Positions 1-64,000 of a stretch of 64,000 nt of DNA are shown piece after piece. Within the stretch, counting starts at the first letter, position 1, and each line of letters begins with the position of its first letter. The stretch covers positions 1 to 64,000 of the forward strand of contig JMRP01000003.1 in assembly GCA_000708525.1 (NCBI GenBank), read 5' to 3'. The position numbers were made by a program, and so were the translations under genes. The notes under the pieces were generated by a model. The model was not told where the DNA came from and did not search any database. It saw only the letters and a list, made by a program, of their open reading frames with translations. The DNA comes from Cyanobium sp. CACIAM 14. GTDB lineage: Bacteria; Cyanobacteriota; Cyanobacteriia; PCC-6307; Cyanobiaceae.

Positions 1-1160
1 CGGGAATGCTGCTGCTGTGGCCGGCCTGGCTCCACGATGTGGGGTTCCAGCTGAGCGCCGCCGCCACTGCCGGGCTGGTGCTCACGGCGCGACCCCTGGA
101 GCAGGCTCTTGCCGCTCGCCTTCCGGGCGACACCGCCGGCTGGTGGCAGGGCTGGCTGGCGCCCGCCCTGGCGGTGCCGGTGGCGGCCAGCCTCTGGACC
201 CTGCCGCTGCAGCTGCTCCACTTCGGGACCGTCCCCGTGTATGCGGTGCCGGCCAATCTGCTGGCGGCTCCCCTGCTCACGCCCCTCACCCTCGGAGCGA
301 TGGCCCTGGCCGCCGTGGCTCTGCTGACGCCACCGCTGCTGCCGGCGCTGCTGCTGCCGCTGGCCTGGCTGGCGGAGCTGCTGCGCCAGCTGGCCCAGGC
401 CTTCGCGGATCTGCCCATGGCCCAGTGGCAGAGCGGAAGGCCGCTGCCGGGGCTGGTGCTGGCCTTCGCGCTGGCCCTTCTGGGCCTGGTGCTGCCCGGG
501 CTGGACCGGCGCCGGCGGCTGCTGGCGGCCGGTCTCGGCGCCGGGGTGCTGGCGCTCCATCTGCTCCTGCTCAGCGGCGACCAGCTGCTGCTGGTGCATC
601 AGGCCGGGACTGGTGCCGGCCGGGATCTGCTGCTGGCGCGGCACCGGGGCCGGGCGGCTCTGGTCAGCACCCGTGCCGACGGTTTCAGCTGCCGCCAGGC
701 CGGTCAGCTGGCCCAGGGGCTGGGGCTGGTGCGCTTCGACTGGGCCCTGCTGCTGGATCCGGTGGCCACCGCCGACCCCGGCTGCTGGCAGCGTCAGGCC
801 GGCCGGGTGGTGGCTTACGGCGATGGCGGCGCTCCGCTGGCCATGGGGCAGCGCCTGGCCAGTCCGGGGCTGGCAGTGGAGGCTCTGGCGATGGACAGCC
901 ACGCCCTGCGGCTGCACCTGGGGCCGCTGCGCTGGCTGCTGCTGCCGGACCGCCAGTCGCTGGCCACCTGGCGATCCCTGACGGGGCACCGAGGCGACGA
1001 TGGGCTGTGGCTGGGGTTCCCGCCCCGGCCGGGCGAACGCCGCGCCCTGCTGGCCCACGGGCCTGGGCGGGTGTGGCTCAGCGGCGCCCCGGCCGCTTCG
1101 GCTCCCCTGCCGGCGGGGTGGCGGGCCAGCGGGGCGAGCGGCGCGCTGGCCGCTCCGTAA
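1..1160 (+). CDS. comEC: ComEC/Rec2-family competence protein, C-terminal part (5' end outside window)
   Basis: Partial gene, open from the left edge; the remaining 385 or so residues are the C-terminal part of a ComEC-type DNA-uptake channel of the inner membrane. The start of the visible part carries the family motif HDVGFQLSAAATAGLV, followed by several Leu/Ala-rich membrane segments to about residue 190. The C-terminal 190 residues form a soluble region, and I see no HxHxD metallo-beta-lactamase motif in it, so this is probably the non-catalytic form. ComEC carries single-stranded DNA into the cytoplasm during natural transformation. The gene ends 24 bases before a tRNA-Ser gene. The family call is firm from the motif; the missing N-terminus cannot be judged. 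Confidence 0.85.
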   Translation, partial: GMLLLWPAWLHDVGFQLSAAATAGLVLTARPLEQALAARLPGDTAGWWQGWLAPALAVPVAASLWTLPLQLLHFGTVPVYAVPANLLAAPLLTPLTLGAMALAAVALLTPPLLPALLLPLAWLAELLRQLAQAFADLPMAQWQSGRPLPGLVLAFALALLGLVLPGLDRRRRLLAAGLGAGVLALHLLLLSGDQLLLVHQAGTGAGRDLLLARHRGRAALVSTRADGFSCRQAGQLAQGLGLVRFDWALLLDPVATADPGCWQRQAGRVVAYGDGGAPLAMGQRLASPGLAVEALAMDSHALRLHLGPLRWLLLPDRQSLATWRSLTGHRGDDGLWLGFPPRPGERRALLAHGPGRVWLSGAPAASAPLPAGWRASGASGALAAP

Positions 1161-1184
1161 AGTGATCGCCGGTCGCAAGGCCGT

Positions 1185-1269
1185 GGAGAGGTGGCTGAGT
1201 GGTCGAAAGCGAACGACTCGAAATCGTTTGAAGGGCAACCTTCCGTGGGTTCGAATCCCACCCTCTCCG
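1185..1269 (+). tRNA. tRNA-Ser (anticodon CGA)
   Basis: The sequence folds as a class II tRNA. The acceptor GGAGAGG (1185-1191) pairs with CCTCTCC (1262-1268), with discriminator G at 1269. The anticodon stem AACGA/TCGTT encloses loop CTCGAAA, giving anticodon CGA for codon UCG. A long variable arm and a T arm with TTCGAAT are present. CCA is not encoded. Confidence 0.95.
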
Positions 1270-1308
1270 TTTCCCCCTCGGTGTCCCCGCTCATCCCTCC
1301 TGTCGGGA

Positions 1309-1551
1309 TCAGGAGTGGAACAGCAGCACCAGACCCGACTTCACCTGGTGGAACTCCCGTTCCTCGCGGCTGAGATCCAGACCCACCTGGAGGCCCTCCT
1401 TGAGGGCGACATCGAAGGGAGGGGGCGTGGGAGGCGCTCCGTCGCACCAGAGTGCGGCGATGCCGACCGGTGTGGCGTGCCAGCGGAAGTTGGGCGTGGA
1501 GCCGATCGAGGGCTCCTGCAGGGCATCTTCGAGAAGCTCTCGGATCGCCAT
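1309..1551 (-). CDS. Conserved-looking hypothetical protein, 80 aa
   Basis: I do not recognise the family. It is an 80-residue soluble protein beginning MAIRELLEDALQEPSIGSTP, with an ATG start and no membrane segment, signal peptide or cysteine cluster. It ends in a hydrophobic VLLFHS tail. It fills the space between tRNA-Ser and the divergently transcribed glycosyltransferase and does not overlap either. The rival reading frames here are Arg/Pro-rich shadows, while this one has ordinary protein composition, which is the main reason to believe it. Its divergent position leaves about 107 bases for promoters of both it and the glycosyltransferase. Confidence 0.55.
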   Translation of the reverse strand: MAIRELLEDALQEPSIGSTPNFRWHATPVGIAALWCDGAPPTPPPFDVALKEGLQVGLDLSREEREFHQVKSGLVLLFHS

Positions 1552-1658
1552 CGTGTCCCGGCGCTTGCCATCCCATGGGTCGCCTTAGCTTCGGCAGAGA
1601 GCTCCGCCAGGGCAATCGGCTGAGAGTTTTCGTGATACAGCCGCCTACGGTGCCTGCC

Positions 1659-2852
1659 ATGGCGGCCCTCCCCAGCCCGATCGCTCTGGTCCACGAGTGG
1701 TTCACGCCCCGCTCCGTGGGTGGAGCCGAGCAGGTGGTGCAGGAACTGGACCGGCTGCTGGTCACGACGGGGGTGCCGCCCGATCTCTACGCCCTGGTCG
1801 ACGGGGAGAGCCGCCGAGCCGGCAGCTGGCTGGCCGGCAGGACCATCCGCACCAGCTTCATCCAGCGCCTTCCCTGGGGGGTGAGCCATGTGCAGCAGTA
1901 CCTGCCGCTGCTCCCCCTGGCGATCGAGCAGCTGGACGTCTCCGGCCACCCCCTGGTGATCAGCAGCAGCCATCTGGTGGCCAAGGGGGTTCTGACCGGT
2001 CCGGATCAGCTGCACGTCAGCTACGTGCACACGCCGGTCCGCTACGCCTGGGACCAGATGCACACCTACCTGGTCCGGTCCGCCCTGGCCCGCGGGCCTC
2101 TCGGCCCCCTGGTGCGGCTGCAGCTGCACCAGCTGCGCCAGTGGGATGTGGTGAGCAGCACCCGGGTGGATGCCCTGGTGGCCAATTCCCGCTTCACCGC
2201 CCGCCGGATCCGCTCGTTCTGGCGCCGCCAGGCCCATGTGATCCACCCTCCCGTGGCGGTGGAGAGGTTCCGCTGGGACCAGCCCCGCGACGCGGTGTAC
2301 GTGAGCCTCTGCCGGCTCGTGCCGAACAAGCGGGTGGACGTGGTGGTGGAGGCGTTCAACCGCACCGGTCTGCCGCTGGTGGTGCTCGGGGATGGACCGG
2401 AGCGGCGCCGGCTGGAGGCGATGGCCGGGCCCGCCATCCGCTTCCTCGGCCGCCTGCCGGACCGGGAGGCGGCTGCCTGGCTGGAGAGGGCGCGGGCCTT
2501 CGTGTATGCGGGTCTGGAGGATTTCGGCATCGCGCCGGTGGAGGCGATGGCGGCCGGCGCTCCGGTGATCGCCTTCGGGCAGGGCGGGATCCTCGACAGT
2601 GTGCGCTGTCTGGAGGCGGGGGAGGCGGAGCCCACCGGGCTGCTGTTCCCCCAGCAGAGCGCCGCCAGCCTGGCGGCGGCCCTGGAGCATTTCGAGGCGG
2701 GCCGGCTGTGGCGATCGCTCCCGGCGGAGGGTCAGCGCCGCTGGGCGGAGCAGTTCGCTCCGCAGCTCTTCCGCCGGCGTATGGGCCTGCTGCTGGAGCG
2801 CCTCTGGGATCAGCACCGGCGGCGGCTCCGCCGACCTGTGCCTCTGGCATGA
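1659..2852 (+). CDS. Glycosyltransferase family 4 protein
   Basis: A 397-residue GT-B glycosyltransferase of family 4 that transfers a nucleotide-activated sugar, likely onto a lipid-linked or exopolysaccharide intermediate at the cytoplasmic membrane face. The N-terminal half has VHEWFTP followed by GGAEQV, the usual acceptor-side glycine motif. The C-terminal half has SLCRLVPNKRVDVVVEAF, GDGPERRRLE and, near residue 287, EDFGIAPVEAMAAG, the E-x7-E nucleotide-sugar site. The ATG at 1659 is chosen because upstream in-frame residues are Arg-rich and not protein-like, and homologous proteins start close to the VHEWF strand. The next gene in the same direction is a polyprenyl-phosphate sugar transferase 56 bases on, so both probably serve surface polysaccharide assembly. 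The exact sugar cannot be told. Confidence 0.85.
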   Translation: MAALPSPIALVHEWFTPRSVGGAEQVVQELDRLLVTTGVPPDLYALVDGESRRAGSWLAGRTIRTSFIQRLPWGVSHVQQYLPLLPLAIEQLDVSGHPLVISSSHLVAKGVLTGPDQLHVSYVHTPVRYAWDQMHTYLVRSALARGPLGPLVRLQLHQLRQWDVVSSTRVDALVANSRFTARRIRSFWRRQAHVIHPPVAVERFRWDQPRDAVYVSLCRLVPNKRVDVVVEAFNRTGLPLVVLGDGPERRRLEAMAGPAIRFLGRLPDREAAAWLERARAFVYAGLEDFGIAPVEAMAAGAPVIAFGQGGILDSVRCLEAGEAEPTGLLFPQQSAASLAAALEHFEAGRLWRSLPAEGQRRWAEQFAPQLFRRRMGLLLERLWDQHRRRLRRPVPLA

Positions 2853-2908
2853 GTGGCCCTCGCGCCTACGGCTGTGCCCTTCGGCGTTCTTAACTTCGGC
2901 CCATCGAT

Positions 2909-3634
2909 GTGGCTCCCATGCTCTCTTCCATAGGGACCCCCTACGCCTCCTCCCAGCTTCTGAGGGCTCCGGCGCAGGTGCTCTCCGCAGAAGAGCTGAT
3001 CGCCGGCCAGTCGAAGCGAGGCCGGGTCATCAAACGCAGCGGCGACATCGTCTTCTCGCTGGCGGTGCTCACCCTGGGCTCGCCCGTCTTCCTGATGCTA
3101 GCTCTGCTGGTGAAGCTCACGTCACGGGGGCCCATCTTCTATGTACAGCAGCGGGTGGGCAGGGACTACCGCAGTTTCGGTTGCATCAAATTCCGCACGA
3201 TGCGGCGTGATGCCGATCGCCTACTCTCCAAGATCCTGGCCGAATCCCCCGACCTCGACGAGGAGTTCCGCAACGATTACAAGCTCAAGAACGACCCGCG
3301 CGTCACCAGGCTCGGCAAGTTCCTGCGTCGCTCCAGCCTGGACGAACTGCCCCAGTTCCTCAATGTGCTCCGCGGCGAGATGAGCGTCGTCGGACCTCGC
3401 CCGATCGTCCGCAGCGAGCTGCCCCGCTACGGCTCACGGATGGATGAGGTGCTGGCCGTGCGCCCCGGTCTCACCGGCCTCTGGCAGGTGTCCGGTCGCA
3501 ACAACCTCAGCTACCCCGAACGTGTTCGGCTGGACGTGCGTTACGCCCGCCGCCGCAGCTTCCTGATGGATCTGCGCATCATCGTGCGCACCATCGGCGT
3601 GATCCTCGATCCCCGCGACCGCGGCGCCTACTGA
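2909..3634 (+). CDS. Undecaprenyl-phosphate sugar phosphotransferase (bacterial sugar transferase family)
   Basis: A 241-residue initiating enzyme that moves a sugar-1-phosphate from a UDP-sugar to undecaprenyl phosphate, the first step of exopolysaccharide or O-antigen building. One membrane segment lies near residues 47-70 (IVFSLAVLTLGSPVFLMLAL). The family signatures follow: GPIFYVQQRVGRD, the KFRTM motif, LPQFLNVLRGEMSVVGPRP and RPGLTGLWQVSGRN. It is the short form, without the four extra N-terminal helices of WbaP or WcaJ. It sits downstream of a GT4 gene. The sugar (glucose, galactose or another) is not visible from sequence. It ends 30 bases from the convergent cbiB. Confidence 0.9.
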   Translation: MAPMLSSIGTPYASSQLLRAPAQVLSAEELIAGQSKRGRVIKRSGDIVFSLAVLTLGSPVFLMLALLVKLTSRGPIFYVQQRVGRDYRSFGCIKFRTMRRDADRLLSKILAESPDLDEEFRNDYKLKNDPRVTRLGKFLRRSSLDELPQFLNVLRGEMSVVGPRPIVRSELPRYGSRMDEVLAVRPGLTGLWQVSGRNNLSYPERVRLDVRYARRRSFLMDLRIIVRTIGVILDPRDRGAY

Positions 3635-3664
3635 CGGATCGTTCGCCCGGCCAGAAGGCCCTGC

Positions 3665-4660
3665 TCAGCGCCCGCTCAGCCATTCCAGGGTTCCGAGGCC
3701 AGGCAGCAACGCCAGCAGCCAGAGCAGCTCGAGGCGATCCCCCAGCACCAGGATCCTCTCCACCCCTGGCACATCGGGGGGGCGGCCGGCGGCGCCCACG
3801 ATCGGTTTGACACGGACGCCCTCGGGGTAGCGGTTGGCGCCCCCCAGTCGGACCCCCGCCGCGTGGGCGAAGGCCGCTTCCGACACCCCGGCGTTGGGGG
3901 AGGCATCGGCGGCGCCATCGCGCAGGGCTGCCAGGAACAGCCGGCGCGTCCGCCCCGGATGTCCCGCCGCCAGGGGCAGCGTGAGGGCCACCAGCCGGGC
4001 CGGCAGCCAGGTGAGCAGATCGTCGAGGCGGGCACCGGCGGTGCCCAGCCAGCGCAGCCGTCCCCGGCGGTAGCCCAGCATCGAATCGAGGGTGCTGGCC
4101 GCCTTGAAGCCCCAGGCCAGGGCCAGGGGGCCGGGCAGCCGGGGATCCAGCTGGTGCATCACCGCCCCCACCGACATCCAGAACAGGGGGGCGAACAGGC
4201 CATCGACGGCGTTCTCGGCCGCGGTTTCGGCGGCGGCCCGCAGGATTTCCTCACGGGGCAGCCTGCTCACCTGGCGGCCCACGATCCAGGCAAGTCGCTC
4301 CCTGGCCTGGGACAGATCGGGCAGAGCCTGCAACACAGCCCGCACCGCCCGGCCCAGGCTGCCGCCCGCCAGGGCGCTGGCCAGGCCGAGCACCAGCAGC
4401 GGGGTTCCCAGGGCGGGGGCGTGCCAGGCCAGCAGTTCGAGGCCCCAGCCGGCCATGCCGCTGGCCCCCACCACCGCGAGGGTGAGGAGCAGGCCGCCCA
4501 GCCGCAGCCGCCAGGGGCTGTCGCCCGCCCAGGCCTCCGCCAGCCGCTGCAGAGCAGCGATGGCCAGGCCCATCACCTGCACCGGGTGGAGACACCAGCG
4601 CGGATCCCCCACCAGCCGGTCAAGGGCGCAGGCGAGCAGCAGGAGCAGGGCGAGGGTCAC
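3665..4660 (-). CDS. cbiB: Adenosylcobinamide-phosphate synthase CbiB/CobD
   Basis: A 331-residue integral membrane enzyme that joins adenosylcobyric acid and the aminopropanol (phosphate) arm in cobalamin synthesis. The N-terminus has the hallmark ALDRLVGDPRWCLHPVQVMG, and AAETAAENAVDGLFAPLFW lies near residue 140-160, followed by FKAASTLDSMLGYR and PNAGVSEAAFAHAAGVRLGG. All are typical of CbiB. Four to five hydrophobic segments are visible. The start is a GTG at 4660, directly before the first membrane helix. It lies 54 bases downstream of ilvC on the same strand, in a run with clpR, clpP and ilvC that I recall from other cyanobacteria. No cobalamin riboswitch fits in the short gap upstream. 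Confidence 0.93.
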   Translation of the reverse strand: MTLALLLLLACALDRLVGDPRWCLHPVQVMGLAIAALQRLAEAWAGDSPWRLRLGGLLLTLAVVGASGMAGWGLELLAWHAPALGTPLLVLGLASALAGGSLGRAVRAVLQALPDLSQARERLAWIVGRQVSRLPREEILRAAAETAAENAVDGLFAPLFWMSVGAVMHQLDPRLPGPLALAWGFKAASTLDSMLGYRRGRLRWLGTAGARLDDLLTWLPARLVALTLPLAAGHPGRTRRLFLAALRDGAADASPNAGVSEAAFAHAAGVRLGGANRYPEGVRVKPIVGAAGRPPDVPGVERILVLGDRLELLWLLALLPGLGTLEWLSGR

Positions 4661-4714
4661 CGGAGGCGGTGCCCCAGGCGAGGGTCGCCAGAGGGCCCCG
4701 CATGGGCGAGAGGC

Positions 4715-5794
<1,080 letters not shown>

Positions 5795-5811
5795 TCAGCT
5801 GGGAGCCAGGC

Positions 5812-6423
5812 TCAGCCTCCCGAGGCTTCCGAGGGGTGGGCGATCACCCGGTCGATCAGGCCGTACTCCTTCGCTTCCTCGGCGCTGAGGAAGTAATCCC
5901 GGTCGGTGTCCTTGGTCACCTTCTCGAGGGGCTGGCCGCACATCTCGGCCAGGGACCTGTTGAGCATGTCCTTGATGCGAAGGATCTCCCTCGCCTCGAT
6001 CTCGATGTCGCTGGCCTGGCGCTGGCTGGTGCCCCCCAGGGGCTGGTGGATCATGATCCGGCTGTGGGGGAGGGCCAGGCGCTTGCCCTTCGTGCCGGCG
6101 GCCAGCAGGAAGGCCCCCATGGAGGCCGCCAGGCCCACGCAGATCGTCACCACGTCGGACTTGACATACTGCATGGTGTCGTAGATCGCCAGGCCGGCGG
6201 TCACCGAACCGCCCGGCGAATTGATGTAGAGATAGATGGGTTTGGAGCTGTCCTCCGAGTCGAGGTAGAGCATCTGGGCCACCAGGCTGTTGGCGATCCC
6301 ATCGGTCACCTCCTGACCGAGGAAGAGGATGCGCTCCACCCCGAGGCGGGTGTAGATGTCGACCCAGCGCTCGTACTGGCTGCCGGGGAGGCGATAGGGA
6401 ACGCTGGGGGTGCCGATGGGCAT
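5812..6423 (-). CDS. clpP: ATP-dependent Clp protease proteolytic subunit (active ClpP, ClpP3 type)
   Basis: A 203-residue serine protease subunit of the Clp barrel. The active Ser is about residue 101 in GLAASMGAF and the His about residue 126 in [10 protein letters not shown]. The acidic residue lies in DTDRD near residue 172-176, so the triad is complete. The oxyanion and handle motifs [19 protein letters not shown] are present. It is 64 bases downstream of clpR, the inactive paralogue. In cyanobacteria ClpP3 and ClpR form one mixed core that works with ClpC and is essential in Synechococcus elongatus. The ClpP3 label rests on this pairing, which is established for the lineage, and not on a phylogeny made here. 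Confidence 0.95.
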
Positions 6424-6487
6424 GGTGGGAAGGCTCTCGTTCGGAGCCGGGAGGAAGAGGGGATGGAGGGAGGAAACGCGGCGGGGA

Positions 6488-7159
6488 TCAGCCCACCACG
6501 GCCGGGGCCGCCAGATCCTTGCGGCTGCTCAGGACCCGGTCGATGAGCCCGTAGTCCTTGGCCTCCTCGGCGGTGAGGTAGGTCATCCGATCGGAATCGC
6601 GGGACAGCTCCTCCACCGACTTGCCGGTGTTCTCGGAGAGGATCTGCAGCATCGTCCGCTTGTTCTGGAGCACCTCCCGGGCCCGGATCTGGATGTCACT
6701 GGCCTGGCCGCGGGCCCCGGAACGGGGCTGGTGCAGCACGATCGAGGCATGGGGCAGGGCCGCCCGCTGGCCCTTGGTGCCGGCGGAGAGGATCATGGCG
6801 GCGGTGCCCATCGCCTGGCCGATGCAGATGGTGTGCACCGGCGGCTTGACATAGCGGAGCGTGTCGCAGATGGCGAAGGCTTCGGTCTCGTAGCCGATGG
6901 CGTCGCCCGAGTACCAGCTGGTGCCGGTGGAGTTGATGTAGAAGAAGATCGGCTTCTCCGGATTGTCGAATTCCAGGTAAAGCAGCTGGGCGATGATCAG
7001 CTCGGTCACGTCGATGCCCATCTGCCGCTTGGCGTCATCGTCGGAGAAGAGGGGCAGCCCCAGGTAGACGATGCGCTCCTTGAGCAGCAGGGACGGCAGG
7101 TCCGGCGGCGGCGTGCGCATCACCGCGGAATCGCCGTAGTAGGGGGCCGACACCGTCAT
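6488..7159 (-). CDS. clpR: ClpR, catalytically inactive Clp protease subunit
   Basis: A 223-residue ClpP homologue whose nucleophile is lost. Where ClpP has GLAASMGAF, this protein has GQAMGTAAM, putting glycine at the Ser position, while the His motif survives as IVLHQPRSG. The substrate-handle motif is also altered, to [22 protein letters not shown], with the insertion typical of ClpR. It probably forms one heptameric ring with ClpP3 encoded just downstream, modulating rather than cutting. It is the first of the two clp genes; the PIN/TRAM gene ends 31 bases upstream on the same strand. The assignment is firm because both the missing Ser and the gene order match the cyanobacterial ClpR. Confidence 0.94.
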
Positions 7160-7190
7160 CCGCGCTCACCATCAGGCATGGGGCAGGAGC

Positions 7191-8354
7191 CTAGCCGGGG
7201 CCGGGAGGCTGGTGCTCCCGAACGGCGACGGGTTTCCCCCCCTGCTTGTCGTGGCCCTTGCCGTTGCCGCGCTCGCCCTGGCGGCCGCCGTGACGGTCGC
7301 AGCGGGCGAACACCATCCGGCCGGTGGGGGTCTGGAGGGCGCCGGTGACGGTCACCGGCAGCCGCTCGCCGATGCGCTGGCCGGCATCCTCCACCACCAC
7401 CATGGTGCCGTCCTCCAGGTAGCCCACCCCCTGGTCGGCCTCCTTGCCTTCCCGGACGATCTTCAGCTGAAGCCCGTCACCGGGCTGCACCTCGGGCCGC
7501 AGGGCGATCACCAGCTCGCTGAGGTTCATCACCCGCAGCTCCTGCACCTGGGCCACCTGGGCCAGGTTGTAGTCGGCGGTGAGCAGGGTCCCGCCGGTGT
7601 CGGCGGTGAGCTTGAGCAGCTTCTCGTCGGCACCGTTGCCGCTGTAGCGGGTGCTGTTGACCACCAGCCGACGGCCGTAGGTCTCCCGCAGGTCGGTGAG
7701 CAGCTTCAATCCCCGGCGGCCCTTGGCCCGCTTCTCGGCGTTGCCGGAGTCGGCCAGGGCCTGGAGCTCGTCGATCACGGCCTGGGCGACGATCACCTGG
7801 CCCTCCAGCAGCCCGGAGGCCAGCAGGCCGCGGATGCGGCCGTCGATGATCACGCTGGTGTCCAGGATCTTGGCGCTGGCCGGCAGCAGCACCCCCTCGG
7901 CCACCAGCAGGGCCTCGGTGCTGGCCGGGTTGAACAGGCGCAACAGGGTACGGCCGTGCACTTCGGCCAGGTTGTACCCCAGCACCCCGAAGAACACGTT
8001 GCTGAGCACCGCCGCCAGCGGCTTGATCAGCACCACCTCCCAGGGCAGGGGCAGCAGCAGGATCGGTGCCAGCAGCAGATTGGCCACCAGCAGTCCGAGG
8101 ATCAGCCCCACCGCCCGGCTGACCAGCAGATCGGTGGGCATGCTGCGCACCTGGGCCATCAGCCGCCGGCGCAGCTGCTGGAAGAAGATACCGGCGATCA
8201 GGCCGAAGAAGGCGCCGAAACCGGCCATCACCAGCCGCAGTCCTTCCTGGTTGCTGACCTCGATCAGCAGCTTCTCCGGCAGCAGGTCGACCCCCAGCCA
8301 GCCGGTGGCCGCCCCTGAGACCAGGAACAGCAGCAGGATGAGGGTGTCCACCAT
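7191..8354 (-). CDS. PIN/TRAM domain membrane protein (YacL-like)
   Basis: A 387-residue protein with three parts. The N-terminal 130 residues hold about four membrane segments (LILLLFLVSGAATGWLG, LVMAGFGAFFGLIAG, AVGLILGLLVANLLLAPILL and a fourth). A PIN nuclease-like domain starts at KILDTSVIIDGRIRGLL near residue 163, with acidic residues in DTS, DELQAL and TADYNLAQ. A TRAM RNA-binding domain comes last, with GVGYLEDGTMVVVEDAG. The last 30 residues are a Gly/Arg/His tail. Proteins of this build (Bacillus YacL) are conserved but of unproven role, possibly membrane-linked RNA cleavage or binding. It is transcribed away from hemW, and about 50-90 bases separate the two starts. Confidence 0.85.
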   Translation of the reverse strand: MVDTLILLLFLVSGAATGWLGVDLLPEKLLIEVSNQEGLRLVMAGFGAFFGLIAGIFFQQLRRRLMAQVRSMPTDLLVSRAVGLILGLLVANLLLAPILLLPLPWEVVLIKPLAAVLSNVFFGVLGYNLAEVHGRTLLRLFNPASTEALLVAEGVLLPASAKILDTSVIIDGRIRGLLASGLLEGQVIVAQAVIDELQALADSGNAEKRAKGRRGLKLLTDLRETYGRRLVVNSTRYSGNGADEKLLKLTADTGGTLLTADYNLAQVAQVQELRVMNLSELVIALRPEVQPGDGLQLKIVREGKEADQGVGYLEDGTMVVVEDAGQRIGERLPVTVTGALQTPTGRMVFARCDRHGGRQGERGNGKGHDKQGGKPVAVREHQPPGPG

Positions 8355-8444
8355 GCTTCGAAGTGCCGACGCCTTGGCCGCCCTGCAGGTCAGTAGACCA
8401 GCTTGGCCGATCTTCCGCCGTTTGGCCTCCCGGGATTACCGCCC

Positions 8445-9689
8445 GTGATCGATCCGCGATCCGCCTATGTCCATATCCCCTTCTGTCACCGGCGCTGCTT
8501 CTACTGCGATTTCCCGGTGGTGCCCCTGGGGGACAGGGCCGATGGGAGCACCTCCGGCTCCGTTGCCGCCTACCTGGAGCTGCTGCAGCGGGAGATCGCC
8601 TCCTGCCCAGGAGGGCCGCCGCTGGCGACGGTCTACTTCGGCGGCGGCACCCCTTCGATGCTCACCCCGGTCCAGGTGGAGGGACTGCTGGAGGCCCTGG
8701 GCCACCGCTTCGGCCTCGCCGAGGGGGCGGAGGTGAGCCTGGAGCTGGATCCGGCTAGCTTCGACGAGGCCCGCCTGGCGGGCTACCTCGCTGCAGGCAT
8801 CAACCGGGTGAGCCTGGGTGGGCAGAGCTTCGATGACGGCGTGCTTGCGGATCTGGGGCGCCGCCACCGGGGGGCCGACCTGCGCGAGGCGGCCGGCTGG
8901 CTGCGGCGGGCCCTGCGCCGGGGGGAGCTGGCCAGCTGGAGCCTGGATCTGATCCAGGGGCTGCCGCATCAGAGCGCGGCCCACTGGGACGGCCAGCTCC
9001 GCCAGGCCATCGCCCTGGAGCCCCCCCATCTGTCGGTCTACGACCTGATCGTCGAGCCCGGCACCGTCTTCGAGCGACGCCGCCAGCGGGGCGAGCTGGC
9101 CCTGCCGCCGGAGGATCTGGCCGCCGATCTCATGGAACAGACCTGGGCCCGTCTCACCGCCGCCGGCTACGGGCACTACGAGATCTCCAACTACGCCCTG
9201 CCGGGTCACGCCTCGCGCCACAACCGCGTCTACTGGAGCGGTGCCGGCTGGTGGGGGTTCGGCATGGGGGCCACCAGCGCCCCGCGGGGCCGCCGGAGCA
9301 GCCATCCGCGCACCCGCGCCGCCTACGCCGAGGCCCTCGCAGCGCCGGCCCCGGAAACGGGTCACGCCCCGGAGACGGCAACCACCCCGGAGCCCGGGGG
9401 GATGCCCTTCGATGAGCAGCTGCTGGTGGGTCTGCGCCGGCGGGAGGGGGTGAACCTGCAGCGGCTGGCCCGCCAGCACCATCTGGATCCCTCCCTGCTG
9501 GAGGATTTGCGGCGCCGGCTCGCCGCTTACGAGCAGCGGCAGCTGCTGTGCATCGAGGGCCCCCGCTGGCGCCTGGCGGACCCGGACGGACTGGCCCTCA
9601 GCAATGGGGTGCTGCGGGAGATGCTGGCCTGGTGGCAGGAGCTGGAGCCGCTGTCGCCCCGGACGCCGCGGAGGGCCGCTGCTCCCTGA
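8445..9689 (+). CDS. hemW: Radical SAM HemW-like protein (coproporphyrinogen III oxidase-like)
   Basis: A protein of about 414 residues in the HemN/HemW radical SAM family. The cluster motif is in [14 protein letters not shown], with Cys at about residues 14, 18 and 21. [16 protein letters not shown] and [14 protein letters not shown]-type strands follow, as does the [11 protein letters not shown] motif. HemW proteins bind heme and an Fe-S cluster and act as heme chaperones rather than oxidases, and the shorter cysteine motif region here fits HemW. The start is uncertain: GTG 8445 is preferred, TTG 8403 is possible. A stretch near residue 300-315 is rich in Pro/Glu/Thr and looks like an insertion. 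The 3' end overlaps the convergent panB by 92 bases. Confidence 0.88.
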
Positions 9690-10473
9690 CCCAGCGGCCG
9701 AGGGCTTCCACCGCCAGTGCCCGCCCCTGCAGCAGGGGCGGGCTGAAGGGGGGCTGGCGGCTGGTCAGGCCCAGCAGGTCGGCCGTCACCCGCACCTGAC
9801 CGTCGCAGGCCGCTCCCGCGCCGATGCCGATCACCGGGATCGTCAGGCTGGCGCTCAGGTCGATGGCCAGTTCCTCCGGCACATGCTCGAGCACCAGAGC
9901 GAAGCAACCTGCTTCCTGCAGGGCATGGGCCCGGCGCCGCAGCCGCTGCTGGCTGATCGGGTCGCCGGCCTGGCGCCGGTACCCCAGCAGGTGCACCGAC
10001 TGCGGGGTCAGGCCGAGGTGGCCCATCACGGGGATCCCGCTGCGCACCATGCGGTCGATCACCGCCAGGGTCTCGGGTTCGGCGCCCTCCAGCTTGACCG
10101 CCGCCGCGGGGGTTTCCTTCAGCACCCGGCCGGCCGCCGCCACCGCCTCATCGGCGCCGCACTGGTAGGTGAGGAAGGGGAGGTCGCAGATCAGCAGCGG
10201 CGGGTCCTTCAGCGCCGCCGCCGCCAGTCCCCGACCGGCGGCGCGGCAGTGGTGCAGCATCTCCTCGAGGGTGACCGGCAGGGTGGTGGCATGGCCGAGC
10301 ACCACCATGGCCAGGGAGTCGCCCACCAGCACCGCATCCACGCCGGCGGCCGCCACCATGGCCGCAGAGAGCGCATCCCAGGCGGTGAGCACGGTGATCG
10401 GCAGACCCGCCTGCTTGCGCCGTGTCAGATCAGCGGGTCGCAGGGGCACGGCACGGAGGTCGCAGGGGGGCAT
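9598..10473 (-). CDS. panB: 3-methyl-2-oxobutanoate hydroxymethyltransferase
   Basis: A 291-residue TIM-barrel enzyme that adds a hydroxymethyl group from methylene-tetrahydrofolate to 2-oxoisovalerate, the first step to pantothenate. Motifs: [29 protein letters not shown] with the metal-binding Asp, [44 protein letters not shown] and [13 protein letters not shown]. These cover the whole family in order. ATG 10473 is chosen over an upstream TTG/GTG extension because the [11 protein letters not shown] start matches the family. The C-terminus carries an Ala/Pro-rich tail that overlaps the end of hemW by 92 bases. Its promoter region must lie inside the divergent SRP RNA gene. Confidence 0.95.
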
Positions 10474-10489
10474 TGCTAGCATCCAGCCG

Positions 10490-10585
10490 ACTCGGACCCA
10501 CGCGGCTGGGACGCCCAAACCTGGTCAGGACCGGAAGGGAGCAGCCACACGGGATGCTCTGGGCAGGCGTGGACTCCGGGTCACC
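10490..10585 (+). ncRNA. ffs: Signal recognition particle RNA (small bacterial 4.5S type)
   Basis: The diagnostic apical hairpin is present at about 10522-10545: GGTCAGGACCGGAAGGGAGC, containing the GGAA tetraloop and the Ffh-binding symmetric and asymmetric loops. The ends pair: GACCCACGC near 10495-10503 can pair with GCGTGG...GGGTC near 10568-10582, giving one long hairpin of about 90-96 nt. The RNA binds Ffh and targets membrane proteins to the translocon. The exact 5' and 3' ends are estimated. It begins only about 20 bases from the divergent panB start. Confidence 0.92.
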
Positions 10586-10602
10586 ACTTTCGATGCCATT
10601 CC

Positions 10603-10628
10603 CCCCCGAGGGTCCTCTGCCTTGGGGG
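10603..10628. terminator. Hairpin between convergent SRP RNA and ftsZ
   Basis: A 9-bp stem, CCCCCGAGG with CCTTGGGGG (one G-T pair), closes an 8-base loop. It lies 20 bases past the SRP RNA and 49 bases past the ftsZ stop on the other strand. No T-run follows on either strand, so it may be a weak bidirectional terminator or a stabilising 3' structure. Confidence 0.4.
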
Positions 10629-10676
10629 ACTGGCCGCAGTGCCAGCACCGGTGGAGGTCGCCGTCAGGTCGGCGCC

Positions 10677-11867
10677 TCACTCCACCCTGTTCTGACGGTT
10701 GATCAGGAAGGGAGGAATCATGGCCCCTCGCTCGTCGGCGGTGTGGCTGAGGTTGTCGGCGAAGGTCGGGGCGGTGCGCTCAGGCCGGTAGTGCCCCCCG
10801 CTCTCGAAGCCGGTGGCGATCACCGTCACGTGGATCTCGCCTTCCAGGGATTCGTCCACCACGGCGCCCACGATGATGTTGGCCTCCGGGTCCACCACGT
10901 CGTAGATGACCTCGGAGGCGGAGGTCATGTCCTCCAGGGTCATGTCCTTGCCGCCGCTGATGTTGATGACACAGCCCTTGGCACCGTCGATGCGCGCCGA
11001 TTCCAGCAGGGGGCTGCTCATGGCGGTCTGGGCGGCCTCGATGGCCCGGGAGCGCCCGGATCCCACGCCGATCCCCAGCAGGGCCGTGCCTGCGTCGGCC
11101 ATCACCGAACGGATGTCGGCGAAGTCGACGTTCACCAGACCCGGCCGGGTGATGATGTCGGTGATGCCCTTGACGCCCATCCGGAGGACGTCGTCGGCGG
11201 CACGGAAGGCCTCCTGGAGAGGCGCGCCGGCGATGGCATCCCGCAGCCGATCGTTCGGAATGACGATCAGGGTGTCGACGTGCTCGGCCAGCCGGGCGAT
11301 GCCTTCCTCCGCCTGCCGCAGTCGCTTGCGACCCTCGAATCCGAAGGGCTTGGTGACGATGCCCACGGTGAGGGCGCCGCATTCCTTGGCCACCTCCGCC
11401 ACGATCGGGGCGGCGCCCGTGCCGGTTCCCCCTCCCATGCCGGCGGCGATGAAGACCAGGTCGGCCCCCTCGAGGGACTGCTGCAGATCAGAGCGGGATT
11501 CCTCCGCCGCCTTCTGACCGATCACCGGGTTGCCGCCGGCTCCGAGGCCGCGGGTGAGCTTCTGACCCAGCTGCATCCGCTGACCGGCGGCGGACTGCAG
11601 CAGGGCCTGGGCGTCGGTATTGAGGACGCGGTAGCCCACTCCGGCCAGATCTGTGGCGATCATCCGGTTCACCGCGTTGCTGCCGCCTCCCCCGACGCCG
11701 ATCACCTCGATCCGTGCCGATTGGCTCGGAACGATGCCATTGCTGCTGGGCGAGATCTGGCTCATCGCGAGGGGCTCCTGCGGGGACGGAAGATCGACGG
11801 GAGAGGGGCGGTCCGGTTCGCGCGTCATCGCGGGAGAGGGAGTGTGGCCGTTGATCTGCGGCTGCAT
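10677..11867 (-). CDS. ftsZ: Cell division protein FtsZ
   Basis: A 396-residue tubulin-like GTPase that forms the Z ring. The N-terminal 50 residues are a Ser/Pro-rich extension before [17 protein letters not shown]. The GTP-binding tubulin signature [14 protein letters not shown] lies near residue 140-153, and the T7-loop region [11 protein letters not shown] near residue 255 holds the catalytic Asp residues. The C-terminus ends in the conserved peptide [13 protein letters not shown], used elsewhere to bind membrane tethers and regulators. An alternative start at the internal ATG of [10 protein letters not shown] would remove about 34 residues. It lies 109 bases downstream of ftsQ, so it may have its own promoter there. 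Confidence 0.97.
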
Positions 11868-11976
11868 TATGTCGTTGGCCGGCTCAGGCGAAGTTGCGGA
11901 TAGATCACATTGGACCGAATCGGTGCTGGGCGCAACGGCCTGTGAGGATTGTCCCGCTGTCTCGCGGCCCGTCGCC

Positions 11977-12849
11977 TCACTGGGCCCCCGGCGGAGGGCT
12001 TCCCGGGCGGGCGGGTCCGCCAGGGCTTCCGGCCGTGGCCTTGGCCCTGCGGGCGAGGCTCAGTTCGGGCTGCTCCGGATCGCTCAGATCGACCAGCTGC
12101 GGTGGCGCTCCCTTGAGCCGGGCCGGCAGGGTGCGGCCGAGATGGGCGGCCACCTCCAGCCGCCGGTCCAGGCGGCTGTCGGGTGGGCCCAGCCGTACCC
12201 GGCCCAGTTCCGTGGTGACCAGCCAGAGGCTGCCGTCGGGCTCGAAGCGGATCTCCCGCAGTCCCGGCCCCAGCTGTTCCCTCTGCTTCAGCACCCTGGC
12301 CAGCGCCTCCCGGTGGCGGGCGTTCCAGCCCAGCACGAGCAGGGAGAGCTCGCCGCTGCTGTGCACCTCCTGATGCTGCCGCAGGCTGATCCAGTTCCCC
12401 AGCCCATCCACGAATCCGGGTTCGGGTCCCCTGTCGGTGCGGCGTTCGGCGCGGGCCACCGCCTCCCGGTCCTTCAGTTCCACCCGCAGCCGCGGCGGCA
12501 GCATCAGCCGGCTCACCTGCACCTGTTCCACCGGCAGGGCCCCCATCAGGTCGCTGGCCACCCGGCGGGGTTGCAGCCCCATCAGAGGCTGCGGGAAATG
12601 CAGGCCCGCCGCCGCGATCACCTGGTCGCGAGTGACCACGGCGCTGCCCTGCACCTCCACCTGGGCCGGGCTCCTCAGGGTCCAGCCCTCCCGCAGCAGC
12701 ACGTAGCCGAGGCCGGCGGAGAGGCCGCTGAACACCAGGATCCGCCAGAAGTGGCTCAGTCGATCCTGGCGGCGCTGACGCCGCAGTTCCTGGCGCCGAA
12801 GGACCCCTGGCGGCAGCGGCGCTCCCGGCGTGCTGGGGGCCCGCTTCAC
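11977..12849 (-). CDS. ftsQ: Cell division protein FtsQ (POTRA domain)
   Basis: A 290-residue bitopic divisome protein. A basic cytoplasmic start with many Arg/Gln residues is followed by one membrane segment near residues 33-52 ([19 protein letters not shown]). A POTRA domain follows at about 63-130 ([26 protein letters not shown]), then the beta domain with [15 protein letters not shown]. The last 30 residues are Pro/Gly/Ala-rich and probably disordered. FtsQ links early and late division proteins in the membrane. Its start overlaps the stop of the upstream gene by 4 bases, and ftsZ follows. The position in the ddl-ftsQ-ftsZ run supports the call. Confidence 0.9.
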
Positions 12850-13256
12850 AGTTCGCAGCGGGAGCGGGCCATGAGTTCATCCATCCAGCGCCTGGCGCGA
12901 CGGGCGTCGGCGAAGGGGAGTTCCTTCTGCTGGCCGCCCCCCACCAGCCGCAGGCGGCAGGCCCCTTCGCTTTCCTCGGTGAGTGGAGCCTCGCCGGAGG
13001 TGAGCGAGAGCAGCTCGACCATCTCCAGGGTCTTGATGGTGAACGATCCCTCCGGCTGGAAGCTGCCGGCAACGAACCGGCTCCAGCTCAGTTCCCCGTT
13101 CAGCAGCCGGGCCGCACCGCAGCCATCCAGCTTGGCCAGCTCGGCGCCGCTGGCCCATTCGCGGAACAGCTGCTGGCGCCGCCGTTCGATCCAGCCGAGG
13201 GCCGCCAGGAGCACGAAGGCTCCCAGCAGAGGCAGCCACAGCAGGCCGTGGATCAT
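12846..13256 (-). CDS. Unknown membrane-anchored protein between ddl and ftsQ
   Basis: I do not recognise a named family. The protein is 136 residues: a hydrophobic N-terminal helix (residues 1-23, [20 protein letters not shown]), a basic stretch [14 protein letters not shown], and then a compact mixed alpha/beta region of about 100 residues. Its start overlaps the ddl stop by 4 bases (ATGA) and its end overlaps the ftsQ start by 4 bases, so the three genes are probably translationally coupled. That places it in the wall synthesis and division pathway, possibly as a small inner-membrane partner with a soluble domain on either side. ATG 13256 is preferred over an upstream in-frame start inside ddl. 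Confidence 0.8.
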
Positions 13257-14371
13257 GGCGCCGTTCCTTCCACGCGGGTCCTGGCGGCCCATCCTCCCGC
13301 GCTCCGGACCAATTGGTGCACCAGGTCCGGGAGTGGTAATCCGCTGGCCTCCCACAGCATCGGGTACATGCTCTGGCTCGTGAAGCCCGGAAGGGTGTTG
13401 ATCTCGTTCAGCCAGAGGCTGTCGTCGGCCTCGCCGTAGAAGAAGTCGACACGGGCCAGCCCCCCCGCATCCACGGCCCGGCAGGCCGCCAGGGCCATCG
13501 CCCGGGCCCGCTCGCTGACCGCCTCACTCACCGGCGCGGGGATGACGGTGTGGCTGAGGCCCTCGCTGTACTTGGTCTCGTAGTCGTACCAGTCGGCGTC
13601 GAAGCGGATCTCGCCCAGCACCGAGGCGCTCAGCCCGTCGCCGGGCCCACCGCCGGTCTGGAGCACGGCACATTCCAGTTCGCGGGCCTTCACCCCGCGC
13701 TCCACCACCAGCCGGCGGTCATGGCGCGCGGCGAGCCGCAGACCCTCCAGCAGGCTGCTCCGGTCCGTGGCCCTGCTGATGCCCACCGAGGAGCCCATGT
13801 TGGCCGGCTTGACGAAGCAGGGATAGCCCAGCTGGTCTTCCAGCCGTGCCAGCAGGGCCTCGAGAACGCCCGTGTCGGCTTCCACCAGCTCCGCCGATGA
13901 CATGCAGAGGTAGGGCACCTGGGGCAGGCCGGCGGCGGCGAAGGCGGCCTTCATGGCCTGCTTGTCCATGCCCAGGGCCGATCCGAGCACTCCGGAGCCC
14001 ACGAACGGTGTGCCCATGAGGGTGAACAGTCCCTGGATGGTGCCGTCCTCTCCGTTGGGGCCGTGCAGCACCGGGAACCACACCTCCACCTCCAGGGCCC
14101 CCTCGGGGAAGCCTCGGAATCCGCCCCGATCGGGCTGGCTTGGCAGATCGCCGGGTTCGGCCGGCAGGCCCCGCTCCAGCACCGTCCTGGCGACGGCCTC
14201 GGGCCACCAGCGGCCCTGCCGGTCGATGTAGAAGCAGCTGACGCGGTAGCGCTCGGCATTGGGGCCGCTGCTCAGCCCCCGCAGCACGGTCCGGGCCGAG
14301 AGAATCGAGACGGCGTGCTCTCCGGAGGCTCCACCGAACACCAGACCAACGCGGGTGGGAGCGGTTGCCAT
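13253..14371 (-). CDS. ddl: D-alanine--D-alanine ligase
   Basis: A 372-residue ATP-grasp enzyme that joins two D-alanines for the peptidoglycan stem peptide. Motifs: [18 protein letters not shown] at the N-terminus, [18 protein letters not shown] near residue 105, [25 protein letters not shown], and the C-terminal ARVDFFYGE and [17 protein letters not shown], which carry the Mg2+-binding acidic residues. Starts are possible at 14392 and 14371; the second ([14 protein letters not shown]) matches the usual distance to the first strand. It lies 26 bases downstream of miaB and overlaps the next gene by 4 bases. Confidence 0.96.
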
Positions 14372-14397
14372 CGGCGCGGGAGAGAGCGCCAAACGTA

Positions 14398-15807
14398 TCA
14401 GCGAACCCGGTCCCGGCCCAGGGGACGGCCGCTCAGGGAGAACGGGCGCACCGTCTCGATCACCACATCCACGAGATCCCCCGGAACCCAGGGACGGCCA
14501 TCGCCCGCGTCGGCGCTGAAGAAGGTGAGGCGGTTGGTGCGGGTGCGGCCCATGAGCTGGCTGGGATCCCGGGGGTTGATCCCCTCGGCCAGCACCTGCT
14601 CCGTGCGTTCCAGATAACGGGCGCTGCGGGCGGCGGCGACCCGCTCCACCAGGGCGTTCACCTCATGCAGCCGGGCCACCTTCACCTCCTCGGGCAGCTG
14701 GTCCGGCCAGTCGGCAGCGGGAGTGCCCGGCCGCGGCGAGTAGGCGGCGGTGTTCACCTGATCGAAACCGATCGCCTCGATCAGGTCGAGGGTGCGGCGG
14801 TACTGGGCGTCGCTCTCGCCGGGGAAGGCCACGATCACGTCGGCGCTGATGGCCGCGTCGGGGATCCGTTCCCGGATGCGGTCGATGATCCGCCGGTAGC
14901 GCTCCACCGTGTACCCCCGGGCCATCGCCCGGAGAACGGCGTCGTCGCCGCTCTGGAAGGGGATGTGGAAGTGCTCGCAGACCTTCGGCAGATCGGCGCA
15001 GGCGTCGATCAGCCGGTCGGTGAAGTAGCGGGGGTGGCTGGTGGCGAAGCGGATCCGCTCGATGCCCCGCACGTCGTGCACCGCCCGCAGCAGGTCGGTG
15101 AGGGTGTGCTCACGCCGTCCCTCGCCGGTGATGCCGGGCAGATCGCGACCGTAGGCATCGATGTTCTGGCCCAGCAGGGTGATCTCCCGGTAGCCCCGGG
15201 CCGCCAGATCCTCGATCTCCCGGCGGATGGCCTCGGGGCGGCGCGACTGCTCCCGCCCGCGCACCGAGGGCACCACGCAGTAGGTGCAGTGCTCGTTGCA
15301 GCCGTAGATCACGTTCACCCAGGCGCAGACGGCGCTGTCCCGCCGGGCGGTGGTGATGTCCTCGAGGATGTGGTGCTCCTCGGTGGCCACCACCTGCTGG
15401 CCGTTCTCCACCCTGGTGAGCAGGGTCTCGAGCCGGTTGGCGTGCTGGGGGCCCATGACCAGATCCAGTTCCGGCACCCGCCGCAGCAGGGCCTCACCCT
15501 CCTGCTGGGCCACGCAACCTGCCACCACGAGGGTGAGGCCCGGGTTGGCCCGCTTGCGCTGCGCCTGACGCCCCAGATAGCTGTAGACCTTCTGCTCGGC
15601 GTTGTCGCGGATGGTGCAGGTGTTGTACAGGACAAGATCGGCCGTGTGCTCGTCATCCCCCGGCCGGTAGCCCATGGCCTCGAGGATGCCGGCCATGCGC
15701 TCGGAATCCGCCTTGTTCATCTGGCAGCCGAAGGTGGTGATCCAGTAGCTGCCGCGCCGGGTCGTGGGCGCCTGATCGGCCCTCTGGCCGGTAACGGTGG
15801 CTGTCAT
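14398..15807 (-). CDS. miaB: tRNA-2-methylthio-N6-dimethylallyladenosine synthase
   Basis: A 469-residue methylthiotransferase acting on A37 of tRNAs that read UNN codons. The N-terminal MTTase domain starts at [17 protein letters not shown] with the first cluster cysteine and continues with [12 protein letters not shown] and [10 protein letters not shown], giving the three Cys of the auxiliary cluster. The radical SAM motif is [15 protein letters not shown] near residue 160-175. A TRAM domain ends the protein. ATG 15807 is chosen because everything upstream in frame is low-complexity and overlaps the divergent epimerase region. The two serine and leucine tRNAs in this window that read UNN codons (CGA, CAA) are candidate substrates. 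Confidence 0.96.
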
Positions 15808-15886
15808 GGGATCCAGTTTCCGCCATCGTCCTGCCGGCGCCAACGGGGCCGCTGTGGCAGCGTGAGGATCCCGGCCCCTCCCTGGC

Positions 15887-16966
15887 ATGCGCTGCCGCCT
15901 GAGCCGCTTCCCCCTCACCAAGGCGGTGCCCCTGGCCATCAGCCGCGGCACCACCGCCAGGGTCGAGCACCTGCTGCTGCAGGTGGAGCACGAGGGCCTC
16001 ACCGGGCTGGGCGAGACCGGCGGTTTCGACACCGGCCACAGGGCCTACGCCACCGGCGACCTGGCGGCCGAACTGGAAGCCCTGCTGCCCCGGCTGGAGG
16101 GCCGTGATCCGGAACCGCTCCAGGCCTTCGAGCCCCTGCTGGAGGACCTCTCGCCCCCGGCCCGTTGCGCCGTGGATCTGGCCCTGCACGACTGGTGGGG
16201 CCGGCGGCTGGGTCAGCCTCTGTGGCGCCTCTGGGGCCTGGATGCCGCTGCGATTCCTCCCACCAGTGTGACCCTCGGCCTGGGCAGGGAAGCGGCGGTG
16301 CTGGCGCGGCTGGAGCGCTGGTGGCGGCAGCTGCCCGCCCGGCGCATCAAACTGAAGCTCGGCAGTCCGGACGGTCCCGACCATGACCGGGCGCTGGTGC
16401 GGGCGGTGGCCGCGGCCCTGGAGAGGCGTCGCCAGGACGACGGGATCGCCTGTGAGCTCCAGGTGGACGCCAACGGCGGCTGGAGCCTGGAGCAGGCCCT
16501 ACCGATGCTGGGCTGGCTGGCGGAGCAGGGGGTGGCCCTGGTGGAGCAGCCCCTGGCTCCCCTGGAGGATCCGGAGGCCGATTGCGCTGCGTTTGCCGCC
16601 TTGGAGCTGGACTGCCCCATTGCCCTGGTGGCGGATGAGAGCTGCTGGAACCTGGCCGATCTGGTGCGTCTCGCGCCCTACGTCGACGGGGTGAACATCA
16701 AGCTGCTCAAGAGCGGCGGATTGACGGAGGCCTTGCTGATGGCCCAGGCGGCCCGCCGCCTGGGGCTGGGAGTGATGCTGGGCTGCTACTCCGACAGCGC
16801 CCTGCTCAATGGCGCCGCCGCCCAGTTGCTCCCCCTGGTGCGCTGGCCGGATCTCGACAGCCACCTGAACCTGGAGGACGATCCCTTCACGGGTCCGATG
16901 CTGGACGCCGACCGGCTGGTGCCGCCGGCGGCACCGGGCCTGGGGGTGAGCCATGCTCGGGGCTGA
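15887..16966 (+). CDS. dgcA: Enolase-superfamily epimerase, DgcA or L-Ala-D/L-Glu epimerase type
   Basis: A 359-residue member of the mandelate racemase/muconate-lactonizing subgroup. The lid domain covers about residues 1-120 and the barrel the rest. Catalytic landmarks: IKLKLG with the KxK acid/base pair, [16 protein letters not shown] and VADES giving the three metal-binding acids, and [10 protein letters not shown]-type motif NIKLLKSGG with the second Lys. This set fits dipeptide epimerases and also N-acetyl-D-glutamate racemase (DgcA). The next gene overlaps by 14 bases and is a DUF1611 protein, the family of DgcN, so DgcA is favoured by context. By sequence alone I cannot separate the two. 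It is divergent from miaB with 79 bases between. Confidence 0.75.
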
Positions 16967-18026
16967 TGTTCCGATCGTGCTGCTGCAGCACCGGGGCCTC
17001 GACAACCTGAGCGGCAAGACGGGCCTGGCGATGTTGCGCTACCGGCCCGGGCCGATCGTGGCCGTGGTCGATCCGGCCCATGCGGGGGCCGACCTGGCGG
17101 CGATCACCGGGATCCAGCGGGCCGTGCCGGTGGTGGGCTCACTGCGGGAGGCGCTGCCCTTCCAACCGGCGGTGGCGGTGGTGGGGCTCGCCCCTTCCGG
17201 GGGCCGGCTGCCGGAGGACATGGCCGGCGACGTGAGCGCCGCCCTCTCGGCCGGGCTGTCGCTGGCGAGCGGGCTGCACAGCCGCCTGGGCGATGACCCC
17301 GGCCTCGCTGCGCTGCTGCGCCCGGGGCGCTGGATCTGGGATCTGCGCCGGGAGCCGTCCGGGCTGAGCGTGGGCGCCGGCCGCGCCGCCGCCCTGCCGG
17401 GCCGGCGTCTGCTGGCCGTTGGGACGGACATGGCGGTGGGCAAGATGAGCGCCTGCCTGGAGCTGCACGCCGCGGCCCGGCGCCGGGGCCTGGATGCCCG
17501 CTTCGTGGGCACTGGCCAGGCCGGCATCCTGATCAGCGGCAGTGGAGTTCCCCTCGATGCCGTGCGGGTGGACTACGCCGCAGGCGCCGTGGAAGGGGCG
17601 GTGCTGGCGGCGGCCGCGGATGCAGGCCCGGCGACGCTCGTGCTGGTGGAGGGGCAGGGGTCCCTCTGCCATCCGGGCTCCAGCGCCACCCTTCCCCTGA
17701 TCCGCGGCAGCCAGCCCACCGGCCTGCTGCTCGTGCACCGCGCCGGCCAGCGCACTATCCAGCGGCTGGAGACGATCCCCCTGCCCCCACTGCGCCAGCT
17801 GATCGACACCCTCGAGGCCCTGGCGGCCCTGGCCCGGCCGGCGGACACGGCCGTGGCAGCGCCCCGGGTGGAGGCGATCGCCCTGAACACGGCCCATCTG
17901 GATGGGGAAGCGGCCAGGGAGGCCCTGGCGGCCACGGCGGCGGAAACGGGTCTCCCCTGCGCCGATCCGGTTCGTCAGGGGGGCGAGGTGCTGCTGCAGG
18001 CGCTCCTGGAGGGTCAGGATCGCTGA
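16953..18026 (+). CDS. dgcN: DUF1611 protein, DgcN-like (D-glutamate N-acetyltransferase candidate)
   Basis: A 357-residue DUF1611 protein. The N-terminal 130 residues form a Rossmann-like domain (YRPGPIVAVVDPAHAG, VAVVGLAPSGGRLP). The C-terminal part has a P-loop-like GTDMAVGKMSACLEL near residue 155-170, then FVGTGQAGILISG, DYAAGAVEGAV and VEGQGSLCHPG, all family marks. DgcN in marine bacteria acetylates D-glutamate; DgcA then converts the product to N-acetyl-L-glutamate. The start overlaps the preceding epimerase by 14 bases, so the pair is likely made together. No regulator of the DgcR type is adjacent. The domain call is firm; the reaction is inferred from the pairing. Confidence 0.75.
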   Translation: MLGADVPIVLLQHRGLDNLSGKTGLAMLRYRPGPIVAVVDPAHAGADLAAITGIQRAVPVVGSLREALPFQPAVAVVGLAPSGGRLPEDMAGDVSAALSAGLSLASGLHSRLGDDPGLAALLRPGRWIWDLRREPSGLSVGAGRAAALPGRRLLAVGTDMAVGKMSACLELHAAARRRGLDARFVGTGQAGILISGSGVPLDAVRVDYAAGAVEGAVLAAAADAGPATLVLVEGQGSLCHPGSSATLPLIRGSQPTGLLLVHRAGQRTIQRLETIPLPPLRQLIDTLEALAALARPADTAVAAPRVEAIALNTAHLDGEAAREALAATAAETGLPCADPVRQGGEVLLQALLEGQDR

Positions 18027-18093
18027 TCTTCAGAGGGCTCGCTGCTGCGGTGCCGAAGCGAAGCCGCTGCAGTGAAAGGTGCAGCGAACGGCA

Positions 18094-18123
18094 ATGAAGA
18101 AGCCCGACGCCGTGGCGCCGGGC
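18094..18123 (-). terminator. Terminator downstream of tRNA-His
   Basis: On the minus strand, 7 bases after the tRNA, GCCCG pairs with CGGGC (18102-18106 with 18119-18123) around an inner GCGCC/GGCGT helix. This is followed by TTCTTCATT. The T-tract is interrupted, so strength is uncertain. Confidence 0.55.
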
Positions 18124-18129
18124 CTGAAG

Positions 18130-18203
18130 GGCGAGCGAGGGGACTCGAACCCCCGAATGGTGGCGCCACAAGCCACTGCCTTAACCACTTGGCGACGCCC
18201 GCC
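18130..18203 (-). tRNA. tRNA-His (anticodon GTG)
   Basis: Read on the minus strand, the acceptor GCGGGCG pairs with CGCTCGC, and an extra 5' G (position -1) faces discriminator C73, the identity mark of tRNA-His. The anticodon stem GTGGC/GCCAC holds loop TTGTGGC with anticodon GTG. The T arm contains TTCGAGT. No CCA is encoded. Confidence 0.96.
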
Positions 18204-18275
18204 GCGCTGTTTGCCAATGTATCAAGCCAGCCTGCCGGCCTCTTCTTGCCCCCGCCTTCCACCGCCACCCGCACC

Positions 18276-18680
18276 GTGTCCGGATTGCTCGGCCTGACCG
18301 CCGTCGCGGCGGGGGTGATCGGCCTGATCGTGACCAACCCCGGACCGGCCGCCTTCGAGGAGTTCGCTGCCGAGAAGCTCACCGAAGTGGCCACCGAGGA
18401 GCTCTGCCGCAAGGAGGACCTGCCCCTTCTGGCCCGGCTGCTCATCCAGAACTGTCCGCAGCTGGTGCGCTCCCAGCGCAAGGTGCTGGGCCGGCTCGCC
18501 CGGGAGCATTCGCGGCGTTACAACTTCGGCCTGCTGAGCCTCTACGGCACCCGGCTGGGAGGCGAGCAGGTGTTGCCCCACTGGCGGATCCCCCGCTACG
18601 ACGCCCTCACCCTGGGGGTGGCGGGCCAGTTCCTGCTGCTCACCGCCGGCGAGAGCCAGGCCGGGAGTCCGATGCCGTGA
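18276..18680 (+). CDS. DUF4359 family protein
   Basis: A 134-residue protein starting with a hydrophobic helix (SGLLGLTAVAAGVIGLIVTNPGP), which fits either a signal anchor or an uncleaved signal. It is followed by AAFEEFAAEKLTEVATEELC, the DUF4359 hallmark as I recall it from cyanobacteria. The remainder is soluble, with FGLLSLYGTRL near the end and probably located outside the cytoplasm or in the lumen. Function is unknown. Start GTG 18276 is chosen because the in-frame sequence before it runs through tRNA-His. The stop overlaps the next gene by 4 bases, so it is probably coupled to the amidohydrolase. Confidence 0.7.
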   Translation: MSGLLGLTAVAAGVIGLIVTNPGPAAFEEFAAEKLTEVATEELCRKEDLPLLARLLIQNCPQLVRSQRKVLGRLAREHSRRYNFGLLSLYGTRLGGEQVLPHWRIPRYDALTLGVAGQFLLLTAGESQAGSPMP

Positions 18681-19984
18681 GTGCGGCACCGCCCGCATCC
18701 GGCTGGCTGCCGCCGATGCGCCTGCCGCGCTGCCTGCTGGATCCCCGCTGCCGCCTCCCGGCGGCCGACGCGCAGGGGCTGGTGGCCGTGCGACTGGAGC
18801 AGGCCGATGGTCGGATCCGCGCCATCCAGCCCGTGACCGGGGATCCCGGGCCAGAGGGCAACCCCGGCCTGCCCCTGGCGCTCACCCCCCTGGTGGAACC
18901 CCATGCCCACCTGGACAAGGCCTTCAGCGGCGAAGCGTTCCCCAATCCCGACGGCACCATGGCCGCCGCCATGGCCGCGAACCGGCTGGAGGCCGCCTGT
19001 CGCGGTGCGGAGACTGTGCATCGGCGCGGGGAGAGGTCCCTGGAGCGGGCCTGGCGCTACGGGCTGCGGGCGATCCGCAGTCACATCGACAGCCTCGGCC
19101 CCTGGGCCGCTCCCAGCTGGGAGGCCCTGCTGGAGCTCCGCGACCGCTGGCGGGGTCGGGTGGAGCTGCAGCTCGTGGCCCTGGTGCCGGTGGGACACTG
19201 GCGCACGACCGACGGAGAGGCACTCGCCACCTGGGTGGCGGCCCGCGGCGGTCTGCTGGGGGGCGTGCTCGGCGCCCCCTTCCGCTCCACCCCGGAGGAC
19301 CGGGCCGGCCTGCTGGCCCTGCTGCGGCTCGCCGAGCGGCTCGGCTGCGGTGTGGATCTGCATGTCGACGAGAGCGCCGACGACCATGGCCAGGGGGTGG
19401 CGCTGGTGAGCGATCTGCTGCTGGAGCACCGGCCCGGGGTGCCGCTCACCTGCAGCCACGCCAGCAGCATGGGGCTGCTGGCCGAAAGGCCCTGCCGCCG
19501 CCTCGCCGAGGCGATGGCGGCGGCGGGGGTGGGGGTGGTGGCCCTTCCCACCAGCAACCTCTGGCTGCTGGGGAAACGCCACCGCCGCACCCCATCCCTG
19601 CGGCCCCAGGCGCCGATCCGCCAGCTCCAGGAGGCGGGGGTCATGGTGGCCGTGGGGGGCGACAACGTCCAGGACCCCTGGTTTCCGGGAGGGGACTTCG
19701 ACCCCATCGCCCTGCTGCGGTGCAGCCTGACCGCCAGCCACCTGATGCCCTGGCGGCGGCTGGGTCTGAGCCCCTTCAGCACCGCAGCGGCCCAGCTGCT
19801 CGGCCTTGACTGGGACGGGGTGCTGCGGGAGGGTGCCCCCGCCGATCTCCTGGTGCTGGGGGCCTCGTCCTGGGGTGATCTGCTGGCCCGCCCGCCCCGG
19901 CGACGGGTGCTGCGGGCCGGCCGGTGGCTCCCCCCTCCCCCCTGTGAGGAGCCTTCCCCCCTGCTGGCCGCCTGCCATGGATGA
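18677..19984 (+). CDS. Amidohydrolase, cytosine-deaminase-like
   Basis: A 435-residue metal-dependent hydrolase of the amidohydrolase superfamily, nearest by motif to cytosine deaminase and related isopropylammelide hydrolases. Metal and catalytic landmarks in order: EPHAHLDKAF (HxH with the family Lys), RSHIDSL, DLHVDESADDHG, TCSHASSMGLL and VGGDNVQDPW with the terminal Asp. The full set suggests an active enzyme. Substrate is unknown; cyclic amidines or N-heterocycles are typical for the group. The gene overlaps DUF4359 by 4 bases and the next FAD-oxidase gene by 8, so the three are one translation unit. Cytosine deaminase proper would be an alternative. Confidence 0.85.
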   Translation: MSAAPPASGWLPPMRLPRCLLDPRCRLPAADAQGLVAVRLEQADGRIRAIQPVTGDPGPEGNPGLPLALTPLVEPHAHLDKAFSGEAFPNPDGTMAAAMAANRLEAACRGAETVHRRGERSLERAWRYGLRAIRSHIDSLGPWAAPSWEALLELRDRWRGRVELQLVALVPVGHWRTTDGEALATWVAARGGLLGGVLGAPFRSTPEDRAGLLALLRLAERLGCGVDLHVDESADDHGQGVALVSDLLLEHRPGVPLTCSHASSMGLLAERPCRRLAEAMAAAGVGVVALPTSNLWLLGKRHRRTPSLRPQAPIRQLQEAGVMVAVGGDNVQDPWFPGGDFDPIALLRCSLTASHLMPWRRLGLSPFSTAAAQLLGLDWDGVLREGAPADLLVLGASSWGDLLARPPRRRVLRAGRWLPPPPCEEPSPLLAACHG

Positions 19985-21413
19985 CATCCCCGCCAGCACC
20001 CTCACCCCGGCAGGCTTTCCCGTGCTGGTGGATCCTCGACGGATCCAGGCGCTGCTTGCGGAGCTGGAGGCCAGTGAGCCCGAGCTGACGCCGATCCTCT
20101 CGCCCGCCGAACTGAGCCGCCTCTCGGCCGACTTCCACTCCTATTCCCCTGTCCTGGGGCCCCTGCTCAAGGGGAAGCGGGCCCAGGTGGCGGTGAAGGC
20201 CTGCCGCGTCGATCAGGTGCTGGCGGTGGCGGGGGCCTGCGCCCGCCATCGGGTGCCGCTCACCCTGCGGGGTGCCGGCACCGGCAACTACGGGCAGTGC
20301 GTTCCCCTGGCCGGCGGCCTGGTGCTCGATCTGACAGGGCTCGATCGGCTGCGGGAGGTCGATCCGGCCAGCGGCGTGGTGGAGGCCGAGGCGGGCTGTC
20401 TGATGGCCGATCTGGACCGCTTGCTTGAGCCGCATGGCCGCGCCCTGCGGCTGGCCCCGAGCACCTGCCGCACCGCCACCCTGGGGGGATTCGTCGCGGG
20501 AGGTTCCGGTGGTCTCGGATCCCTGCGCTGGGGCTTCCTGCGCGATCCGGGCCACCTGCTGGGGCTCGAGGTGGTCACGGTCGAACCCGTACCCCGGCTG
20601 CTGCGGCTGGAGGCCGCCGCCAGTGCACCCCTCAACCATGCCTATGGCACCAACGGCATCATCACCGCCCTGCGGCTGGCCACCACCGAGGCGGTGGCCT
20701 GGCAGCAGCTGGTGGTGAGCTTCGCCGGCTGGGAAGCGGCCCTGGAGGCGGCCAGGGACCTGCCGACCACGGCTCTGCTGCTCCACGCCCTCTGCCTGCT
20801 GGAGGCTCCGGTGGCGGCCGCCATGCCCTGGCCGGCCGGCTGCCCCGCCGCCGGTCCCGGGGAGCACCGGCTGCTGCTCCACGCCGCCCCCGACACCCTG
20901 GAGGTGCTGCCGCCGTGGCTGGCGGAGAGGGGCGGCAGGATCTGCTGGCGCGGTCCCCAGCCGGAGGGGGGCGGCGGGCGGGCGCTGCCCCTGTGGGAGC
21001 TCACCTGGAACCACACCACCCTGCACTGGCGGGCCCAGCGCCAGGACTGGACCTACCTGCAGCTGCTGCTGCCGCGTCCGGAAGCCCCCCTGCTGGAGGC
21101 CGTGCGCCGGCGCTGGGGGGAGGATGTGCTCTGGCACCTGGAGGGGGTGCGCCATCAGGGAGCGCCGCGCCTGGCGGCCCTGCCCCTGGTGCGATGGCAG
21201 GGGGAGCAGGCTCTCGCCGATCTGACCGATCAGTGCCGCGAGCTCGGGGCGGTGCTGTTCAACCCCCACGTGATCACGGTGGAAGACGGGGGCCTGGGAG
21301 TGGTCGACGCCGACCAGGTGGCGGCCAAGGCCGCCTACGACCCTGCCGGACTGATGAACCCCGGCAAGCTTCGCGGTTGGCCGGGTCGCTCCCGGCAGCC
21401 GCCGGAGTGTTAG
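19977..21413 (+). CDS. FAD-linked oxidase (GlcD/PCMH-type flavoprotein)
   Basis: A 478-residue flavoprotein. The PCMH-type FAD-binding domain occupies about residues 60-230: VAVKACRVDQVLAVAGACARH, then the pyrophosphate-binding PLTLRGAGTGNYGQC, LVLDLTGLDRL and CRTATLGGFVAGGSGGLGS. The C-terminus has AAYDPAGLMNPGKL, shared with GlcD-like oxidases and dehydrogenases. I see no bicovalent Cys/His pair that I can assign. ATG 19977 overlaps the amidohydrolase stop by 8 bases; upstream in-frame sequence is a shadow of that gene. It probably oxidises a hydroxy or amino compound made or released by its neighbour, which is inference. It ends overlapping the convergent pentapeptide gene by 4 bases. Confidence 0.82.
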   Translation: MDDIPASTLTPAGFPVLVDPRRIQALLAELEASEPELTPILSPAELSRLSADFHSYSPVLGPLLKGKRAQVAVKACRVDQVLAVAGACARHRVPLTLRGAGTGNYGQCVPLAGGLVLDLTGLDRLREVDPASGVVEAEAGCLMADLDRLLEPHGRALRLAPSTCRTATLGGFVAGGSGGLGSLRWGFLRDPGHLLGLEVVTVEPVPRLLRLEAAASAPLNHAYGTNGIITALRLATTEAVAWQQLVVSFAGWEAALEAARDLPTTALLLHALCLLEAPVAAAMPWPAGCPAAGPGEHRLLLHAAPDTLEVLPPWLAERGGRICWRGPQPEGGGGRALPLWELTWNHTTLHWRAQRQDWTYLQLLLPRPEAPLLEAVRRRWGEDVLWHLEGVRHQGAPRLAALPLVRWQGEQALADLTDQCRELGAVLFNPHVITVEDGGLGVVDADQVAAKAAYDPAGLMNPGKLRGWPGRSRQPPEC

Positions 21414-21994
21414 GGGCAGTCGAGGCTGAGGCGGGTGTCGGCCCCGGTGACCGGGTTGGTGCCCCGGGCGCTGCGGCAGAGAAGGCGCTGATCGAGCCGA
21501 TCGAGCAGGGCATCGGTGAAGTCGGCATCGGTGACCGTGGCGCCGGTGAAGTCGCTGCCGGAGGCGATCGCCCCGCGCAGCACCGCACCGGTGAGGTCGA
21601 CCCCGCTCATGTCCACCTTGTCCATCAGGGCGTCACTGAGGTCGGCGCCACTGAAGTCGGCCTCGGGGAAGGCCGCCTGGGTGAGGATCGCGCCGTGCAG
21701 GTCGGCACCCCGGAAGCTGGCCTGGCGGCCGGTGGCGCCGGCGAAGGAGCTTCCCGCCAGTCGCTCACCGCTGAAATCCCTGCCGCTCTGGTTGGTGAGG
21801 GTGTAGTCCACCCGATCCTGGTCCTCGGCTCTCGCCGGAGCGGCTGCCACGGCCTGCGGAAGCACGAGCAGGGGCAGCGCCAGCAGCAGCAGGGCGAGCA
21901 GCAGCGGCAGGACCCGGTCCGGGGCCCATGGCCACCGCCACGCACGGGCCCCCGCCGCGGGGCGGGAGGCATCGGATCCTGACGCCGTCGTCAT
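21410..21994 (-). CDS. Pentapeptide-repeat protein with signal or anchor segment
   Basis: A 194-residue protein. Residues 1-28 are polar and basic, and residues 29-52 form a Leu-rich hydrophobic segment ending AVAAAPARAE, a plausible signal peptide cleavage region. From about residue 68 to 165 the A(D/N)Lxx-type pentapeptide pattern runs through: DFSGERLAGSSFAGA, SFRGADLHGAILTQA, DFSGADLSDALMDK and so on, about 17-20 repeats in a right-handed beta helix. Two Cys near the C-terminus may form a disulphide. Such proteins are common in cyanobacterial thylakoid lumen and have no fixed function. Its ATG overlaps the folC stop by 4 bases of coding. Confidence 0.85.
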   Translation of the reverse strand: MTTASGSDASRPAAGARAWRWPWAPDRVLPLLLALLLLALPLLVLPQAVAAAPARAEDQDRVDYTLTNQSGRDFSGERLAGSSFAGATGRQASFRGADLHGAILTQAAFPEADFSGADLSDALMDKVDMSGVDLTGAVLRGAIASGSDFTGATVTDADFTDALLDRLDQRLLCRSARGTNPVTGADTRLSLDCP

Positions 21995-23295
21995 GGGCGT
22001 TGGGGGCCGGGAACCTCCCCAGGCTGGCCCAGGAAGGCCGCGCCGTCAGTGGGCGGGTCGTCAAGCAGCGGCAGCACGGCGCCGAGCAGGAACAGCGAGC
22101 CCGCCACCACCGGCAGCGGGCCGGGGGCCAGCAGTCCGTCCAGCCCGGCCTCCAGGTCGCCGGCGTCCTCCAGCTGGTCAGCGCGCTCGGGGCAGGCCGC
22201 GGCCAGCTCCTGCCGCGACCAGCTGGTGTGCTCCGGCACCGCCACCACCGCCGCCCGATCCCCAGGGCGCAACAGCAGCGAGAGCATCGCCGCCCCCTCC
22301 TTGTGCCGCTGCATGCCCAGCAGCCAGCGGCGCGGCAGGCCGCCGTCGAGACCGTCCAGTTCCCGCCGCAGGGCCGCCGCCGCCGGAGGGTTGTGGGCTC
22401 CGTCCAGCAGCAGCTCGCGGCCCCGCCAGCGGCGCCTCTCCAGGCGCCCGGGCCAGCGGGCCGCCGCCAGGCCCGCGCGGATGGTGGAATCGCTCAGGGA
22501 CCTGCCGGCCAGCGGAGCCCCTGGCGCGACCAGGGCACGGGCCATCGCCACGGCCACGGCCGCGTTGTGGCGTTGCAGCTCCCCCGCCAGGCCCAGGCGG
22601 GGGCCTCCCCCGGCCTCGGCCGGCAGGGGGGGCACCCACTGCAGGCTGGCGCCGCGGCGGCGGGCCTCCATCTCCAGCACACGCCGCGCATCCGGCTCCT
22701 GCGCCGCACTGAAGGCCCGGCAGCCCGGCCCCATGACGGCGGCCTTCTCGGCGGCGATGGCCGCCAGGGTGTCACCCAGGTGCTCGCGGTGGTCGAGGCC
22801 GATGGCCCCGAAGCCCACCACCGGCCGCCGTGGGTGGGCCGTGGTGGCATCGAGCCGGCCCCCCAGCCCCACCTCCAGCACCGCCAGGTCCACCGCCTCG
22901 CGGGCGAAGCGGTCGAAGGCTGCGGCTGTGATCAGCTCGAAGGGGGTGAGACGGTGGCGGCGGGCGAAGGGCTGCCAGCGAGTCAGGTCACTGCGCAGGA
23001 TGCCGGCCGCGATCCAGTCGTCATCGATCTGGATCCGTTCACACCAGCTCACCAGATGGGGGGAGCGGTAGGTGCCGACATGCACGCCCGCGGCCCGCAG
23101 GATGAAGTGCAGGAATGTGCTGATCGAGCCTTTGCCGTTGGTGCCGGCCACCTGGGCCGCCGGGAACCGCCGTTCCGGGTGGCCCCCTTCGGCCAGGGCC
23201 CCGGCCAGCCGCTCCAGGCCCAGGTCGATGCCGCGGATGGCGAAGGGCTCGAGCAGGTCGCCCAGGTCGACGGGGGCTGGCAGCAGGGACGGCAA
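21991..23295 (-). CDS. folC: Bifunctional folylpolyglutamate synthase / dihydrofolate synthase
   Basis: A 434-residue Mur-ligase-fold enzyme that adds glutamate to dihydropteroate and to reduced folates. The P-loop is in QVAGTNGKGSISTFL near residue 48-60. SPHLVSWCERI, EVGLGGRLDATT and GLDHREHLGDTLAAIAAEKA follow, then the C-terminal domain begins at RLERRRWRGRELLLDGAHNPPA. The start is a TTG at 23295 in the short gap after argD, and I see no better upstream codon, so it is moderately uncertain. The gene follows argD by 15 bases and overlaps the pentapeptide gene by 4. Confidence 0.92.
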   Translation of the reverse strand: MPSLLPAPVDLGDLLEPFAIRGIDLGLERLAGALAEGGHPERRFPAAQVAGTNGKGSISTFLHFILRAAGVHVGTYRSPHLVSWCERIQIDDDWIAAGILRSDLTRWQPFARRHRLTPFELITAAAFDRFAREAVDLAVLEVGLGGRLDATTAHPRRPVVGFGAIGLDHREHLGDTLAAIAAEKAAVMGPGCRAFSAAQEPDARRVLEMEARRRGASLQWVPPLPAEAGGGPRLGLAGELQRHNAAVAVAMARALVAPGAPLAGRSLSDSTIRAGLAAARWPGRLERRRWRGRELLLDGAHNPPAAAALRRELDGLDGGLPRRWLLGMQRHKEGAAMLSLLLRPGDRAAVVAVPEHTSWSRQELAAACPERADQLEDAGDLEAGLDGLLAPGPLPVVAGSLFLLGAVLPLLDDPPTDGAAFLGQPGEVPGPQRP

Positions 23296-23309
23296 GGGCG
23301 TTGCCCGGT

Positions 23310-24488
23310 TCAGGCCAGGGTGGCGAGGGCCTTCTCCAGGCGCTTCACCGCCTTGCGCAGCTGGCGGGGCTTGACCACCAGCGGGGGCACGAAGCGGACC
23401 ACCCCGGGGCCGGCGGGCACCAGCAGCAGCCCTTCGGCCATGGCGGCCTTCACGAGAGCCGGAGCCGTGATCCCTTCCGGCCGCAGCACCAGGCCCCTCA
23501 GCAGCCCCCAGCCCCGCTCGCCCTCGAGCCGGTCGGGGTGGCGGGCCACGAGCTCCCGGAGCAGGCTCTGCAGCAGGGCGCCGCTCGCGCTCACCTTCTC
23601 CAGCAGGCCGCGGCGCTCGATCTCCGCGATCACGGTGAGCCCGGCCCGGCAGGCGAAGGGGTTGCCTCCGAAAGTGCTGGCGTGCTCCCCGGGGCGGAAA
23701 TGGTCCACGGCGGCCTTCACCGCCAGGGCGCCGATGGGGATGCCGCCGCCCAGGCCCTTGGCCATGGTCAGGGCATCGGGCTCGACCCCCAGCTGCTCAT
23801 AGCCCCACCAGCGGCCGCTGCGCCCCACCCCGATCTGCACCTCGTCGAAGATCAGCAGGATGCGGCGGGCGTCGCAGAGCTCCCGCACCCGGCGGAAGAA
23901 GGCGGGATCGCCCGGGTTCACCCCACCTTCGCCCTGGATCGGCTCGAGCAGCACGGCCGCCACCCGGGGGCCGTCGGCCTCGCACACCTCCAGCAGCGCC
24001 TCGAAGGCGGCGATGTCGTTGTAGGGGAAGTAGCGGAAGCCCGACACCATGGGCTCGAACCCCTGGTGGTATTTGGGCTGCCCCGTGGCGGTCACCGCCG
24101 CCAGGGTGCGGCCATGGAAGCTGGCTTCTGCGGTGAGGATCAGGGGGTCGGCGATGCCGCGCACCTCGTGGCCGTGCTTGCGGGCCAGCTTGATGGCGGC
24201 TTCGTTGGCCTCGGCGCCCGAGTTGCAGAAGAACACCCGGTCGGTGCAGCTGCGGGCGGTGATCGCCGCGGCCAGGGCCTCCTGCTCCGGGATCCGGTAG
24301 AGGTTGGAGACGTGCTGGAGTCGTCCCAGCTGAGCGCAGAGCCGGCGCCGCAGCACCGGGTCGCTGTGGCCCAGGGTGCAGACGGCAATGCCGGCGACCA
24401 TGTCGAGATAGCGGCGCCCGCTCTCATCCCACAGCCAGACCCCCCGGCCCCGCGTCAGGGCCAGGGGAAAGCGGCCGTAGGTGTCCAT
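23310..24488 (-). CDS. argD: Acetylornithine aminotransferase
   Basis: A 392-residue PLP enzyme of arginine synthesis, converting N-acetylglutamate semialdehyde to N-acetylornithine (class III aminotransferase). Motifs: GRRYLDMVAGIAV, FFCNSGAEANEAAIKLARKHG binding phosphate, GFRYFPYND, LIFDEVQIGVGRSG with the ring-stacking Asp, and TMAKGLGGGIPIGA with the Schiff-base Lys, then STFGGNPFACRAG. Start MDTYGRFPLAL at 24488 is preferred; the next in-frame ATG at 24545 overlaps the last base of tRNA-Leu, so using it would need a processed leader. It is 57 bases from the tRNA and runs into folC. Confidence 0.94.
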   Translation of the reverse strand: MDTYGRFPLALTRGRGVWLWDESGRRYLDMVAGIAVCTLGHSDPVLRRRLCAQLGRLQHVSNLYRIPEQEALAAAITARSCTDRVFFCNSGAEANEAAIKLARKHGHEVRGIADPLILTAEASFHGRTLAAVTATGQPKYHQGFEPMVSGFRYFPYNDIAAFEALLEVCEADGPRVAAVLLEPIQGEGGVNPGDPAFFRRVRELCDARRILLIFDEVQIGVGRSGRWWGYEQLGVEPDALTMAKGLGGGIPIGALAVKAAVDHFRPGEHASTFGGNPFACRAGLTVIAEIERRGLLEKVSASGALLQSLLRELVARHPDRLEGERGWGLLRGLVLRPEGITAPALVKAAMAEGLLLVPAGPGVVRFVPPLVVKPRQLRKAVKRLEKALATLA

Positions 24489-24544
24489 CACCGGGGGGAT
24501 GGGCTCCGTAGGGCAGGACGCCGGCCCGTTCGGAGCTTGTGGCA

Positions 24545-24626
24545 TGGGAGCGGTGGGACTCGAACCCACATGCCCGAGGGCGCTCGATTTTGAGTCGAGT
24601 CCGTCTACCAATTCCGGCACGCTCCC
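24545..24626 (-). tRNA. tRNA-Leu (anticodon CAA)
   Basis: On the minus strand, acceptor GGGAGCG pairs with CGCTCCC, with discriminator A at 24545. The anticodon stem CTCGA/TCGAG encloses loop CTCAAAA, giving anticodon CAA for codon UUG. A class II variable arm and a T arm containing TTCGAGT are present. It lies in the same direction between murA and argD, so it may be cut from a longer transcript. Confidence 0.95.
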
Positions 24627-24639
24627 GCAGAGCGGGACT

Positions 24640-25944
24640 CTAGGCGGCGGCGGAGATCCTGCGGATCGCGGCGCCGGCGGCGTTGAGCTTCCCTTCCAGA
24701 TCGGCATAGCCCCGATCCAGGTATTCCAGGCCCCGCACGGTGGTGACCCCGTCGGCGGCCAGGCCAGCCAGCACCATGGCGGCGGCGGCGCGCAGGTCGG
24801 TGCCGTGCACGGGGGCGCCACTGAGGCGGGCCACCCCCTCGACGCAGGCGGTGTTGCCCTGCATCCGGATCGAGGCGCCCATGCGCTGCAGTTCGGCCAC
24901 GTGCTGGAGACGGTTCTCAAAGATGTTCTCCACCACCATGCTGGTGCCCTCGGCGGTGGCGAGCAGGGCCATGAACGGTGCCTGCAGGTCGGTGGGGAAG
25001 CCGGGAAAGGGCTGGGTGCGCAGATCCACCGACCTCACCCGGTCGGCGTTGATGATGAGACCCGTGCCGTCGGCCTCGATCCGGCAGCCCGCCTCCTCGA
25101 GCTTGGTGATCACGGCCCCCAGGTGCTCCGGCAGGGCCGGGAACACCCGCAGACGAGAGCGGGTGATGGCACCGGCCAGGAGAAACGTGCCGGCCTCGAT
25201 GCGGTCGGGGATGACGGCGTAGTCGGCCCCGTGCAGACGCTCCACTCCGACGATGGTGATGGTGGGGGTGCCGGCGCCGCGCACCTTGGCCCCCATGGCC
25301 AGCAGCAGGCGGGCCAGGTCGATCACCTCCGGCTCCTGGGCCGCGTTCTCGATGACGGTTTCGCCGTCGGCCAGGGCGGCCGCCATCATCAGGGTCTCGG
25401 TGGCGCCGACGCTGGGGCAGTCGAGGTGGATGTGGCCGCCGCTGAGGCGGCGCTGGCGGCCGGGAACAACGGCGGTGACCACCCCGTGCTCGATGGTCAC
25501 CTGGGCTCCAAGGGCCTTGAGCCCCCTGACGTGCTCCACCACGGGACGGGTGCCGATCTTGCAGCCGCCGGGAAGCGGCACCTGGGCCATGCCCATGCGC
25601 GCCAGCAACGGCCCGATGCAGAAGAAGCTGGCCCTCAGGCTGTTGACCAGCTCGTAGGGGGGCGAGGAGGTGGTGATGGCGTCCCCATGGAGGACGATGG
25701 CGTCGCCTGTCCGCTGCACCCGTACGCCGAGGGCGGCGAGGATCTCGCCCATCGCGGTGATGTCGGTGAGGGGTGGCACGTTGCTGAGCCGCAGCCCGTC
25801 CTCCGTGAGCAGGCAGGCGGCCATCAGCACCAGGGCCGAATTCTTGGCGCCGCTCACCTTGAGCTCTCCGGCCAGCCGTCGGCCCCCACTGATTTCCAGC
25901 CTGCTGGCGGCAATGGCCTTGACAGGCATGGGGGTTACGGTCAT
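24640..25944 (-). CDS. murA: UDP-N-acetylglucosamine 1-carboxyvinyltransferase
   Basis: A 434-residue enzyme catalysing the first committed step of peptidoglycan synthesis, transfer of enolpyruvate from PEP to UDP-GlcNAc. Motifs: [16 protein letters not shown] with the conserved Lys/Asn, [14 protein letters not shown] with Arg, and [15 protein letters not shown], which keeps the PEP-attacking Cys and the target of fosfomycin. [17 protein letters not shown] and [13 protein letters not shown] follow. ATG 25944 has a clear ribosome-binding site (AAGGA, 9 bases upstream), so it is preferred over the in-frame ATG at 25929. It is the first gene after the tRNA-Leu(CAG)-side promoter gap and is followed by tRNA-Leu(CAA). 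Confidence 0.97.
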
Positions 25945-25953
25945 GGACAGGAG

Positions 25954-25958
25954 TCCTT
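25954..25958 (-). promoter_or_regulatory. Ribosome-binding site of murA
   Basis: On the minus strand AAGGA ends 9 bases before ATG 25944. It decides the murA start, since no such motif precedes the alternative ATG at 25929. Confidence 0.7.
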
Positions 25959-26194
25959 CTATCAATTTCGGGGCATCTTGACAATGAATGAACCCGTCGT
26001 CTAGGGGCCGCAGTCCAAACTGTCTTGGCCCTGTTCCCCGTGAGACACCACCCCGTGTTCCGGCCGTCTTTGGGCCTCGGCCCCGGTCCAGGGGACGTCT
26101 GGGGGCCCGGAGGCGCCGAGGGTGACGCCGGTGAGGGCGCCGGTGATGATTTATGCTCCGCTCAGCCTTACGACCCTCGTGACGGCTGACGCCC

Positions 26195-26278
26195 GCGGAT
26201 GTGGCGGAATTGGTAGACGCGCTAGTTTCAGGTACTAGTGGCAGCAATGTCGTGGGAGTTCAAGTCTCCCCATCCGCA
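26195..26278 (+). tRNA. tRNA-Leu (anticodon CAG)
   Basis: Acceptor GCGGATG (26195-26201) pairs with CATCCGC (26271-26277), discriminator A at 26278. The anticodon stem CTAGT/ACTAG holds loop TTCAGGT with anticodon CAG for codon CUG. D arm GGTAGAC and T arm TTCAAGT are standard, and a long variable arm is present. About 250 bases upstream are non-coding and hold a possible -10 box TATGCT at 26152-26157. Confidence 0.95.
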
Positions 26279-26288
26279 TATTTGATTC

Positions 26289-26537
26289 ATGATCGTCCTC
26301 AAGATCACCAATGCCTCCGACGTCGTCGCCTCGAACATCGGCAGGTTCCTGGAGCGGTTGACGTCCAGCGAATACGATCAGAACAAGGTCGAGGACATCG
26401 TCATCGACCGTCTGGCGGCCAATCTCAAGGCCGAGGGCATCCGCGGCGAGGTGGCGGCCGTGAACGGGCTGGATCTTCACGATGACGACCTGGTTCTCCA
26501 CGACCGGCTGAAGATCCGCCGCCGCCGGACGATCTGA
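26289..26537 (+). CDS. Small conserved-looking hypothetical protein, 82 aa
   Basis: I do not recognise the family. The protein is 82 residues, soluble and rather charged: MIVLKITNASDVVASNIGRF at the start, then SSEYDQNKVEDIVIDRLA, and a C-terminal RLKIRRRR basic cluster that could contact nucleic acid. It begins 11 bases after tRNA-Leu and ends 29 bases before a TrmH-type RNA methyltransferase in the same direction. Codon use is ordinary for the window. The location among tRNA and RNA-modification genes suggests an RNA-linked role, but this is only context. Confidence 0.75.
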   Translation: MIVLKITNASDVVASNIGRFLERLTSSEYDQNKVEDIVIDRLAANLKAEGIRGEVAAVNGLDLHDDDLVLHDRLKIRRRRTI

Positions 26538-26565
26538 CGGCCCCATCCGCCAGTCCCCCATCCTC

Positions 26566-27411
26566 GTGACGTCCGAGCCGGAGCTCATCCGCAGCGTCCG
26601 CAATCCCCTGATCCAGGCGGTGCGGCGTCTGCACCGCTCCAGCGGCCGGCGCGAACAGGGCCGGATCCTGCTGGAGGGCACCCACCTCCTCCAGGAGACG
26701 CTGCGGCTCGGCCTGAAGCCGGAGCTGCTGCTGGCCACGCCCGCCTGGCTCGAAGGCCATGGCGCCCTGCGCCAGCGTCTGCCGCCCGGCGTTCCGCTCA
26801 GGTCCTGCACGGAGGAGGTGCTTCGTGCCGCCGCCACCACCCTCCACCCCGATGGGGTGCTGCTCGCCCTCCCGGCCGCCGGCCTCCCGGCTCCGGCGGA
26901 AGCCCGCGCGGATTTCGTGCTGGCCCTGGACCGCCTCCAGGATCCGGGCAACCTGGGCACCCTGCTGCGCACGGCCCTGGCGGCGGGAGTGCAGCAGGTG
27001 TGGCTGGGGGACGGGGCCGATCCCCTCCAGCCGAAGGTGCTGCGGGCCTCCAGCGGGGCGGCCCTGGCGCTGCCGGTGGAGCGGCTGGAGGCCGCTGCCC
27101 TGCACGCCCGGCTAGCCACCGCCCGCTCCGCCGGCCTGCAGCTGGTGGCGGCGGTGGTCCCGGAGGCGGAGGGCGGCGCCCGGCCCTACTGGGAGCTGGA
27201 CTGGCGCCGCCCCACGGCCCTGCTGCTGGGCAACGAGGGGGCGGGGCTGGATCCCGAACTCACCCGGCTGGCCGACCGGCGGGTGACGATCCCCCACAGC
27301 CCGGCGGTGGAGTCGCTCAACGTGGCGGCAGCGGCGGCGCTGCTGCTGCTGGAGCGCTCCCGCCAGGCCCACGGCCGGCCCGGTCCTGCGCTGCATCGGC
27401 CCGCGCCCTGA
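26566..27411 (+). CDS. SpoU/TrmH-family RNA 2'-O-methyltransferase
   Basis: A 281-residue SPOUT methyltransferase. The N-terminal substrate-binding domain has RSVRNPLIQAVRRLH and RILLEGTHLLQETL. The knotted C-terminal domain carries all three motifs: LDRLQDPGNLGTLLRTA (motif 1), LLLGNEGAGLDPEL (motif 2) and PAVESLNVAAAAALLLLE (motif 3), binding SAM. The target, 23S rRNA or a tRNA, cannot be told; the layout resembles RlmB and TsnR-type rRNA enzymes. Start is a GTG at 26566. It is followed by lpdA after 35 bases. Confidence 0.9.
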   Translation: MTSEPELIRSVRNPLIQAVRRLHRSSGRREQGRILLEGTHLLQETLRLGLKPELLLATPAWLEGHGALRQRLPPGVPLRSCTEEVLRAAATTLHPDGVLLALPAAGLPAPAEARADFVLALDRLQDPGNLGTLLRTALAAGVQQVWLGDGADPLQPKVLRASSGAALALPVERLEAAALHARLATARSAGLQLVAAVVPEAEGGARPYWELDWRRPTALLLGNEGAGLDPELTRLADRRVTIPHSPAVESLNVAAAAALLLLERSRQAHGRPGPALHRPAP

Positions 27412-27446
27412 CAGGGGAGAATGCTGCGACCCACGTCGTCTGTCCG

Positions 27447-28919
27447 GTGACCGCAGCGCCCGCCTCTCCTCCCTCCGGCTTCGATTTCGATGTGATCGTG
27501 ATCGGCGCCGGCTACGGCGGGTTCGATGCGGCCAAGCACGCCGCCGAGCATGGCCTGAAGGTGGCGATCGTGGAATCCCGCGACATGGGCGGCACCTGCG
27601 TCAACCGCGGCTGCGTGCCCTCCAAGGCCCTGCTGGCGGCCAGCGGCCGGGTGCGGGAACTGGCCGATGCCGAGCATCTGGCGGGCTTCGGCATCCATGC
27701 GGCGCCGGTGCGCTTCGAGCGGCAGAAGATCGCCGACCACGCCGCCCAGCTGGTGGCCACGATCCGCACCAATCTCACCAGGACCCTGGAGCGCTCCGGC
27801 GCCGTGATCCTGCGCGGCAAGGGGCGGCTGGATGGGCCCCAGCGGGTGGCGGTGCGGGAGGCCAGCGGCGTGGAGCGCGTCCACACCGGCCGGGAGGTGA
27901 TCATCGCCACCGGCTCCGACCCGTTCGTGCCGCCGGGCATCGAGACCGACGGCCGCACCGTGTTCACCAGCGACGAGGCCATCAACCTGGAATGGCTGCC
28001 CCGCTGGATCACCATCATCGGCAGCGGCTACATCGGCCTGGAGTTCGCCGATGTGTACACCGCCCTGGGTTGCGAGGTCACGATGATCGAGGCCCTCGAT
28101 CGTGTGATGCCCACCTTCGATCCGGACATCGCCCGGATCGCCGCCCGTCACCTCATCGACGGCCGTGACATCGACGCCCGCTCCGGTGTGCTCGCCAGCC
28201 GCATCACCCCCGGCTGTCCGGTGCGGATCGAGCTGGTGGACATGACCACCCGGGAGCCGGTGGAGACCCTGGAAGTGGATGCCGTGCTGGTGGCCACCGG
28301 CCGGGTGCCGGTGAGCAAGGATCTCAATCTGGCCAGCGTGGGCGTGGAGACCCAGCGGGGCTTCATCCCGGTGGACGATGCCCTGCGGGTGCTCGCGGAC
28401 GGTGAGCCGGTTCCCCACCTCTGGGCCGTGGGCGACGTGACCGGCAAGATGATGCTCGCCCACACCGCCGCCGCCCAGGGGACGGTCGCCGTGGACAACA
28501 TCCTCGGCCATGAGCGCCGCATCGACTACCGCTCGATCCCGGCGGCCACCTTCACCCATCCCGAGATCAGCTCGGTCGGGCTCTCGGAAGCGGACGCGAA
28601 GGAGCTGGCCGGCAAGGAGGGCTTCGAGCTGGGGGTCGTGCGCAGCTACTTCAAGGCCAACTCCAAGGCCCTGGCGGAACTGGAGAGCGATGGTCTGCTG
28701 AAGCTGCTGTTCCGCAGGGACACCGGCGAGGTGCTCGGTGCCCACATCTACGGTCTCCATGCCGCCGATCTGATCCAGGAGATCGCCAACGCGGTGGCCC
28801 GACGCCAGGGCGTGCGCCAGCTGGCCAGCGAGGTGCACACCCATCCCACCCTGAGCGAAGTGGTGGAAGTGGCCTACAAGCAGGCCGCCCTCAGCCTGGC
28901 CGCTGCGACGGAGGCCTGA
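27447..28919 (+). CDS. lpdA: Dihydrolipoyl dehydrogenase (E3)
   Basis: A 490-residue flavoprotein that reoxidises the dihydrolipoyl arm of pyruvate dehydrogenase and related complexes with NAD+. FAD motif [18 protein letters not shown] near residue 15, redox disulphide [15 protein letters not shown] at about residue 50, the NAD-binding [15 protein letters not shown] near residue 190, [11 protein letters not shown] near residue 330, and the His/Glu pair of [13 protein letters not shown] near the C-terminus. The start is a GTG at 27447. The partner E2 gene is 28 kb away at 55490 in the same direction, and lipoate attachment is served by lipB. trpC follows by 1 base. Confidence 0.95.
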
Positions 28920-28920
28920 G

Positions 28921-29805
28921 ATGGAGATTCGCCGCCGGCCCCCCAACCCTTCGGTACGGGTGGCCCATCTGGAATACGCCACTCCCCATCCCGACGAGAG
29001 CCCCCGCCACATCCTCGAGGAGATCGTCTGGGAGAAGGACCGGGAAGTGGCCGCCGCCCGCGAACGGGTGAGCCTGGAGGCACTCAAGAAGCAGGTGGCG
29101 GACCTGCCTCCCACCCGGGAGTTCCGGGCGGCCCTGCAGGCAAGCTGCCGCAAGCCGGCGGTGATCGCGGAGATCAAGAAGGCCAGCCCCAGCAAGGGGG
29201 TGATCCGCGAGGACTTCGACCCGGTGGCCATCGCCCGCGGCTACAGGGACGGTGGCGCCAGCTGCCTGTCGGTGCTCACCGATCGCCGCTTCTTCCAGGG
29301 GGGCTTCGAGGTGCTGGTGGCGGTGCGGGAGGTGGTGGAGCTGCCCCTGCTGTGCAAGGACTTCATCCTCACCCCCTATCAGCTGTATCAGGCCAGGGCG
29401 GCCGGCGCCGATGCCGCCCTGCTGATCGCGGCCATCCTCAGCGACCAGGACCTGGACTATCTGCTGAAGGTGGCCCGGGGGCTGGGGCTTGCGGTGCTGG
29501 TGGAGGTGCACGACGCGGCGGAGATGGAGCGGGTGCTGGCCATCGAGGGGGTGGAGCTGATCGGCATCAACAACCGCGATCTGACCAGCTTCACGGTGGA
29601 TCTGGCCACCACCGAGCGGCTGATGAAGCGTTTCGGTGCCCAGGTGCGTGAGCGCGGCGCGCTGCTGGTGAGCGAGTCGGGCCTGTTCAGCCGCGCCGAC
29701 CTGGACCGGGCCATGGAAGCCGGCGCCGACGCGGTGCTGGTGGGGGAAGCGCTGATGCGCCAGCCCGACGTGACCGCCGCCCTGGAGACGCTGATCGGAC
29801 GCTGA
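28921..29805 (+). CDS. trpC: Indole-3-glycerol phosphate synthase
   Basis: A 294-residue TIM-barrel enzyme of tryptophan synthesis that closes the ring of carboxyphenylaminodeoxyribulose phosphate. Landmarks: [16 protein letters not shown] with the catalytic Lys, [40 protein letters not shown] and [10 protein letters not shown], ending in [15 protein letters not shown], the phosphate site. The N-terminal 60 residues precede the barrel and contain [12 protein letters not shown], a typical extension. It begins 1 base after the lpdA stop, so coupled translation is likely, although the two pathways differ. Confidence 0.96.
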
Positions 29806-29830
29806 GCGCCTGGAGCGGGGCACGTTCCCC

Positions 29831-30601
29831 TCATGGGGCCTTCGACACCTTCACGGTGAGCGGCCAGCGCAGCCGCCGTCTGCACCCGGCCTCCCCCCAG
29901 ATGGCGGCCAAGGCAGGGCGCAGCTGCTCGAGGGGATCGCTGCCACGGCTGGCGCGGTAGCGGGCCGTGGCCGACCAGCTGCCGAAGTAGCCGAGCAGCT
30001 GCTCGAGACTCCAGCAGGCTTCCATCACGAACGCAGGCGCCGGGACGGCCTCGAAGGGCAGGCGGATGGTTCTGTAGGCCTCGTCCACCAGAACCCGCTC
30101 GGGCGGCCAGTGGGGGCCGACGACGTGGTCCTGGAACTGCGTGAGGACCGCATCGATGCCACCGCCGTCGACGCTGGCGGAGCCGTAGGTCCACGCCGCC
30201 AGGATCCCGCCCTGGACGAGCACGCGCGCAGCTTCTCGGTAGAACTGCTCTCGGTCGAACCAGTGGAGGGCCTGGGCCACCGTGATCAGATCGATCGACC
30301 TCTCCTCCAGGCCTGGCTGCTCGGCCGTCGCCTGCCGGTAGCGCACCCTCGGGTGGGGCTGCGCCTGGGCCAGCTGGGCTGCGCTGGCATCGGTCGCCAG
30401 CACCAGCTGGAAGTGCCGGGCCAGGGCCAGGGCCGATTGCCCCGAGCCGGTGGCGCAGTCCCACGCCCGCTGCCGGGAGGGGGCCAGCGAGGCCAGCCAG
30501 GCGAACAGGGCCGCGGGATAGCTGGGGCGGAACCGGGCGTAGCCGCCGGCGACGACGGCGAAATGGTCCTGGAACCGACTGTTCCCTTGCCCCTGGCTCA
30601 T
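29831..30601 (-). CDS. Class I SAM-dependent methyltransferase
   Basis: A 256-residue methyltransferase of the type 11 group. SAM-binding motif I is AWDCATGSGQSALALAR at about residue 45, with Asp at the end of the next strand (VLATDASAAQLAQA). QALHWFDREQFYREAARVL, RYRQATAEQPGL and ASWTYG-like AAWTYG follow; the last motif is common in proteins similar to yeast Crg1 or trans-aconitate methyltransferase. The substrate is unknown. ATG 30601 is used, as earlier in-frame sequence is Arg/Gly-rich. It is transcribed toward trpC and starts 130 bases after the rpsD terminator, so it has its own transcription. Confidence 0.82.
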   Translation of the reverse strand: MSQGQGNSRFQDHFAVVAGGYARFRPSYPAALFAWLASLAPSRQRAWDCATGSGQSALALARHFQLVLATDASAAQLAQAQPHPRVRYRQATAEQPGLEERSIDLITVAQALHWFDREQFYREAARVLVQGGILAAWTYGSASVDGGGIDAVLTQFQDHVVGPHWPPERVLVDEAYRTIRLPFEAVPAPAFVMEACWSLEQLLGYFGSWSATARYRASRGSDPLEQLRPALAAIWGEAGCRRRLRWPLTVKVSKAP

Positions 30602-30730
30602 GGGCTCCTCAGGCCGACCGGAGGGGCCAATCCTGCATCGCCACGATCCGGTCGGTCCGATCGCGGCTGCGGTTGTCGGGGGACCGAGGAAAACCCCCGG
30701 GACCGGCCACCCATCCAACGGGACCCCCAT

Positions 30731-30757
30731 GAAAAAGGTCCGGCCGAAGCCGGACCG
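30731..30757 (-). terminator. Rho-independent terminator of rpsD
   Basis: A perfect 8-bp stem GGTCCGGC/GCCGGACC with a 4-base loop lies 45 bases past the rpsD stop. On the minus strand it is followed by TTTTT (30732-30736 on the plus strand are A). This is the cleanest terminator in the window. Confidence 0.88.
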
Positions 30758-30801
30758 TCTGGCGCGCCACCGACAGGGCGCGGTCCTCAAGGACGTGTTG
30801 A

Positions 30802-31410
30802 TCAGACCTTGCGGCTGTAGAACTCGACCACCAGCAGTTCGTTGATCTCAAGAGCCACCCATTCGCGCTCGATGCGGCCAGTGACCTTGGCGGTCATCTT
30901 GGCCTTGTCGAACTCGAGGTGGGGGGGAATGTTGGCCAGACCGGGGAAGGCCAGGTTGGCTTCGGCGAGGGCGCGGCTGGCCTTGCGCTCGCGGATGGCC
31001 ACCACATCGCCGGCGCGGCACTGGTAGCTGGGAATGTCCACCACCCGGCCGTTCACGGTGACGTGGCCGTGGTTCACCAGCTGACGGGCACCGGGGACGG
31101 TGGGGCCGAAACCGAGCCGGAAGCAGATGTTGTCGAGACGGCCCTCGAGCAGCTTGAGCAGGTTGGTTCCGGTGGAACCTTCCTGGGCACGGGCTTTCTT
31201 CACGTAGCGCACGAGCTGACGTTCGGAAATGCCGTAGTTGAAACGCAGTTTCTGCTTTTCTTCGAGACGGATCGCGTATTCGGAGCGCTTGCGACGGGCT
31301 TGGCCGTGCTGACCGGGGGGATAAGACCGTTTGGCGGCCTTACGGGTGAGACCGGGAAGGTCTCCCAAGCGCCGCGTGATCCTCAGACGAGGGCCGCGGT
31401 AGCGAGACAT
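30802..31410 (-). CDS. rpsD: 30S ribosomal protein S4
   Basis: A 202-residue primary 16S rRNA-binding protein. [20 protein letters not shown] at the start, then [43 protein letters not shown] and the S4 RNA-binding domain [24 protein letters not shown]. The C-terminus FYSRKV is typical. Many Lys/Arg residues give it the expected basic character. ATG 31410 is clear from the family. The gene stands alone, divergent from yidD, with a terminator right after. Codon use in this gene is the most biased (highly expressed type). Confidence 0.98.
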
Positions 31411-31529
31411 AAGGGAAGCGAACGAAGGACGGGGGAGCGACCATGGGGCCGCAGAGCGGGGCTGCCGTGTGCGGCAGGGGAATGTGGCATGCCGGGTGGG
31501 GCATGCTGGGATCACCCGGATGCCAGCGC

Positions 31530-31811
31530 GTGCAGCACCAACGAACCACACTAGACGCAGGCGGCGCCGCTCCCCTCCTCTCCCGGCTCTCGGCGGCGGT
31601 GGCGGCCCTGCTGCTGGGCCTGATCAGCACCTACCGCCGCTGGCTGTCGCCCCTGCTTGGGCCGCGCTGCCGCTTCATTCCCAGCTGCAGCACCTACGGG
31701 CTGGAGGCGATCGGCCGGCATGGCCCCTGGCGGGGGGGCTGGCTCACCCTCAGGCGGATCGCCCGCTGTCATCCGTTCACTCCCTGCGGCTGCGATCCCG
31801 TTCCGGACTGA
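31530..31811 (+). CDS. yidD: Membrane protein insertion efficiency factor YidD
   Basis: A small protein of about 93 residues. The hallmark is [27 protein letters not shown], followed by [29 protein letters not shown], the conserved Cys-rich pattern. It sits at the membrane and helps YidC-mediated insertion. The start is uncertain: GTG 31530 is used here, but an in-frame GTG about 25 codons later would still leave the whole domain. The stop overlaps the next ATG by one base. The window's yidC is at 38.3-39.4 kb, so yidD is separated from it here, as is common in cyanobacteria. Confidence 0.85.
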
Positions 31812-32077
31812 TGGATCACCTGGTGCTGTTCACCCGTCAGGGGTGCTGCCTCTGCGAAGGCCTCGAGGAGAAGCTTCTGGCGCTCGATCCTCCCCCACCG
31901 CTGCGGGTGATCGACGTGGACACCGACCCCGAGCTGCAGGGGCGCTACGGACTGGCCGTGCCCGTGTTGGCCCTGGCCGGCCCCGGCGGCGGGGCGCTGC
32001 GGGAGCTGCCCCGGGTCTCCCCCCGCCTGGCGGGAGCCCAGCTGCGGGCCTGGCTGAACAAACAGGGCGTCCGCTGA
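31811..32077 (+). CDS. Glutaredoxin-like protein (DUF836 type)
   Basis: An 88-residue thioredoxin-fold protein. LVLFTRQGCCLCEGLEEKLLAL contains a CxxC (residues near 12-15, CCLC), and RVIDVDTDPELQGRYGLAVPVLAL contains the cis-Pro of VPVL, both expected for a redox-active glutaredoxin-like domain. It is shorter than E. coli Grx and lacks other domains. The ATG overlaps the yidD stop by one base and murE follows after 55 bases. The redox partner and pathway are unknown. Confidence 0.82.
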   Translation: MDHLVLFTRQGCCLCEGLEEKLLALDPPPPLRVIDVDTDPELQGRYGLAVPVLALAGPGGGALRELPRVSPRLAGAQLRAWLNKQGVR

Positions 32078-32132
32078 GCCGCACGCTTAGAAAGGCGCCA
32101 GCTCCGTCCCGCCGGACGCCGCCCGATTCGCC

Positions 32133-33692
32133 ATGACCCAGCTGCTTCAGCCGCTCCTGCGCCAGGTGGGCCTGCCCCCCTTGAGCGACTCCAGCGGAGC
32201 CCTGGCCCAGGCGAGGGTGAGCGGCCTCAGTTGCGATTCCCGTCGTGTCGGCCCGGGCACCCTGTTCGTGGGCCTGCCGGGCACCACGGTGGATGGCGGC
32301 AGCTTCTGGCCCCAGGTGCTGGAAGCTGGTGCTGTGGCGGCGGTGATCGGTCCGGCAGCCGCCGCCGAGCGGCCTCCGGCCCCGGGGGATCCGGTGCTGG
32401 TGGTGGAGCCCCCGCTGGCCCGCTGGGCGGGGCTGCTGGCGGCGGAGTTCTGGGGGCAGCCCAGCCGGCGCATGGCCCTGATCGGCGTCACCGGCACCAA
32501 CGGCAAGACCACCACCACTTACCTGATCGAGCATCTGGCTGCGGCCTCGGGCCGGTCGGCGGCCCTCTTCGGCACCCTGCAGAACCGCTGGCCGGGCCAC
32601 AGCGCCACGGCCAGCCACACCACCGCGTTCGCCGATCTGCTCCAGGCCGATCTGGCCCAGGCGGCAGCGTCCGGGGCCTCCATCGCCGCCATGGAGGTGA
32701 GCTCCCATGCCCTCGATCAGCAGCGGGTGGCGGGCTGCCGTTTCGCCGGTGCGGTGTTCACCAACCTCACCCAGGACCACCTCGATTACCACCCCTCGAT
32801 GGAGGTCTACTTCGAGGCCAAGGCCCTGCTGTTCGGCCCTGAGCTGCTGCAGGGGGGCGCCGTGGTGAACGTGGACGATCCCTGGGGGGCCCGGCTGGCC
32901 GCACGGCTCCGGCAGGCCGGCCACGGGCCGGATGGTCCGTCTCCCTGCTGGCGCAGTTCCCTCAGCGATCCGCAGGCGGAGCTGCGCATCAGCGATCTGG
33001 CCATGAGCGCCGATGGGGTGAGCGGTCGTCTGCACAGCCCGTTGGGAGAAGGCCCGTTCCGCGCGCCGCTGGTGGGCCGTTTCAACCTGATGAACCTGCT
33101 GGAGGCAGTGGGTGCCCTGCTGCAGCAGGGCCTGCCCCTGCCGCTGCTGCTGGAGGGGCTGGCCAGCTTCCGGGGGGTGCCGGGACGGATGGAGCGGGTG
33201 GTCGGCCCGGCCGGCGTCTCCCTGCCGGCGGTGCTCGTGGATTACGCCCATACCCCCGATGGTCTGGAGAATGCGCTGGCGGCCTGCCGGCCGTTCACCG
33301 GCGGTCGCCTGATCTGCGTGTTCGGCTGCGGGGGCGACCGGGACCGCAGCAAGCGGCCCCGGATGGCGGCCATCGCCGCACGCCTGGCCGATGCGGTGGT
33401 GGTCACCTCCGACAACCCCCGCACCGAGGATCCCCGGCGGATCCTCGACGACGTGGTGGCCGGCATCCCCGTCGGCACCGAACTGGTGGTGGAGGTGGAC
33501 CGGGCCCGGGCCATCGCCGGGGCCATCGCTGCAGCGGCACCGGAGGATCTGGTGCTGATCGCCGGCAAGGGCCACGAGGACTACCAGATCCTCGGTACCA
33601 CCAAGGTGCACTTCGACGACCGGGAGCAGGCCCAGCGGGCGCTCCAGGCCCGCCTACGCCCTCAGACCGCCGTGAACCCGCCCGCCAGCTGA
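32133..33692 (+). CDS. murE: UDP-N-acetylmuramoyl-L-alanyl-D-glutamate--2,6-diaminopimelate ligase
   Basis: A 519-residue Mur ligase adding meso-diaminopimelate to the peptidoglycan precursor. The ATP site is [16 protein letters not shown] at about residue 117. Further marks: [53 protein letters not shown] and [16 protein letters not shown] marks meso-DAP specificity, as expected for a cyanobacterial cell wall. [11 protein letters not shown] lies near the end. ATG 32133 is the natural start. The 3' end overlaps the convergent aminotransferase-like gene by 31 bases. Confidence 0.97.
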
Positions 33693-34867
33693 GCGAGCTC
33701 ATCGAGCAGCCGCTTCACCTCGTCTGCCGTTGTCACCACATGGGTGCAGGCCCGCACGCAGGGAGGGGCCTCCAGGGTCCGCAGCCAGATGCCCCGCTCG
33801 CCGAGCCGCTCCACGATCCCGGCCGGATGCCAGCCCTGCTCCGCGGCCGGGGCGGCGAGGCTGAAGCTCACCAGACCGGCGGGAGGCGGCACGCGCAGGA
33901 GGGTGCGGATGCCGCGGATCCGCTGCAGGCCGCTCCACAGCTGGCCGCTGCGTGCCCGGATCACCCCGAGGCGTCCGGCGCCATCCCCTTCGGCCTCGAG
34001 CAGGTCGAGCGAGCGGGCCAGGCCGGCGAACAGGGGGGTGCAGGAGGTGGCCACCTCGAAGCGCCGGGCGTCGTGGTGAAGGTCCCCTGCCCCAGGCCCG
34101 TCGTGCTCCAGGCTGCGCCAGCCGATCAGGGTGGGGCGGCTCTCCGCCAGCAGCCGCTCGGAGAGCGCCACGGCCCCGAGCCCTTCCGGACCGCAGCACC
34201 ACTTGTGGCCGGTGCAGGCATAGATGTCGGCTGCGGCCGCGGCGCTCTGCACCGGCAGGCTGCCGAGGGACTGGGCCCCATCCACGAGCAGCCAGGGGTG
34301 GCGGGGATGCTGGGCGAGCTGAGCCGCCACGGAAGCGATCGGCATCAGCTGGCCGGTGTTCCAGAGCAGATGGGAGAGCACCACCAGCCGGGTATCCGGC
34401 GTCAGGGACGCTTCCAGCCGTTCGGCCAGGGTGGTGGCGGTGCTCGCCGGGCTGCCGACGAGGTCGGCCACCGCCAGCGAACGCAGCCTCAGCCCGTGGC
34501 GCCGGGCCAGTTCCCGCAGGCCGGCCACCACCCCGTAGTGCTCCGCATCGCCGATCAGCAGTTCGTCTCCGGCCTGCCAGGGCAGCCCCCAGAGCGGCAG
34601 CAGGCAGCCCGAGCTGACGTTCTCGGTGAACGCCAGCCGCTCGGCGGGCACCCCGAACCAGCCGGCGAGCTGCGCCCGAAGCCCGGAGACGGTGCGGTTG
34701 ACGTAGGGCCACACCGGAGCGCTGAAGGGCCCGAGGGTCTGGATCGTGCGGAAGGCCTCGCTGATCGCCTCGAGGGAAGGCTCCGGCAGGGGCCCCTGGC
34801 CGCCGTAGTTGAAGTAGGTCTTGGTGGCCAGGGCGGGCATCAGATCCCGCAGTGGGCTGGAGCTCAT
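33662..34867 (-). CDS. Class V PLP enzyme, L-cysteine/cystine lyase-like
   Basis: A 401-residue fold-type I PLP protein in the class V aminotransferase group. [18 protein letters not shown] starts the domain, [18 protein letters not shown] is the cofactor phosphate area, [15 protein letters not shown] has the Asp that contacts the pyridine nitrogen, and [18 protein letters not shown] carries the Schiff-base Lys. This GHKW-CGPEG region resembles cyanobacterial C-DES (cystine lyase, used for Fe-S assembly), which makes that the best guess; isopenicillin-N-epimerase-like enzymes are the alternative. ATG 34867 is preferred over an earlier start. It faces murE and is divergent from mscS. Confidence 0.75.
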
Positions 34868-35030
34868 GGGGGACGGGTCAGCGGGAGGCCGTCGCCGGCC
34901 TCCGGGGAGCACAGCGTATGGGGGGCAGGGGGTTGCAGGTTCGGGGAGGGACTGGCGGCGCGGCAGAGTCTTCGAAAGATTTCCGTATGAACCGCGGCGG
35001 GGAAATCGCTGGCGGATAGTTTGATTCTGA

Positions 35031-35861
35031 GTGAACTTCCGTCCTCCTCAGATGATGTCGGCAAATTTTCCGGTGATGGCCGCCGTGGTCATTCCCTTCC
35101 TCTTCAAGCTCATCGGAGCGGTTGCCCTGTGGATTGCGGGCGGCTGGTGCATCAAGATCGCCCTGCGCATCCTGAAACACACGCTGGCCCGCGGTGCCCT
35201 CGATGCCACGGTGATCGGTTACCTGATCAATATCGTCGGGGCGCTGCTGCGGGTTGTCCTGGTGGTGGCGATCCTGGGCTTCTTCGGGATCCAGACCGCC
35301 AGCTTCGCCGCCCTTCTCGCAGGTGCAGGCGTGGCCATCGGCGCAGCGTGGAGCGGCATGCTGGGCAACTTCGCCGCCGGCGCCTTTCTGCAGATCTTCC
35401 GCCCCTTCAGCGTGGGTGATTTCATCACGGCAGGCGGTGTCACCGGCACCGTGGAGGAGATCGACATGTTCGTCACCTCGATCAAGACGCTGGAGAACGT
35501 TCGGAACATCGTTCCCAATGGAAAGATCTTCTCCGATACCATTCAGAACTTCTCCACCCATCCCTTCCGCCGCGTCGATCTGTTCGCCCAGCTCGATAAC
35601 AGCGCCGATGTCTCCAGAGCGATCGCCTTGCTCAAGGAGGGCATCAAGGCGGTGCCGAATCAGGATCCCCAGACGCCTGCCGACGTGGAACTGCTGGAGT
35701 TCAACGAACGGGGCCCAAGGCTGGCGGTGCGTCCCTACACCCACACCGACCATTACTGGCAGGTCTATTTCGACACCAACCGCATGATCGCCGACGTGCT
35801 CGGCAGGAACGGCTTCCCGGTGCCCCGGATCCCCCTCGGCATGGGGCAGAGCACCAACTGA
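35031..35861 (+). CDS. Small-conductance mechanosensitive channel (MscS family)
   Basis: A 276-residue channel, close to the minimal MscS core. Membrane segments lie near residues 15-40 (VVIPFLFKLIGAVALWIAGG), 60-85 (GYLINIVGALLRVVLVVAILG) and 88-120 (FAALLAGAGVAIGAAWSGMLGNFAAG), the last being the Gly/Ala-rich pore helix. The beta domain starts at FSVGDFITAGGVTGTVEEID and includes IVPNGKIF. It releases solutes on osmotic down-shock. Starts at GTG 35031 or ATG 35052 are both possible. G+C is visibly lower than in neighbours (for example around 35500-35560). Another MscS homologue lies at 62.5-63.6 kb. Confidence 0.9.
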   Translation: MNFRPPQMMSANFPVMAAVVIPFLFKLIGAVALWIAGGWCIKIALRILKHTLARGALDATVIGYLINIVGALLRVVLVVAILGFFGIQTASFAALLAGAGVAIGAAWSGMLGNFAAGAFLQIFRPFSVGDFITAGGVTGTVEEIDMFVTSIKTLENVRNIVPNGKIFSDTIQNFSTHPFRRVDLFAQLDNSADVSRAIALLKEGIKAVPNQDPQTPADVELLEFNERGPRLAVRPYTHTDHYWQVYFDTNRMIADVLGRNGFPVPRIPLGMGQSTN

Positions 35862-35951
35862 ACCCACTGGAACCGACTGGAGCTGGCAAGTGGCCCGGAG
35901 ATGCCGTTGCCGCTCCAGATCGCATGCAGGGCTGCTGGTGTGTGGTGGCAG

Positions 35952-35969
35952 TCCCGGCGTGAACCGGGA
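35952..35969. terminator. Hairpin between convergent mscS and a small gene
   Basis: TCCCGG and CCGGGA form a 6-bp stem with loop CGTGAA, 91 bases past the mscS stop and 24 past the end of the small minus-strand gene. No T-run on either strand. It may end transcription weakly from both sides. Confidence 0.35.
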
Positions 35970-35992
35970 AAGCTTCTAGGGAAGAGGGCCTC

Positions 35993-36181
35993 TCAGAGCA
36001 TCTGGCCGACGGCCACGGCGGCGATCGCCGAGAACACCGTGATGCCCAGAGCGGTGAGGGGGTTCTGTCCCTGTGCCACGGCCAGGGAGGTGATCACTCC
36101 GGCCCCCAGTGCAGCGACGGCAAGCTGGGTGGTGAGTTCGCTGCCGGGACGGGGACTGGGAGTCACGGTGTGGAGGACCAT
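35993..36181 (-). CDS. Small two-helix membrane protein, 62 aa
   Basis: I do not recognise it. The 62 residues form a short polar start (MVLHTVTPSPRPGSE) followed by two hydrophobic helices, about 19-36 (LAVAALGAGVITSLAVAQ) and 42-60 (LGITVFSAIAAVAVGQML), joined by GQNPL. This is a typical small membrane hairpin. It lies alone between mscS and ycf46, with about 150 bases upstream. Composition is protein-like compared with the rival frames. It might instead be a non-coding region, but the clean helix-turn-helix makes a real small membrane protein more likely. Confidence 0.6.
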   Translation of the reverse strand: MVLHTVTPSPRPGSELTTQLAVAALGAGVITSLAVAQGQNPLTALGITVFSAIAAVAVGQML

Positions 36182-36334
36182 CGGAGATCTGGCCAGAAGC
36201 TACGGGCGATCCCAGGGGGCGTCTGGAGAGGACACCCAACCTGTTACCAGGCGTCGTGGTTCTTCATGGGCTCGTTACATCGAGGAACGTCCGCGTCCGC
36301 CGCGATCCGCCACGCGCGCCTGAGATCGGTTGTC

Positions 36335-37825
36335 TCAGACCGCCTGCCGCGAGGCTGAGGCCGGCCGTGCGCGGCCGCTGCTGGCCCAGCTGCGCAGCGC
36401 CTCGAGTTGCTCCCGGGCCGTACGGGAGAGGGGAACCACCTGGCTGGCGGCAGCGATCAGATCGGCTTCGCCCAGGTCCCGGCCCTCCCCGAAGGCCAGA
36501 TGCATCGCTTCGATCACGGTCTGCTCCAGTTCGGCACCGGAGAAGTCGGCGGTGCGATCCACCAGTACCTCCAGCGGAATCGCGTGCTGGGGCCGCCGCC
36601 GCCGCAGCTGCAGATCCAGGATCGCCCGTCGCTCCTCGGCATCGGGAAGTTCCAGCAGGAAGATCTCGTCGAAGCGGCCCTTGCGCAGCAACTCCGCCGG
36701 CAGCCGCTCCACCGCATTGGCGGTGGCCACCACGAACACCGCACTGGTCTTCTCCGCCATCCAGGTGAGCAGGCTGGCCAGCACGCGCTGGCTGGTGCCG
36801 CCGTCGCTGCGGGCGTCGCCGCCGCCGAAACCCTTGTCGATCTCATCGATCCAGAGCACGCAGGGCGCCATCGCCTCGGCCCGCTGGATCATTTCCCGGG
36901 TGCGGGCTTCGCTGGCCCCCACCAGGCCGGCGAAGAGGCGTCCCACGTCGAGCCGCAGCAGGGGCATCGCCCAGCTGTGAGCGATCGCCTTGGCGGTGAG
37001 CGACTTGCCGGTGCCCTGGGGCCCGATCAGCAGCACTCCCCTGGGCAGGGGCAGGCCGTAGCGCTGGGCCTCCTCGCCGAAGGCCCGGTGGCGTTGCTCC
37101 AGCCAGTGCTTCAGGGCATCCAGCCCGCCGATGTCGGCGGGTGTGGCCTCGGTGGGGCAGTACTCCAGGAGCTCACTGCGGGCGATGGCCTGGCGTTTCT
37201 CCTCCAGCACCTCCGCCAGGTCAGCGACTCCCAGCTGACCCCGCCGGGCCAGGGCCCTGGCCGCCAGCTGGCGCACCCGCAGTTCGCTCAGCCCGTGGCA
37301 GGCCGCCGTCAGCTGCTCCAGCACTCCCGCCTCCAGGGGCTGACCGCTGGCCTCGGCGATGGCCCGCAGCAGTGCCCCGATCTCCCGGGCATCGGGCAGG
37401 GGCAGCTCCAGCAGGGTGACGCTGTCCTCGAGCTCGCGCGGCAGCTGCCAGTCCGGAGCGCTGATCACCAGCGTGTGGGGCACCCGGCGCAGGCAGGCCG
37501 CCAGATTGCGCAGCCGCCGGCAGATGCCGGGATCATCGGCGTAGCGGTGGAAGTCCTTGAGCAGCAGGATCGCCCCCTGCTCGGCCGGCAGAGCGTCCAG
37601 GCAGTCGAGGGCCGCCATCGGCTGTCGCAACGCCTGACCCTGCAGGTTGGGAGCGCCGGCCAGGCCAGCGATGAAGTCCCAGCGCAGCAGGGTGCGGCCC
37701 CCCAGCCGCTCGGCGGCCCGCTCCAGCAGCCCCTCCACCCGTTCCTCCTCCAGGCTGCGGATCCAGACGATCGGGGTGCGGGAGCGGATCAGCAGATCCA
37801 GCTGATCGGCCAGGTCGTGGACCAT
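36335..37825 (-). CDS. ycf46: AAA ATPase, Ycf46 family
   Basis: A 496-residue AAA protein. The N-terminal 230 residues start with LDLLIRSRTPIVWIRSLEEERV, a hallmark of Ycf46, a family conserved in cyanobacteria and algal plastids. The AAA module has Walker A LLIGPQGTGKSLTAKAIA near residue 265, Walker B CVLWIDEIDKGF near residue 320, sensor 1 VVATANAVERLP, and arginine-finger region ELLRKGRFDEIF. It is a soluble ATPase proposed to act in CO2 and photosynthesis-related regulation in some cyanobacteria, but no molecular role is established. It is the last gene of a same-strand run from rpmH, 3 bases after DUF177. Confidence 0.93.
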   Translation of the reverse strand: MVHDLADQLDLLIRSRTPIVWIRSLEEERVEGLLERAAERLGGRTLLRWDFIAGLAGAPNLQGQALRQPMAALDCLDALPAEQGAILLLKDFHRYADDPGICRRLRNLAACLRRVPHTLVISAPDWQLPRELEDSVTLLELPLPDAREIGALLRAIAEASGQPLEAGVLEQLTAACHGLSELRVRQLAARALARRGQLGVADLAEVLEEKRQAIARSELLEYCPTEATPADIGGLDALKHWLEQRHRAFGEEAQRYGLPLPRGVLLIGPQGTGKSLTAKAIAHSWAMPLLRLDVGRLFAGLVGASEARTREMIQRAEAMAPCVLWIDEIDKGFGGGDARSDGGTSQRVLASLLTWMAEKTSAVFVVATANAVERLPAELLRKGRFDEIFLLELPDAEERRAILDLQLRRRRPQHAIPLEVLVDRTADFSGAELEQTVIEAMHLAFGEGRDLGEADLIAAASQVVPLSRTAREQLEALRSWASSGRARPASASRQAV

Positions 37826-37828
37826 CGA

Positions 37829-38320
37829 TCAGCGCAGGGACCGGAGCACCGCCCAGCGGGGATCGCCGCTCGACTCGTCGCTGGCGTCCGCCTGCGGCTG
37901 AGGCGGACCGGGGCAATCCCCACCGCAGCGGTTCACCAGGGGAAGCCGCAGGCTGAGCTGCTCGAACAGCCAGCGTTCCGGATCGAAGCAGCCGCTGGGA
38001 TCAAGTCGCTCCACGGGATCCTCGGCGGCGAACACCACCTCCTCCTCCTCGCGGCCGGCCGGGCCGATCTCCAGCAGCTCCCGGGCCGAGGCTTCCAGGG
38101 CATGGTTGAAGGTCTGCAGGCAGCGGTCGCAGCAGAGCGTGACGATCGTCCCGGCTGTGCCATCCACCTCCAGCATGGTGCCGAGATGCAGGGCCCGCAC
38201 CTGGCCCCGCACGGGGGTGAGGCTGGTGATGCCGGCGATCGGCTGGTCCACCTGCCAGGTGCGGCCCTCAGGCAGCAGCCGCAGCTCCTGCAGGGGGAGC
38301 GGGCGCAGCCGGGTGGTCAT
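37829..38320 (-). CDS. YceD/DUF177 family protein
   Basis: A 163-residue protein of the DUF177 family, known from bacteria and plastids, where plant members help 23S rRNA processing. [20 protein letters not shown] motif near residue 60-78 has the CxxC pattern, and [11 protein letters not shown] near the C-terminus supplies the second Cys pair, so a zinc site is likely. The protein is otherwise acidic. Its start overlaps the yidC stop by 4 bases, and ycf46 begins 3 bases after its own stop, so it is tightly coupled to both. The role in ribosome assembly is inferred from the family. Confidence 0.88.
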
Positions 38321-39450
38321 TTCTTGGACTTGGGTTCGAAGGGCAGACGCCCTCCAGGCCCGCTCGCGTTGGCCGTCACCGTCTGCTGGGCGAGCTGCTT
38401 GTCGAGGATGGCCTGCAGGTTCTCGGGAAGGGCCTCCCGGCTGAGCAGCCAGGTCTGCACCCCCTGGAACACGTTCGCCACCACCATGTAGAGCAGCACA
38501 CCGGCGGGCAGCGGGAAGAACAGGAACATCGCCGTGATCATCACAGGAGTGATCTTGTTGGCGGTGGCCTGCTGGGGGTTGGGTGGCATGCCCATGCCAG
38601 AGAGCAGCTGGGAAACGAAGAGGGTGGCCCCGAATGCACCCACCAGGATGGCGATGTCCCAGTTGATGGCACCGTCGGTGTAGAAGCCCACCTGGCCGAG
38701 GGCCTTGATGAACAGGAAGCCGCTGCGGGCCGCCAGGCCCGGGATCCTTGCCTCCACGGTGGCGTCACCGGGGGCCAGCGCCGTGATGCGGCCCTGATCG
38801 TCGACCTTGACCACGTTCTCCCCCTTGGTGACCACCCAGGAGGGGGTGAAGCTGTCACCGTGCTCCACAGTGCCGAGCAGGGAGGTGAAGCTGGCGCCCT
38901 CCTTGGTGTGGAGCTGCACCTGGGCGGTCTCTCCGACCCCGAGCCTGGTGCCGCCTTCGAGGGAGGCAATCACGGGAACGTGGTCCGTCTCTGTGATGAA
39001 GATCGAGTGGCTGGCGCTGTTGAAGGGTTTGCTCTCCACCGCTGCGATCTCCTCGGCGGGGAGCACCTTGAGGTTGATCGGGTAGGGGACGTCGGCGAAC
39101 GGTGACCCCCGCAGGGTGGCGAAGAGGGCAAACAGGATCGGCATCTGCACCAGCAGGGGCAGACAGCCCGAGAGGGGGCTGCCGAACTCCTTCATCAGAC
39201 TGCCCAGCTCCTCCTGCTGTTTCTGGGGGTTGTTGGCGTATTTGGCCTTGATCTCCGCCTGGCGCTGCTGCATGACCGGCTGGGCGATGCGCATGCGACG
39301 GGCGCTGCGGATCGAGCCGGCACTGAGGGGGAAGAGGGCGAGGCGGATGACCACGGTGAGGGCCACGATCGCTAGGCCATAGCTGGGAACCAATCCGTAG
39401 AAGAAGTCCAGGATCGGAAGCAGCAGGTTGTCGGAGATGTAGCCGATCAC
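38317..39450 (-). CDS. yidC: Membrane protein insertase YidC/Oxa1
   Basis: A 377-residue insertase of the thylakoid and plasma membrane. [31 protein letters not shown] is the first helix, followed by the basic [21 protein letters not shown] and the [23 protein letters not shown] helix. A large lumenal/periplasmic loop between about 115 and 255 ([20 protein letters not shown] and beta-rich sequence) replaces the loop seen in other bacteria and is longer than in chloroplast Alb3. Later helices include [16 protein letters not shown] and [23 protein letters not shown]. The C-terminus is short and basic. It sits in the classical rpmH-rnpA-yidC order, with a PH protein inserted. Confidence 0.95.
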
Positions 39451-39525
39451 GGCAGGGGTTCGCTGGGTTGGAGGATCTCGGCAGCCAGTGTGCCCGACCG
39501 GGCAGACCGGACGGGGGACGGGTGG

Positions 39526-39969
39526 TCAGGCGCTTTCGCGGGCCGGTGGCGCGAAGCCGGCGGGGGCGGAGGCCTTGGAGCGGCTCTCGCGACGCTCCTC
39601 GATGTAGGCCTCCAGTTCCCGGAAGCGGGGCACCGCCCGCATCTCGAGCCTGGCGCCATCGTTGAGCACCAGAACCATGTCTCCCCAGGCGCCGAAGCCC
39701 CGCGGCACCGAGCGGACCTCCCGGATCTGGCTGTAGACCACCTGGGTGCGGTCCCGTCCCAGCCAGCCGCCGCTGACGCTGATGCGGCGGCTGGTGATGC
39801 GGAAGCGCAGCCACAGGGCCCTCACGATGGCCCCCACGGCGAAGGGGATGCCGATCACGGTGAGGCCGAACAGAAGGTTGAGGATCAGATCTCCCCTGGC
39901 CGGCCCGCCTTCGTAGAAGACCGTTTCATTGATCTCGAGCTGGTTCTCCACCCTGTCCTCCGGGGTCAA
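39526..39969 (-). CDS. PH-domain membrane protein (bPH2 type)
   Basis: A protein of up to 147 residues with a short acidic start, a hydrophobic stretch at about 28-47 (LILNLLFGLTVIGIPFAVGA) and a bacterial PH-like domain with RFRITSRRISVSGGWLGRDRTQVVYSQI and VPRGFGAWGDMVLVL. The C-terminal 25 residues are Ser/Ala/Pro-rich. It overlaps the rnpA 3' end by 44 bases; the start is a TTG or a GTG inside that overlap, so the exact N-terminus is uncertain. Its place between rnpA and yidC is a cyanobacterial variant of that operon. Function is unknown, possibly membrane-linked. Confidence 0.8.
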   Translation of the reverse strand: MTPEDRVENQLEINETVFYEGGPARGDLILNLLFGLTVIGIPFAVGAIVRALWLRFRITSRRISVSGGWLGRDRTQVVYSQIREVRSVPRGFGAWGDMVLVLNDGARLEMRAVPRFRELEAYIEERRESRSKASAPAGFAPPARESA

Positions 39970-40348
39970 GGAGCAATCCTGCCTGGCGTAGCAGTTGGCT
40001 GCATTCTCCCAGCAGACGGCCTTCCTCCATCTCCAGACAACCTGGTCGGAGCGTGATCAGCAGCCAGAGGGGCGACGGCGGGGCTGGCGGGTGTCGCAGC
40101 AGATGGGCGTGGACAAGACGACGCAGCCGGTTGCGGCGAACGGCCAGCTTGCTCACCTTGTTGCTCACGACCACACCGCAGCGCCAGGGGCTGGAGGCGG
40201 CGGATGGGGGACTGCCGGGTGGGAGCAGGGCCGCATCGACGGCCAGAACGCGCAGCACCAGGGACGGGCTCTGGAAACGACGGCCCACCCGGTACAGACG
40301 ATCGAAGATGCGGCGGCCCCTGAGCCGGTGCCGCTGTGGCAGGGCCAC
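39926..40348 (-). CDS. rnpA: Ribonuclease P protein component
   Basis: A 140-residue protein of RNase P, which trims the 5' ends of tRNAs with the catalytic RNA. MALPQRHRLRGRRIFDRLYRVG is the start, and the RNR motif is in SNKVSKLAVRRNRLRRLVHAHL near residue 66-87. The last 20 residues are a Gly/Pro-rich tail. The start is a GTG at 40348, supported by the family's MALP-type start. It follows rpmH by 19 bases, the common order. The RNA component is not in this window. Confidence 0.93.
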   Translation of the reverse strand: MALPQRHRLRGRRIFDRLYRVGRRFQSPSLVLRVLAVDAALLPPGSPPSAASSPWRCGVVVSNKVSKLAVRRNRLRRLVHAHLLRHPPAPPSPLWLLITLRPGCLEMEEGRLLGECSQLLRQAGLLLDPGGQGGEPARDQ

Positions 40349-40367
40349 AGGCCGTTCCGGCCGCGGT

Positions 40368-40505
40368 TCAGACCGCCAGGCGGGCCCGACCGCGGCGGCG
40401 CCGGGTGCGGATCACGCGGCGACCCGTGTGGGTGCGCATCCGCACCCGGAACCCGGACACGCGCTTGCGCTTGCGGCTGGTGCCTTCGAGTGTGCGCTTG
40501 GTCAT
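40368..40505 (-). CDS. rpmH: 50S ribosomal protein L34
   Basis: A 45-residue ribosomal protein. [20 protein letters not shown] begins it, and [20 protein letters not shown] is the invariant L34 core. The start is ATG 40505, with AGGAAG 6-11 bases before it. It begins the rpmH-rnpA-PH-yidC-DUF177-ycf46 run. The gene lies only 29 bases downstream of the DUF2808 stop on the same strand, so its promoter may sit within DUF2808. Confidence 0.97.
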
Positions 40506-40534
40506 TGCTGCTTCCTGCTCAGTCGGCCACCCTA

Positions 40535-41146
40535 TCAGTTGCCTCCACTGGGATCGATCTGGATCAGCCAGCTGCCCAGGTAGCCCGAGACCGGGATGTC
40601 ACCGGGGGCCTGGGCCAGGGCATTGAACTGGTACATGCCGGCATTGAACGGGTTGAACACGTTCATGTAGACGCCGATGGTGTCCTTGTCGGAGACCGGC
40701 GTTTCAGGGAAGATATCGATCGACCGTCCATTGGCGGAGACCTCGATCGTCGCGGGAATGGTCTTCTCGCAGCGGGTCCTCTTGAGCATTCCGCCTTCGC
40801 TCATCTTGCAGAGTTTGACCTGCTTGGGATCGATCTTGCTGTCGAAGTAGCTGGGGACGGTGATGCTCAGCTTGAGGATGGCGGTCTTGCGGTCCTTCGG
40901 CCGCAGCATCAGGTAGTACTCCGACCGCTGCATGCGGGTCGTGTCCGTCATGAAGTAGTAGAGCTTGCGGTAGTCCTTGTTGTTCTCCCAGCGGAACTCC
41001 ATCAGCCCTGGGGTGCCCTGGGCCAGGGCGGGTGTGGCGGCAAGCGGGCAGAGGGCGCCGGCGGCCGCCATGGCGGCGAGGGCCGTGCGCCCCAGCCTGC
41101 CGATCCGGCTCCTGGCGTGATCACCCTGGCGGGAAACGAAAGTCAT
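40535..41146 (-). CDS. DUF2808 family secreted protein
   Basis: A 203-residue protein. A positively charged start ([15 protein letters not shown]) precedes a hydrophobic segment ending [10 protein letters not shown], a good signal peptide. The mature part has [29 protein letters not shown], a feature of the cyanobacterial DUF2808 family as I recall it, then a beta-rich body with two Cys near residue 125-140 that could pair. It is likely exported to periplasm or lumen; the function is unknown. A TTG 8 codons earlier is a possible start. It sits between aroH and rpmH on the same strand. Confidence 0.78.
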
Positions 41147-41202
41147 GGCGCGAGGCGCTGGAATGTTCAAAGTCTCAGCAGGCGGGTGTGCCTGGCGTGG
41201 AT

Positions 41203-41631
41203 TCAGTGGTCGGCGGGGGAGCTGGCTGGGGGCGGGGCCGGCATCGAGCCTGGGACCGCGACCACCCGATCAGGCCGCAGCCGGGCCGCCTCCCGGAGAT
41301 AGGGATGGACCACCTCCCGGCTGGGCTCCATCCAGGCATGGGCCAGCAGCCGGATGCAGCGCGGCAGGTCCCCGGCCACGGCCATCTGCTGGCAGTCGAG
41401 CAGGGCCACGTTGGCCCAGTCGGCCCGGCGTCGGGCGATGGCGGCGGGGAAGCAGGCATCCAGATCGGCCGTGACCGAGAAGGTCACCGAGAGGACGCGC
41501 CCCCCGGCGAGCCCGTTGCGCTGCAGCAGTTCCTCGATCAGTTCGCCCACCGCTTCAGCGATCGCCTCGCCAGTGTTGGCGCTGGCGGTGGTGGCTCCCC
41601 GCAGGGCCCGCAGCTCGAGAGCAGGGTTCAT
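41203..41631 (-). CDS. aroH: Chorismate mutase, AroH type
   Basis: A 142-residue monofunctional chorismate mutase of the AroH fold (trimer of alpha/beta units). LRALRGATTASANTGEAI at the N-terminus carries the Arg/Thr of the active site, LSVTFSVTADLDACFPAAIAR and VPLLDCQQMAV-like VALLDCQQMAV follow, then RLLAHAW. The last 35 residues are Pro/Ala-rich. It converts chorismate to prephenate for phenylalanine and tyrosine. It starts 4 bases after the sppA stop on the same strand, so the pair may be co-translated. Confidence 0.9.
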   Translation of the reverse strand: MNPALELRALRGATTASANTGEAIAEAVGELIEELLQRNGLAGGRVLSVTFSVTADLDACFPAAIARRRADWANVALLDCQQMAVAGDLPRCIRLLAHAWMEPSREVVHPYLREAARLRPDRVVAVPGSMPAPPPASSPADH

Positions 41632-41635
41632 GGCG

Positions 41636-42448
41636 TCAGGGGCGGTGGAGCCACAGGGGCTGGCCGCTCCAGGCCAGCTCCAGGCTCAGGCACTGGACCA
41701 GTTGCTCCACCACATGGCTGCCCGGCAGCATCCGCAGCAGCTTCTTCGGCGGCTTGCCGAAGGTGAGGGGCCGGCTCTTCTCGGGATCCAGCCCCGCCAG
41801 CTCCGCCGCCAGCCGGCGGGCCGTCTCCTCATCGCCCAAGGCATCCACCAGTCCCAGATCCAGGGCCTGGGCCCCGCTGAAGACACGGCCGTCGGCGAAG
41901 CTGCGGACCGCTTCCTCCGGCAGGCCCCGGCCGGCGGCCACCGCCGTCACGAACTGGCCGTAGCTGGCGTCGATGAGCTCCTGCAGCAGCTGGCGTTCCG
42001 CCTCGGAGAGGGCCCGATCGGGAGAGAGGATGTCCTTGTAGAGGCCGCTCTTCACCGTTTCGAAGCGGATGCCGATCCGCTCCAGCAGCCGGGAGAGGTC
42101 GTTGCCGCGCAGGATCACCCCGATCGAGCCCGTGATGGTGCCGGGATTGGCCACGATCTTCTCGGCGGCCACCCCCACGTAGACCCCGCCGGAGGCCGAG
42201 ATGTTGCCGAAGCTGGCCACCACCCGGCAGCCCTTCTCCCTGAGCCGCATCAGGGCCGCATGGATCTCCTGGCTGTCCCCGACGGTGCCGCCGGGACTGT
42301 CGATGCGCAGCAGCAGCGCCGGGCACTCCCGCTGGCGCACCTGTTCGATCGCCTTCAGCACCCGGGTGCGGGTGCCCCCGGCGATGGGCCCCTCGATGGC
42401 GATGCGGGCCAGGGTGCGTCGGGACTTGCGGCGCCAGGGCCAGGGCAT
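41636..42448 (-). CDS. sppA: Signal peptide peptidase SppA (short, 36-kDa type)
   Basis: A 270-residue serine peptidase of the S49 family that degrades leader peptides in the membrane. RIAIEGPIAGGTRTRVLKAIEQ and LLRIDSPGGTVGDSQEIHAAL precede SFGNISASGGVYVGVAAEKIVANPGTITGSIGVI, where SASGG holds the catalytic Ser; the Lys partner is in TVKSGLYKDI. It has no clear N-terminal membrane helix, so it is either soluble at the membrane or anchored by other means. ATG 42448 is chosen, as upstream in-frame sequence is low-complexity. The gene starts a long same-strand run. Confidence 0.9.
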   Translation of the reverse strand: MPWPWRRKSRRTLARIAIEGPIAGGTRTRVLKAIEQVRQRECPALLLRIDSPGGTVGDSQEIHAALMRLREKGCRVVASFGNISASGGVYVGVAAEKIVANPGTITGSIGVILRGNDLSRLLERIGIRFETVKSGLYKDILSPDRALSEAERQLLQELIDASYGQFVTAVAAGRGLPEEAVRSFADGRVFSGAQALDLGLVDALGDEETARRLAAELAGLDPEKSRPLTFGKPPKKLLRMLPGSHVVEQLVQCLSLELAWSGQPLWLHRP

Positions 42449-42473
42449 TGTGGAAATCCGTGATGGCTGGATC

Positions 42474-42498
42474 TTAAAAAGAAGGCCCGGAAGGGCCT
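42474..42498 (-). terminator. Rho-independent terminator-like hairpin upstream of sppA, no gene before it
   Basis: Read on the minus strand, AGGCCC, loop TTCC, GGGCCT, then TCTTTTT. A 6-bp stem with a T-run is a good intrinsic terminator. It ends 26 bases before the sppA ATG, and nothing on the minus strand lies upstream within the EamA gene. Possible meaning: an attenuator in the sppA leader, or a stop for antisense transcription. Confidence 0.7.
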
Positions 42499-42549
42499 GC
42501 AGCCGCTCCCCGGCCGCCACCCATCCCCTCACCCCAGGCCCACCGCCCC

Positions 42550-43512
42550 ATGCCCCGGACCCTGCGCTGGGCGCTGATGCTCCTTCCCTTCGCCCTCTGG
42601 GGCACCGCGATGGCGGCGATGAAGCCGTTGCTGGCGGGGGCATCGCCGGCCATGCTGGCCAGCCTGCGGTTGCTGCCGGCCGGGGCGGTCGTGCTGCTGG
42701 CGGCCCGGCAGCTGGGGCGTTCCTGGCGGGTGGATCCGCTCGACTGGCCCTGGCTGCTGCTGTTCGCCGCCGTTGACGGCAGCCTCTTCCAGGGTCTGCT
42801 GGCCCGGGGCCTGGGGCAGACCGGGGCCGGCCTCGGCTCGGTGCTGATCGATTCCCAGCCCCTGCTGGTGGCCCTGCTGGCCCGTACGCTGTTCGGGGAG
42901 GCCATCAATCCGGTGGGGTGGCTGGGTCTGCTGATCGGGCTGCTCGGCATCCTCTGTCTCGGTCTGCCGGTTGAGGTGCTGCGCCACTGGTGGCTGCAGG
43001 GCCCGCCGGCCCTCCAGGGGCAGGCCTGGAGCCACGGTGAGACCTGGATGCTGGCGGCGGCGGCCGCGATGGCGATCGGCACCGTGCTCTGTCGCTATGC
43101 CAGCCGCCACAGCGATGCGGTGGCGATCACCGGCTGGCACATGCTGCTGGGGGGCCTGCCACTGGTGGTGGTGGCCGGCGCCGAGTCCCTGCTGCGGCCG
43201 CAGGCGGTGTCCTTCTGGCCCCAGTGGGACGGGATCCAGTGGGGTCTGATGGCCTATGCGGCCCTGCTGGGCAGCGCCCTGGCCTACGGACTCTTCTTCT
43301 GGTTCGCCAGCAGCGGTGACCTCACGGGATTCACGGCGCTCACGTTTCTCACCCCGGTGTTCGCGGTGCTCTGTGGTGTGCTGCTGCTCGGCGAACGGCT
43401 GGGTCCCCTGCAGTGGCTGGGCGGCCTGCTGGCCCTGGTCTCGGTGCTGCTGATCAACCAGCGCGCCCGGCTCTGGCAGGCGGGAGCCCCGCTCGGACCG
43501 GTGCGGCCCTGA
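42550..43512 (+). CDS. EamA/DMT-family permease
   Basis: A 320-residue inner-membrane permease with ten hydrophobic helices in two EamA halves. Examples are LPFALWGTAMAAMKPLLAG, LLLFAAVDGSLFQGLL, AGLGSVLIDSQPLLVALLAR, WLGLLIGLLGILCLGL, and the second half GSALAYGLFFWFASSGD and LTFLTPVFAVLCGVLLLGERLG, which holds the family's PVFA-LLGE pattern. Substrate is unknown; the group includes metabolite and amino-acid exporters. ATG 42550 lies 52 bases after the orphan terminator, so it has its own promoter. It runs toward a GT39 glycosyltransferase. Confidence 0.88.
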   Translation: MPRTLRWALMLLPFALWGTAMAAMKPLLAGASPAMLASLRLLPAGAVVLLAARQLGRSWRVDPLDWPWLLLFAAVDGSLFQGLLARGLGQTGAGLGSVLIDSQPLLVALLARTLFGEAINPVGWLGLLIGLLGILCLGLPVEVLRHWWLQGPPALQGQAWSHGETWMLAAAAAMAIGTVLCRYASRHSDAVAITGWHMLLGGLPLVVVAGAESLLRPQAVSFWPQWDGIQWGLMAYAALLGSALAYGLFFWFASSGDLTGFTALTFLTPVFAVLCGVLLLGERLGPLQWLGGLLALVSVLLINQRARLWQAGAPLGPVRP

Positions 43513-43537
43513 GCTGCGGAGGCCCGTGGAGCGGCCG

Positions 43538-45472
43538 ATGGGCTCAGGAGCGATACGGGTTCGGAGGCCCGGGGGCGATAGGTTCCACCCGGTCCGCCTC
43601 CCCGGTTTGTCAGCCCTGCCCCGCCCCCAGCGCCGCCGGGTGCTTCTGATCACCCTGCTGCTGGGCCTGGCTCTGTTCGCCTGGCAGCTCGGGAGCACCG
43701 GCCTGGTGGACGAGACGCCGCCGCTGTTCGCCGCGTCGGCGCGGGCCATGGCCGAGACGGGCGACTGGCTGATCCCCCACGTCAACGGGCTGCCCCGCTA
43801 CGACAAGCCGCCCCTGGTGTACTGGCTGATGGCGGCGGTCTACGCCCTGCCCGGCCAGGCCCAGTGGAATCCCCTCGGCACCTGGGCGGCCTGCTTCCCC
43901 TCCGCGATGGCCGCCATCGGTGTGATGCTGGCCCTGGCGGACACCCTGCTGCGCTGGCCCCAGCCACGGCTGCCGGCGCCGGAGATCGCGACCCACGCCG
44001 AGGCGCCCGATCCCGGTCCTCGCCCCGGGGTGACAGCCCTCACCGCGGCGCTGGCCTTCGGTCTCTCGCCGCTCGTGATCGTCTGGGGCCGCACCGCGGT
44101 GAGCGATTCCCTCTTCAGCGGTCTGGTGGCCCTCAGCCTGCTGCTCTGCTGGCAGGCCTATGCCGATCCGGAACGGCCCTGGTGGCTGCCCTGGCCCGTG
44201 CTGGGTCTGGCGGTGCTGGCCAAGGGGCCGGTGGCGGTGGTGCTGCTGGTGATCACCCTGCTGCTCTTCGGCTGGCTCCAGGCCGACCTGGGCCGGCTCC
44301 TGCGGCGGCTGCGCCCCCTGCGGGGGCTGCTGATCACCGCCCTGGTGGCCGCGCCCTGGTACCTGCTGGCCCTGTACAGCGAAGGCCGTCCCTTCTGGGA
44401 CAGCTTCTTCGGCTACCACAACCTGCAGCGCTTCACCGAGGTGGTGAACCGCCATCTGCAGCCCTGGTGGTTCTTCCTTCCCGTGATGCTGGTGGCCAGC
44501 CTGCCGGTCACCCCCCTGCTGCTCGTCGGGCTGGCCCGGGCCATCGGCCCCCTGCGCCGGGCCTGGTGTCCCGCGATTCCGCGGCCCCCTGTCGCCTCCC
44601 TGGGCCGCTTCGCCGCCTGCTGGCTGCTGGCGGTGCTGCTCTTCTTCACCGCCGCCGCCACCAAGCTGCCGAGTTACTGGCTGCCGGCCACCCCCGCCGC
44701 GGCCCTGCTGATCGCCCTGGCCGCCCAGAGCGGCTGGGCCGGCGGCGGGCGGTGGCCCTGGGAGCGCTGGGCCTGGGCTCTCACCCTGCTGCTGGTCACG
44801 GGCCTGGGGGTGGTCTTCCTGCTGGCGCCTCTGTGGCTGCCCCTGATCCGGGATCCGGAGATGCCCGGGCTGGCGGCGGAGCTTCAGGGCAGTCCCCTGG
44901 TGCTCGTGGTGGCGGGCTGCTGGTTGCTGGCGGCCCTGCTGGGCTGGCTCTGGCGCCGCCGCCGCTCGCCGCTGCGGTTGCTGGCGCTGCAACTGCCTCT
45001 GGTGTTGTTCGTGGCCGCCGCCCTGGTGCCTCTGGTGGGCATCGGCGATCGTCTGCGGGCCGAGCCCGTGCGCCGGATGGCGGCGGCGCTGCTGCGCCAG
45101 GCCCGGCCAGGGGAGCCCGTGGCGATGGTGGGCATCCTCAAGCCTTCCCTGCACTACTACAGCCGGCGGGTGGTGATCTACGAGGGGGTGGGGCCGGAGG
45201 GGCCCATCAACCTGGCGGACCGACTGCGCCGCGAGCATCGACCGGGCCAGGCGCCCAGCACCCCGGAGCGGCAGCCCACGGTGCTGGTGGTGATCGACGG
45301 CACCACGGCCCGCACCCCCTTCTGGAGGAATCTCGGCGCCACCGAGCTCGACGCGGCCGGGGTCTACCGCCTCTGGCGACTCGATCGCCGACGCCTGGAG
45401 GCGTCGGCGGACGCCCTGCGTCGCCAGGGCTTCGCGCCCGACTGGGACAGGCCCCGGCCGGAGCGTTACTGA
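43538..45472 (+). CDS. Glycosyltransferase family 39 / ArnT-like membrane protein
   Basis: About 644 residues. The signature is TGLVDETPPLFAASARAMAETGDWLIP and GLPRYDKPPLVYW, where the D-E pair and YDKPPL are the active-site motifs of the ArnT/GT39 group, which move sugars from polyprenyl-phosphate donors to lipids or proteins. At least ten membrane helices follow, with WGRTAVSDSLFSGLVAL. A soluble C-terminal domain of about 150 residues begins near residue 480. The start is uncertain: ATG 43538, GTG 43526 and TTG 43607 are all in frame. The acceptor is unknown. The end overlaps the convergent histidine kinase by 7 bases. Confidence 0.88.
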   Translation: MGSGAIRVRRPGGDRFHPVRLPGLSALPRPQRRRVLLITLLLGLALFAWQLGSTGLVDETPPLFAASARAMAETGDWLIPHVNGLPRYDKPPLVYWLMAAVYALPGQAQWNPLGTWAACFPSAMAAIGVMLALADTLLRWPQPRLPAPEIATHAEAPDPGPRPGVTALTAALAFGLSPLVIVWGRTAVSDSLFSGLVALSLLLCWQAYADPERPWWLPWPVLGLAVLAKGPVAVVLLVITLLLFGWLQADLGRLLRRLRPLRGLLITALVAAPWYLLALYSEGRPFWDSFFGYHNLQRFTEVVNRHLQPWWFFLPVMLVASLPVTPLLLVGLARAIGPLRRAWCPAIPRPPVASLGRFAACWLLAVLLFFTAAATKLPSYWLPATPAAALLIALAAQSGWAGGGRWPWERWAWALTLLLVTGLGVVFLLAPLWLPLIRDPEMPGLAAELQGSPLVLVVAGCWLLAALLGWLWRRRRSPLRLLALQLPLVLFVAAALVPLVGIGDRLRAEPVRRMAAALLRQARPGEPVAMVGILKPSLHYYSRRVVIYEGVGPEGPINLADRLRREHRPGQAPSTPERQPTVLVVIDGTTARTPFWRNLGATELDAAGVYRLWRLDRRRLEASADALRRQGFAPDWDRPRPERY

Positions 45473-46971
45473 GCCGCCGGCAGGTGGATAGCGAAGCGGC
45501 TGCCGACCCCGAGCTCGCTCTCGACGCCGATCGAGCCGCCCATCGCCTCCACCAGGAGCTTGACCACCGAGAGCCCGAGCCCCGACCCCCGTTCGAATTC
45601 CACGGCATTGCGCCCCCGGTGGAAGCGATCGAACACCCTGGGCAGGTCTTCGGGGGGGATGCCGATGCCCTGATCCCGGACGCTGATGCAGACATCCCCG
45701 GCCTCCCTGGCCAGCTCCAGGTGGATCGGTCGGCCCGGGGGGGAGTATTTGTCGGCGTTCTCGATCAGGTTGAGCAGCACCTGCTGCAGCCGGTCCGTCT
45801 CCGCCACCGCCAGGACCGGTCCTTCGGCCACCTCCTCCGGCAGGTGGAGCAGAAGGGGGCGTGACAGCTGACTGCGGGCCAGGTCGCTGGCGGTGGTCAG
45901 AACCTCATCCACCGCCACCGGGGCCAGCGTCATCTGGAGATGGCCGGCTTCGCTGCGGGAGAGGTCCAGCAGGTCGTTGAGCATCCGCGTGATCCGGTGG
46001 GTTTCCGCCTCGGTGGTGGCCAGGGCGCGCATCTGCTCCGGATCCAGGTTCTGGCCGCGACGCTGGAGCCGACGCAGGTAACCGGCGATGATCATCAATG
46101 GGTTCCGCAGTTCGTGGGAGACGAGCCCCACGAAGTGCCGCTGCTGGCTCCAGGCCAGTGCCAGCCGGTCGAGAAGGCCGTTGTAGGCCCGTGCCAGTTC
46201 CTGCACCTCCAGAGGTGCGTGGTCGAGTCTGAGGTGGCTGCTGGCCAGGCTTTCCGTGGTCACGCTGGCGGCCATGCGATTCAGGTCGCGCAGGGGCTGG
46301 ATGATCCGGCGGGTCATCAGGGAGATCGCGACCATGGTCAGGGCGAGGCAGAGGACCCACACCACCGCCAGACCCAGGAGCATCGAGCGCAGGGTGACGA
46401 TGGTCGGGCCGATGTCATCGGCGGCCCAGAGTTGGCTGCCCCCGGGGGAGCGATGCAACGGATGAATGAGAAAGGTGAGGCCGCCCATTCCCTTCTCCAG
46501 CCGGTGATCCGCTCCGATCAGCAGCGGGATGGCGGGCCCATCGACCCCCTCGGGCTGACGGATTCCCACCGCCTGCTCCGCCAGACGCGTGATCGCTGCG
46601 GGATCTCCCGTCGCCGGACTCGGCATCAGCAGCGAGCCATCCCGGCGCCGCACCCAGAACACCCGACACGGCGAGCTTTGACGGGCCAGCTCCAGTTGCA
46701 GCTGGCTGGCGCGGGCCCGGGAGGGAACCGCGTCCAGCTGATCGAGGGGGGCGACCAGCGAAGCCGCCGCCAGGCTGAGCTGGTTCTGTTGCTGGCTCAG
46801 CAGGGAGTGTCTGTTGAGCAGGAGAGTGAGGGCGGAGGCGGCGGCGAAGCCCGCGAACACCGAGACGAAGGCCGCCAGCCGCAGCTGGCCCATCAGACTC
46901 CCGAACATCTGCTGCCGCCAGCCGGGCGAAGGGGGCCCCACGCCAGAAGCCATGGGTGGCGGTGTCGTCAC
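45466..46971 (-). CDS. Membrane sensor histidine kinase
   Basis: A 501-residue two-component kinase. Membrane segments at about 31-50 (LAAFVSVFAGFAAASALTLLL) and 195-215 (LLGLAVVWVLCLALTMVAISL) flank a periplasmic sensor region of about 145 residues with no recognised domain. HAMP follows (TRRIIQPLRDLNRMAASV), then the H box FVGLVSHELRNPLMIIAG, N box QQVLLNLIENADKYSPPG, G1 DQGIGIPPEDLPRVF and G2 GSGLGLSVVKLLVE. GTG start at 46971 overlaps the response-regulator stop by 4 bases; ATG 46953 is an alternative. The signal is unknown. Confidence 0.93.
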   Translation of the reverse strand: MTTPPPMASGVGPPSPGWRQQMFGSLMGQLRLAAFVSVFAGFAAASALTLLLNRHSLLSQQQNQLSLAAASLVAPLDQLDAVPSRARASQLQLELARQSSPCRVFWVRRRDGSLLMPSPATGDPAAITRLAEQAVGIRQPEGVDGPAIPLLIGADHRLEKGMGGLTFLIHPLHRSPGGSQLWAADDIGPTIVTLRSMLLGLAVVWVLCLALTMVAISLMTRRIIQPLRDLNRMAASVTTESLASSHLRLDHAPLEVQELARAYNGLLDRLALAWSQQRHFVGLVSHELRNPLMIIAGYLRRLQRRGQNLDPEQMRALATTEAETHRITRMLNDLLDLSRSEAGHLQMTLAPVAVDEVLTTASDLARSQLSRPLLLHLPEEVAEGPVLAVAETDRLQQVLLNLIENADKYSPPGRPIHLELAREAGDVCISVRDQGIGIPPEDLPRVFDRFHRGRNAVEFERGSGLGLSVVKLLVEAMGGSIGVESELGVGSRFAIHLPAAQ

Positions 46972-47429
46972 TGGCAGCGGTTCTCCGGCCTCCTGGGAAG
47001 GAACCGCTCCAGCAGGCCGGGCAGCCGATGCAGGAGGTCGTGCTTGAGCACATAGTCATCGGCTCCGGCGTCCCGCGCCTGGCGACGCCGCTCGGGGTCG
47101 TTCAGGGAGGTGAAGATGACCACCGGCATGCTGAAGCCCCGGGCCCGCAGGCTCCGCAGACATTCGATGCCGTCGCAGTCCGGCATCTGCACATCGAGGA
47201 AGACCAGATCGACCGTGCCGTCGAGCAGCACCTCATCGAGTGCCAGGCAGTTCTTCAGGGAGAGGACGAAGCAGCCGGAATCGGTCAGCTCTTCGGCCAC
47301 CATCGCCCTGATCTGGGGGTCATCATCGACGACCGACACGGTGGGCCAGTCGCCGGAGGTCATGAGGCGGGCCTTCGTCAGCATCGGACTTCGGGCCGAA
47401 TAACCGGGCGTGGGGGAGAGGGATGTCAT
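46968..47429 (-). CDS. Response regulator, receiver domain only
   Basis: A 153-residue protein made of one receiver domain (about 30-140). VSVVDDDPQIRAMVAEEL gives the acidic pocket, LVFLDVQMPDCDG the phospho-acceptor Asp, VVIFTSLNDPE the Thr/Ser switch, and DDYVLKHDLLHRL the conserved Lys. No output domain is present, so it likely acts by protein contact, as CheY or Spo0F does. The N-terminal 28 residues are a Ser/Pro-rich tail; in-frame ATGs at 47384 and 47363 are alternatives to 47429. It precedes and overlaps its cognate kinase by 4 bases. Confidence 0.9.
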   Translation of the reverse strand: MTSLSPTPGYSARSPMLTKARLMTSGDWPTVSVVDDDPQIRAMVAEELTDSGCFVLSLKNCLALDEVLLDGTVDLVFLDVQMPDCDGIECLRSLRARGFSMPVVIFTSLNDPERRRQARDAGADDYVLKHDLLHRLPGLLERFLPRRPENRCQ

Positions 47430-47506
47430 GGTGCTTTTTCCCGCCCCATATCCTGACGCGATTCGGCCGATTCGGCAGGGCTTAAGGATGGCTGAAAAAG
47501 GGCCGA

Positions 47507-48691
47507 TCAGGCGGCAACGGGGTGAGAGCTGAGCTCTCCATAGAGTCTTTCGAGAGCGTCGATATTGCCGGTCAGGGTGTAACGGTCCAACACCCTCTCC
47601 CGAGCACGACGTCCCAGCTCGGCGGTCAGCACCGGCTGGTCGCGCAGAACCGGGAGCAGGGTTCTCAGCTGGGTGGTCACGCCCTGGGTGCTGATCACGA
47701 TGCCGGAGCCACCCTCCAGCACCTCCCCGTCGGCGCCGGCATCGGTGGCCACGCAGGCGGTGCCGCAGGCCATCGCCTCCAGCAGGGCCAGGGAGAGTCC
47801 CTCCACGAGCGAGGGCAGCAGGAACACCTCCGCCAGTTGCAGGAGGGCCACCCGACGGGCGCGGCTGGGCTCGTACCCCCACCAGATGACGTCGGTTTCA
47901 CTTCCGTTCTGCAGGGAGGAGCGCAGGGGGCCGTCACCGACGATGACGAGCACGCAGCCGTGGGGCCTCACCAGACGCCAGGCCCTCAGCAGCGCCTCGA
48001 CATTCTTCTCGGTGGCCACGCGGCCCATGTACAGGAACACCCGCCGGTCGCCCAGGCGGCGCCGCAGCTGCGTCAGGTCGGCTTCGGTGCCGGCATCGGC
48101 AGGTGCCCAGATGCCGGTGTCGACACCGTTGGGGATCACCGCCAGTCGTTCCCGGCGCACTCCCAGGCGGACCAGCACGTCGGCCTGCAGATCGGAGAAC
48201 ACGATGACCCGGTCGAATTTCGCCAGGGAGGGGGCATAGAGCTGATAGGTCAGCTGCTGGGTGCCGGCGGTCAGGTTGCGCAACCCGGCATCGAAGGGGG
48301 GATGGAACGTGGCCACCAGCGGCAGGCCGAGCTGCTGGCAGAGGTCGGGCAAGCGGAAATCCAGCGGCGAGAGGGTGAGGCTGGCGTGAACCAGGTCCGG
48401 TCGCAGTCGCTCCAGCGATTCCCTCAGCTCCCGCTGGGCCCCGGGCGAGGGGATCGTGTAGACCTGGGACTTGACCAGATACGGCAGGGCCACCTCCGGG
48501 CCGTCGACCTGCCTGCCGGAGGGAGTCGGTTCAGCGCCGGCCCCTTCAAAGCGCCCCAGGGATGCGGTGGGGGTGTCGAAATGGATGAAGCTCACCGCAT
48601 GCCCGCGCTGCCGGAGAGCTTCGGTGGTGCTCAGGCCGTAGGTGACGTTGCCGCAGAAAGGCGATTTCTTGCCCAGCCAGGCAATGTGCAT
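47507..48691 (-). CDS. Glycosyltransferase family 4 protein
   Basis: A 394-residue GT-B enzyme. MHIAWLGKKSPFCGNVTYGLSTTEALRQRGH is the N-terminal acceptor side; FYMGRVATEKNVEALLRAW, VIVGDGPLRSSL and EVFLLPSLVEGLSLALLEAMACGTACVA make the nucleotide-sugar site with the E-x7-E motif. ATG 48691 follows a GTG one codon earlier. It may act in glycolipid or polysaccharide synthesis; PDLVHASLTLSP and VATFHPPFDAG resemble glycosyltransferases that make glucosylglycerol-type or lipid sugars, but I cannot name the product. It lies between the MFS permease and the response regulator on the same strand. Confidence 0.87.
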   Translation of the reverse strand: MHIAWLGKKSPFCGNVTYGLSTTEALRQRGHAVSFIHFDTPTASLGRFEGAGAEPTPSGRQVDGPEVALPYLVKSQVYTIPSPGAQRELRESLERLRPDLVHASLTLSPLDFRLPDLCQQLGLPLVATFHPPFDAGLRNLTAGTQQLTYQLYAPSLAKFDRVIVFSDLQADVLVRLGVRRERLAVIPNGVDTGIWAPADAGTEADLTQLRRRLGDRRVFLYMGRVATEKNVEALLRAWRLVRPHGCVLVIVGDGPLRSSLQNGSETDVIWWGYEPSRARRVALLQLAEVFLLPSLVEGLSLALLEAMACGTACVATDAGADGEVLEGGSGIVISTQGVTTQLRTLLPVLRDQPVLTAELGRRARERVLDRYTLTGNIDALERLYGELSSHPVAA

Positions 48692-48739
48692 CACCCGTAT
48701 GGCTCCTTCAGTCAGCCAACCTAGCAGCGTTGAAGAGGC

Positions 48740-50080
48740 TCACCCCCGCTTCCACGGCCGCTCGCTGAGGGCGGCGACGGCCGCGATGGTCGCCAGACCC
48801 CACAGCACGGGCAGCAGGCCGTAGCGGCTCACCACGGTGCCCGCCAGCGCCAGCGGCAGGCTGAGGGCGATGTTGATCAGGTTGTTCTGCAGGCCGAACA
48901 CCCGGCCCCGCTGGCTTTCCGGTGTGTCTTCCTGGATGGTGGTCTGGGCGGGGATCGCCAGCAGGGCCGCGCCCACCCCCAGCAGCCCGCAGAGCAGCAG
49001 GGTGAAGATCAGGCTGCCGCGCAGCTGGCCGAGCAGCACCAGGCACCAGGCGATGGTGCCCAGGCCCGCGCTGGCCAGCAGGCGTCGGTTGAACCGGTCC
49101 CCCAGCTGGGCCATGGCCAGGGCTCCCAGGGCCAGGCCCACGCCGCTCATGGCCAGCAGGGTGCCGAAACGGGTGGGGCCGAGCCCGGCGATGGCCGCTG
49201 CCAGGCTGATCGCCAGCACGTAGAGGGCGGCCAGCAGGCTGTAGAGCAGCACCAGATGCAGCATGGCGCTGCGGACGTTGGGCCTCTCCCGCAGCACCTG
49301 CAGCCCCTCTCCGATCTCCTCCCAGACCGAGATGGAGCGAGGCTCCCGCGGCGGTTCGGGGATCCGGATCCCGGCGATGGCCAGGGCCGCCGCCCCGTAG
49401 CAGATCGGCAGCAGCACGAACTCCCCCCCGGGGATTCCCACCTGGGCCAGCAGGGTGCGGAGCAGCCGCAGGATCGGATCCCCGAGCGCGAAACCGACGA
49501 TGGTGGCCGCCATGCTCGTGGCCTGGTAGACGGAGTTCGCCGCCAGGAGCTGGGGGCTGGAGACCAGCAGCGGGATGGCGGCCTGCTCGGCCGGCGCGAA
49601 GAACTGGGTCAGCACCGACTCGCAGAAGGTCATCGCCACCAGCGCCCAGTACCCCCAGCTGAGCCCCAGCCACATCGGTCCGGGGATCAGGCACAGGGGC
49701 GCCAGCATCGTCAGCACTGCACGGAGGCCGTTGGAGGCGACCATCACGGTGCGTTTCGGCCAGCGGTCGGCCCAGACGCCCGCCACCGTTCCCAGCAGCA
49801 TGGCGGGCACGGTGTTGGCCACGTAGATGCCGGTGGCCAGCAGGGTGATCATCTGGGCCCGGGTCTCGAAGCTCATCCGCATCGCGGCGGCGGCCTCCGC
49901 CAGGGCCTCGTTGCTCTGCGGGGTGTCCGTCACCCAGTACTGGGCGATCAGGAACACCATCAGCACGATGTAGAACTTGTCCGCCAGCTGGGAGAACGCC
50001 TGGCCGATCCAGAGCCGCCGGAATCCCGGCAGGGCCAGGACACCGGCCAGTCCCCTCTGGGTCGCGCCGCTCGGACTCAT
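48740..50080 (-). CDS. MFS transporter (group with RecO-linked permeases)
   Basis: A 446-residue major facilitator permease with about 12 helices. GFRRLWIGQAFSQLADKFYIV is helix 1; GTVAGVWADRWPKRTVMVASN between helices 2 and 3 is the MFS motif with GxxxDRxxRR-like sequence; a second GDRFNRRLLAS-like copy lies in the C half (GALAMAQLGDRFNRR). FFAPAEQAAIPLLV and the long ILRLLRTLLAQVG loop are as in MFS-1 members that resemble enterobactin or drug exporters. Substrate unknown. ATG 50080 overlaps the recO stop by 4 bases. Confidence 0.87.
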   Translation of the reverse strand: MSPSGATQRGLAGVLALPGFRRLWIGQAFSQLADKFYIVLMVFLIAQYWVTDTPQSNEALAEAAAAMRMSFETRAQMITLLATGIYVANTVPAMLLGTVAGVWADRWPKRTVMVASNGLRAVLTMLAPLCLIPGPMWLGLSWGYWALVAMTFCESVLTQFFAPAEQAAIPLLVSSPQLLAANSVYQATSMAATIVGFALGDPILRLLRTLLAQVGIPGGEFVLLPICYGAAALAIAGIRIPEPPREPRSISVWEEIGEGLQVLRERPNVRSAMLHLVLLYSLLAALYVLAISLAAAIAGLGPTRFGTLLAMSGVGLALGALAMAQLGDRFNRRLLASAGLGTIAWCLVLLGQLRGSLIFTLLLCGLLGVGAALLAIPAQTTIQEDTPESQRGRVFGLQNNLINIALSLPLALAGTVVSRYGLLPVLWGLATIAAVAALSERPWKRG

Positions 50081-50883
50081 CTCGGCTGGGGCGGCTTCGG
50101 GGGCATGGGTTCGCAGGCCGTGCGGAGCAGTCTGAAGGCTCGGGGGCGCTGGCCCAGATGCTCGCCGCACCAGGTCTCCACCAGATCCAGCAGGTGCAGC
50201 CACACCGCCTCCGGACCCATCAGATTGCCATCGCGTCGGCGGGGCGGCCCGGGGCGGGTGAGCCGCTGCAGCAGGGCCAGTTCCGATGCGTTCAGCATCA
50301 TCCGGGCGCCCGGCACCGCCCCGATCGCCAGTCCCTCGCTGGGCAGCAGGCTGCAGCGCCAGCTCCAGTCGCCGACCGGGGGCACCAGCGGGGCGCCGCT
50401 GCGGGTGCAGTGCTGCAGCGGCAGGGCGAACCCCCCCAGGGCCAGCAGATGCACGCTCCCCTGCACCGACACCGCCAGGGCCTCCAGCCGCTCGGCCCGC
50501 TCCGTCACCACTGCCTCCAGCCGGCCGAGCTGCAGCAGCAGGTCGGCGAGCATCCCGGGGGCGGGGGCCTCCCCGGGGACCAGTTTCAGGCACAGTTCGG
50601 CCAGCCCCTGGGCCGCGGCAAGCGTTTCGAGCCGCTCCGCCAGGCCGCTGTAGGAGCGCAGCACCCGCAGTTGGCGCACCCGCCCCAGGCCGCCGCGACC
50701 GCCCACCTGGAGACGCAGGTGGGCCAGGGGCACCGCGGCGGCCAGGCTGCTCTTCGGCCGCCGCGCCCCCGGCACCGCCAGGCGGGTGATCCCCTCGGCC
50801 TCGCTCAGCAGCGTGAGCAGGCGGTCATGTTCCCCGAGGGGACGACAGGTGAGGGCCAGCCCTTCGAGATTCCGCTCAGGCAC
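50077..50883 (-). CDS. recO: DNA repair protein RecO
   Basis: A 268-residue RecFOR-pathway protein that loads RecA at gaps. NLEGLALTCRPLGEHDRLLTLLSEAEG starts the OB-fold; ITRLAVPGARRPKSSLAAAVPLAHLRL continues it, and AELCLKLVPGEAPAPGMLADLLLQL belongs to the helical domain. The zinc-binding Cys set of some RecO proteins is not evident, with only a few Cys scattered in the C-terminal half. The start is a GTG at 50883. It is downstream of deoC by 44 bases and overlaps the MFS gene by 4, a linkage seen in other picocyanobacteria. Confidence 0.9.
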   Translation of the reverse strand: MPERNLEGLALTCRPLGEHDRLLTLLSEAEGITRLAVPGARRPKSSLAAAVPLAHLRLQVGGRGGLGRVRQLRVLRSYSGLAERLETLAAAQGLAELCLKLVPGEAPAPGMLADLLLQLGRLEAVVTERAERLEALAVSVQGSVHLLALGGFALPLQHCTRSGAPLVPPVGDWSWRCSLLPSEGLAIGAVPGARMMLNASELALLQRLTRPGPPRRRDGNLMGPEAVWLHLLDLVETWCGEHLGQRPRAFRLLRTACEPMPPKPPQPR

Positions 50884-50927
50884 GGTCTGCGGCGACGGGG
50901 CAGGGCAGGGCAGGGCTCACCGGCGGC

Positions 50928-51605
50928 TCAGGCCCCGGCCCGCAGGGCCTGCATCAGGGCCACGCCCCGGCTCGTCCCAAGCCGGCTGGCGCCGGCCGCC
51001 ACGAGGGCCAGGGCCTGCTCCAGATCGGCGATGCCCCCGGAGGCCTTCACCGCGGCCCGGCCCCGGGCCAGAGCCACCAGTCGGGCCACCTGATCGACGC
51101 TGACCGGGGGACCGAAACCGCTGCCGGTCTTGAGGTAGCGGGCCCCGGCATCGATGCAGATCTCCACGAGCAGGCCCAGTGCCTCGGGATCGATCCGACC
51201 CACCTCCAGGATCACCTTCACCGGCAGTCCCAGGTCGGTGATGGCCGCCAGATCGTCGAGCACGGCCCCACCGTCACCATCGGCCAGGGCTCCGAAATCC
51301 GGCACCACGTCCAGTTCGTCGGCCCCGGCGGCGGCGGCCCATTCCGCCTCGGCCCGTTTGATCGCCGGGGGGATGGCGCCGAAGGGGAACGCCACCACGC
51401 CCACCAGCTTCACCGGCCCCCCCACGGGCAGACGCTCCCTGGCAACTCCGAGCCAGCGGGAGGCCACGCACACCCCGGCGAAACCGAAGTGACGGGCCTC
51501 GTCACAGCAGCGGTGGATCGCTTCCACACCCTGGTGGGGATCGAGCAGGGCGTGATCGATGAGGGGGGCGAGATCGGGCCGTTCCGCCGCCCGTTCAGGT
51601 GTCAC
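50928..51605 (-). CDS. deoC: Deoxyribose-phosphate aldolase
   Basis: A 225-residue class I aldolase that cleaves deoxyribose 5-phosphate to glyceraldehyde 3-phosphate and acetaldehyde. APLIDHALLDPHQG, VCVASRWLGVARE, LVGVVAFPFGAIPPAIKRAEAE, ADELDVVPDFGALADG, VKVILEVGRI and ARYLKTGSGFGPP, which carries the Schiff-base Lys, then AVKASGGIADL. The start is a GTG at 51605, giving an 11-base overlap with the end of hpf; a longer start reaching 51674 lies inside hpf and is less likely. Confidence 0.93.
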   Translation of the reverse strand: MTPERAAERPDLAPLIDHALLDPHQGVEAIHRCCDEARHFGFAGVCVASRWLGVARERLPVGGPVKLVGVVAFPFGAIPPAIKRAEAEWAAAAGADELDVVPDFGALADGDGGAVLDDLAAITDLGLPVKVILEVGRIDPEALGLLVEICIDAGARYLKTGSGFGPPVSVDQVARLVALARGRAAVKASGGIADLEQALALVAAGASRLGTSRGVALMQALRAGA

Positions 51606-52182
51606 GGGCCTGGATGACGCCGAAGCCACCGTGGTTGCGGCGGTAGACCACCTGGATCTGGCCCGTACCGGCATCGCGGAACACGTAGAAGTCGTGATCG
51701 ATCAGATCGAGCTGGTGCAGGGCCTCCTCCAGGTCCATCGGTGGCATGGCGAAGTACTTGCGGCGCACCCCGCGGTGGGGCACGGCGGGCTCGAGGCCGT
51801 CGGTGAGGGAGACGCCGGGGGTGGGCAGACTGGCGGCGCCGGCTTCCTCCGCGGCGGCGGAGCGGTGCACCGGGCCCTGGCTGCGCTCCTGGAGCCGGTC
51901 CTTGTAGCGGGTCAGCTGGCGGCTCAGCTTGGTGGCCACCATGTCGATGCTGGCGTAGAGGTTCTCGCTGCGTTCCTGGGCCCGGATCACCATGCCGTTG
52001 GCGAAGACCGTGACTTCAGCGGTCTGTTGGGGAACCCGGGGATTGCGGGCCACGGACAGGTGAACGTCGGCCTCCTTGACGATGCCGTTGAAGTGGCTGA
52101 TGGCGCGGTTGAGCTTGGTTTCCGTGTACTCCCTGATCGCCGGTGTGACGTCGAGATTGCGGCCGTGGATCAGCAGTTTCAT
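51595..52182 (-). CDS. hpf: Ribosome hibernation-promoting factor, long form (LrtA type)
   Basis: A 195-residue protein. The N-terminal domain (residues 1-100, MKLLIHGRNLDVTPAIREYTETKLNRA, then VKEADVHLSVARN) binds the 30S A/P site, and the C-terminal domain (RGVRRKYFAMPPMDLEEALHQLDLIDHDFYVFRD) makes 100S dimers. The linker is Ala/Ser/Pro-rich. The cyanobacterial homologue LrtA is light-repressed, and protects ribosomes in the dark. ATG 52182 is clear. It starts a same-strand run with deoC, recO and the MFS gene. The region to divergent lipB is 64 bases. Confidence 0.95.
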   Translation of the reverse strand: MKLLIHGRNLDVTPAIREYTETKLNRAISHFNGIVKEADVHLSVARNPRVPQQTAEVTVFANGMVIRAQERSENLYASIDMVATKLSRQLTRYKDRLQERSQGPVHRSAAAEEAGAASLPTPGVSLTDGLEPAVPHRGVRRKYFAMPPMDLEEALHQLDLIDHDFYVFRDAGTGQIQVVYRRNHGGFGVIQARDT

Positions 52183-52246
52183 GCGAATGCGCCCCTCCAG
52201 AGGAATTCGGACTCTGGGTTCTCCTGCAGGCTAGGAACCCGCACCC

Positions 52247-52969
52247 ATGCCTCCCAACACTCCCGCAATTCTTTTTGAACCCCGTGCCCCGGTGCCCTTC
52301 CCGATCGCCTGGGACTGGCAGCGGCGCCTGCAGCGCCGGCGGCTGGAGAATCCCAGCGCCCCCGATGCCCTGCTGCTGCTGCAGCACGAGCCCTGCTACA
52401 CCCTGGGTCGGGGCGCCAGCCTGCGGCATCTGGGCTTCGATCCCGACCATCCGCCGCTGCCCCTGTTCCGCATCGATCGGGGCGGGGAGGTCACCCACCA
52501 CCTGCCCGGTCAGCTGGTGCTCTACCCGGTCCTCGACCTGCAGCGCCACGGCGCCGACCTGCACCGGTATCTGCGGACCCTGGAGGACGTGGTGCTGGCG
52601 CTGCTGCGGGAGCTTGGGCTGGAGGGCGAACGGATCGACGGCCTGACGGGCGTGTGGCTGCAGGGTCGCAAGGTGGCGGCCATCGGCATCGGAGCCCGCC
52701 GCTGGATCAGCCAGCACGGTCTGGCGCTGAACGTGGACTGTTCCCTGGAGGGGTTCGGGGCGATCGTTCCCTGCGGCCTCAGCGGCCGGCCGGTGGGCCG
52801 GCTGGTGGACTGGTGCCCCTCCCTCACCACCGAGCGGGTGGCGCCGCTGCTGCTGGCGGCTTTCGCCCGACGCTTCCATCTGGTGCTGCGGCCGCCCCTG
52901 GCAGAGGAGACGCTGGAGGAGACGCCGGTGGGGCCTGGGTGGGGCTGGCCAGGCCTGGGAGAATCCTGA
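52247..52969 (+). CDS. lipB: Octanoyl-[acyl-carrier-protein]:protein N-octanoyltransferase
   Basis: A 240-residue enzyme that moves the octanoyl group from ACP onto lipoyl domains. [19 protein letters not shown], then [25 protein letters not shown] with the family HHxPGQ motif, [24 protein letters not shown] with the conserved Lys and His, and [15 protein letters not shown] with the catalytic Cys. The last 25 residues are a Gly/Trp-rich tail. The gene starts a plus-strand series with acyl-ACP synthetase, ylqD and pyruvate dehydrogenase E2, which is one of its substrates. It starts 64 bases from hpf. Confidence 0.95.
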
Positions 52970-52996
52970 CCTCCCGCCCCAGCGCGCCTGCCTCCC

Positions 52997-54937
52997 ATGA
53001 ACGCCCCTGCCGAGATCCGCTGGAGCGGCAGCCCCCGGGACCGCCGCGCCCTGGAGGCTCGCCACGACTGGAGGGCTCTGGAGGGCCTCGAGGGGCTCTG
53101 GCCCGTGCTGGAGCGCCTCCATGGCGATGCCATCGCCCTGGAGGCCCCCCACGGCCGCCATCCGGAAACGCTGCGCTATGGCGACCTGCGCCAGGCGATC
53201 GACCGGGCCGCGGCGGCCTTCGCCGCATTGGGGGTGGTCGGCGGCGACGTGGTGGCGCTGTTCGCCGAGAACAGCCCCCGCTGGCTGGTGGCGGACCAGG
53301 GCCTGATGCGGGCCGGCGCTGCCGATGCGGTGCGCGGCAGCGGGGCTCCGGCCGAGGAACTGCGTTACATCCTCGAGGACGCGGGCGCCGTTGGGATGGT
53401 GCTGGAATCAGCCGCTCTGCTGGAGCGTCTCGAGCTGGGCGGCCAGGCCTTCGAACGGCTTCGGTTCGTGGTCCTGCTGGAGGGCGATCTCCCCCCGGTG
53501 CCGCCGCCGGTGCCCTGTCTCAGCTGGCAGGACCTGCTGGAGCGCGGGGCGGGGGCACCGCTGCCGCCCCTGCCGACGGGAGGCCCCCAGCGGTTGGCCA
53601 CCCTGCTGTACACCTCCGGCACCACGGGCCAGCCCAAGGGGGTGCCCCTCACCCACGCCAACCTGCTCCATCAACTGCGCACCCTCGGGGTGGCGGTGGC
53701 GCCGAGTCCGGGGGATCAGGTGCTCAGCGTGCTGCCGATCTGGCATGCCTATGAGCGCACGGCCGAATATTTCCTGCTGAGCTGCGGCTGCCGGCAGACC
53801 TACACCACCCTCAAGCAGCTGCGCTCCGATCTGCAGAAGGTGCGCCCCCAGTACCTGATCAGCGTGCCGCGGCTGTGGGAGGCCCTCCTGTCGGGATTCG
53901 AGGATGCCCTGACCGCCATGCCTCCCGCCCGCCGGGGCCTGCTGCGCTCGGCCCTCGCCATCAGCCGCACGTTCCACCGGCGCCGCCGGGTGGCGCTGGA
54001 TCTGACCCTCCAATCCGAGTCGCTGCCGGATCGGTTGCTGGCCGCCGCCGGCGCGCTGCTGCTCTGGCCGCTGCATGCCCTCGCCGGGACCGTGCTCTGG
54101 CCGAAGGTGCGCGGGCAGCTGGTGGGGGGCCGCCTGCGCACCGCCATCAGTGGTGGCGGGGCCCTGGCGATCCATGTGGACGGGTTCTTCGAGGCCGTCG
54201 GCATCGAACTGCTGGTGGGCTACGGCCTGACCGAGACCAGCCCGGTGCTCAGCTGCCGCCGGACCTGGAGCAACCGTCGCGGCAGCGCCGGCCAGCCTCT
54301 GCCGGATACGGCCCTGAAGGTGGTGGATCCGGCCACGGGCACCACGCTCGCCTGCGGCGAACGCGGCCTGGTGCTGGCCCGCGGTCCCCAGGTGATGGCC
54401 GGCTATCACCACAGACCCGATGCCACCGCCAAGGTGCTCGATGGGGAGGGCTGGTTCGACACCGGCGATCTGGGCCTGCTGATGGCGGATGGAACCCTGG
54501 TGTTGACCGGCCGGGCCAAGGACACCATTGTCCTCAGCAGCGGCGAGAACATCGAGCCCGGCCCCCTGGAGGAGGCTCTGGTGGCCTCGGCCCTGGTGGA
54601 GCAGGTGATGCTGGTGGGGCAGGACCGCAAGCAGCTCGGGGCCCTGCTCGTGGCGAAGCCCGAGGTGCTCCGGTCGTTTGCGGCGGCGGCCGGTCTGCCC
54701 CTCCCCCTTCCGGGAGGGGCTGCCGATCCGGCCCTGCTGCGGGCCCTCTGCCGGGAGTGCAACCGTCTGCTGGCGGCCCGGCCAGGTTCGCGGCCGGACG
54801 AACGGCTCGGCGGCGTGGCCCTGGTGGAGCCCTTCAGCATCGAGAACGGCCTGCTCACCCAGACCCTCAAGCAGCGGCGGGATCGCATCGCCGATCGGGA
54901 CCGGGACGCCATCGCCACCCTCTACGGCGACCGCTGA
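52997..54937 (+). CDS. aas: Long-chain acyl-ACP/CoA synthetase (AMP-forming)
   Basis: A 646-residue adenylate-forming ligase. ATLLYTSGTTGQPKGVPLTHANL near residue 200 is the AMP-binding signature. GYGLTETSPVLSCRR, MAGYHHRPDATAKVLDGEGWFDTGDLG and LTGRAKDTIVLSSGENIEPGPLEEAL supply the adenylate and hinge motifs. The length, with an extra C-terminal part ending QRRDRIADRDRD, fits the cyanobacterial acyl-ACP synthetase (Aas) that recycles free fatty acids, rather than acyl-CoA synthetase; this rests on the lineage. It is 27 bases after lipB. The free fatty acid pool and the octanoyl-ACP needed for lipB are linked in metabolism. Confidence 0.87.
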   Translation: MNAPAEIRWSGSPRDRRALEARHDWRALEGLEGLWPVLERLHGDAIALEAPHGRHPETLRYGDLRQAIDRAAAAFAALGVVGGDVVALFAENSPRWLVADQGLMRAGAADAVRGSGAPAEELRYILEDAGAVGMVLESAALLERLELGGQAFERLRFVVLLEGDLPPVPPPVPCLSWQDLLERGAGAPLPPLPTGGPQRLATLLYTSGTTGQPKGVPLTHANLLHQLRTLGVAVAPSPGDQVLSVLPIWHAYERTAEYFLLSCGCRQTYTTLKQLRSDLQKVRPQYLISVPRLWEALLSGFEDALTAMPPARRGLLRSALAISRTFHRRRRVALDLTLQSESLPDRLLAAAGALLLWPLHALAGTVLWPKVRGQLVGGRLRTAISGGGALAIHVDGFFEAVGIELLVGYGLTETSPVLSCRRTWSNRRGSAGQPLPDTALKVVDPATGTTLACGERGLVLARGPQVMAGYHHRPDATAKVLDGEGWFDTGDLGLLMADGTLVLTGRAKDTIVLSSGENIEPGPLEEALVASALVEQVMLVGQDRKQLGALLVAKPEVLRSFAAAAGLPLPLPGGAADPALLRALCRECNRLLAARPGSRPDERLGGVALVEPFSIENGLLTQTLKQRRDRIADRDRDAIATLYGDR

Positions 54938-55000
54938 TCCAGCCCGTGGTTGACCGGATCGCCCGCCGCCTGAGAGCCTGACCGCTGCACCTCCCTTCCC

Positions 55001-55444
55001 ATGGCCGACGGCAACACCCTGACCATCAAGCGCTCGATCACGGTGCGGGCGGTGGTGACCCCGCGCTGGAAGGAGGATGCCGAGCGGGAACTCAGCAACG
55101 CCCTCACCAATTTCGACCAGCAGCTCGCCCAGCTGGAGCAGGAAGGCCAGCGACTGATCGACGAGATCCGCCGCCAGAGCGCGAATCCCCTCGACCCCCG
55201 GGTGCAGGAGCAGGTCGCTTCGGTGCAGCAGCAGGTGGCGGCCAAGCGGGCCGAATTCGAGGAGCAGAAACGCCAGGTGCTCGAGCAGCAGCGACAGGTG
55301 CGTGAGCTGGAGATGGAGCAGGTGGTCGACCAGGGTCAGATCGAGAGCTTCTGCGAGGTGCAGGTGGGTGACAACCTCGTGCAGAAGCTCCAGATGGCTG
55401 TTCTGGTGCGGGATGGGGTGATCGAGGCGATCGAGGGGGGCTGA
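55001..55444 (+). CDS. ylqD: YlqD-family coiled-coil protein
   Basis: A 147-residue protein whose middle (about 35-110) is a heptad-type coiled coil rich in Glu/Gln (FDQQLAQLEQEGQRLIDEI, then QVASVQQQVAAKRAEFEEQKRQV). LTIKRSITVRAVVTPRWK is the N-terminal beta part, and a small C-terminal beta domain with EVQVGDNLVQKLQMAVLVRDGVI closes it. YlqD members are conserved in Gram-positives and cyanobacteria; function is unknown. It lies between aas and the E2 gene, 63 and 45 bases apart. Confidence 0.87.
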   Translation: MADGNTLTIKRSITVRAVVTPRWKEDAERELSNALTNFDQQLAQLEQEGQRLIDEIRRQSANPLDPRVQEQVASVQQQVAAKRAEFEEQKRQVLEQQRQVRELEMEQVVDQGQIESFCEVQVGDNLVQKLQMAVLVRDGVIEAIEGG

Positions 55445-55489
55445 TCCTTCCGCCGCCTAAAGTCCCCTCCATCGAAGAGGCAGGACCCG

Positions 55490-56824
55490 TTGGCCACCCA
55501 CGAAATCTTCATGCCGGCCCTCAGCTCCACGATGACGGAGGGCAAGATCGTGGAGTGGCTCAAGAAACCCGGCGACCGGGTGGAGCGGGGCGAGTCGGTG
55601 CTGGTGGTCGAGTCCGACAAGGCGGACATGGACGTGGAGGCCTTCCAGGAGGGCTTCCTGGCCGCGGTGCTGATGGAGGCGGGCAGCACGGCACCGGTGG
55701 GTGAGACCATCGGCCTGATCGTGGAAAGCGAAGCGGAGATCGCGGAGGCCCGGGCGGCGGCGCCTGCTCGAGCTGCCGCCGCTCCCGCGTCAGCCCCTGC
55801 CGCTCCTGCTCCAGCGCCTGCGGCCACCCCTGCGGCACCCGCACCGGTGCCTGCGACGCCCGCCCCCGTCCCGGCACCGGCACCGGTGGCGGTCCCCGCC
55901 CCCGCTCCCGCCGCCGACGGACGGGTGGTGGCCACCCCCCGGGCCCGCAAGCTCGCGGCGCAGCTGGGCGTTTCCCTCGCCGGGGTGCGGGGCAGCGGTC
56001 CCCACGGACGCATCCAGGCCGAGGACGTCGAGCAGGCTGCCGGCCAGCCGGTGAGCGTGCCGCGGGTGGCCGAGGGCAGCGCACCGGCCGTGGCTCCCGC
56101 CGCGGGCAACGGATCGGCTCCCGCGCCGGCAGGTCAGGCCTTCGGCCGCCCCGGCGAGACGGTGGCCTTCAACACCCTGCAGCAGGCCGTCGTCCGCAAC
56201 ATGAACGCCAGCCTGGCGGTCCCCTGCTTCCACGTCGGCTACACCATCACCACCGACCGGCTGGATGCCTTCTACAAGCAGGTGAAGTCCAAGGGGGTCA
56301 CCATGACCGCCCTGCTGGCGAAGGCGGTGGCCGTGACCCTGGCCCGCCATCCCCAGGTCAACGCTGCTGCCAGCGACACCGCGATGACCTACCCGGCCGG
56401 CGTCAACGTGGCGGTGGCTGTGGCGATGGACGACGGCGGCCTGATCACCCCCGTGCTGGCCGCGGCCGACCGCACTGATCTGTATTCCCTTTCGCGCACC
56501 TGGGCCGATCTGGTGGCCCGCTCCCGCTCGAAGCAGCTCAAGCCGGAGGAGTACAGCACCGGCACCTTCACCCTCTCCAACCTGGGCATGTTCGGCGTCG
56601 ACCGCTTCGATGCGATCCTGCCTCCGGGCACCGGCGCCATCCTGGCGGTGGCCGCCTCCCGCCCCGTGGTGGTGGCGCTGAAGGACGGTGCCATCGCGGT
56701 TCGCCGGCAGATGCAGGTGAACCTCACCGCCGATCACCGGGTGATCTACGGCACCCACGCCGCAGCGTTCCTCAAGGACCTGGCCGACCTGATCGAGAAC
56801 CACCCCGAGAGCCTGGCGCTCTAG
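55490..56824 (+). CDS. pdhC: Pyruvate dehydrogenase E2, dihydrolipoamide acetyltransferase
   Basis: A 444-residue core subunit. A single lipoyl domain (residues 1-80) carries the lipoyl Lys in VVESDKADMDVEAFQ. A linker of about 60 residues (about 85-145) is almost pure Ala/Pro with imperfect repeats. An E1/E3-binding segment follows (VVATPRARKLAAQLGVSL, GSGPHGRIQAEDVE). The catalytic domain ends in LTADHRVIYGTHAAAFL; the usual HRxxDG Asp is Tyr here, as in chloroplast-type E2. The start is an unusual TTG at 55490, fixed because the lipoyl domain starts there (ATHEIFMPALSSTMTEG). Partner lpdA is at 27.4 kb. Confidence 0.95.
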   Translation: MATHEIFMPALSSTMTEGKIVEWLKKPGDRVERGESVLVVESDKADMDVEAFQEGFLAAVLMEAGSTAPVGETIGLIVESEAEIAEARAAAPARAAAAPASAPAAPAPAPAATPAAPAPVPATPAPVPAPAPVAVPAPAPAADGRVVATPRARKLAAQLGVSLAGVRGSGPHGRIQAEDVEQAAGQPVSVPRVAEGSAPAVAPAAGNGSAPAPAGQAFGRPGETVAFNTLQQAVVRNMNASLAVPCFHVGYTITTDRLDAFYKQVKSKGVTMTALLAKAVAVTLARHPQVNAAASDTAMTYPAGVNVAVAVAMDDGGLITPVLAAADRTDLYSLSRTWADLVARSRSKQLKPEEYSTGTFTLSNLGMFGVDRFDAILPPGTGAILAVAASRPVVVALKDGAIAVRRQMQVNLTADHRVIYGTHAAAFLKDLADLIENHPESLAL

Positions 56825-56978
56825 CTCTCCTCCGGGTCGGTGGTGCCATCGCTCCCCGCTCGCGGCAGGCGGCAGGGGCGCCTCTCGGGCGCGGCCAGGC
56901 CCCTACCCTGCAGCCGCTTGCAGGCGGGCTTCCGCAGGGCAGCGGCTGTCCTTCCCACGCCGTTCCCGTCCCCTCCTC

Positions 56979-58130
56979 ATGCCCCCCACCCCTGATCCCG
57001 CCGACGGGCTCCTCTCCAGCTACGCCTTCGAGCTGCCGGACGATCTGATCGCCCAGGAGCCGGCCGAGCCGCGCCATGCCGCACGCCTCCTGGTCCTGGA
57101 TGCACCCGCTGCCGACCCCGCTGCCGCTGCTGCCCGCCATCGCCGCGTGTGGGATCTGCAGGAGGAGCTGAGACCCGGCGACCTGCTGGTGGTGAACGAC
57201 ACCCGGGTGCTGCGGGCCCGGCTGGCAGCCCGGCGGGCCAGCGGCGGAGCCGTGGAACTGCTCCTGCTGGAGCCCCGCGGCGAGGGGCTCTGGCTCTGCC
57301 TGGCCCGCCCGGCGAAGCGACTTCGCTCCGGCGAGATCCTCACGGTGGAGGCGGAGGGAGAGCCGGACCTGCCGGTCGTCGTCGAGGCCGCCGATCCGGC
57401 CAGTGGTGGCCGGCTGGTGCGCTTCCCGAAGGGCTGCGCCGATGCGGTGGCGATCGAACCCCTGCTGGAGCGCTACGGCTCCATGCCCCTGCCGCCCTAC
57501 ATCGAGGCCCGCGAAGGGAGGGACGACAGCCGCTACCAGACCCGCTATGCCGCCAGACCCGGCGCGGTGGCGGCCCCCACGGCCGGTCTGCATCTCAGTG
57601 ACGAGCTGCTCGAGGCGCTGGCGGCCAGGGGGGTCCATCTGGCCACGGTGACCCTGCACGTGGGCCTGGGAACATTCCGGCCGGTGGAGACCGAGGATCT
57701 CAGCCGGCTGGCCCTGCACAGCGAATGGGTGGAGGTGAGCCCGGTTCTGGCGGAGGCCGTGGAAGACTGCCGGGCCCGCGGAGGCCGCGTGATCGCCGTG
57801 GGTACCACGAGCGTGCGCAGTCTGGAGGGGGTGGCGGCCCTGAACGGGGGCCGGCTGGCGCCTCATGCGGGTCCGGTGAATCTGGTGATCCAGCCCGGAT
57901 TCCGCTTCGCCGTGGTGGAGGGACTGCTGACCAATTTCCACCTGCCGCGCAGCTCCCTGCTGCTCCTGGTCAGCGCCCTGGTGGGGCGTCGCCGGCTTCT
58001 TGCCCTCTACGCCGAGGCCATCGCCCATCGCTACCGCTTCTTCTCCTATGGCGATGCCATGTGGATTCCGCCCGAGGCCGTGCTCGACGCGGCCCGTGCG
58101 GACGATGCCGCGCCGGGGGGGATGGCCTAG
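56979..58130 (+). CDS. queA: S-adenosylmethionine:tRNA ribosyltransferase-isomerase
   Basis: A 383-residue enzyme that makes epoxyqueuosine at position 34 of tRNAs with GUN anticodons (Asp, Asn, His, Tyr). SSYAFELPDDLIAQEPAEPR is the start; LRPGDLLVVNDTRVLRARL, GSMPLPPYIEAR, YQTRYAARPGAVAAPTAGLHL and LHVGLGTFRPVETEDL carry the family motifs, with TNFHLPRSSLLLLVSAL near the end. The tRNA-His (GTG) in this window is a natural substrate. It follows the E2 gene by 154 bases that hold no clear feature, and precedes the dioxygenase-like gene by 25. Confidence 0.96.
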   Translation: MPPTPDPADGLLSSYAFELPDDLIAQEPAEPRHAARLLVLDAPAADPAAAAARHRRVWDLQEELRPGDLLVVNDTRVLRARLAARRASGGAVELLLLEPRGEGLWLCLARPAKRLRSGEILTVEAEGEPDLPVVVEAADPASGGRLVRFPKGCADAVAIEPLLERYGSMPLPPYIEAREGRDDSRYQTRYAARPGAVAAPTAGLHLSDELLEALAARGVHLATVTLHVGLGTFRPVETEDLSRLALHSEWVEVSPVLAEAVEDCRARGGRVIAVGTTSVRSLEGVAALNGGRLAPHAGPVNLVIQPGFRFAVVEGLLTNFHLPRSSLLLLVSALVGRRRLLALYAEAIAHRYRFFSYGDAMWIPPEAVLDAARADDAAPGGMA

Positions 58131-58155
58131 CGTCACGAAGTGCGTTGATGCCCCG

Positions 58156-59097
58156 ATGGCCATGGGCCCTGCGACCCGACTTGCCGGCAACCCGGCCACC
58201 AGCCTGGCCAGGAACGGCTACGCGGTGATCAAGGGGGCGATTCCGTCCGAGCGCATCAATGCCCTGCTGGCCTCCCTGGAGCGGATCAAACGCTCGCGAC
58301 GGTTCCGTTTCCGCGCCCAGGGAACCAATTCCTTCGAGTCTCCCAATCTGGACGTCCAGGGGAATCTGAGGAATTCCATCCACAATCCCCATCTACTGGG
58401 AGCCCTGCCGGCCTTTCGGAAGACCGTCGAAGCCATCATCTTCTCGGATCAGCTCTACCGCTGCCTCTGCCAGGAAGCCGGCGAAGGCGTGTACGTGAAC
58501 TGGCAGACGATGCTCTTCGATCGCAGCGTCGGCACCAAGAACCATCAGGACAGCTGGTATCTGGACACGGATCCCCCCGGTGGTGTGATCGGCGCCTGGA
58601 TCGCCCTGGAGGATATCTCCATGGAGTGCGGGCCGTTCAAGATCTACGAGCGCACCAACAAGGCACGGATCGATCCCTCCGATTACGACTTCTCCGACCT
58701 CGAACACGATCAGGCCTTCCAGCGGGACCATCCCGAGGCTCGCTGCGTCCGCCTGCTGCCGGCCAAGGGGGATGTGATTCTCTGGGATTCCCTGTTGGTG
58801 CATGGTGCCGACATGCCCACCTCCGACGTGAAAACCAGGAAGTCACTGACGGCTCACTTCTATCACCTCGGCAAGGCGGTTCAGGATCAGCCGATCAAGC
58901 GATCGTTCTCCATCTACGATCACCGGGCGCCGGCGAAATCGCGGCACCGGAACATCCTCAAGGCGGCCACGATCAATCCCCTCGTTTACAGCAGTCTCTG
59001 CATCGGCCTGGCGGCCTTTAAATCGCCTGCCCTCGTCGGCAGGGGCAATGAACTCACCGAGATCCGTACCGTGGTGGGTGACAGGGCAGCGGTCTGA
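58156..59097 (+). CDS. Phytanoyl-CoA dioxygenase family protein (Fe(II)/2-oxoglutarate type)
   Basis: A 313-residue double-stranded beta-helix oxygenase. NHQDSWYLDTDPP holds the HxD iron ligands near residue 137-139; LLVHGADMP gives the distal His near residue 215, and TRKSLTAHFYHLG the Arg that binds 2-oxoglutarate. IALEDISMECGPFKIYERTN is the family's central strand. Substrate is unknown: phytanoyl-CoA, ectoine and many other hydroxylations occur in this family. G+C falls to about 55-60% by eye versus about 70% in queA, hinting at recent acquisition. ATG 58156 is followed by MAMGPATRLA. It ends 90 bases before the sodB side. Confidence 0.85.
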   Translation: MAMGPATRLAGNPATSLARNGYAVIKGAIPSERINALLASLERIKRSRRFRFRAQGTNSFESPNLDVQGNLRNSIHNPHLLGALPAFRKTVEAIIFSDQLYRCLCQEAGEGVYVNWQTMLFDRSVGTKNHQDSWYLDTDPPGGVIGAWIALEDISMECGPFKIYERTNKARIDPSDYDFSDLEHDQAFQRDHPEARCVRLLPAKGDVILWDSLLVHGADMPTSDVKTRKSLTAHFYHLGKAVQDQPIKRSFSIYDHRAPAKSRHRNILKAATINPLVYSSLCIGLAAFKSPALVGRGNELTEIRTVVGDRAAV

Positions 59098-59153
59098 GGT
59101 CTCGGTCCGCCGCCGGCCGCTGACCCTGCGGGTTTCGGCGGGGTTTCGGCAAT

Positions 59154-59186
59154 AAAAAAACCTCCGGATCCCTCGGGCTCCGGAGG
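59154..59186 (-). terminator. Rho-independent terminator of sodB
   Basis: On the minus strand a stem CCTCCGGA/TCCGGAGG, 8 bp with an inner CCC/GGG pair in the loop, is followed by seven T (plus-strand A7 at 59154-59160). It lies 45 bases past the sodB stop. It also sits close to the end of the convergent dioxygenase gene and can shield both. Confidence 0.88.
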
Positions 59187-59231
59187 TGGTGGATGACGGG
59201 ATCAGGCGACGATCAGCGGATCAGGCAATGA

Positions 59232-59831
59232 TCAGCCCGCTGCGAGGTTGGCGGCCACGAACTCCCAGTTGACCAGCTTGTCGAGGAAGGTGGTCATGTA
59301 ATCGGGGCGGCGATTCTGGTAGTCGAGGTAGTAGGCGTGCTCCCAGACGTCCATGGTGAGCAGGGCCTTCTGGCCATGGGCCAGAGGGAGATCGGCGTTA
59401 GCGGTCTTGGTGATCTTCAGGGTGCCGCCATCGAGCACCAGCCAGGCCCAGCCGCTGCCGAACTGGGTGGCGCCGGCGGTCTTGAACTGCTCCTTGAAGG
59501 CCTCGAAACTGCCGAAGTCGGCGTTGATCTTCTCCGCCAGGGCGCCGCTGGGCTCGCCACCGCCACCGGGCTTCATGCACTGCCAGTAGAAGCTGTGGTT
59601 CCACACCTGGGCGGCGTTGTTGAACACACCGGCCTTCCCCGCGTCACCGGCCACGGCCAGGATCACCTCCTCCAGGCTCTTGCCTTCGAGGTCGGTGCCT
59701 TCGATCGCCTTGTTGAGGTTGGTGACGTAGGCCGCGTGATGTTTGCCGTGGTGGAATTCCAGGGTCTGCCGTGAGATGTGGGGCTCGAGTGCGTCGAGGC
59801 CGTAGGGCAGTTCGGGCAGCTGATGAGCCAT
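59232..59831 (-). CDS. sodB: Superoxide dismutase (Fe)
   Basis: A 199-residue Fe/Mn-type superoxide dismutase. [20 protein letters not shown] starts it; metal ligands are His in [14 protein letters not shown], His in [10 protein letters not shown], and the Asp and His of [32 protein letters not shown] and the AATQFGSGW-type segment fit Fe enzymes, as does Gln near AAQVWNHS. It scavenges superoxide in the cytoplasm. ATG 59831, a -10-like TACAAT at 59854-59859, and a strong terminator give it its own transcription. It is 130 bases from the FKBP gene upstream. Confidence 0.97.
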
Positions 59832-59853
59832 GAGGAATCGTTTCGGCTAGGGC

Positions 59854-59859
59854 ATTGTA
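59854..59859 (-). promoter_or_regulatory. Candidate -10 element of sodB
   Basis: On the minus strand TACAAT stands 22 bases before the ATG, inside the 130-base gap after the FKBP gene. No clear -35 hexamer is visible at the right distance, so the call is tentative. Confidence 0.4.
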
Positions 59860-59961
59860 ACGATGATCACCGGCTGCCCGGCCCCGGACCTGCGGCTTGA
59901 GCGGGCGCGCGGCATCCCGGACAGGTGCATGCTGAGCACGGGGATGGGCACGTGGGGCAGG

Positions 59962-60609
59962 TCAGTTCTTCACTTCGAGCAATTCCACCTCGAAGATCAG
60001 GGTGGCGTTGGGAGGGATCACACCGCCGGCTCCCCGCTCGCCGTAGGCCAGATCGGCAGGAATCACCAGCTTGCGCTTGCCGCCCACCTTCATGCCGGCC
60101 ACCCCCTCGTCCCAGCCCCGGATCACCCGGCCGGCTCCGAGGGGAAAGCTGAAGGGGCCGCGGCCGTAGCTGCTGTCGAACTCCTTGCCGTTGGTCAGGG
60201 TGCCGCGGTAGTTGACCACGACCGTGCTCCCGGCGGAGGCCTCCGGGCCGTCGCCCACGGTCAGATCGGTGATGCGCAGACCGCTGGGGGTGGTGCGCTC
60301 GGTCGGGGCGACGATGTCCCCGCCCAGGGCGGCGGCGCCGCTGGAGGCCAGGTCGCCTGTGGTGTCGGGGGCCATGCTGAAGAGGGTGGGGTTGGGGTCG
60401 TCGGGATCGAGTTCGAGCGGAGCCACCACGGCCGCCCGGGCGGAGGGTGCCGCCGCCGGGCCACCGGCGATGGCCACGGCCTGCTGAAGGACCGAGTCGC
60501 CCGCCGCCGGCGGGGCCGCCTTCACCACGGAGGGGGAGACGAGCTGGCTCACCAGGGCCAGCGTCAGGCAGGCCACGCAGACCAATGAGCTGATCAGGAT
60601 GTCGCGCAT
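59962..60609 (-). CDS. FKBP-type peptidyl-prolyl isomerase with N-terminal signal
   Basis: A 215-residue protein. Residues 1-31 ([20 protein letters not shown], then VKAAP) are a signal peptide or anchor, so it is exported to the periplasm or lumen. A low-complexity region of about 70 residues follows, and the FKBP domain begins near residue 108: [70 protein letters not shown] and [16 protein letters not shown]. The aromatic active-site residues (Tyr, Phe, Trp) are kept. It starts 39 bases after the coiled-coil gene. Confidence 0.92.
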
Positions 60610-60647
60610 GCCGGAGGTTCCTGGGTGGGGCGATTCTGCCAGTGCCT

Positions 60648-60989
60648 TCACTCGGCAGCTTCGCCGTTGCCCTGACGCTGCCGCAGCGTCTGCTCGAGCC
60701 GGTCGATGCGTCCCCGCAGCTCGTCCACCTCCCGTTGCCGCGCCAGGCCCAGATCCTGCAGCAGCTGATCCCGGTTGCGCTCCAGCTGACGTTCGGCCTG
60801 CTGTTCCAGTTCCGGTGTCTCGCCGCGCAGCGCCTTGAGGACGTCCTCGACCAGGGCGGAGGCATGGGAGGGGTCGAGCCGGCCGCTGCTCACCCACTCC
60901 TGGCTGACGTACTTGAGCCGGTCGGCCACCAGTGAGGTGGTGCCGAGGCCGCGCAGCAGCAGCATCTGCAGCAGATTGCCCTGGTCCAT
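60648..60989 (-). CDS. Small coiled-coil protein, phasin-like
   Basis: A 113-residue acidic protein. [28 protein letters not shown] starts it, and about 60-105 is a strong coiled coil ([42 protein letters not shown]). The build resembles the phasin-type small proteins of cyanobacteria, some annotated as poly(hydroxyalkanoate)-granule-associated, but there is no proof of that here, and no PHA synthase is seen in the window. ATG 60989 is preferred to an in-frame start 15 codons earlier. It starts 68 bases from the divergent lnt gene. Confidence 0.78.
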
Positions 60990-61057
60990 GACGGAGGTTT
61001 CCTTGGGGAAACGGCGTGATTCCTCTCCGACCATGGCGCCTGCGACGCCAGCCGACC

Positions 61058-62572
61058 ATGGGCAATGACCGTCGGCCCCGCTGGCTCCTGGCGACCGCGG
61101 CCGGTCTTCTGGCGGGGATCAGCCTGCCGCCCCTGGGCTGGCCATGGCTGCTCTGGCCCGCTCTGGCCGTGCTCTGGGGGCTGGTCGTCAGCGGCAGCCC
61201 GGCCGGCACTGCCGCCCGCCCCGCGCTGGGGCCCGCCGCATGGGCTGGCGGCTGCTGGGGGCTGGCGGCGGTGCTGATCAGCCACCGCTGGCTGCTGTGG
61301 CTGCACCCCCTGGACTGGATCGGCGTGCCCGGCCCCCTGAGCCTGCCGATCTGTGTGCTGCTCTGGCTCGCCTGCGGCCTGGCCGGCGGCGCTCTGGTGG
61401 CGGCCTGGGGGGCGCTGGTGGCTCGGTGCGACGGCCGTCGCCTCAGCACGGCCCTGCTGGCGGCGGCCCTGTGGGGCCTGGCCGAGGTGAGCCTGTCGCG
61501 CGGACCGCTCTTCTGGCTGGGGCTGGGGGCCTCCGCCCTGCCCGGGGATCGGGCCCTGGCCGGGCTGGCCTCGCTCGGCGGGGCCGGGCTGCTGGCCTGC
61601 GCTCAGCTGCTGATCGGCTGGGGTCTATGGCGCACCGTGACGGCGACGGGCCGACCGCTGCGCTGGGGCCTCACGACCGCGGTCCTGGTGCTGGCGGCCC
61701 ATCTGCTCGGAATGGCGCTGGTGGCAGGCCCCGCGGCGGCCAGTGGACCGACGGAGCGATGGCTGGTGCTCCAGCCCGCCATTCCCACACGCCGGAAGTT
61801 CGAGGCCGCCCAGCAGCGGCTGCTGCTGCGGCAGCTGGCGGTGGCCCAGCGACAGGCGCTCGCCCTGTCCGACGGCTCCGGACCGGCACCGCTACGGGGG
61901 CTGCTGCTGCCCGAGGGCGCCCTGGCCCTGGCGCAGCCGCTGCCCGAGGTGGCGCCTGTGGAGGTGCTCAGCGGCGGTTTCCGCCAGGTTGGCCTGGAGC
62001 TGCGCAGCAGCCTGCTGCGTTTCGCTCCGGGGGAGCGCACGGCCGGCGGCTGGATCGACAAGCATCGGGTGGTGCCCCTGGGGGAGTGGGTGCCCTTCGC
62101 CGGCCTCTGGCGCTGGAGCGGCCTCTCGGCGGTGGGGGGGATCGAGCCGGGTGCGGCCTCCCGCCTGCTGGCCCGCCCCGGCGGCCCCGTAGCGGTGGCC
62201 ATCTGCTACGAGCTCTCCGATGGGGCGGCTCTGGCGGCCGCCAGCCGCCAGGGAGCCCGCTGGCTGCTGGCCAGCGCCAATCTCGATCCCTATCCGAGGA
62301 TGCTGCAGCAGCAGTTCATCGCCCTCGCACGCCTGCGGGCGATCGAGACCGGCCGCTGGCTGATCAGTTCGGCCAACACCGGCCCGAGCCTCGCAGTGGA
62401 TCCCTCCGGACGGGTGCGGGATCAGATGCCGCCGGGCCGGGCCGGAACCGCGATCCTCACGTTGCGGCAGCGATCGGCCCTCACGGCCTACGACCTCTGG
62501 GGCGAATGGCCGCTGCTGGGCCTCGCCGGTTCCGCGGCTCTCTGGCGCTCGGCTCCCTGGCGCTCGAGGTAG
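61058..62572 (+). CDS. lnt: Apolipoprotein N-acyltransferase
   Basis: A 504-residue membrane enzyme. The N-terminal half has about six helices ([31 protein letters not shown] and others); the C-terminal half is a nitrilase-fold domain. The triad: Glu in [10 protein letters not shown], Lys in [16 protein letters not shown], Cys in [13 protein letters not shown], the usual E-K-C of Lnt. It adds an acyl chain to the N-terminal Cys of lipoproteins. ATG 61058 ([11 protein letters not shown]) is chosen. The 3' end overlaps the convergent mechanosensitive channel by 85 bases. Confidence 0.93.
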
Positions 62573-63588
62573 GGGGTCTGGGCTGGGTGGGCGAAGCCGA
62601 TGCCTTCGGCTTCGAAGCTCCGCAGGATGTCGAGATGGATCTTCTGCTGCAGATCCAGAAACAGCCCCATGTCCCCATCCGGCACGAAGAACACGAACTC
62701 GACTTCCAGGGCGGAGGCGGCGAAGGCGGTGAGGTGGCAGCGGTCGAACTCGGCGGGTGGATGGGCTCTCACCGCCGCGGCCACCAGCTCCGGGATCGCC
62801 GCCACCGTCTCCACGGGCGTGTCGTAGAGGATCCCGATCGTGTGGGCGACGCGGCGGCGGGGCAGGTCACCGAAATTGCGGATCGTCTGGTTCAGCAGAT
62901 CCTCGTTGCTGATCACGATGCGCTCCCCGCTGAGGCTGCGGATGACGGACGAGCGCAGCCCCACCCGCTCCACCGTTCCGAGCGCATCGCCGAAGCGGAT
63001 GACGTCGCCGATGCGGAAGGGTTCGTCGAGGAGGATCGTGAGGTAGCTGATGAAGCTGGTGAAGGGTCCCTTCAGGGCCAGGCCGATGCCGATGCCGGCC
63101 CCGGCCAGGGAGGCGTAGACCGCCCCCAGGGCGACCCCCTGGTTCTGCAGGAACACCAGCGCACCGATGATCCAGACGACGGTGCGGAGCATGGGGGCCA
63201 GCCCGTCCAGGGTGGCCATCCGCTGCTCGCGACCCAGGCGCCGCATGGAGCGCCTGATCAGCAGCAGCAGGGCCCGGTTGGTGAGCCGCACGATCAGCAC
63301 GATCGCCACCAGCAGCAGGGCGCCGCTCACGAAGCGATCGTCGAATGGCAGGGTGCCTCCCCAGCCGCTGATCAGGGTCTGCCAGCCCCACCAGAGCATG
63401 GCCAGATAGCCGAGCGGGGCGGCGGTGCCGAGGATGAGCTTCAGCAGGGCGTCATCGGTGCCGGAGGCGGTGCGTGCGGTGAGGCGTCCCAGCAGGCGTG
63501 CCGCCAGCCGGGTGGCCAGCCAGACGGCGGCGGAACCACCAAGAACCCGGATCGTGGCTCCCAGGAACGTGACGCCGAGAGAGGTCAT
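62488..63588 (-). CDS. Mechanosensitive channel, MscS family
   Basis: A 366-residue channel. N-terminal helices include VTFLGATIRVLGGSAAVWLATRL and LLLVAIVLIVRLTNRAL; the pore helix is LGAVYASLAGAGIGIGLALKGPFTSFISYL near residue 180, Gly/Ala-rich as in MscS. The beta domain has FRIGDVIRFGDALGTVERVGLRSSVIRSLSGERIVISNEDLLNQ, where NEDL takes the place of the usual PN. The last 80 residues are soluble. It is larger than the 35-kb paralogue and distinct. ATG 63588 is chosen. It lies 26 bases from the ArsJ-like gene. Confidence 0.9.
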   Translation of the reverse strand: MTSLGVTFLGATIRVLGGSAAVWLATRLAARLLGRLTARTASGTDDALLKLILGTAAPLGYLAMLWWGWQTLISGWGGTLPFDDRFVSGALLLVAIVLIVRLTNRALLLLIRRSMRRLGREQRMATLDGLAPMLRTVVWIIGALVFLQNQGVALGAVYASLAGAGIGIGLALKGPFTSFISYLTILLDEPFRIGDVIRFGDALGTVERVGLRSSVIRSLSGERIVISNEDLLNQTIRNFGDLPRRRVAHTIGILYDTPVETVAAIPELVAAAVRAHPPAEFDRCHLTAFAASALEVEFVFFVPDGDMGLFLDLQQKIHLDILRSFEAEGIGFAHPAQTPYLERQGAERQRAAEPARPSSGHSPQRS

Positions 63589-63614
63589 GGCTTCGGGTGG
63601 GGCTGGCCTCACCC

Positions 63615-64000
63615 CTACACCGGCAGGCGCAGGCTGGCGGCCCAGGACAACGCCACCAGCAGCGCTGAGCACCATAGACAGGCCTGCAGGCCGCCGGCGA
63701 GGAAGAGGGCACCCGAGAGCAGCGTGCCCAGCAGGCGACCGGCCGCGTTGGCCATGTAGTAGAAGCCCACGTCGAGGCTCACCCGCTCGCTGCCGGCGTA
63801 GGCCAGCACCATGTAGCTGTGGATCGAGGAATTCAGGGCGAACACCACGCCGAAGGCCGCCAGTCCTGCCACGACCGCCACGCCGGGATGGACCACCTGG
63901 CGCCACAGGGCGACCGCGATCAGGGCCGGAATGGCGGTGAGCACCGCTGCCCAGAACTGCACCGCGGCGGGGCCGGGCGGGCGGCCGCTGCCCCAGCTGC
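63615..64000 (-). CDS. MFS permease, ArsJ-like, C-terminal part (5' end outside window)
   Basis: Partial, open at the right edge on the minus strand; about 128 residues are visible and no stop or clear start precedes the edge. Four hydrophobic helices are seen, with the segment VSLDVGFYYMANAAGRLLGTLLSGALFLAGG, which I associate with ArsJ, a permease that exports organoarsenicals such as 1-arseno-3-phosphoglycerate. FALNSSIHSYMVLAYAG is consistent. In arsJ loci a GAPDH gene is usually adjacent; it would lie to the right and cannot be checked here. Without the rest, a general MFS call is safer. Confidence 0.65.
   Translation of the reverse strand, partial: SWGSGRPPGPAAVQFWAAVLTAIPALIAVALWRQVVHPGVAVVAGLAAFGVVFALNSSIHSYMVLAYAGSERVSLDVGFYYMANAAGRLLGTLLSGALFLAGGLQACLWCSALLVALSWAASLRLPV

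Follow-up and report, generated by a model that had tools for sequence, protein, structure and literature searches.

What do three overlapping genes of a Cyanobium genome do, and do all three belong together? The genes lie in the window, the whole 64,000-nucleotide stretch of DNA that was analyzed. A first-pass annotation had read them as a candidate for an undescribed system in which an amidohydrolase and an FAD enzyme act together on a nitrogen-containing compound, with a DUF4359 protein as a possible substrate binder. The features concerned are the following.

18129-18202, minus strand: tRNA-His, just upstream of the DUF4359 gene
18276 (GTG)-18680, plus strand: DUF4359 protein (Pfam PF14271, 1e-22), overlapping the amidohydrolase gene by 4 nt; judged to lie outside the functional core
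18677 (GTG)-19984, plus strand: amidohydrolase of the cytosine-deaminase/PRK07583 group (Pfam Amidohydro_3, 3e-14), probable deaminase of the pair
19977 (ATG)-21413, plus strand: FAD enzyme of the VAO/PCMH fold (Pfam FAD_binding_4, 2.5e-28), a relative of 6v42; called the oxidase below

The open reading frames and the sequence confirmed overlaps of 4 nt between the first two genes (18677-18680) and of 8 nt between the amidohydrolase and oxidase genes (19977-19984). The amidohydrolase keeps its metal ligands (H76/H78, H229, H261, and D329) and the oxidase its FAD motifs, with a GTGNYGQ loop that is near-invariant in its relatives, both as first described. No NtcA site (GTAN8TAC; nitrogen control) was found within the window.

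The amidohydrolase and the oxidase form a conserved unit

The amidohydrolase and the oxidase represent a real, widely conserved unit. A genus-level search covered 60 relatives, including 36 other genomes of the genus. The amidohydrolase was found in all 36 and the oxidase in 34, being missing from G005 (84% complete) and G010. The two genes adjoin each other in 31 genomes of the genus and are on separate contigs in three drafts (G001, G018, and G036). In the window's own picocyanobacterial family, f1, the pair sits between folC and miaB-ddl, and its members are within about 0.6 kb of each other in every listed genome, including the small (1.6-1.7 Mb), diverged ones that we call Prochlorococcus-like. 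They are also close together in other families, e.g., f10, f11, f12, f15, f18, f25, and f28. The order that the first-pass annotation proposed to look for in other cyanobacteria recurs, for the two enzymes, both within the window's family and outside it, in further cyanobacterial families and in Rhizobiales, and this recurrence places the arrangement far beyond chance.

We determined the co-occurrence of the two genes across 242 cyanobacterial genomes. Both are present in 165 and neither in 58, and 19 have only one of them (phi 0.81). The discordant genomes comprise 9 with the oxidase only and 10 with the amidohydrolase only, six of the latter having weak matches that are probably paralogues. 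As the sampled genomes are related to one another, the Fisher values for these counts overstate independence. Better evidence comes from the several separate cyanobacterial families that are devoid of both genes and from family f32, within which their presence varies together.

The DUF4359 gene does not follow this pattern. Its linkage to the pair is confined to the window's family, where it adjoins the amidohydrolase gene in the genus and in the larger genomes, and to one other case, G043. Prochlorococcus-like genomes that have kept the pair lack it, and it occurs in genomes without the pair. We therefore judged DUF4359 to be a neighbor outside the core unit, and the same presence and absence ruled it out as a substrate-binding member. 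Of the earlier proposal, the coupled amidohydrolase and FAD enzyme acting on a nitrogen-containing compound is supported by conservation and co-occurrence, but the trio as such is not.

The oxidase resembles a flavin oxygenase assigned to folate catabolism

By sequence, the solved protein nearest to the oxidase is 6v42 (phmmer 1.1e-81 over 446 residues, 24-469), whose PDB title reads “Crystal structure of the flavin oxygenase with cofactor bound involved in folate catabolism.” An AlphaFold2 model of the oxidase (mean pLDDT 84) superimposed on 6v42 with a Z score of 45.2 and an rmsd of 2.4 over 439 residues, the next chain scoring 31. Alignment of twelve diverse cyanobacterial relatives showed that the RGxxTGNYGQ loop is invariant or nearly so and that the C-terminal motifs WNHTT, HLE, and PH-x4-E are invariant. 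The GlcD glycolate and D-lactate dehydrogenases share the FAD_binding_4 domain and the fold (Z about 31), but the oxidase is far under the cut-off of that family (76.5 against 567.9 bits).

The likeness to 6v42/6v43 extends beyond full-length homology and a common fold to a gene position beside a PRK07583-type amidohydrolase and to a creatininase-family partner in the genome. In contrast, identity between the window oxidase and 6v42 is only about 35%, no ABC transporter, RidA, LysR, or flavodoxin-fold gene lies alongside it, and the creatininase gene is unlinked. Our literature search found no paper on 6v42/6v43 or a folate flavin oxygenase, and none on the cyanobacterial amidohydrolase-oxidase pair. 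The first-pass annotation missed that a close solved relative of the oxidase is filed under folate catabolism, and “undescribed system” is too strong because the rhizobial relative has at least been named in the PDB.

“Cytosine deaminase” is a poor name for the amidohydrolase

The fold of the amidohydrolase matches that of Escherichia coli CodA (Z about 40). With CodA and the Klebsiella 5-methylcytosine deaminase (1k6w and 4r7w), it shares the metal ligands, the catalytic Glu, and the equivalent of Gln156; the acid E232 and Q165 of the window protein are kept as in cytosine deaminase. However, it is only about 26% identical to these enzymes, and in the tree it groups with PRK07583-type enzymes, apart from CodA, with support of 100/100. 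It scored 107 bits against the CodA subfamily, whose cut-off is 483, and the position of CodA Asp314 is occupied by an invariant Asn (N330 in the window protein) in the cyanobacterial and rhizobial rows of the alignment. “Cytosine deaminase” is thus a poor name for this protein.

Its best NCBIfam match was PRK07583, at 261 bits, under the cut-off of 403, which members from other cyanobacteria (631) and from rhizobia (666) exceed. The amidohydrolases of f1 are about 30% identical to the other cyanobacterial ones, and the latter are about 48% identical to those of rhizobia. The pterin deaminase of Agrobacterium, Arad3529, is nearer to the 8-oxoguanine deaminases. The likeness that we propose is one of function: the window amidohydrolase would catalyze a reaction of this type, with a related compound as substrate. 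Arad3529 has an orthologue in Variovorax F1 (PMC9513972).

A creatininase-family enzyme accompanies the oxidase

The creatininase-family proteins of cyanobacteria fall into two groups, subfamily A, which clusters with the rhizobial operon enzymes, and subfamily B, which stands apart and whose rows are only partly covered in the alignment. Scores of the rhizobial protein show the same division, exceeding 100 bits against A and reaching at most 73 against B. Creatininase A keeps the motifs EQHGP, HGG, and ETS of the rhizobial operon enzyme. Subfamily B was rejected as a partner, as it is a separate group and occurs in genomes without the oxidase.

The window's own genome carries a creatininase A gene unlinked to the pair (G000:C1:36974-37711). 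In the 242 genomes, 173 have both the oxidase and creatininase A and 58 have neither, with 11 discordant (phi 0.89). The four oxidase-bearing genomes of f32 are those with creatininase A, and the two genes are within 10 kb of each other in f25 and f27; in f38 creatininase A lies as close to a broken oxidase fragment. The most constant pairing is therefore that of the oxidase with creatininase A, joined by the deaminase in most lineages. Some families keep the oxidase and creatininase A without the amidohydrolase, and all three proteins are present in the 29 sampled genomes of the window's family, where creatininase A is on a long branch.

The oxidase gene is convergent with folC in this family, and creatininase A is a few genes from folE via ado-aar-accA. 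We did not count this nearness to folate genes as support, since the order of the murA-argD-folC and miaB-ddl genes on the flanks belongs to the general synteny of the family.

Two minor observations concern these genes. In the window's family and in f11, creatininase A is directly upstream of an aldehyde-deformylating oxygenase gene (L215, 4643-6245; L217, 838-6017; L216, 5197-10594); in L216 and L217, that oxygenase gene is succeeded by an acyl-ACP-reductase-like gene and accA, with folE a few genes farther along. L173 has an intact amidohydrolase and creatininase A next to an oxidase fragment of 150 aa (4330-4782), apparently because this copy of the unit is decaying.

In many genomes the unit includes an ABC transporter

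In the cyanobacterial loci L071, L075, and L166, the two enzymes form the last genes of an operon encoding an NMT1/THI5-like binding protein, an ABC ATPase, a permease, the amidohydrolase, and the oxidase, in that order, with a TauE-like gene upstream. Many other cyanobacterial families also have a binding protein of this type linked to the amidohydrolase; in f27 and f32 the operon comprises binding protein, ATPase, permease, and oxidase, without the amidohydrolase. When named genomes were scanned with the 6v42 sequence, close relatives (65-87% identical) first turned up in Hoeflea, Mesorhizobium, and Rhizobium. There, the same five genes, from substrate-binding protein to oxidase, are followed by one for a Flavodoxin_2 protein, with a LysR regulator and creatininase-family and RidA-family proteins alongside. 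The ABC transporter is thus part of the unit in many genomes. None of the f1 genomes searched yielded a relative of the binding protein at E <= 1e-50.

The nearest solved relatives of the binding protein include ThiY and THI5, which bind thiamin-pyrimidines, and the matches are weak (E 1e-5 to 1e-8). Binding-protein relatives with other neighbors occur at L161 and L162, in genomes without the pair, and may show what the transporter family binds.

A proposed function in pteridine-ring breakdown

We propose, with a probability of roughly 0.57, that the amidohydrolase and the FAD enzyme catalyze two steps in the breakdown of the pteridine ring of folate-derived or free pterins. The metal-dependent amidohydrolase would remove the exocyclic amino group as ammonia (a conversion of the pterin-to-lumazine type), the flavin enzyme would oxygenate the ring with FAD and O2, and the unlinked creatininase-family amidase of subfamily A would open a ring amide, reactive imines being cleared by RidA-type proteins. 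Rhizobiales and many cyanobacteria would take up the substrate through the operon's NMT1/THI5-type ABC transporter. As no such transporter was found in the picocyanobacterial family, the enzymes there would work on internal pterins, and they would clean up photosensitizing folate and pterin breakdown products and recover nitrogen. We infer the substrate, the order of steps and the physiological role, the substrate mainly from the PDB title of 6v42. Judged from the protein families, the chemistry is most likely the deamination of an aminopyrimidine-type ring by hydrolysis, its oxygenation by a flavin enzyme, and ring-amide hydrolysis. A folate-derived pterin fits all of these as well as that title, and we consider folate or pterin ring catabolism the most likely function. 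Since some genomes combine the oxidase with creatininase A and lack the amidohydrolase, deamination is not needed in every lineage, and the deaminase seems not to be a required first step.

The same enzymes and chemistry might instead serve another cellular N-heterocycle, derived from purines or flavins or some other compound, a possibility that we regard as unlikely yet deserving of some weight. It applies especially to the picocyanobacterial branch, whose enzymes may have changed substrate, since the oxidase is at some distance from 6v42, the amidohydrolase is strongly diverged, and both it and creatininase A are on long branches; the lack of a detected transporter in the family points the same way. 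Nevertheless, all three enzymes retain their catalytic motifs, and the oxidase is still closest to the folate-catabolism enzyme. That same match weighs against a unit for degrading or salvaging a thiamin-pyrimidine-like compound (hydroxymethylpyrimidine or its damaged forms), in which the FAD enzyme would oxidize the hydroxymethyl or aminomethyl arm and the amidohydrolase would deaminate the ring. The pyrimidines bound by ThiY and THI5 lend this explanation some support, as does the closeness of the amidohydrolase to cytosine deaminases, whose substrates are aminopyrimidines. We consider it improbable, as the NMT1 family is broad, the binding-protein matches are weak, and no thiamin gene was recognized among the classified operon genes.

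Most doubtful of all is the reading of the amidohydrolase as an ordinary cytosine or 5-methylcytosine deaminase that salvages nitrogen, with the FAD enzyme as an unrelated neighbor. The CodA-like fold and catalytic residues would suit such an enzyme, and NCBIfam calls the other cyanobacterial and rhizobial members “cytosine deaminase,” but the separation from CodA in the tree, the Asn in place of Asp314, and the low CodA score all argue otherwise, as do the amidohydrolase's co-occurrence with the oxidase and the operon that the two share.

In cyanobacteria, pterin levels are close to those of chlorophyll, and oxidized pterins, which arise from folate photodegradation, act as photosensitizers and generate singlet oxygen (PMC9737128). 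Streamlined phototrophs would therefore have a reason to keep a route for pteridine-ring breakdown. We tentatively extend the proposal to marine picocyanobacteria, including the very reduced Prochlorococcus-like ones: they might run a core three-enzyme pathway (deaminase, flavin oxygenase, and creatininase-type amidase, encoded at two loci) on their own folate and pterin pool, protecting themselves from photosensitizing pterins and recovering nitrogen, and the divergence of the enzymes might be an adaptation to an internal substrate without a transporter. These genes are kept by very abundant, streamlined phototrophs, yet their annotations read “cytosine deaminase,” “FAD-linked oxidase,” and “creatininase.” Joining the three corrects a misleading annotation, gives core genes of so far unassigned role a directly testable function, and suggests a general folate and pterin clean-up route in oxygenic phototrophs, where pterins meet light.

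Neighboring genes

A pentapeptide-repeat gene on the minus strand (21410-21994) overlaps the end of the oxidase gene by 4 nt at its own end. On the other side, at 15887-18026, an enolase-superfamily epimerase and a DUF1611 protein resemble the DgcA/DgcN D-glutamate pair, at scores below the curated cut-offs (157 against 400 and 229 against 480 bits). These two genes are missing from the corresponding place in the Prochlorococcus-like loci.
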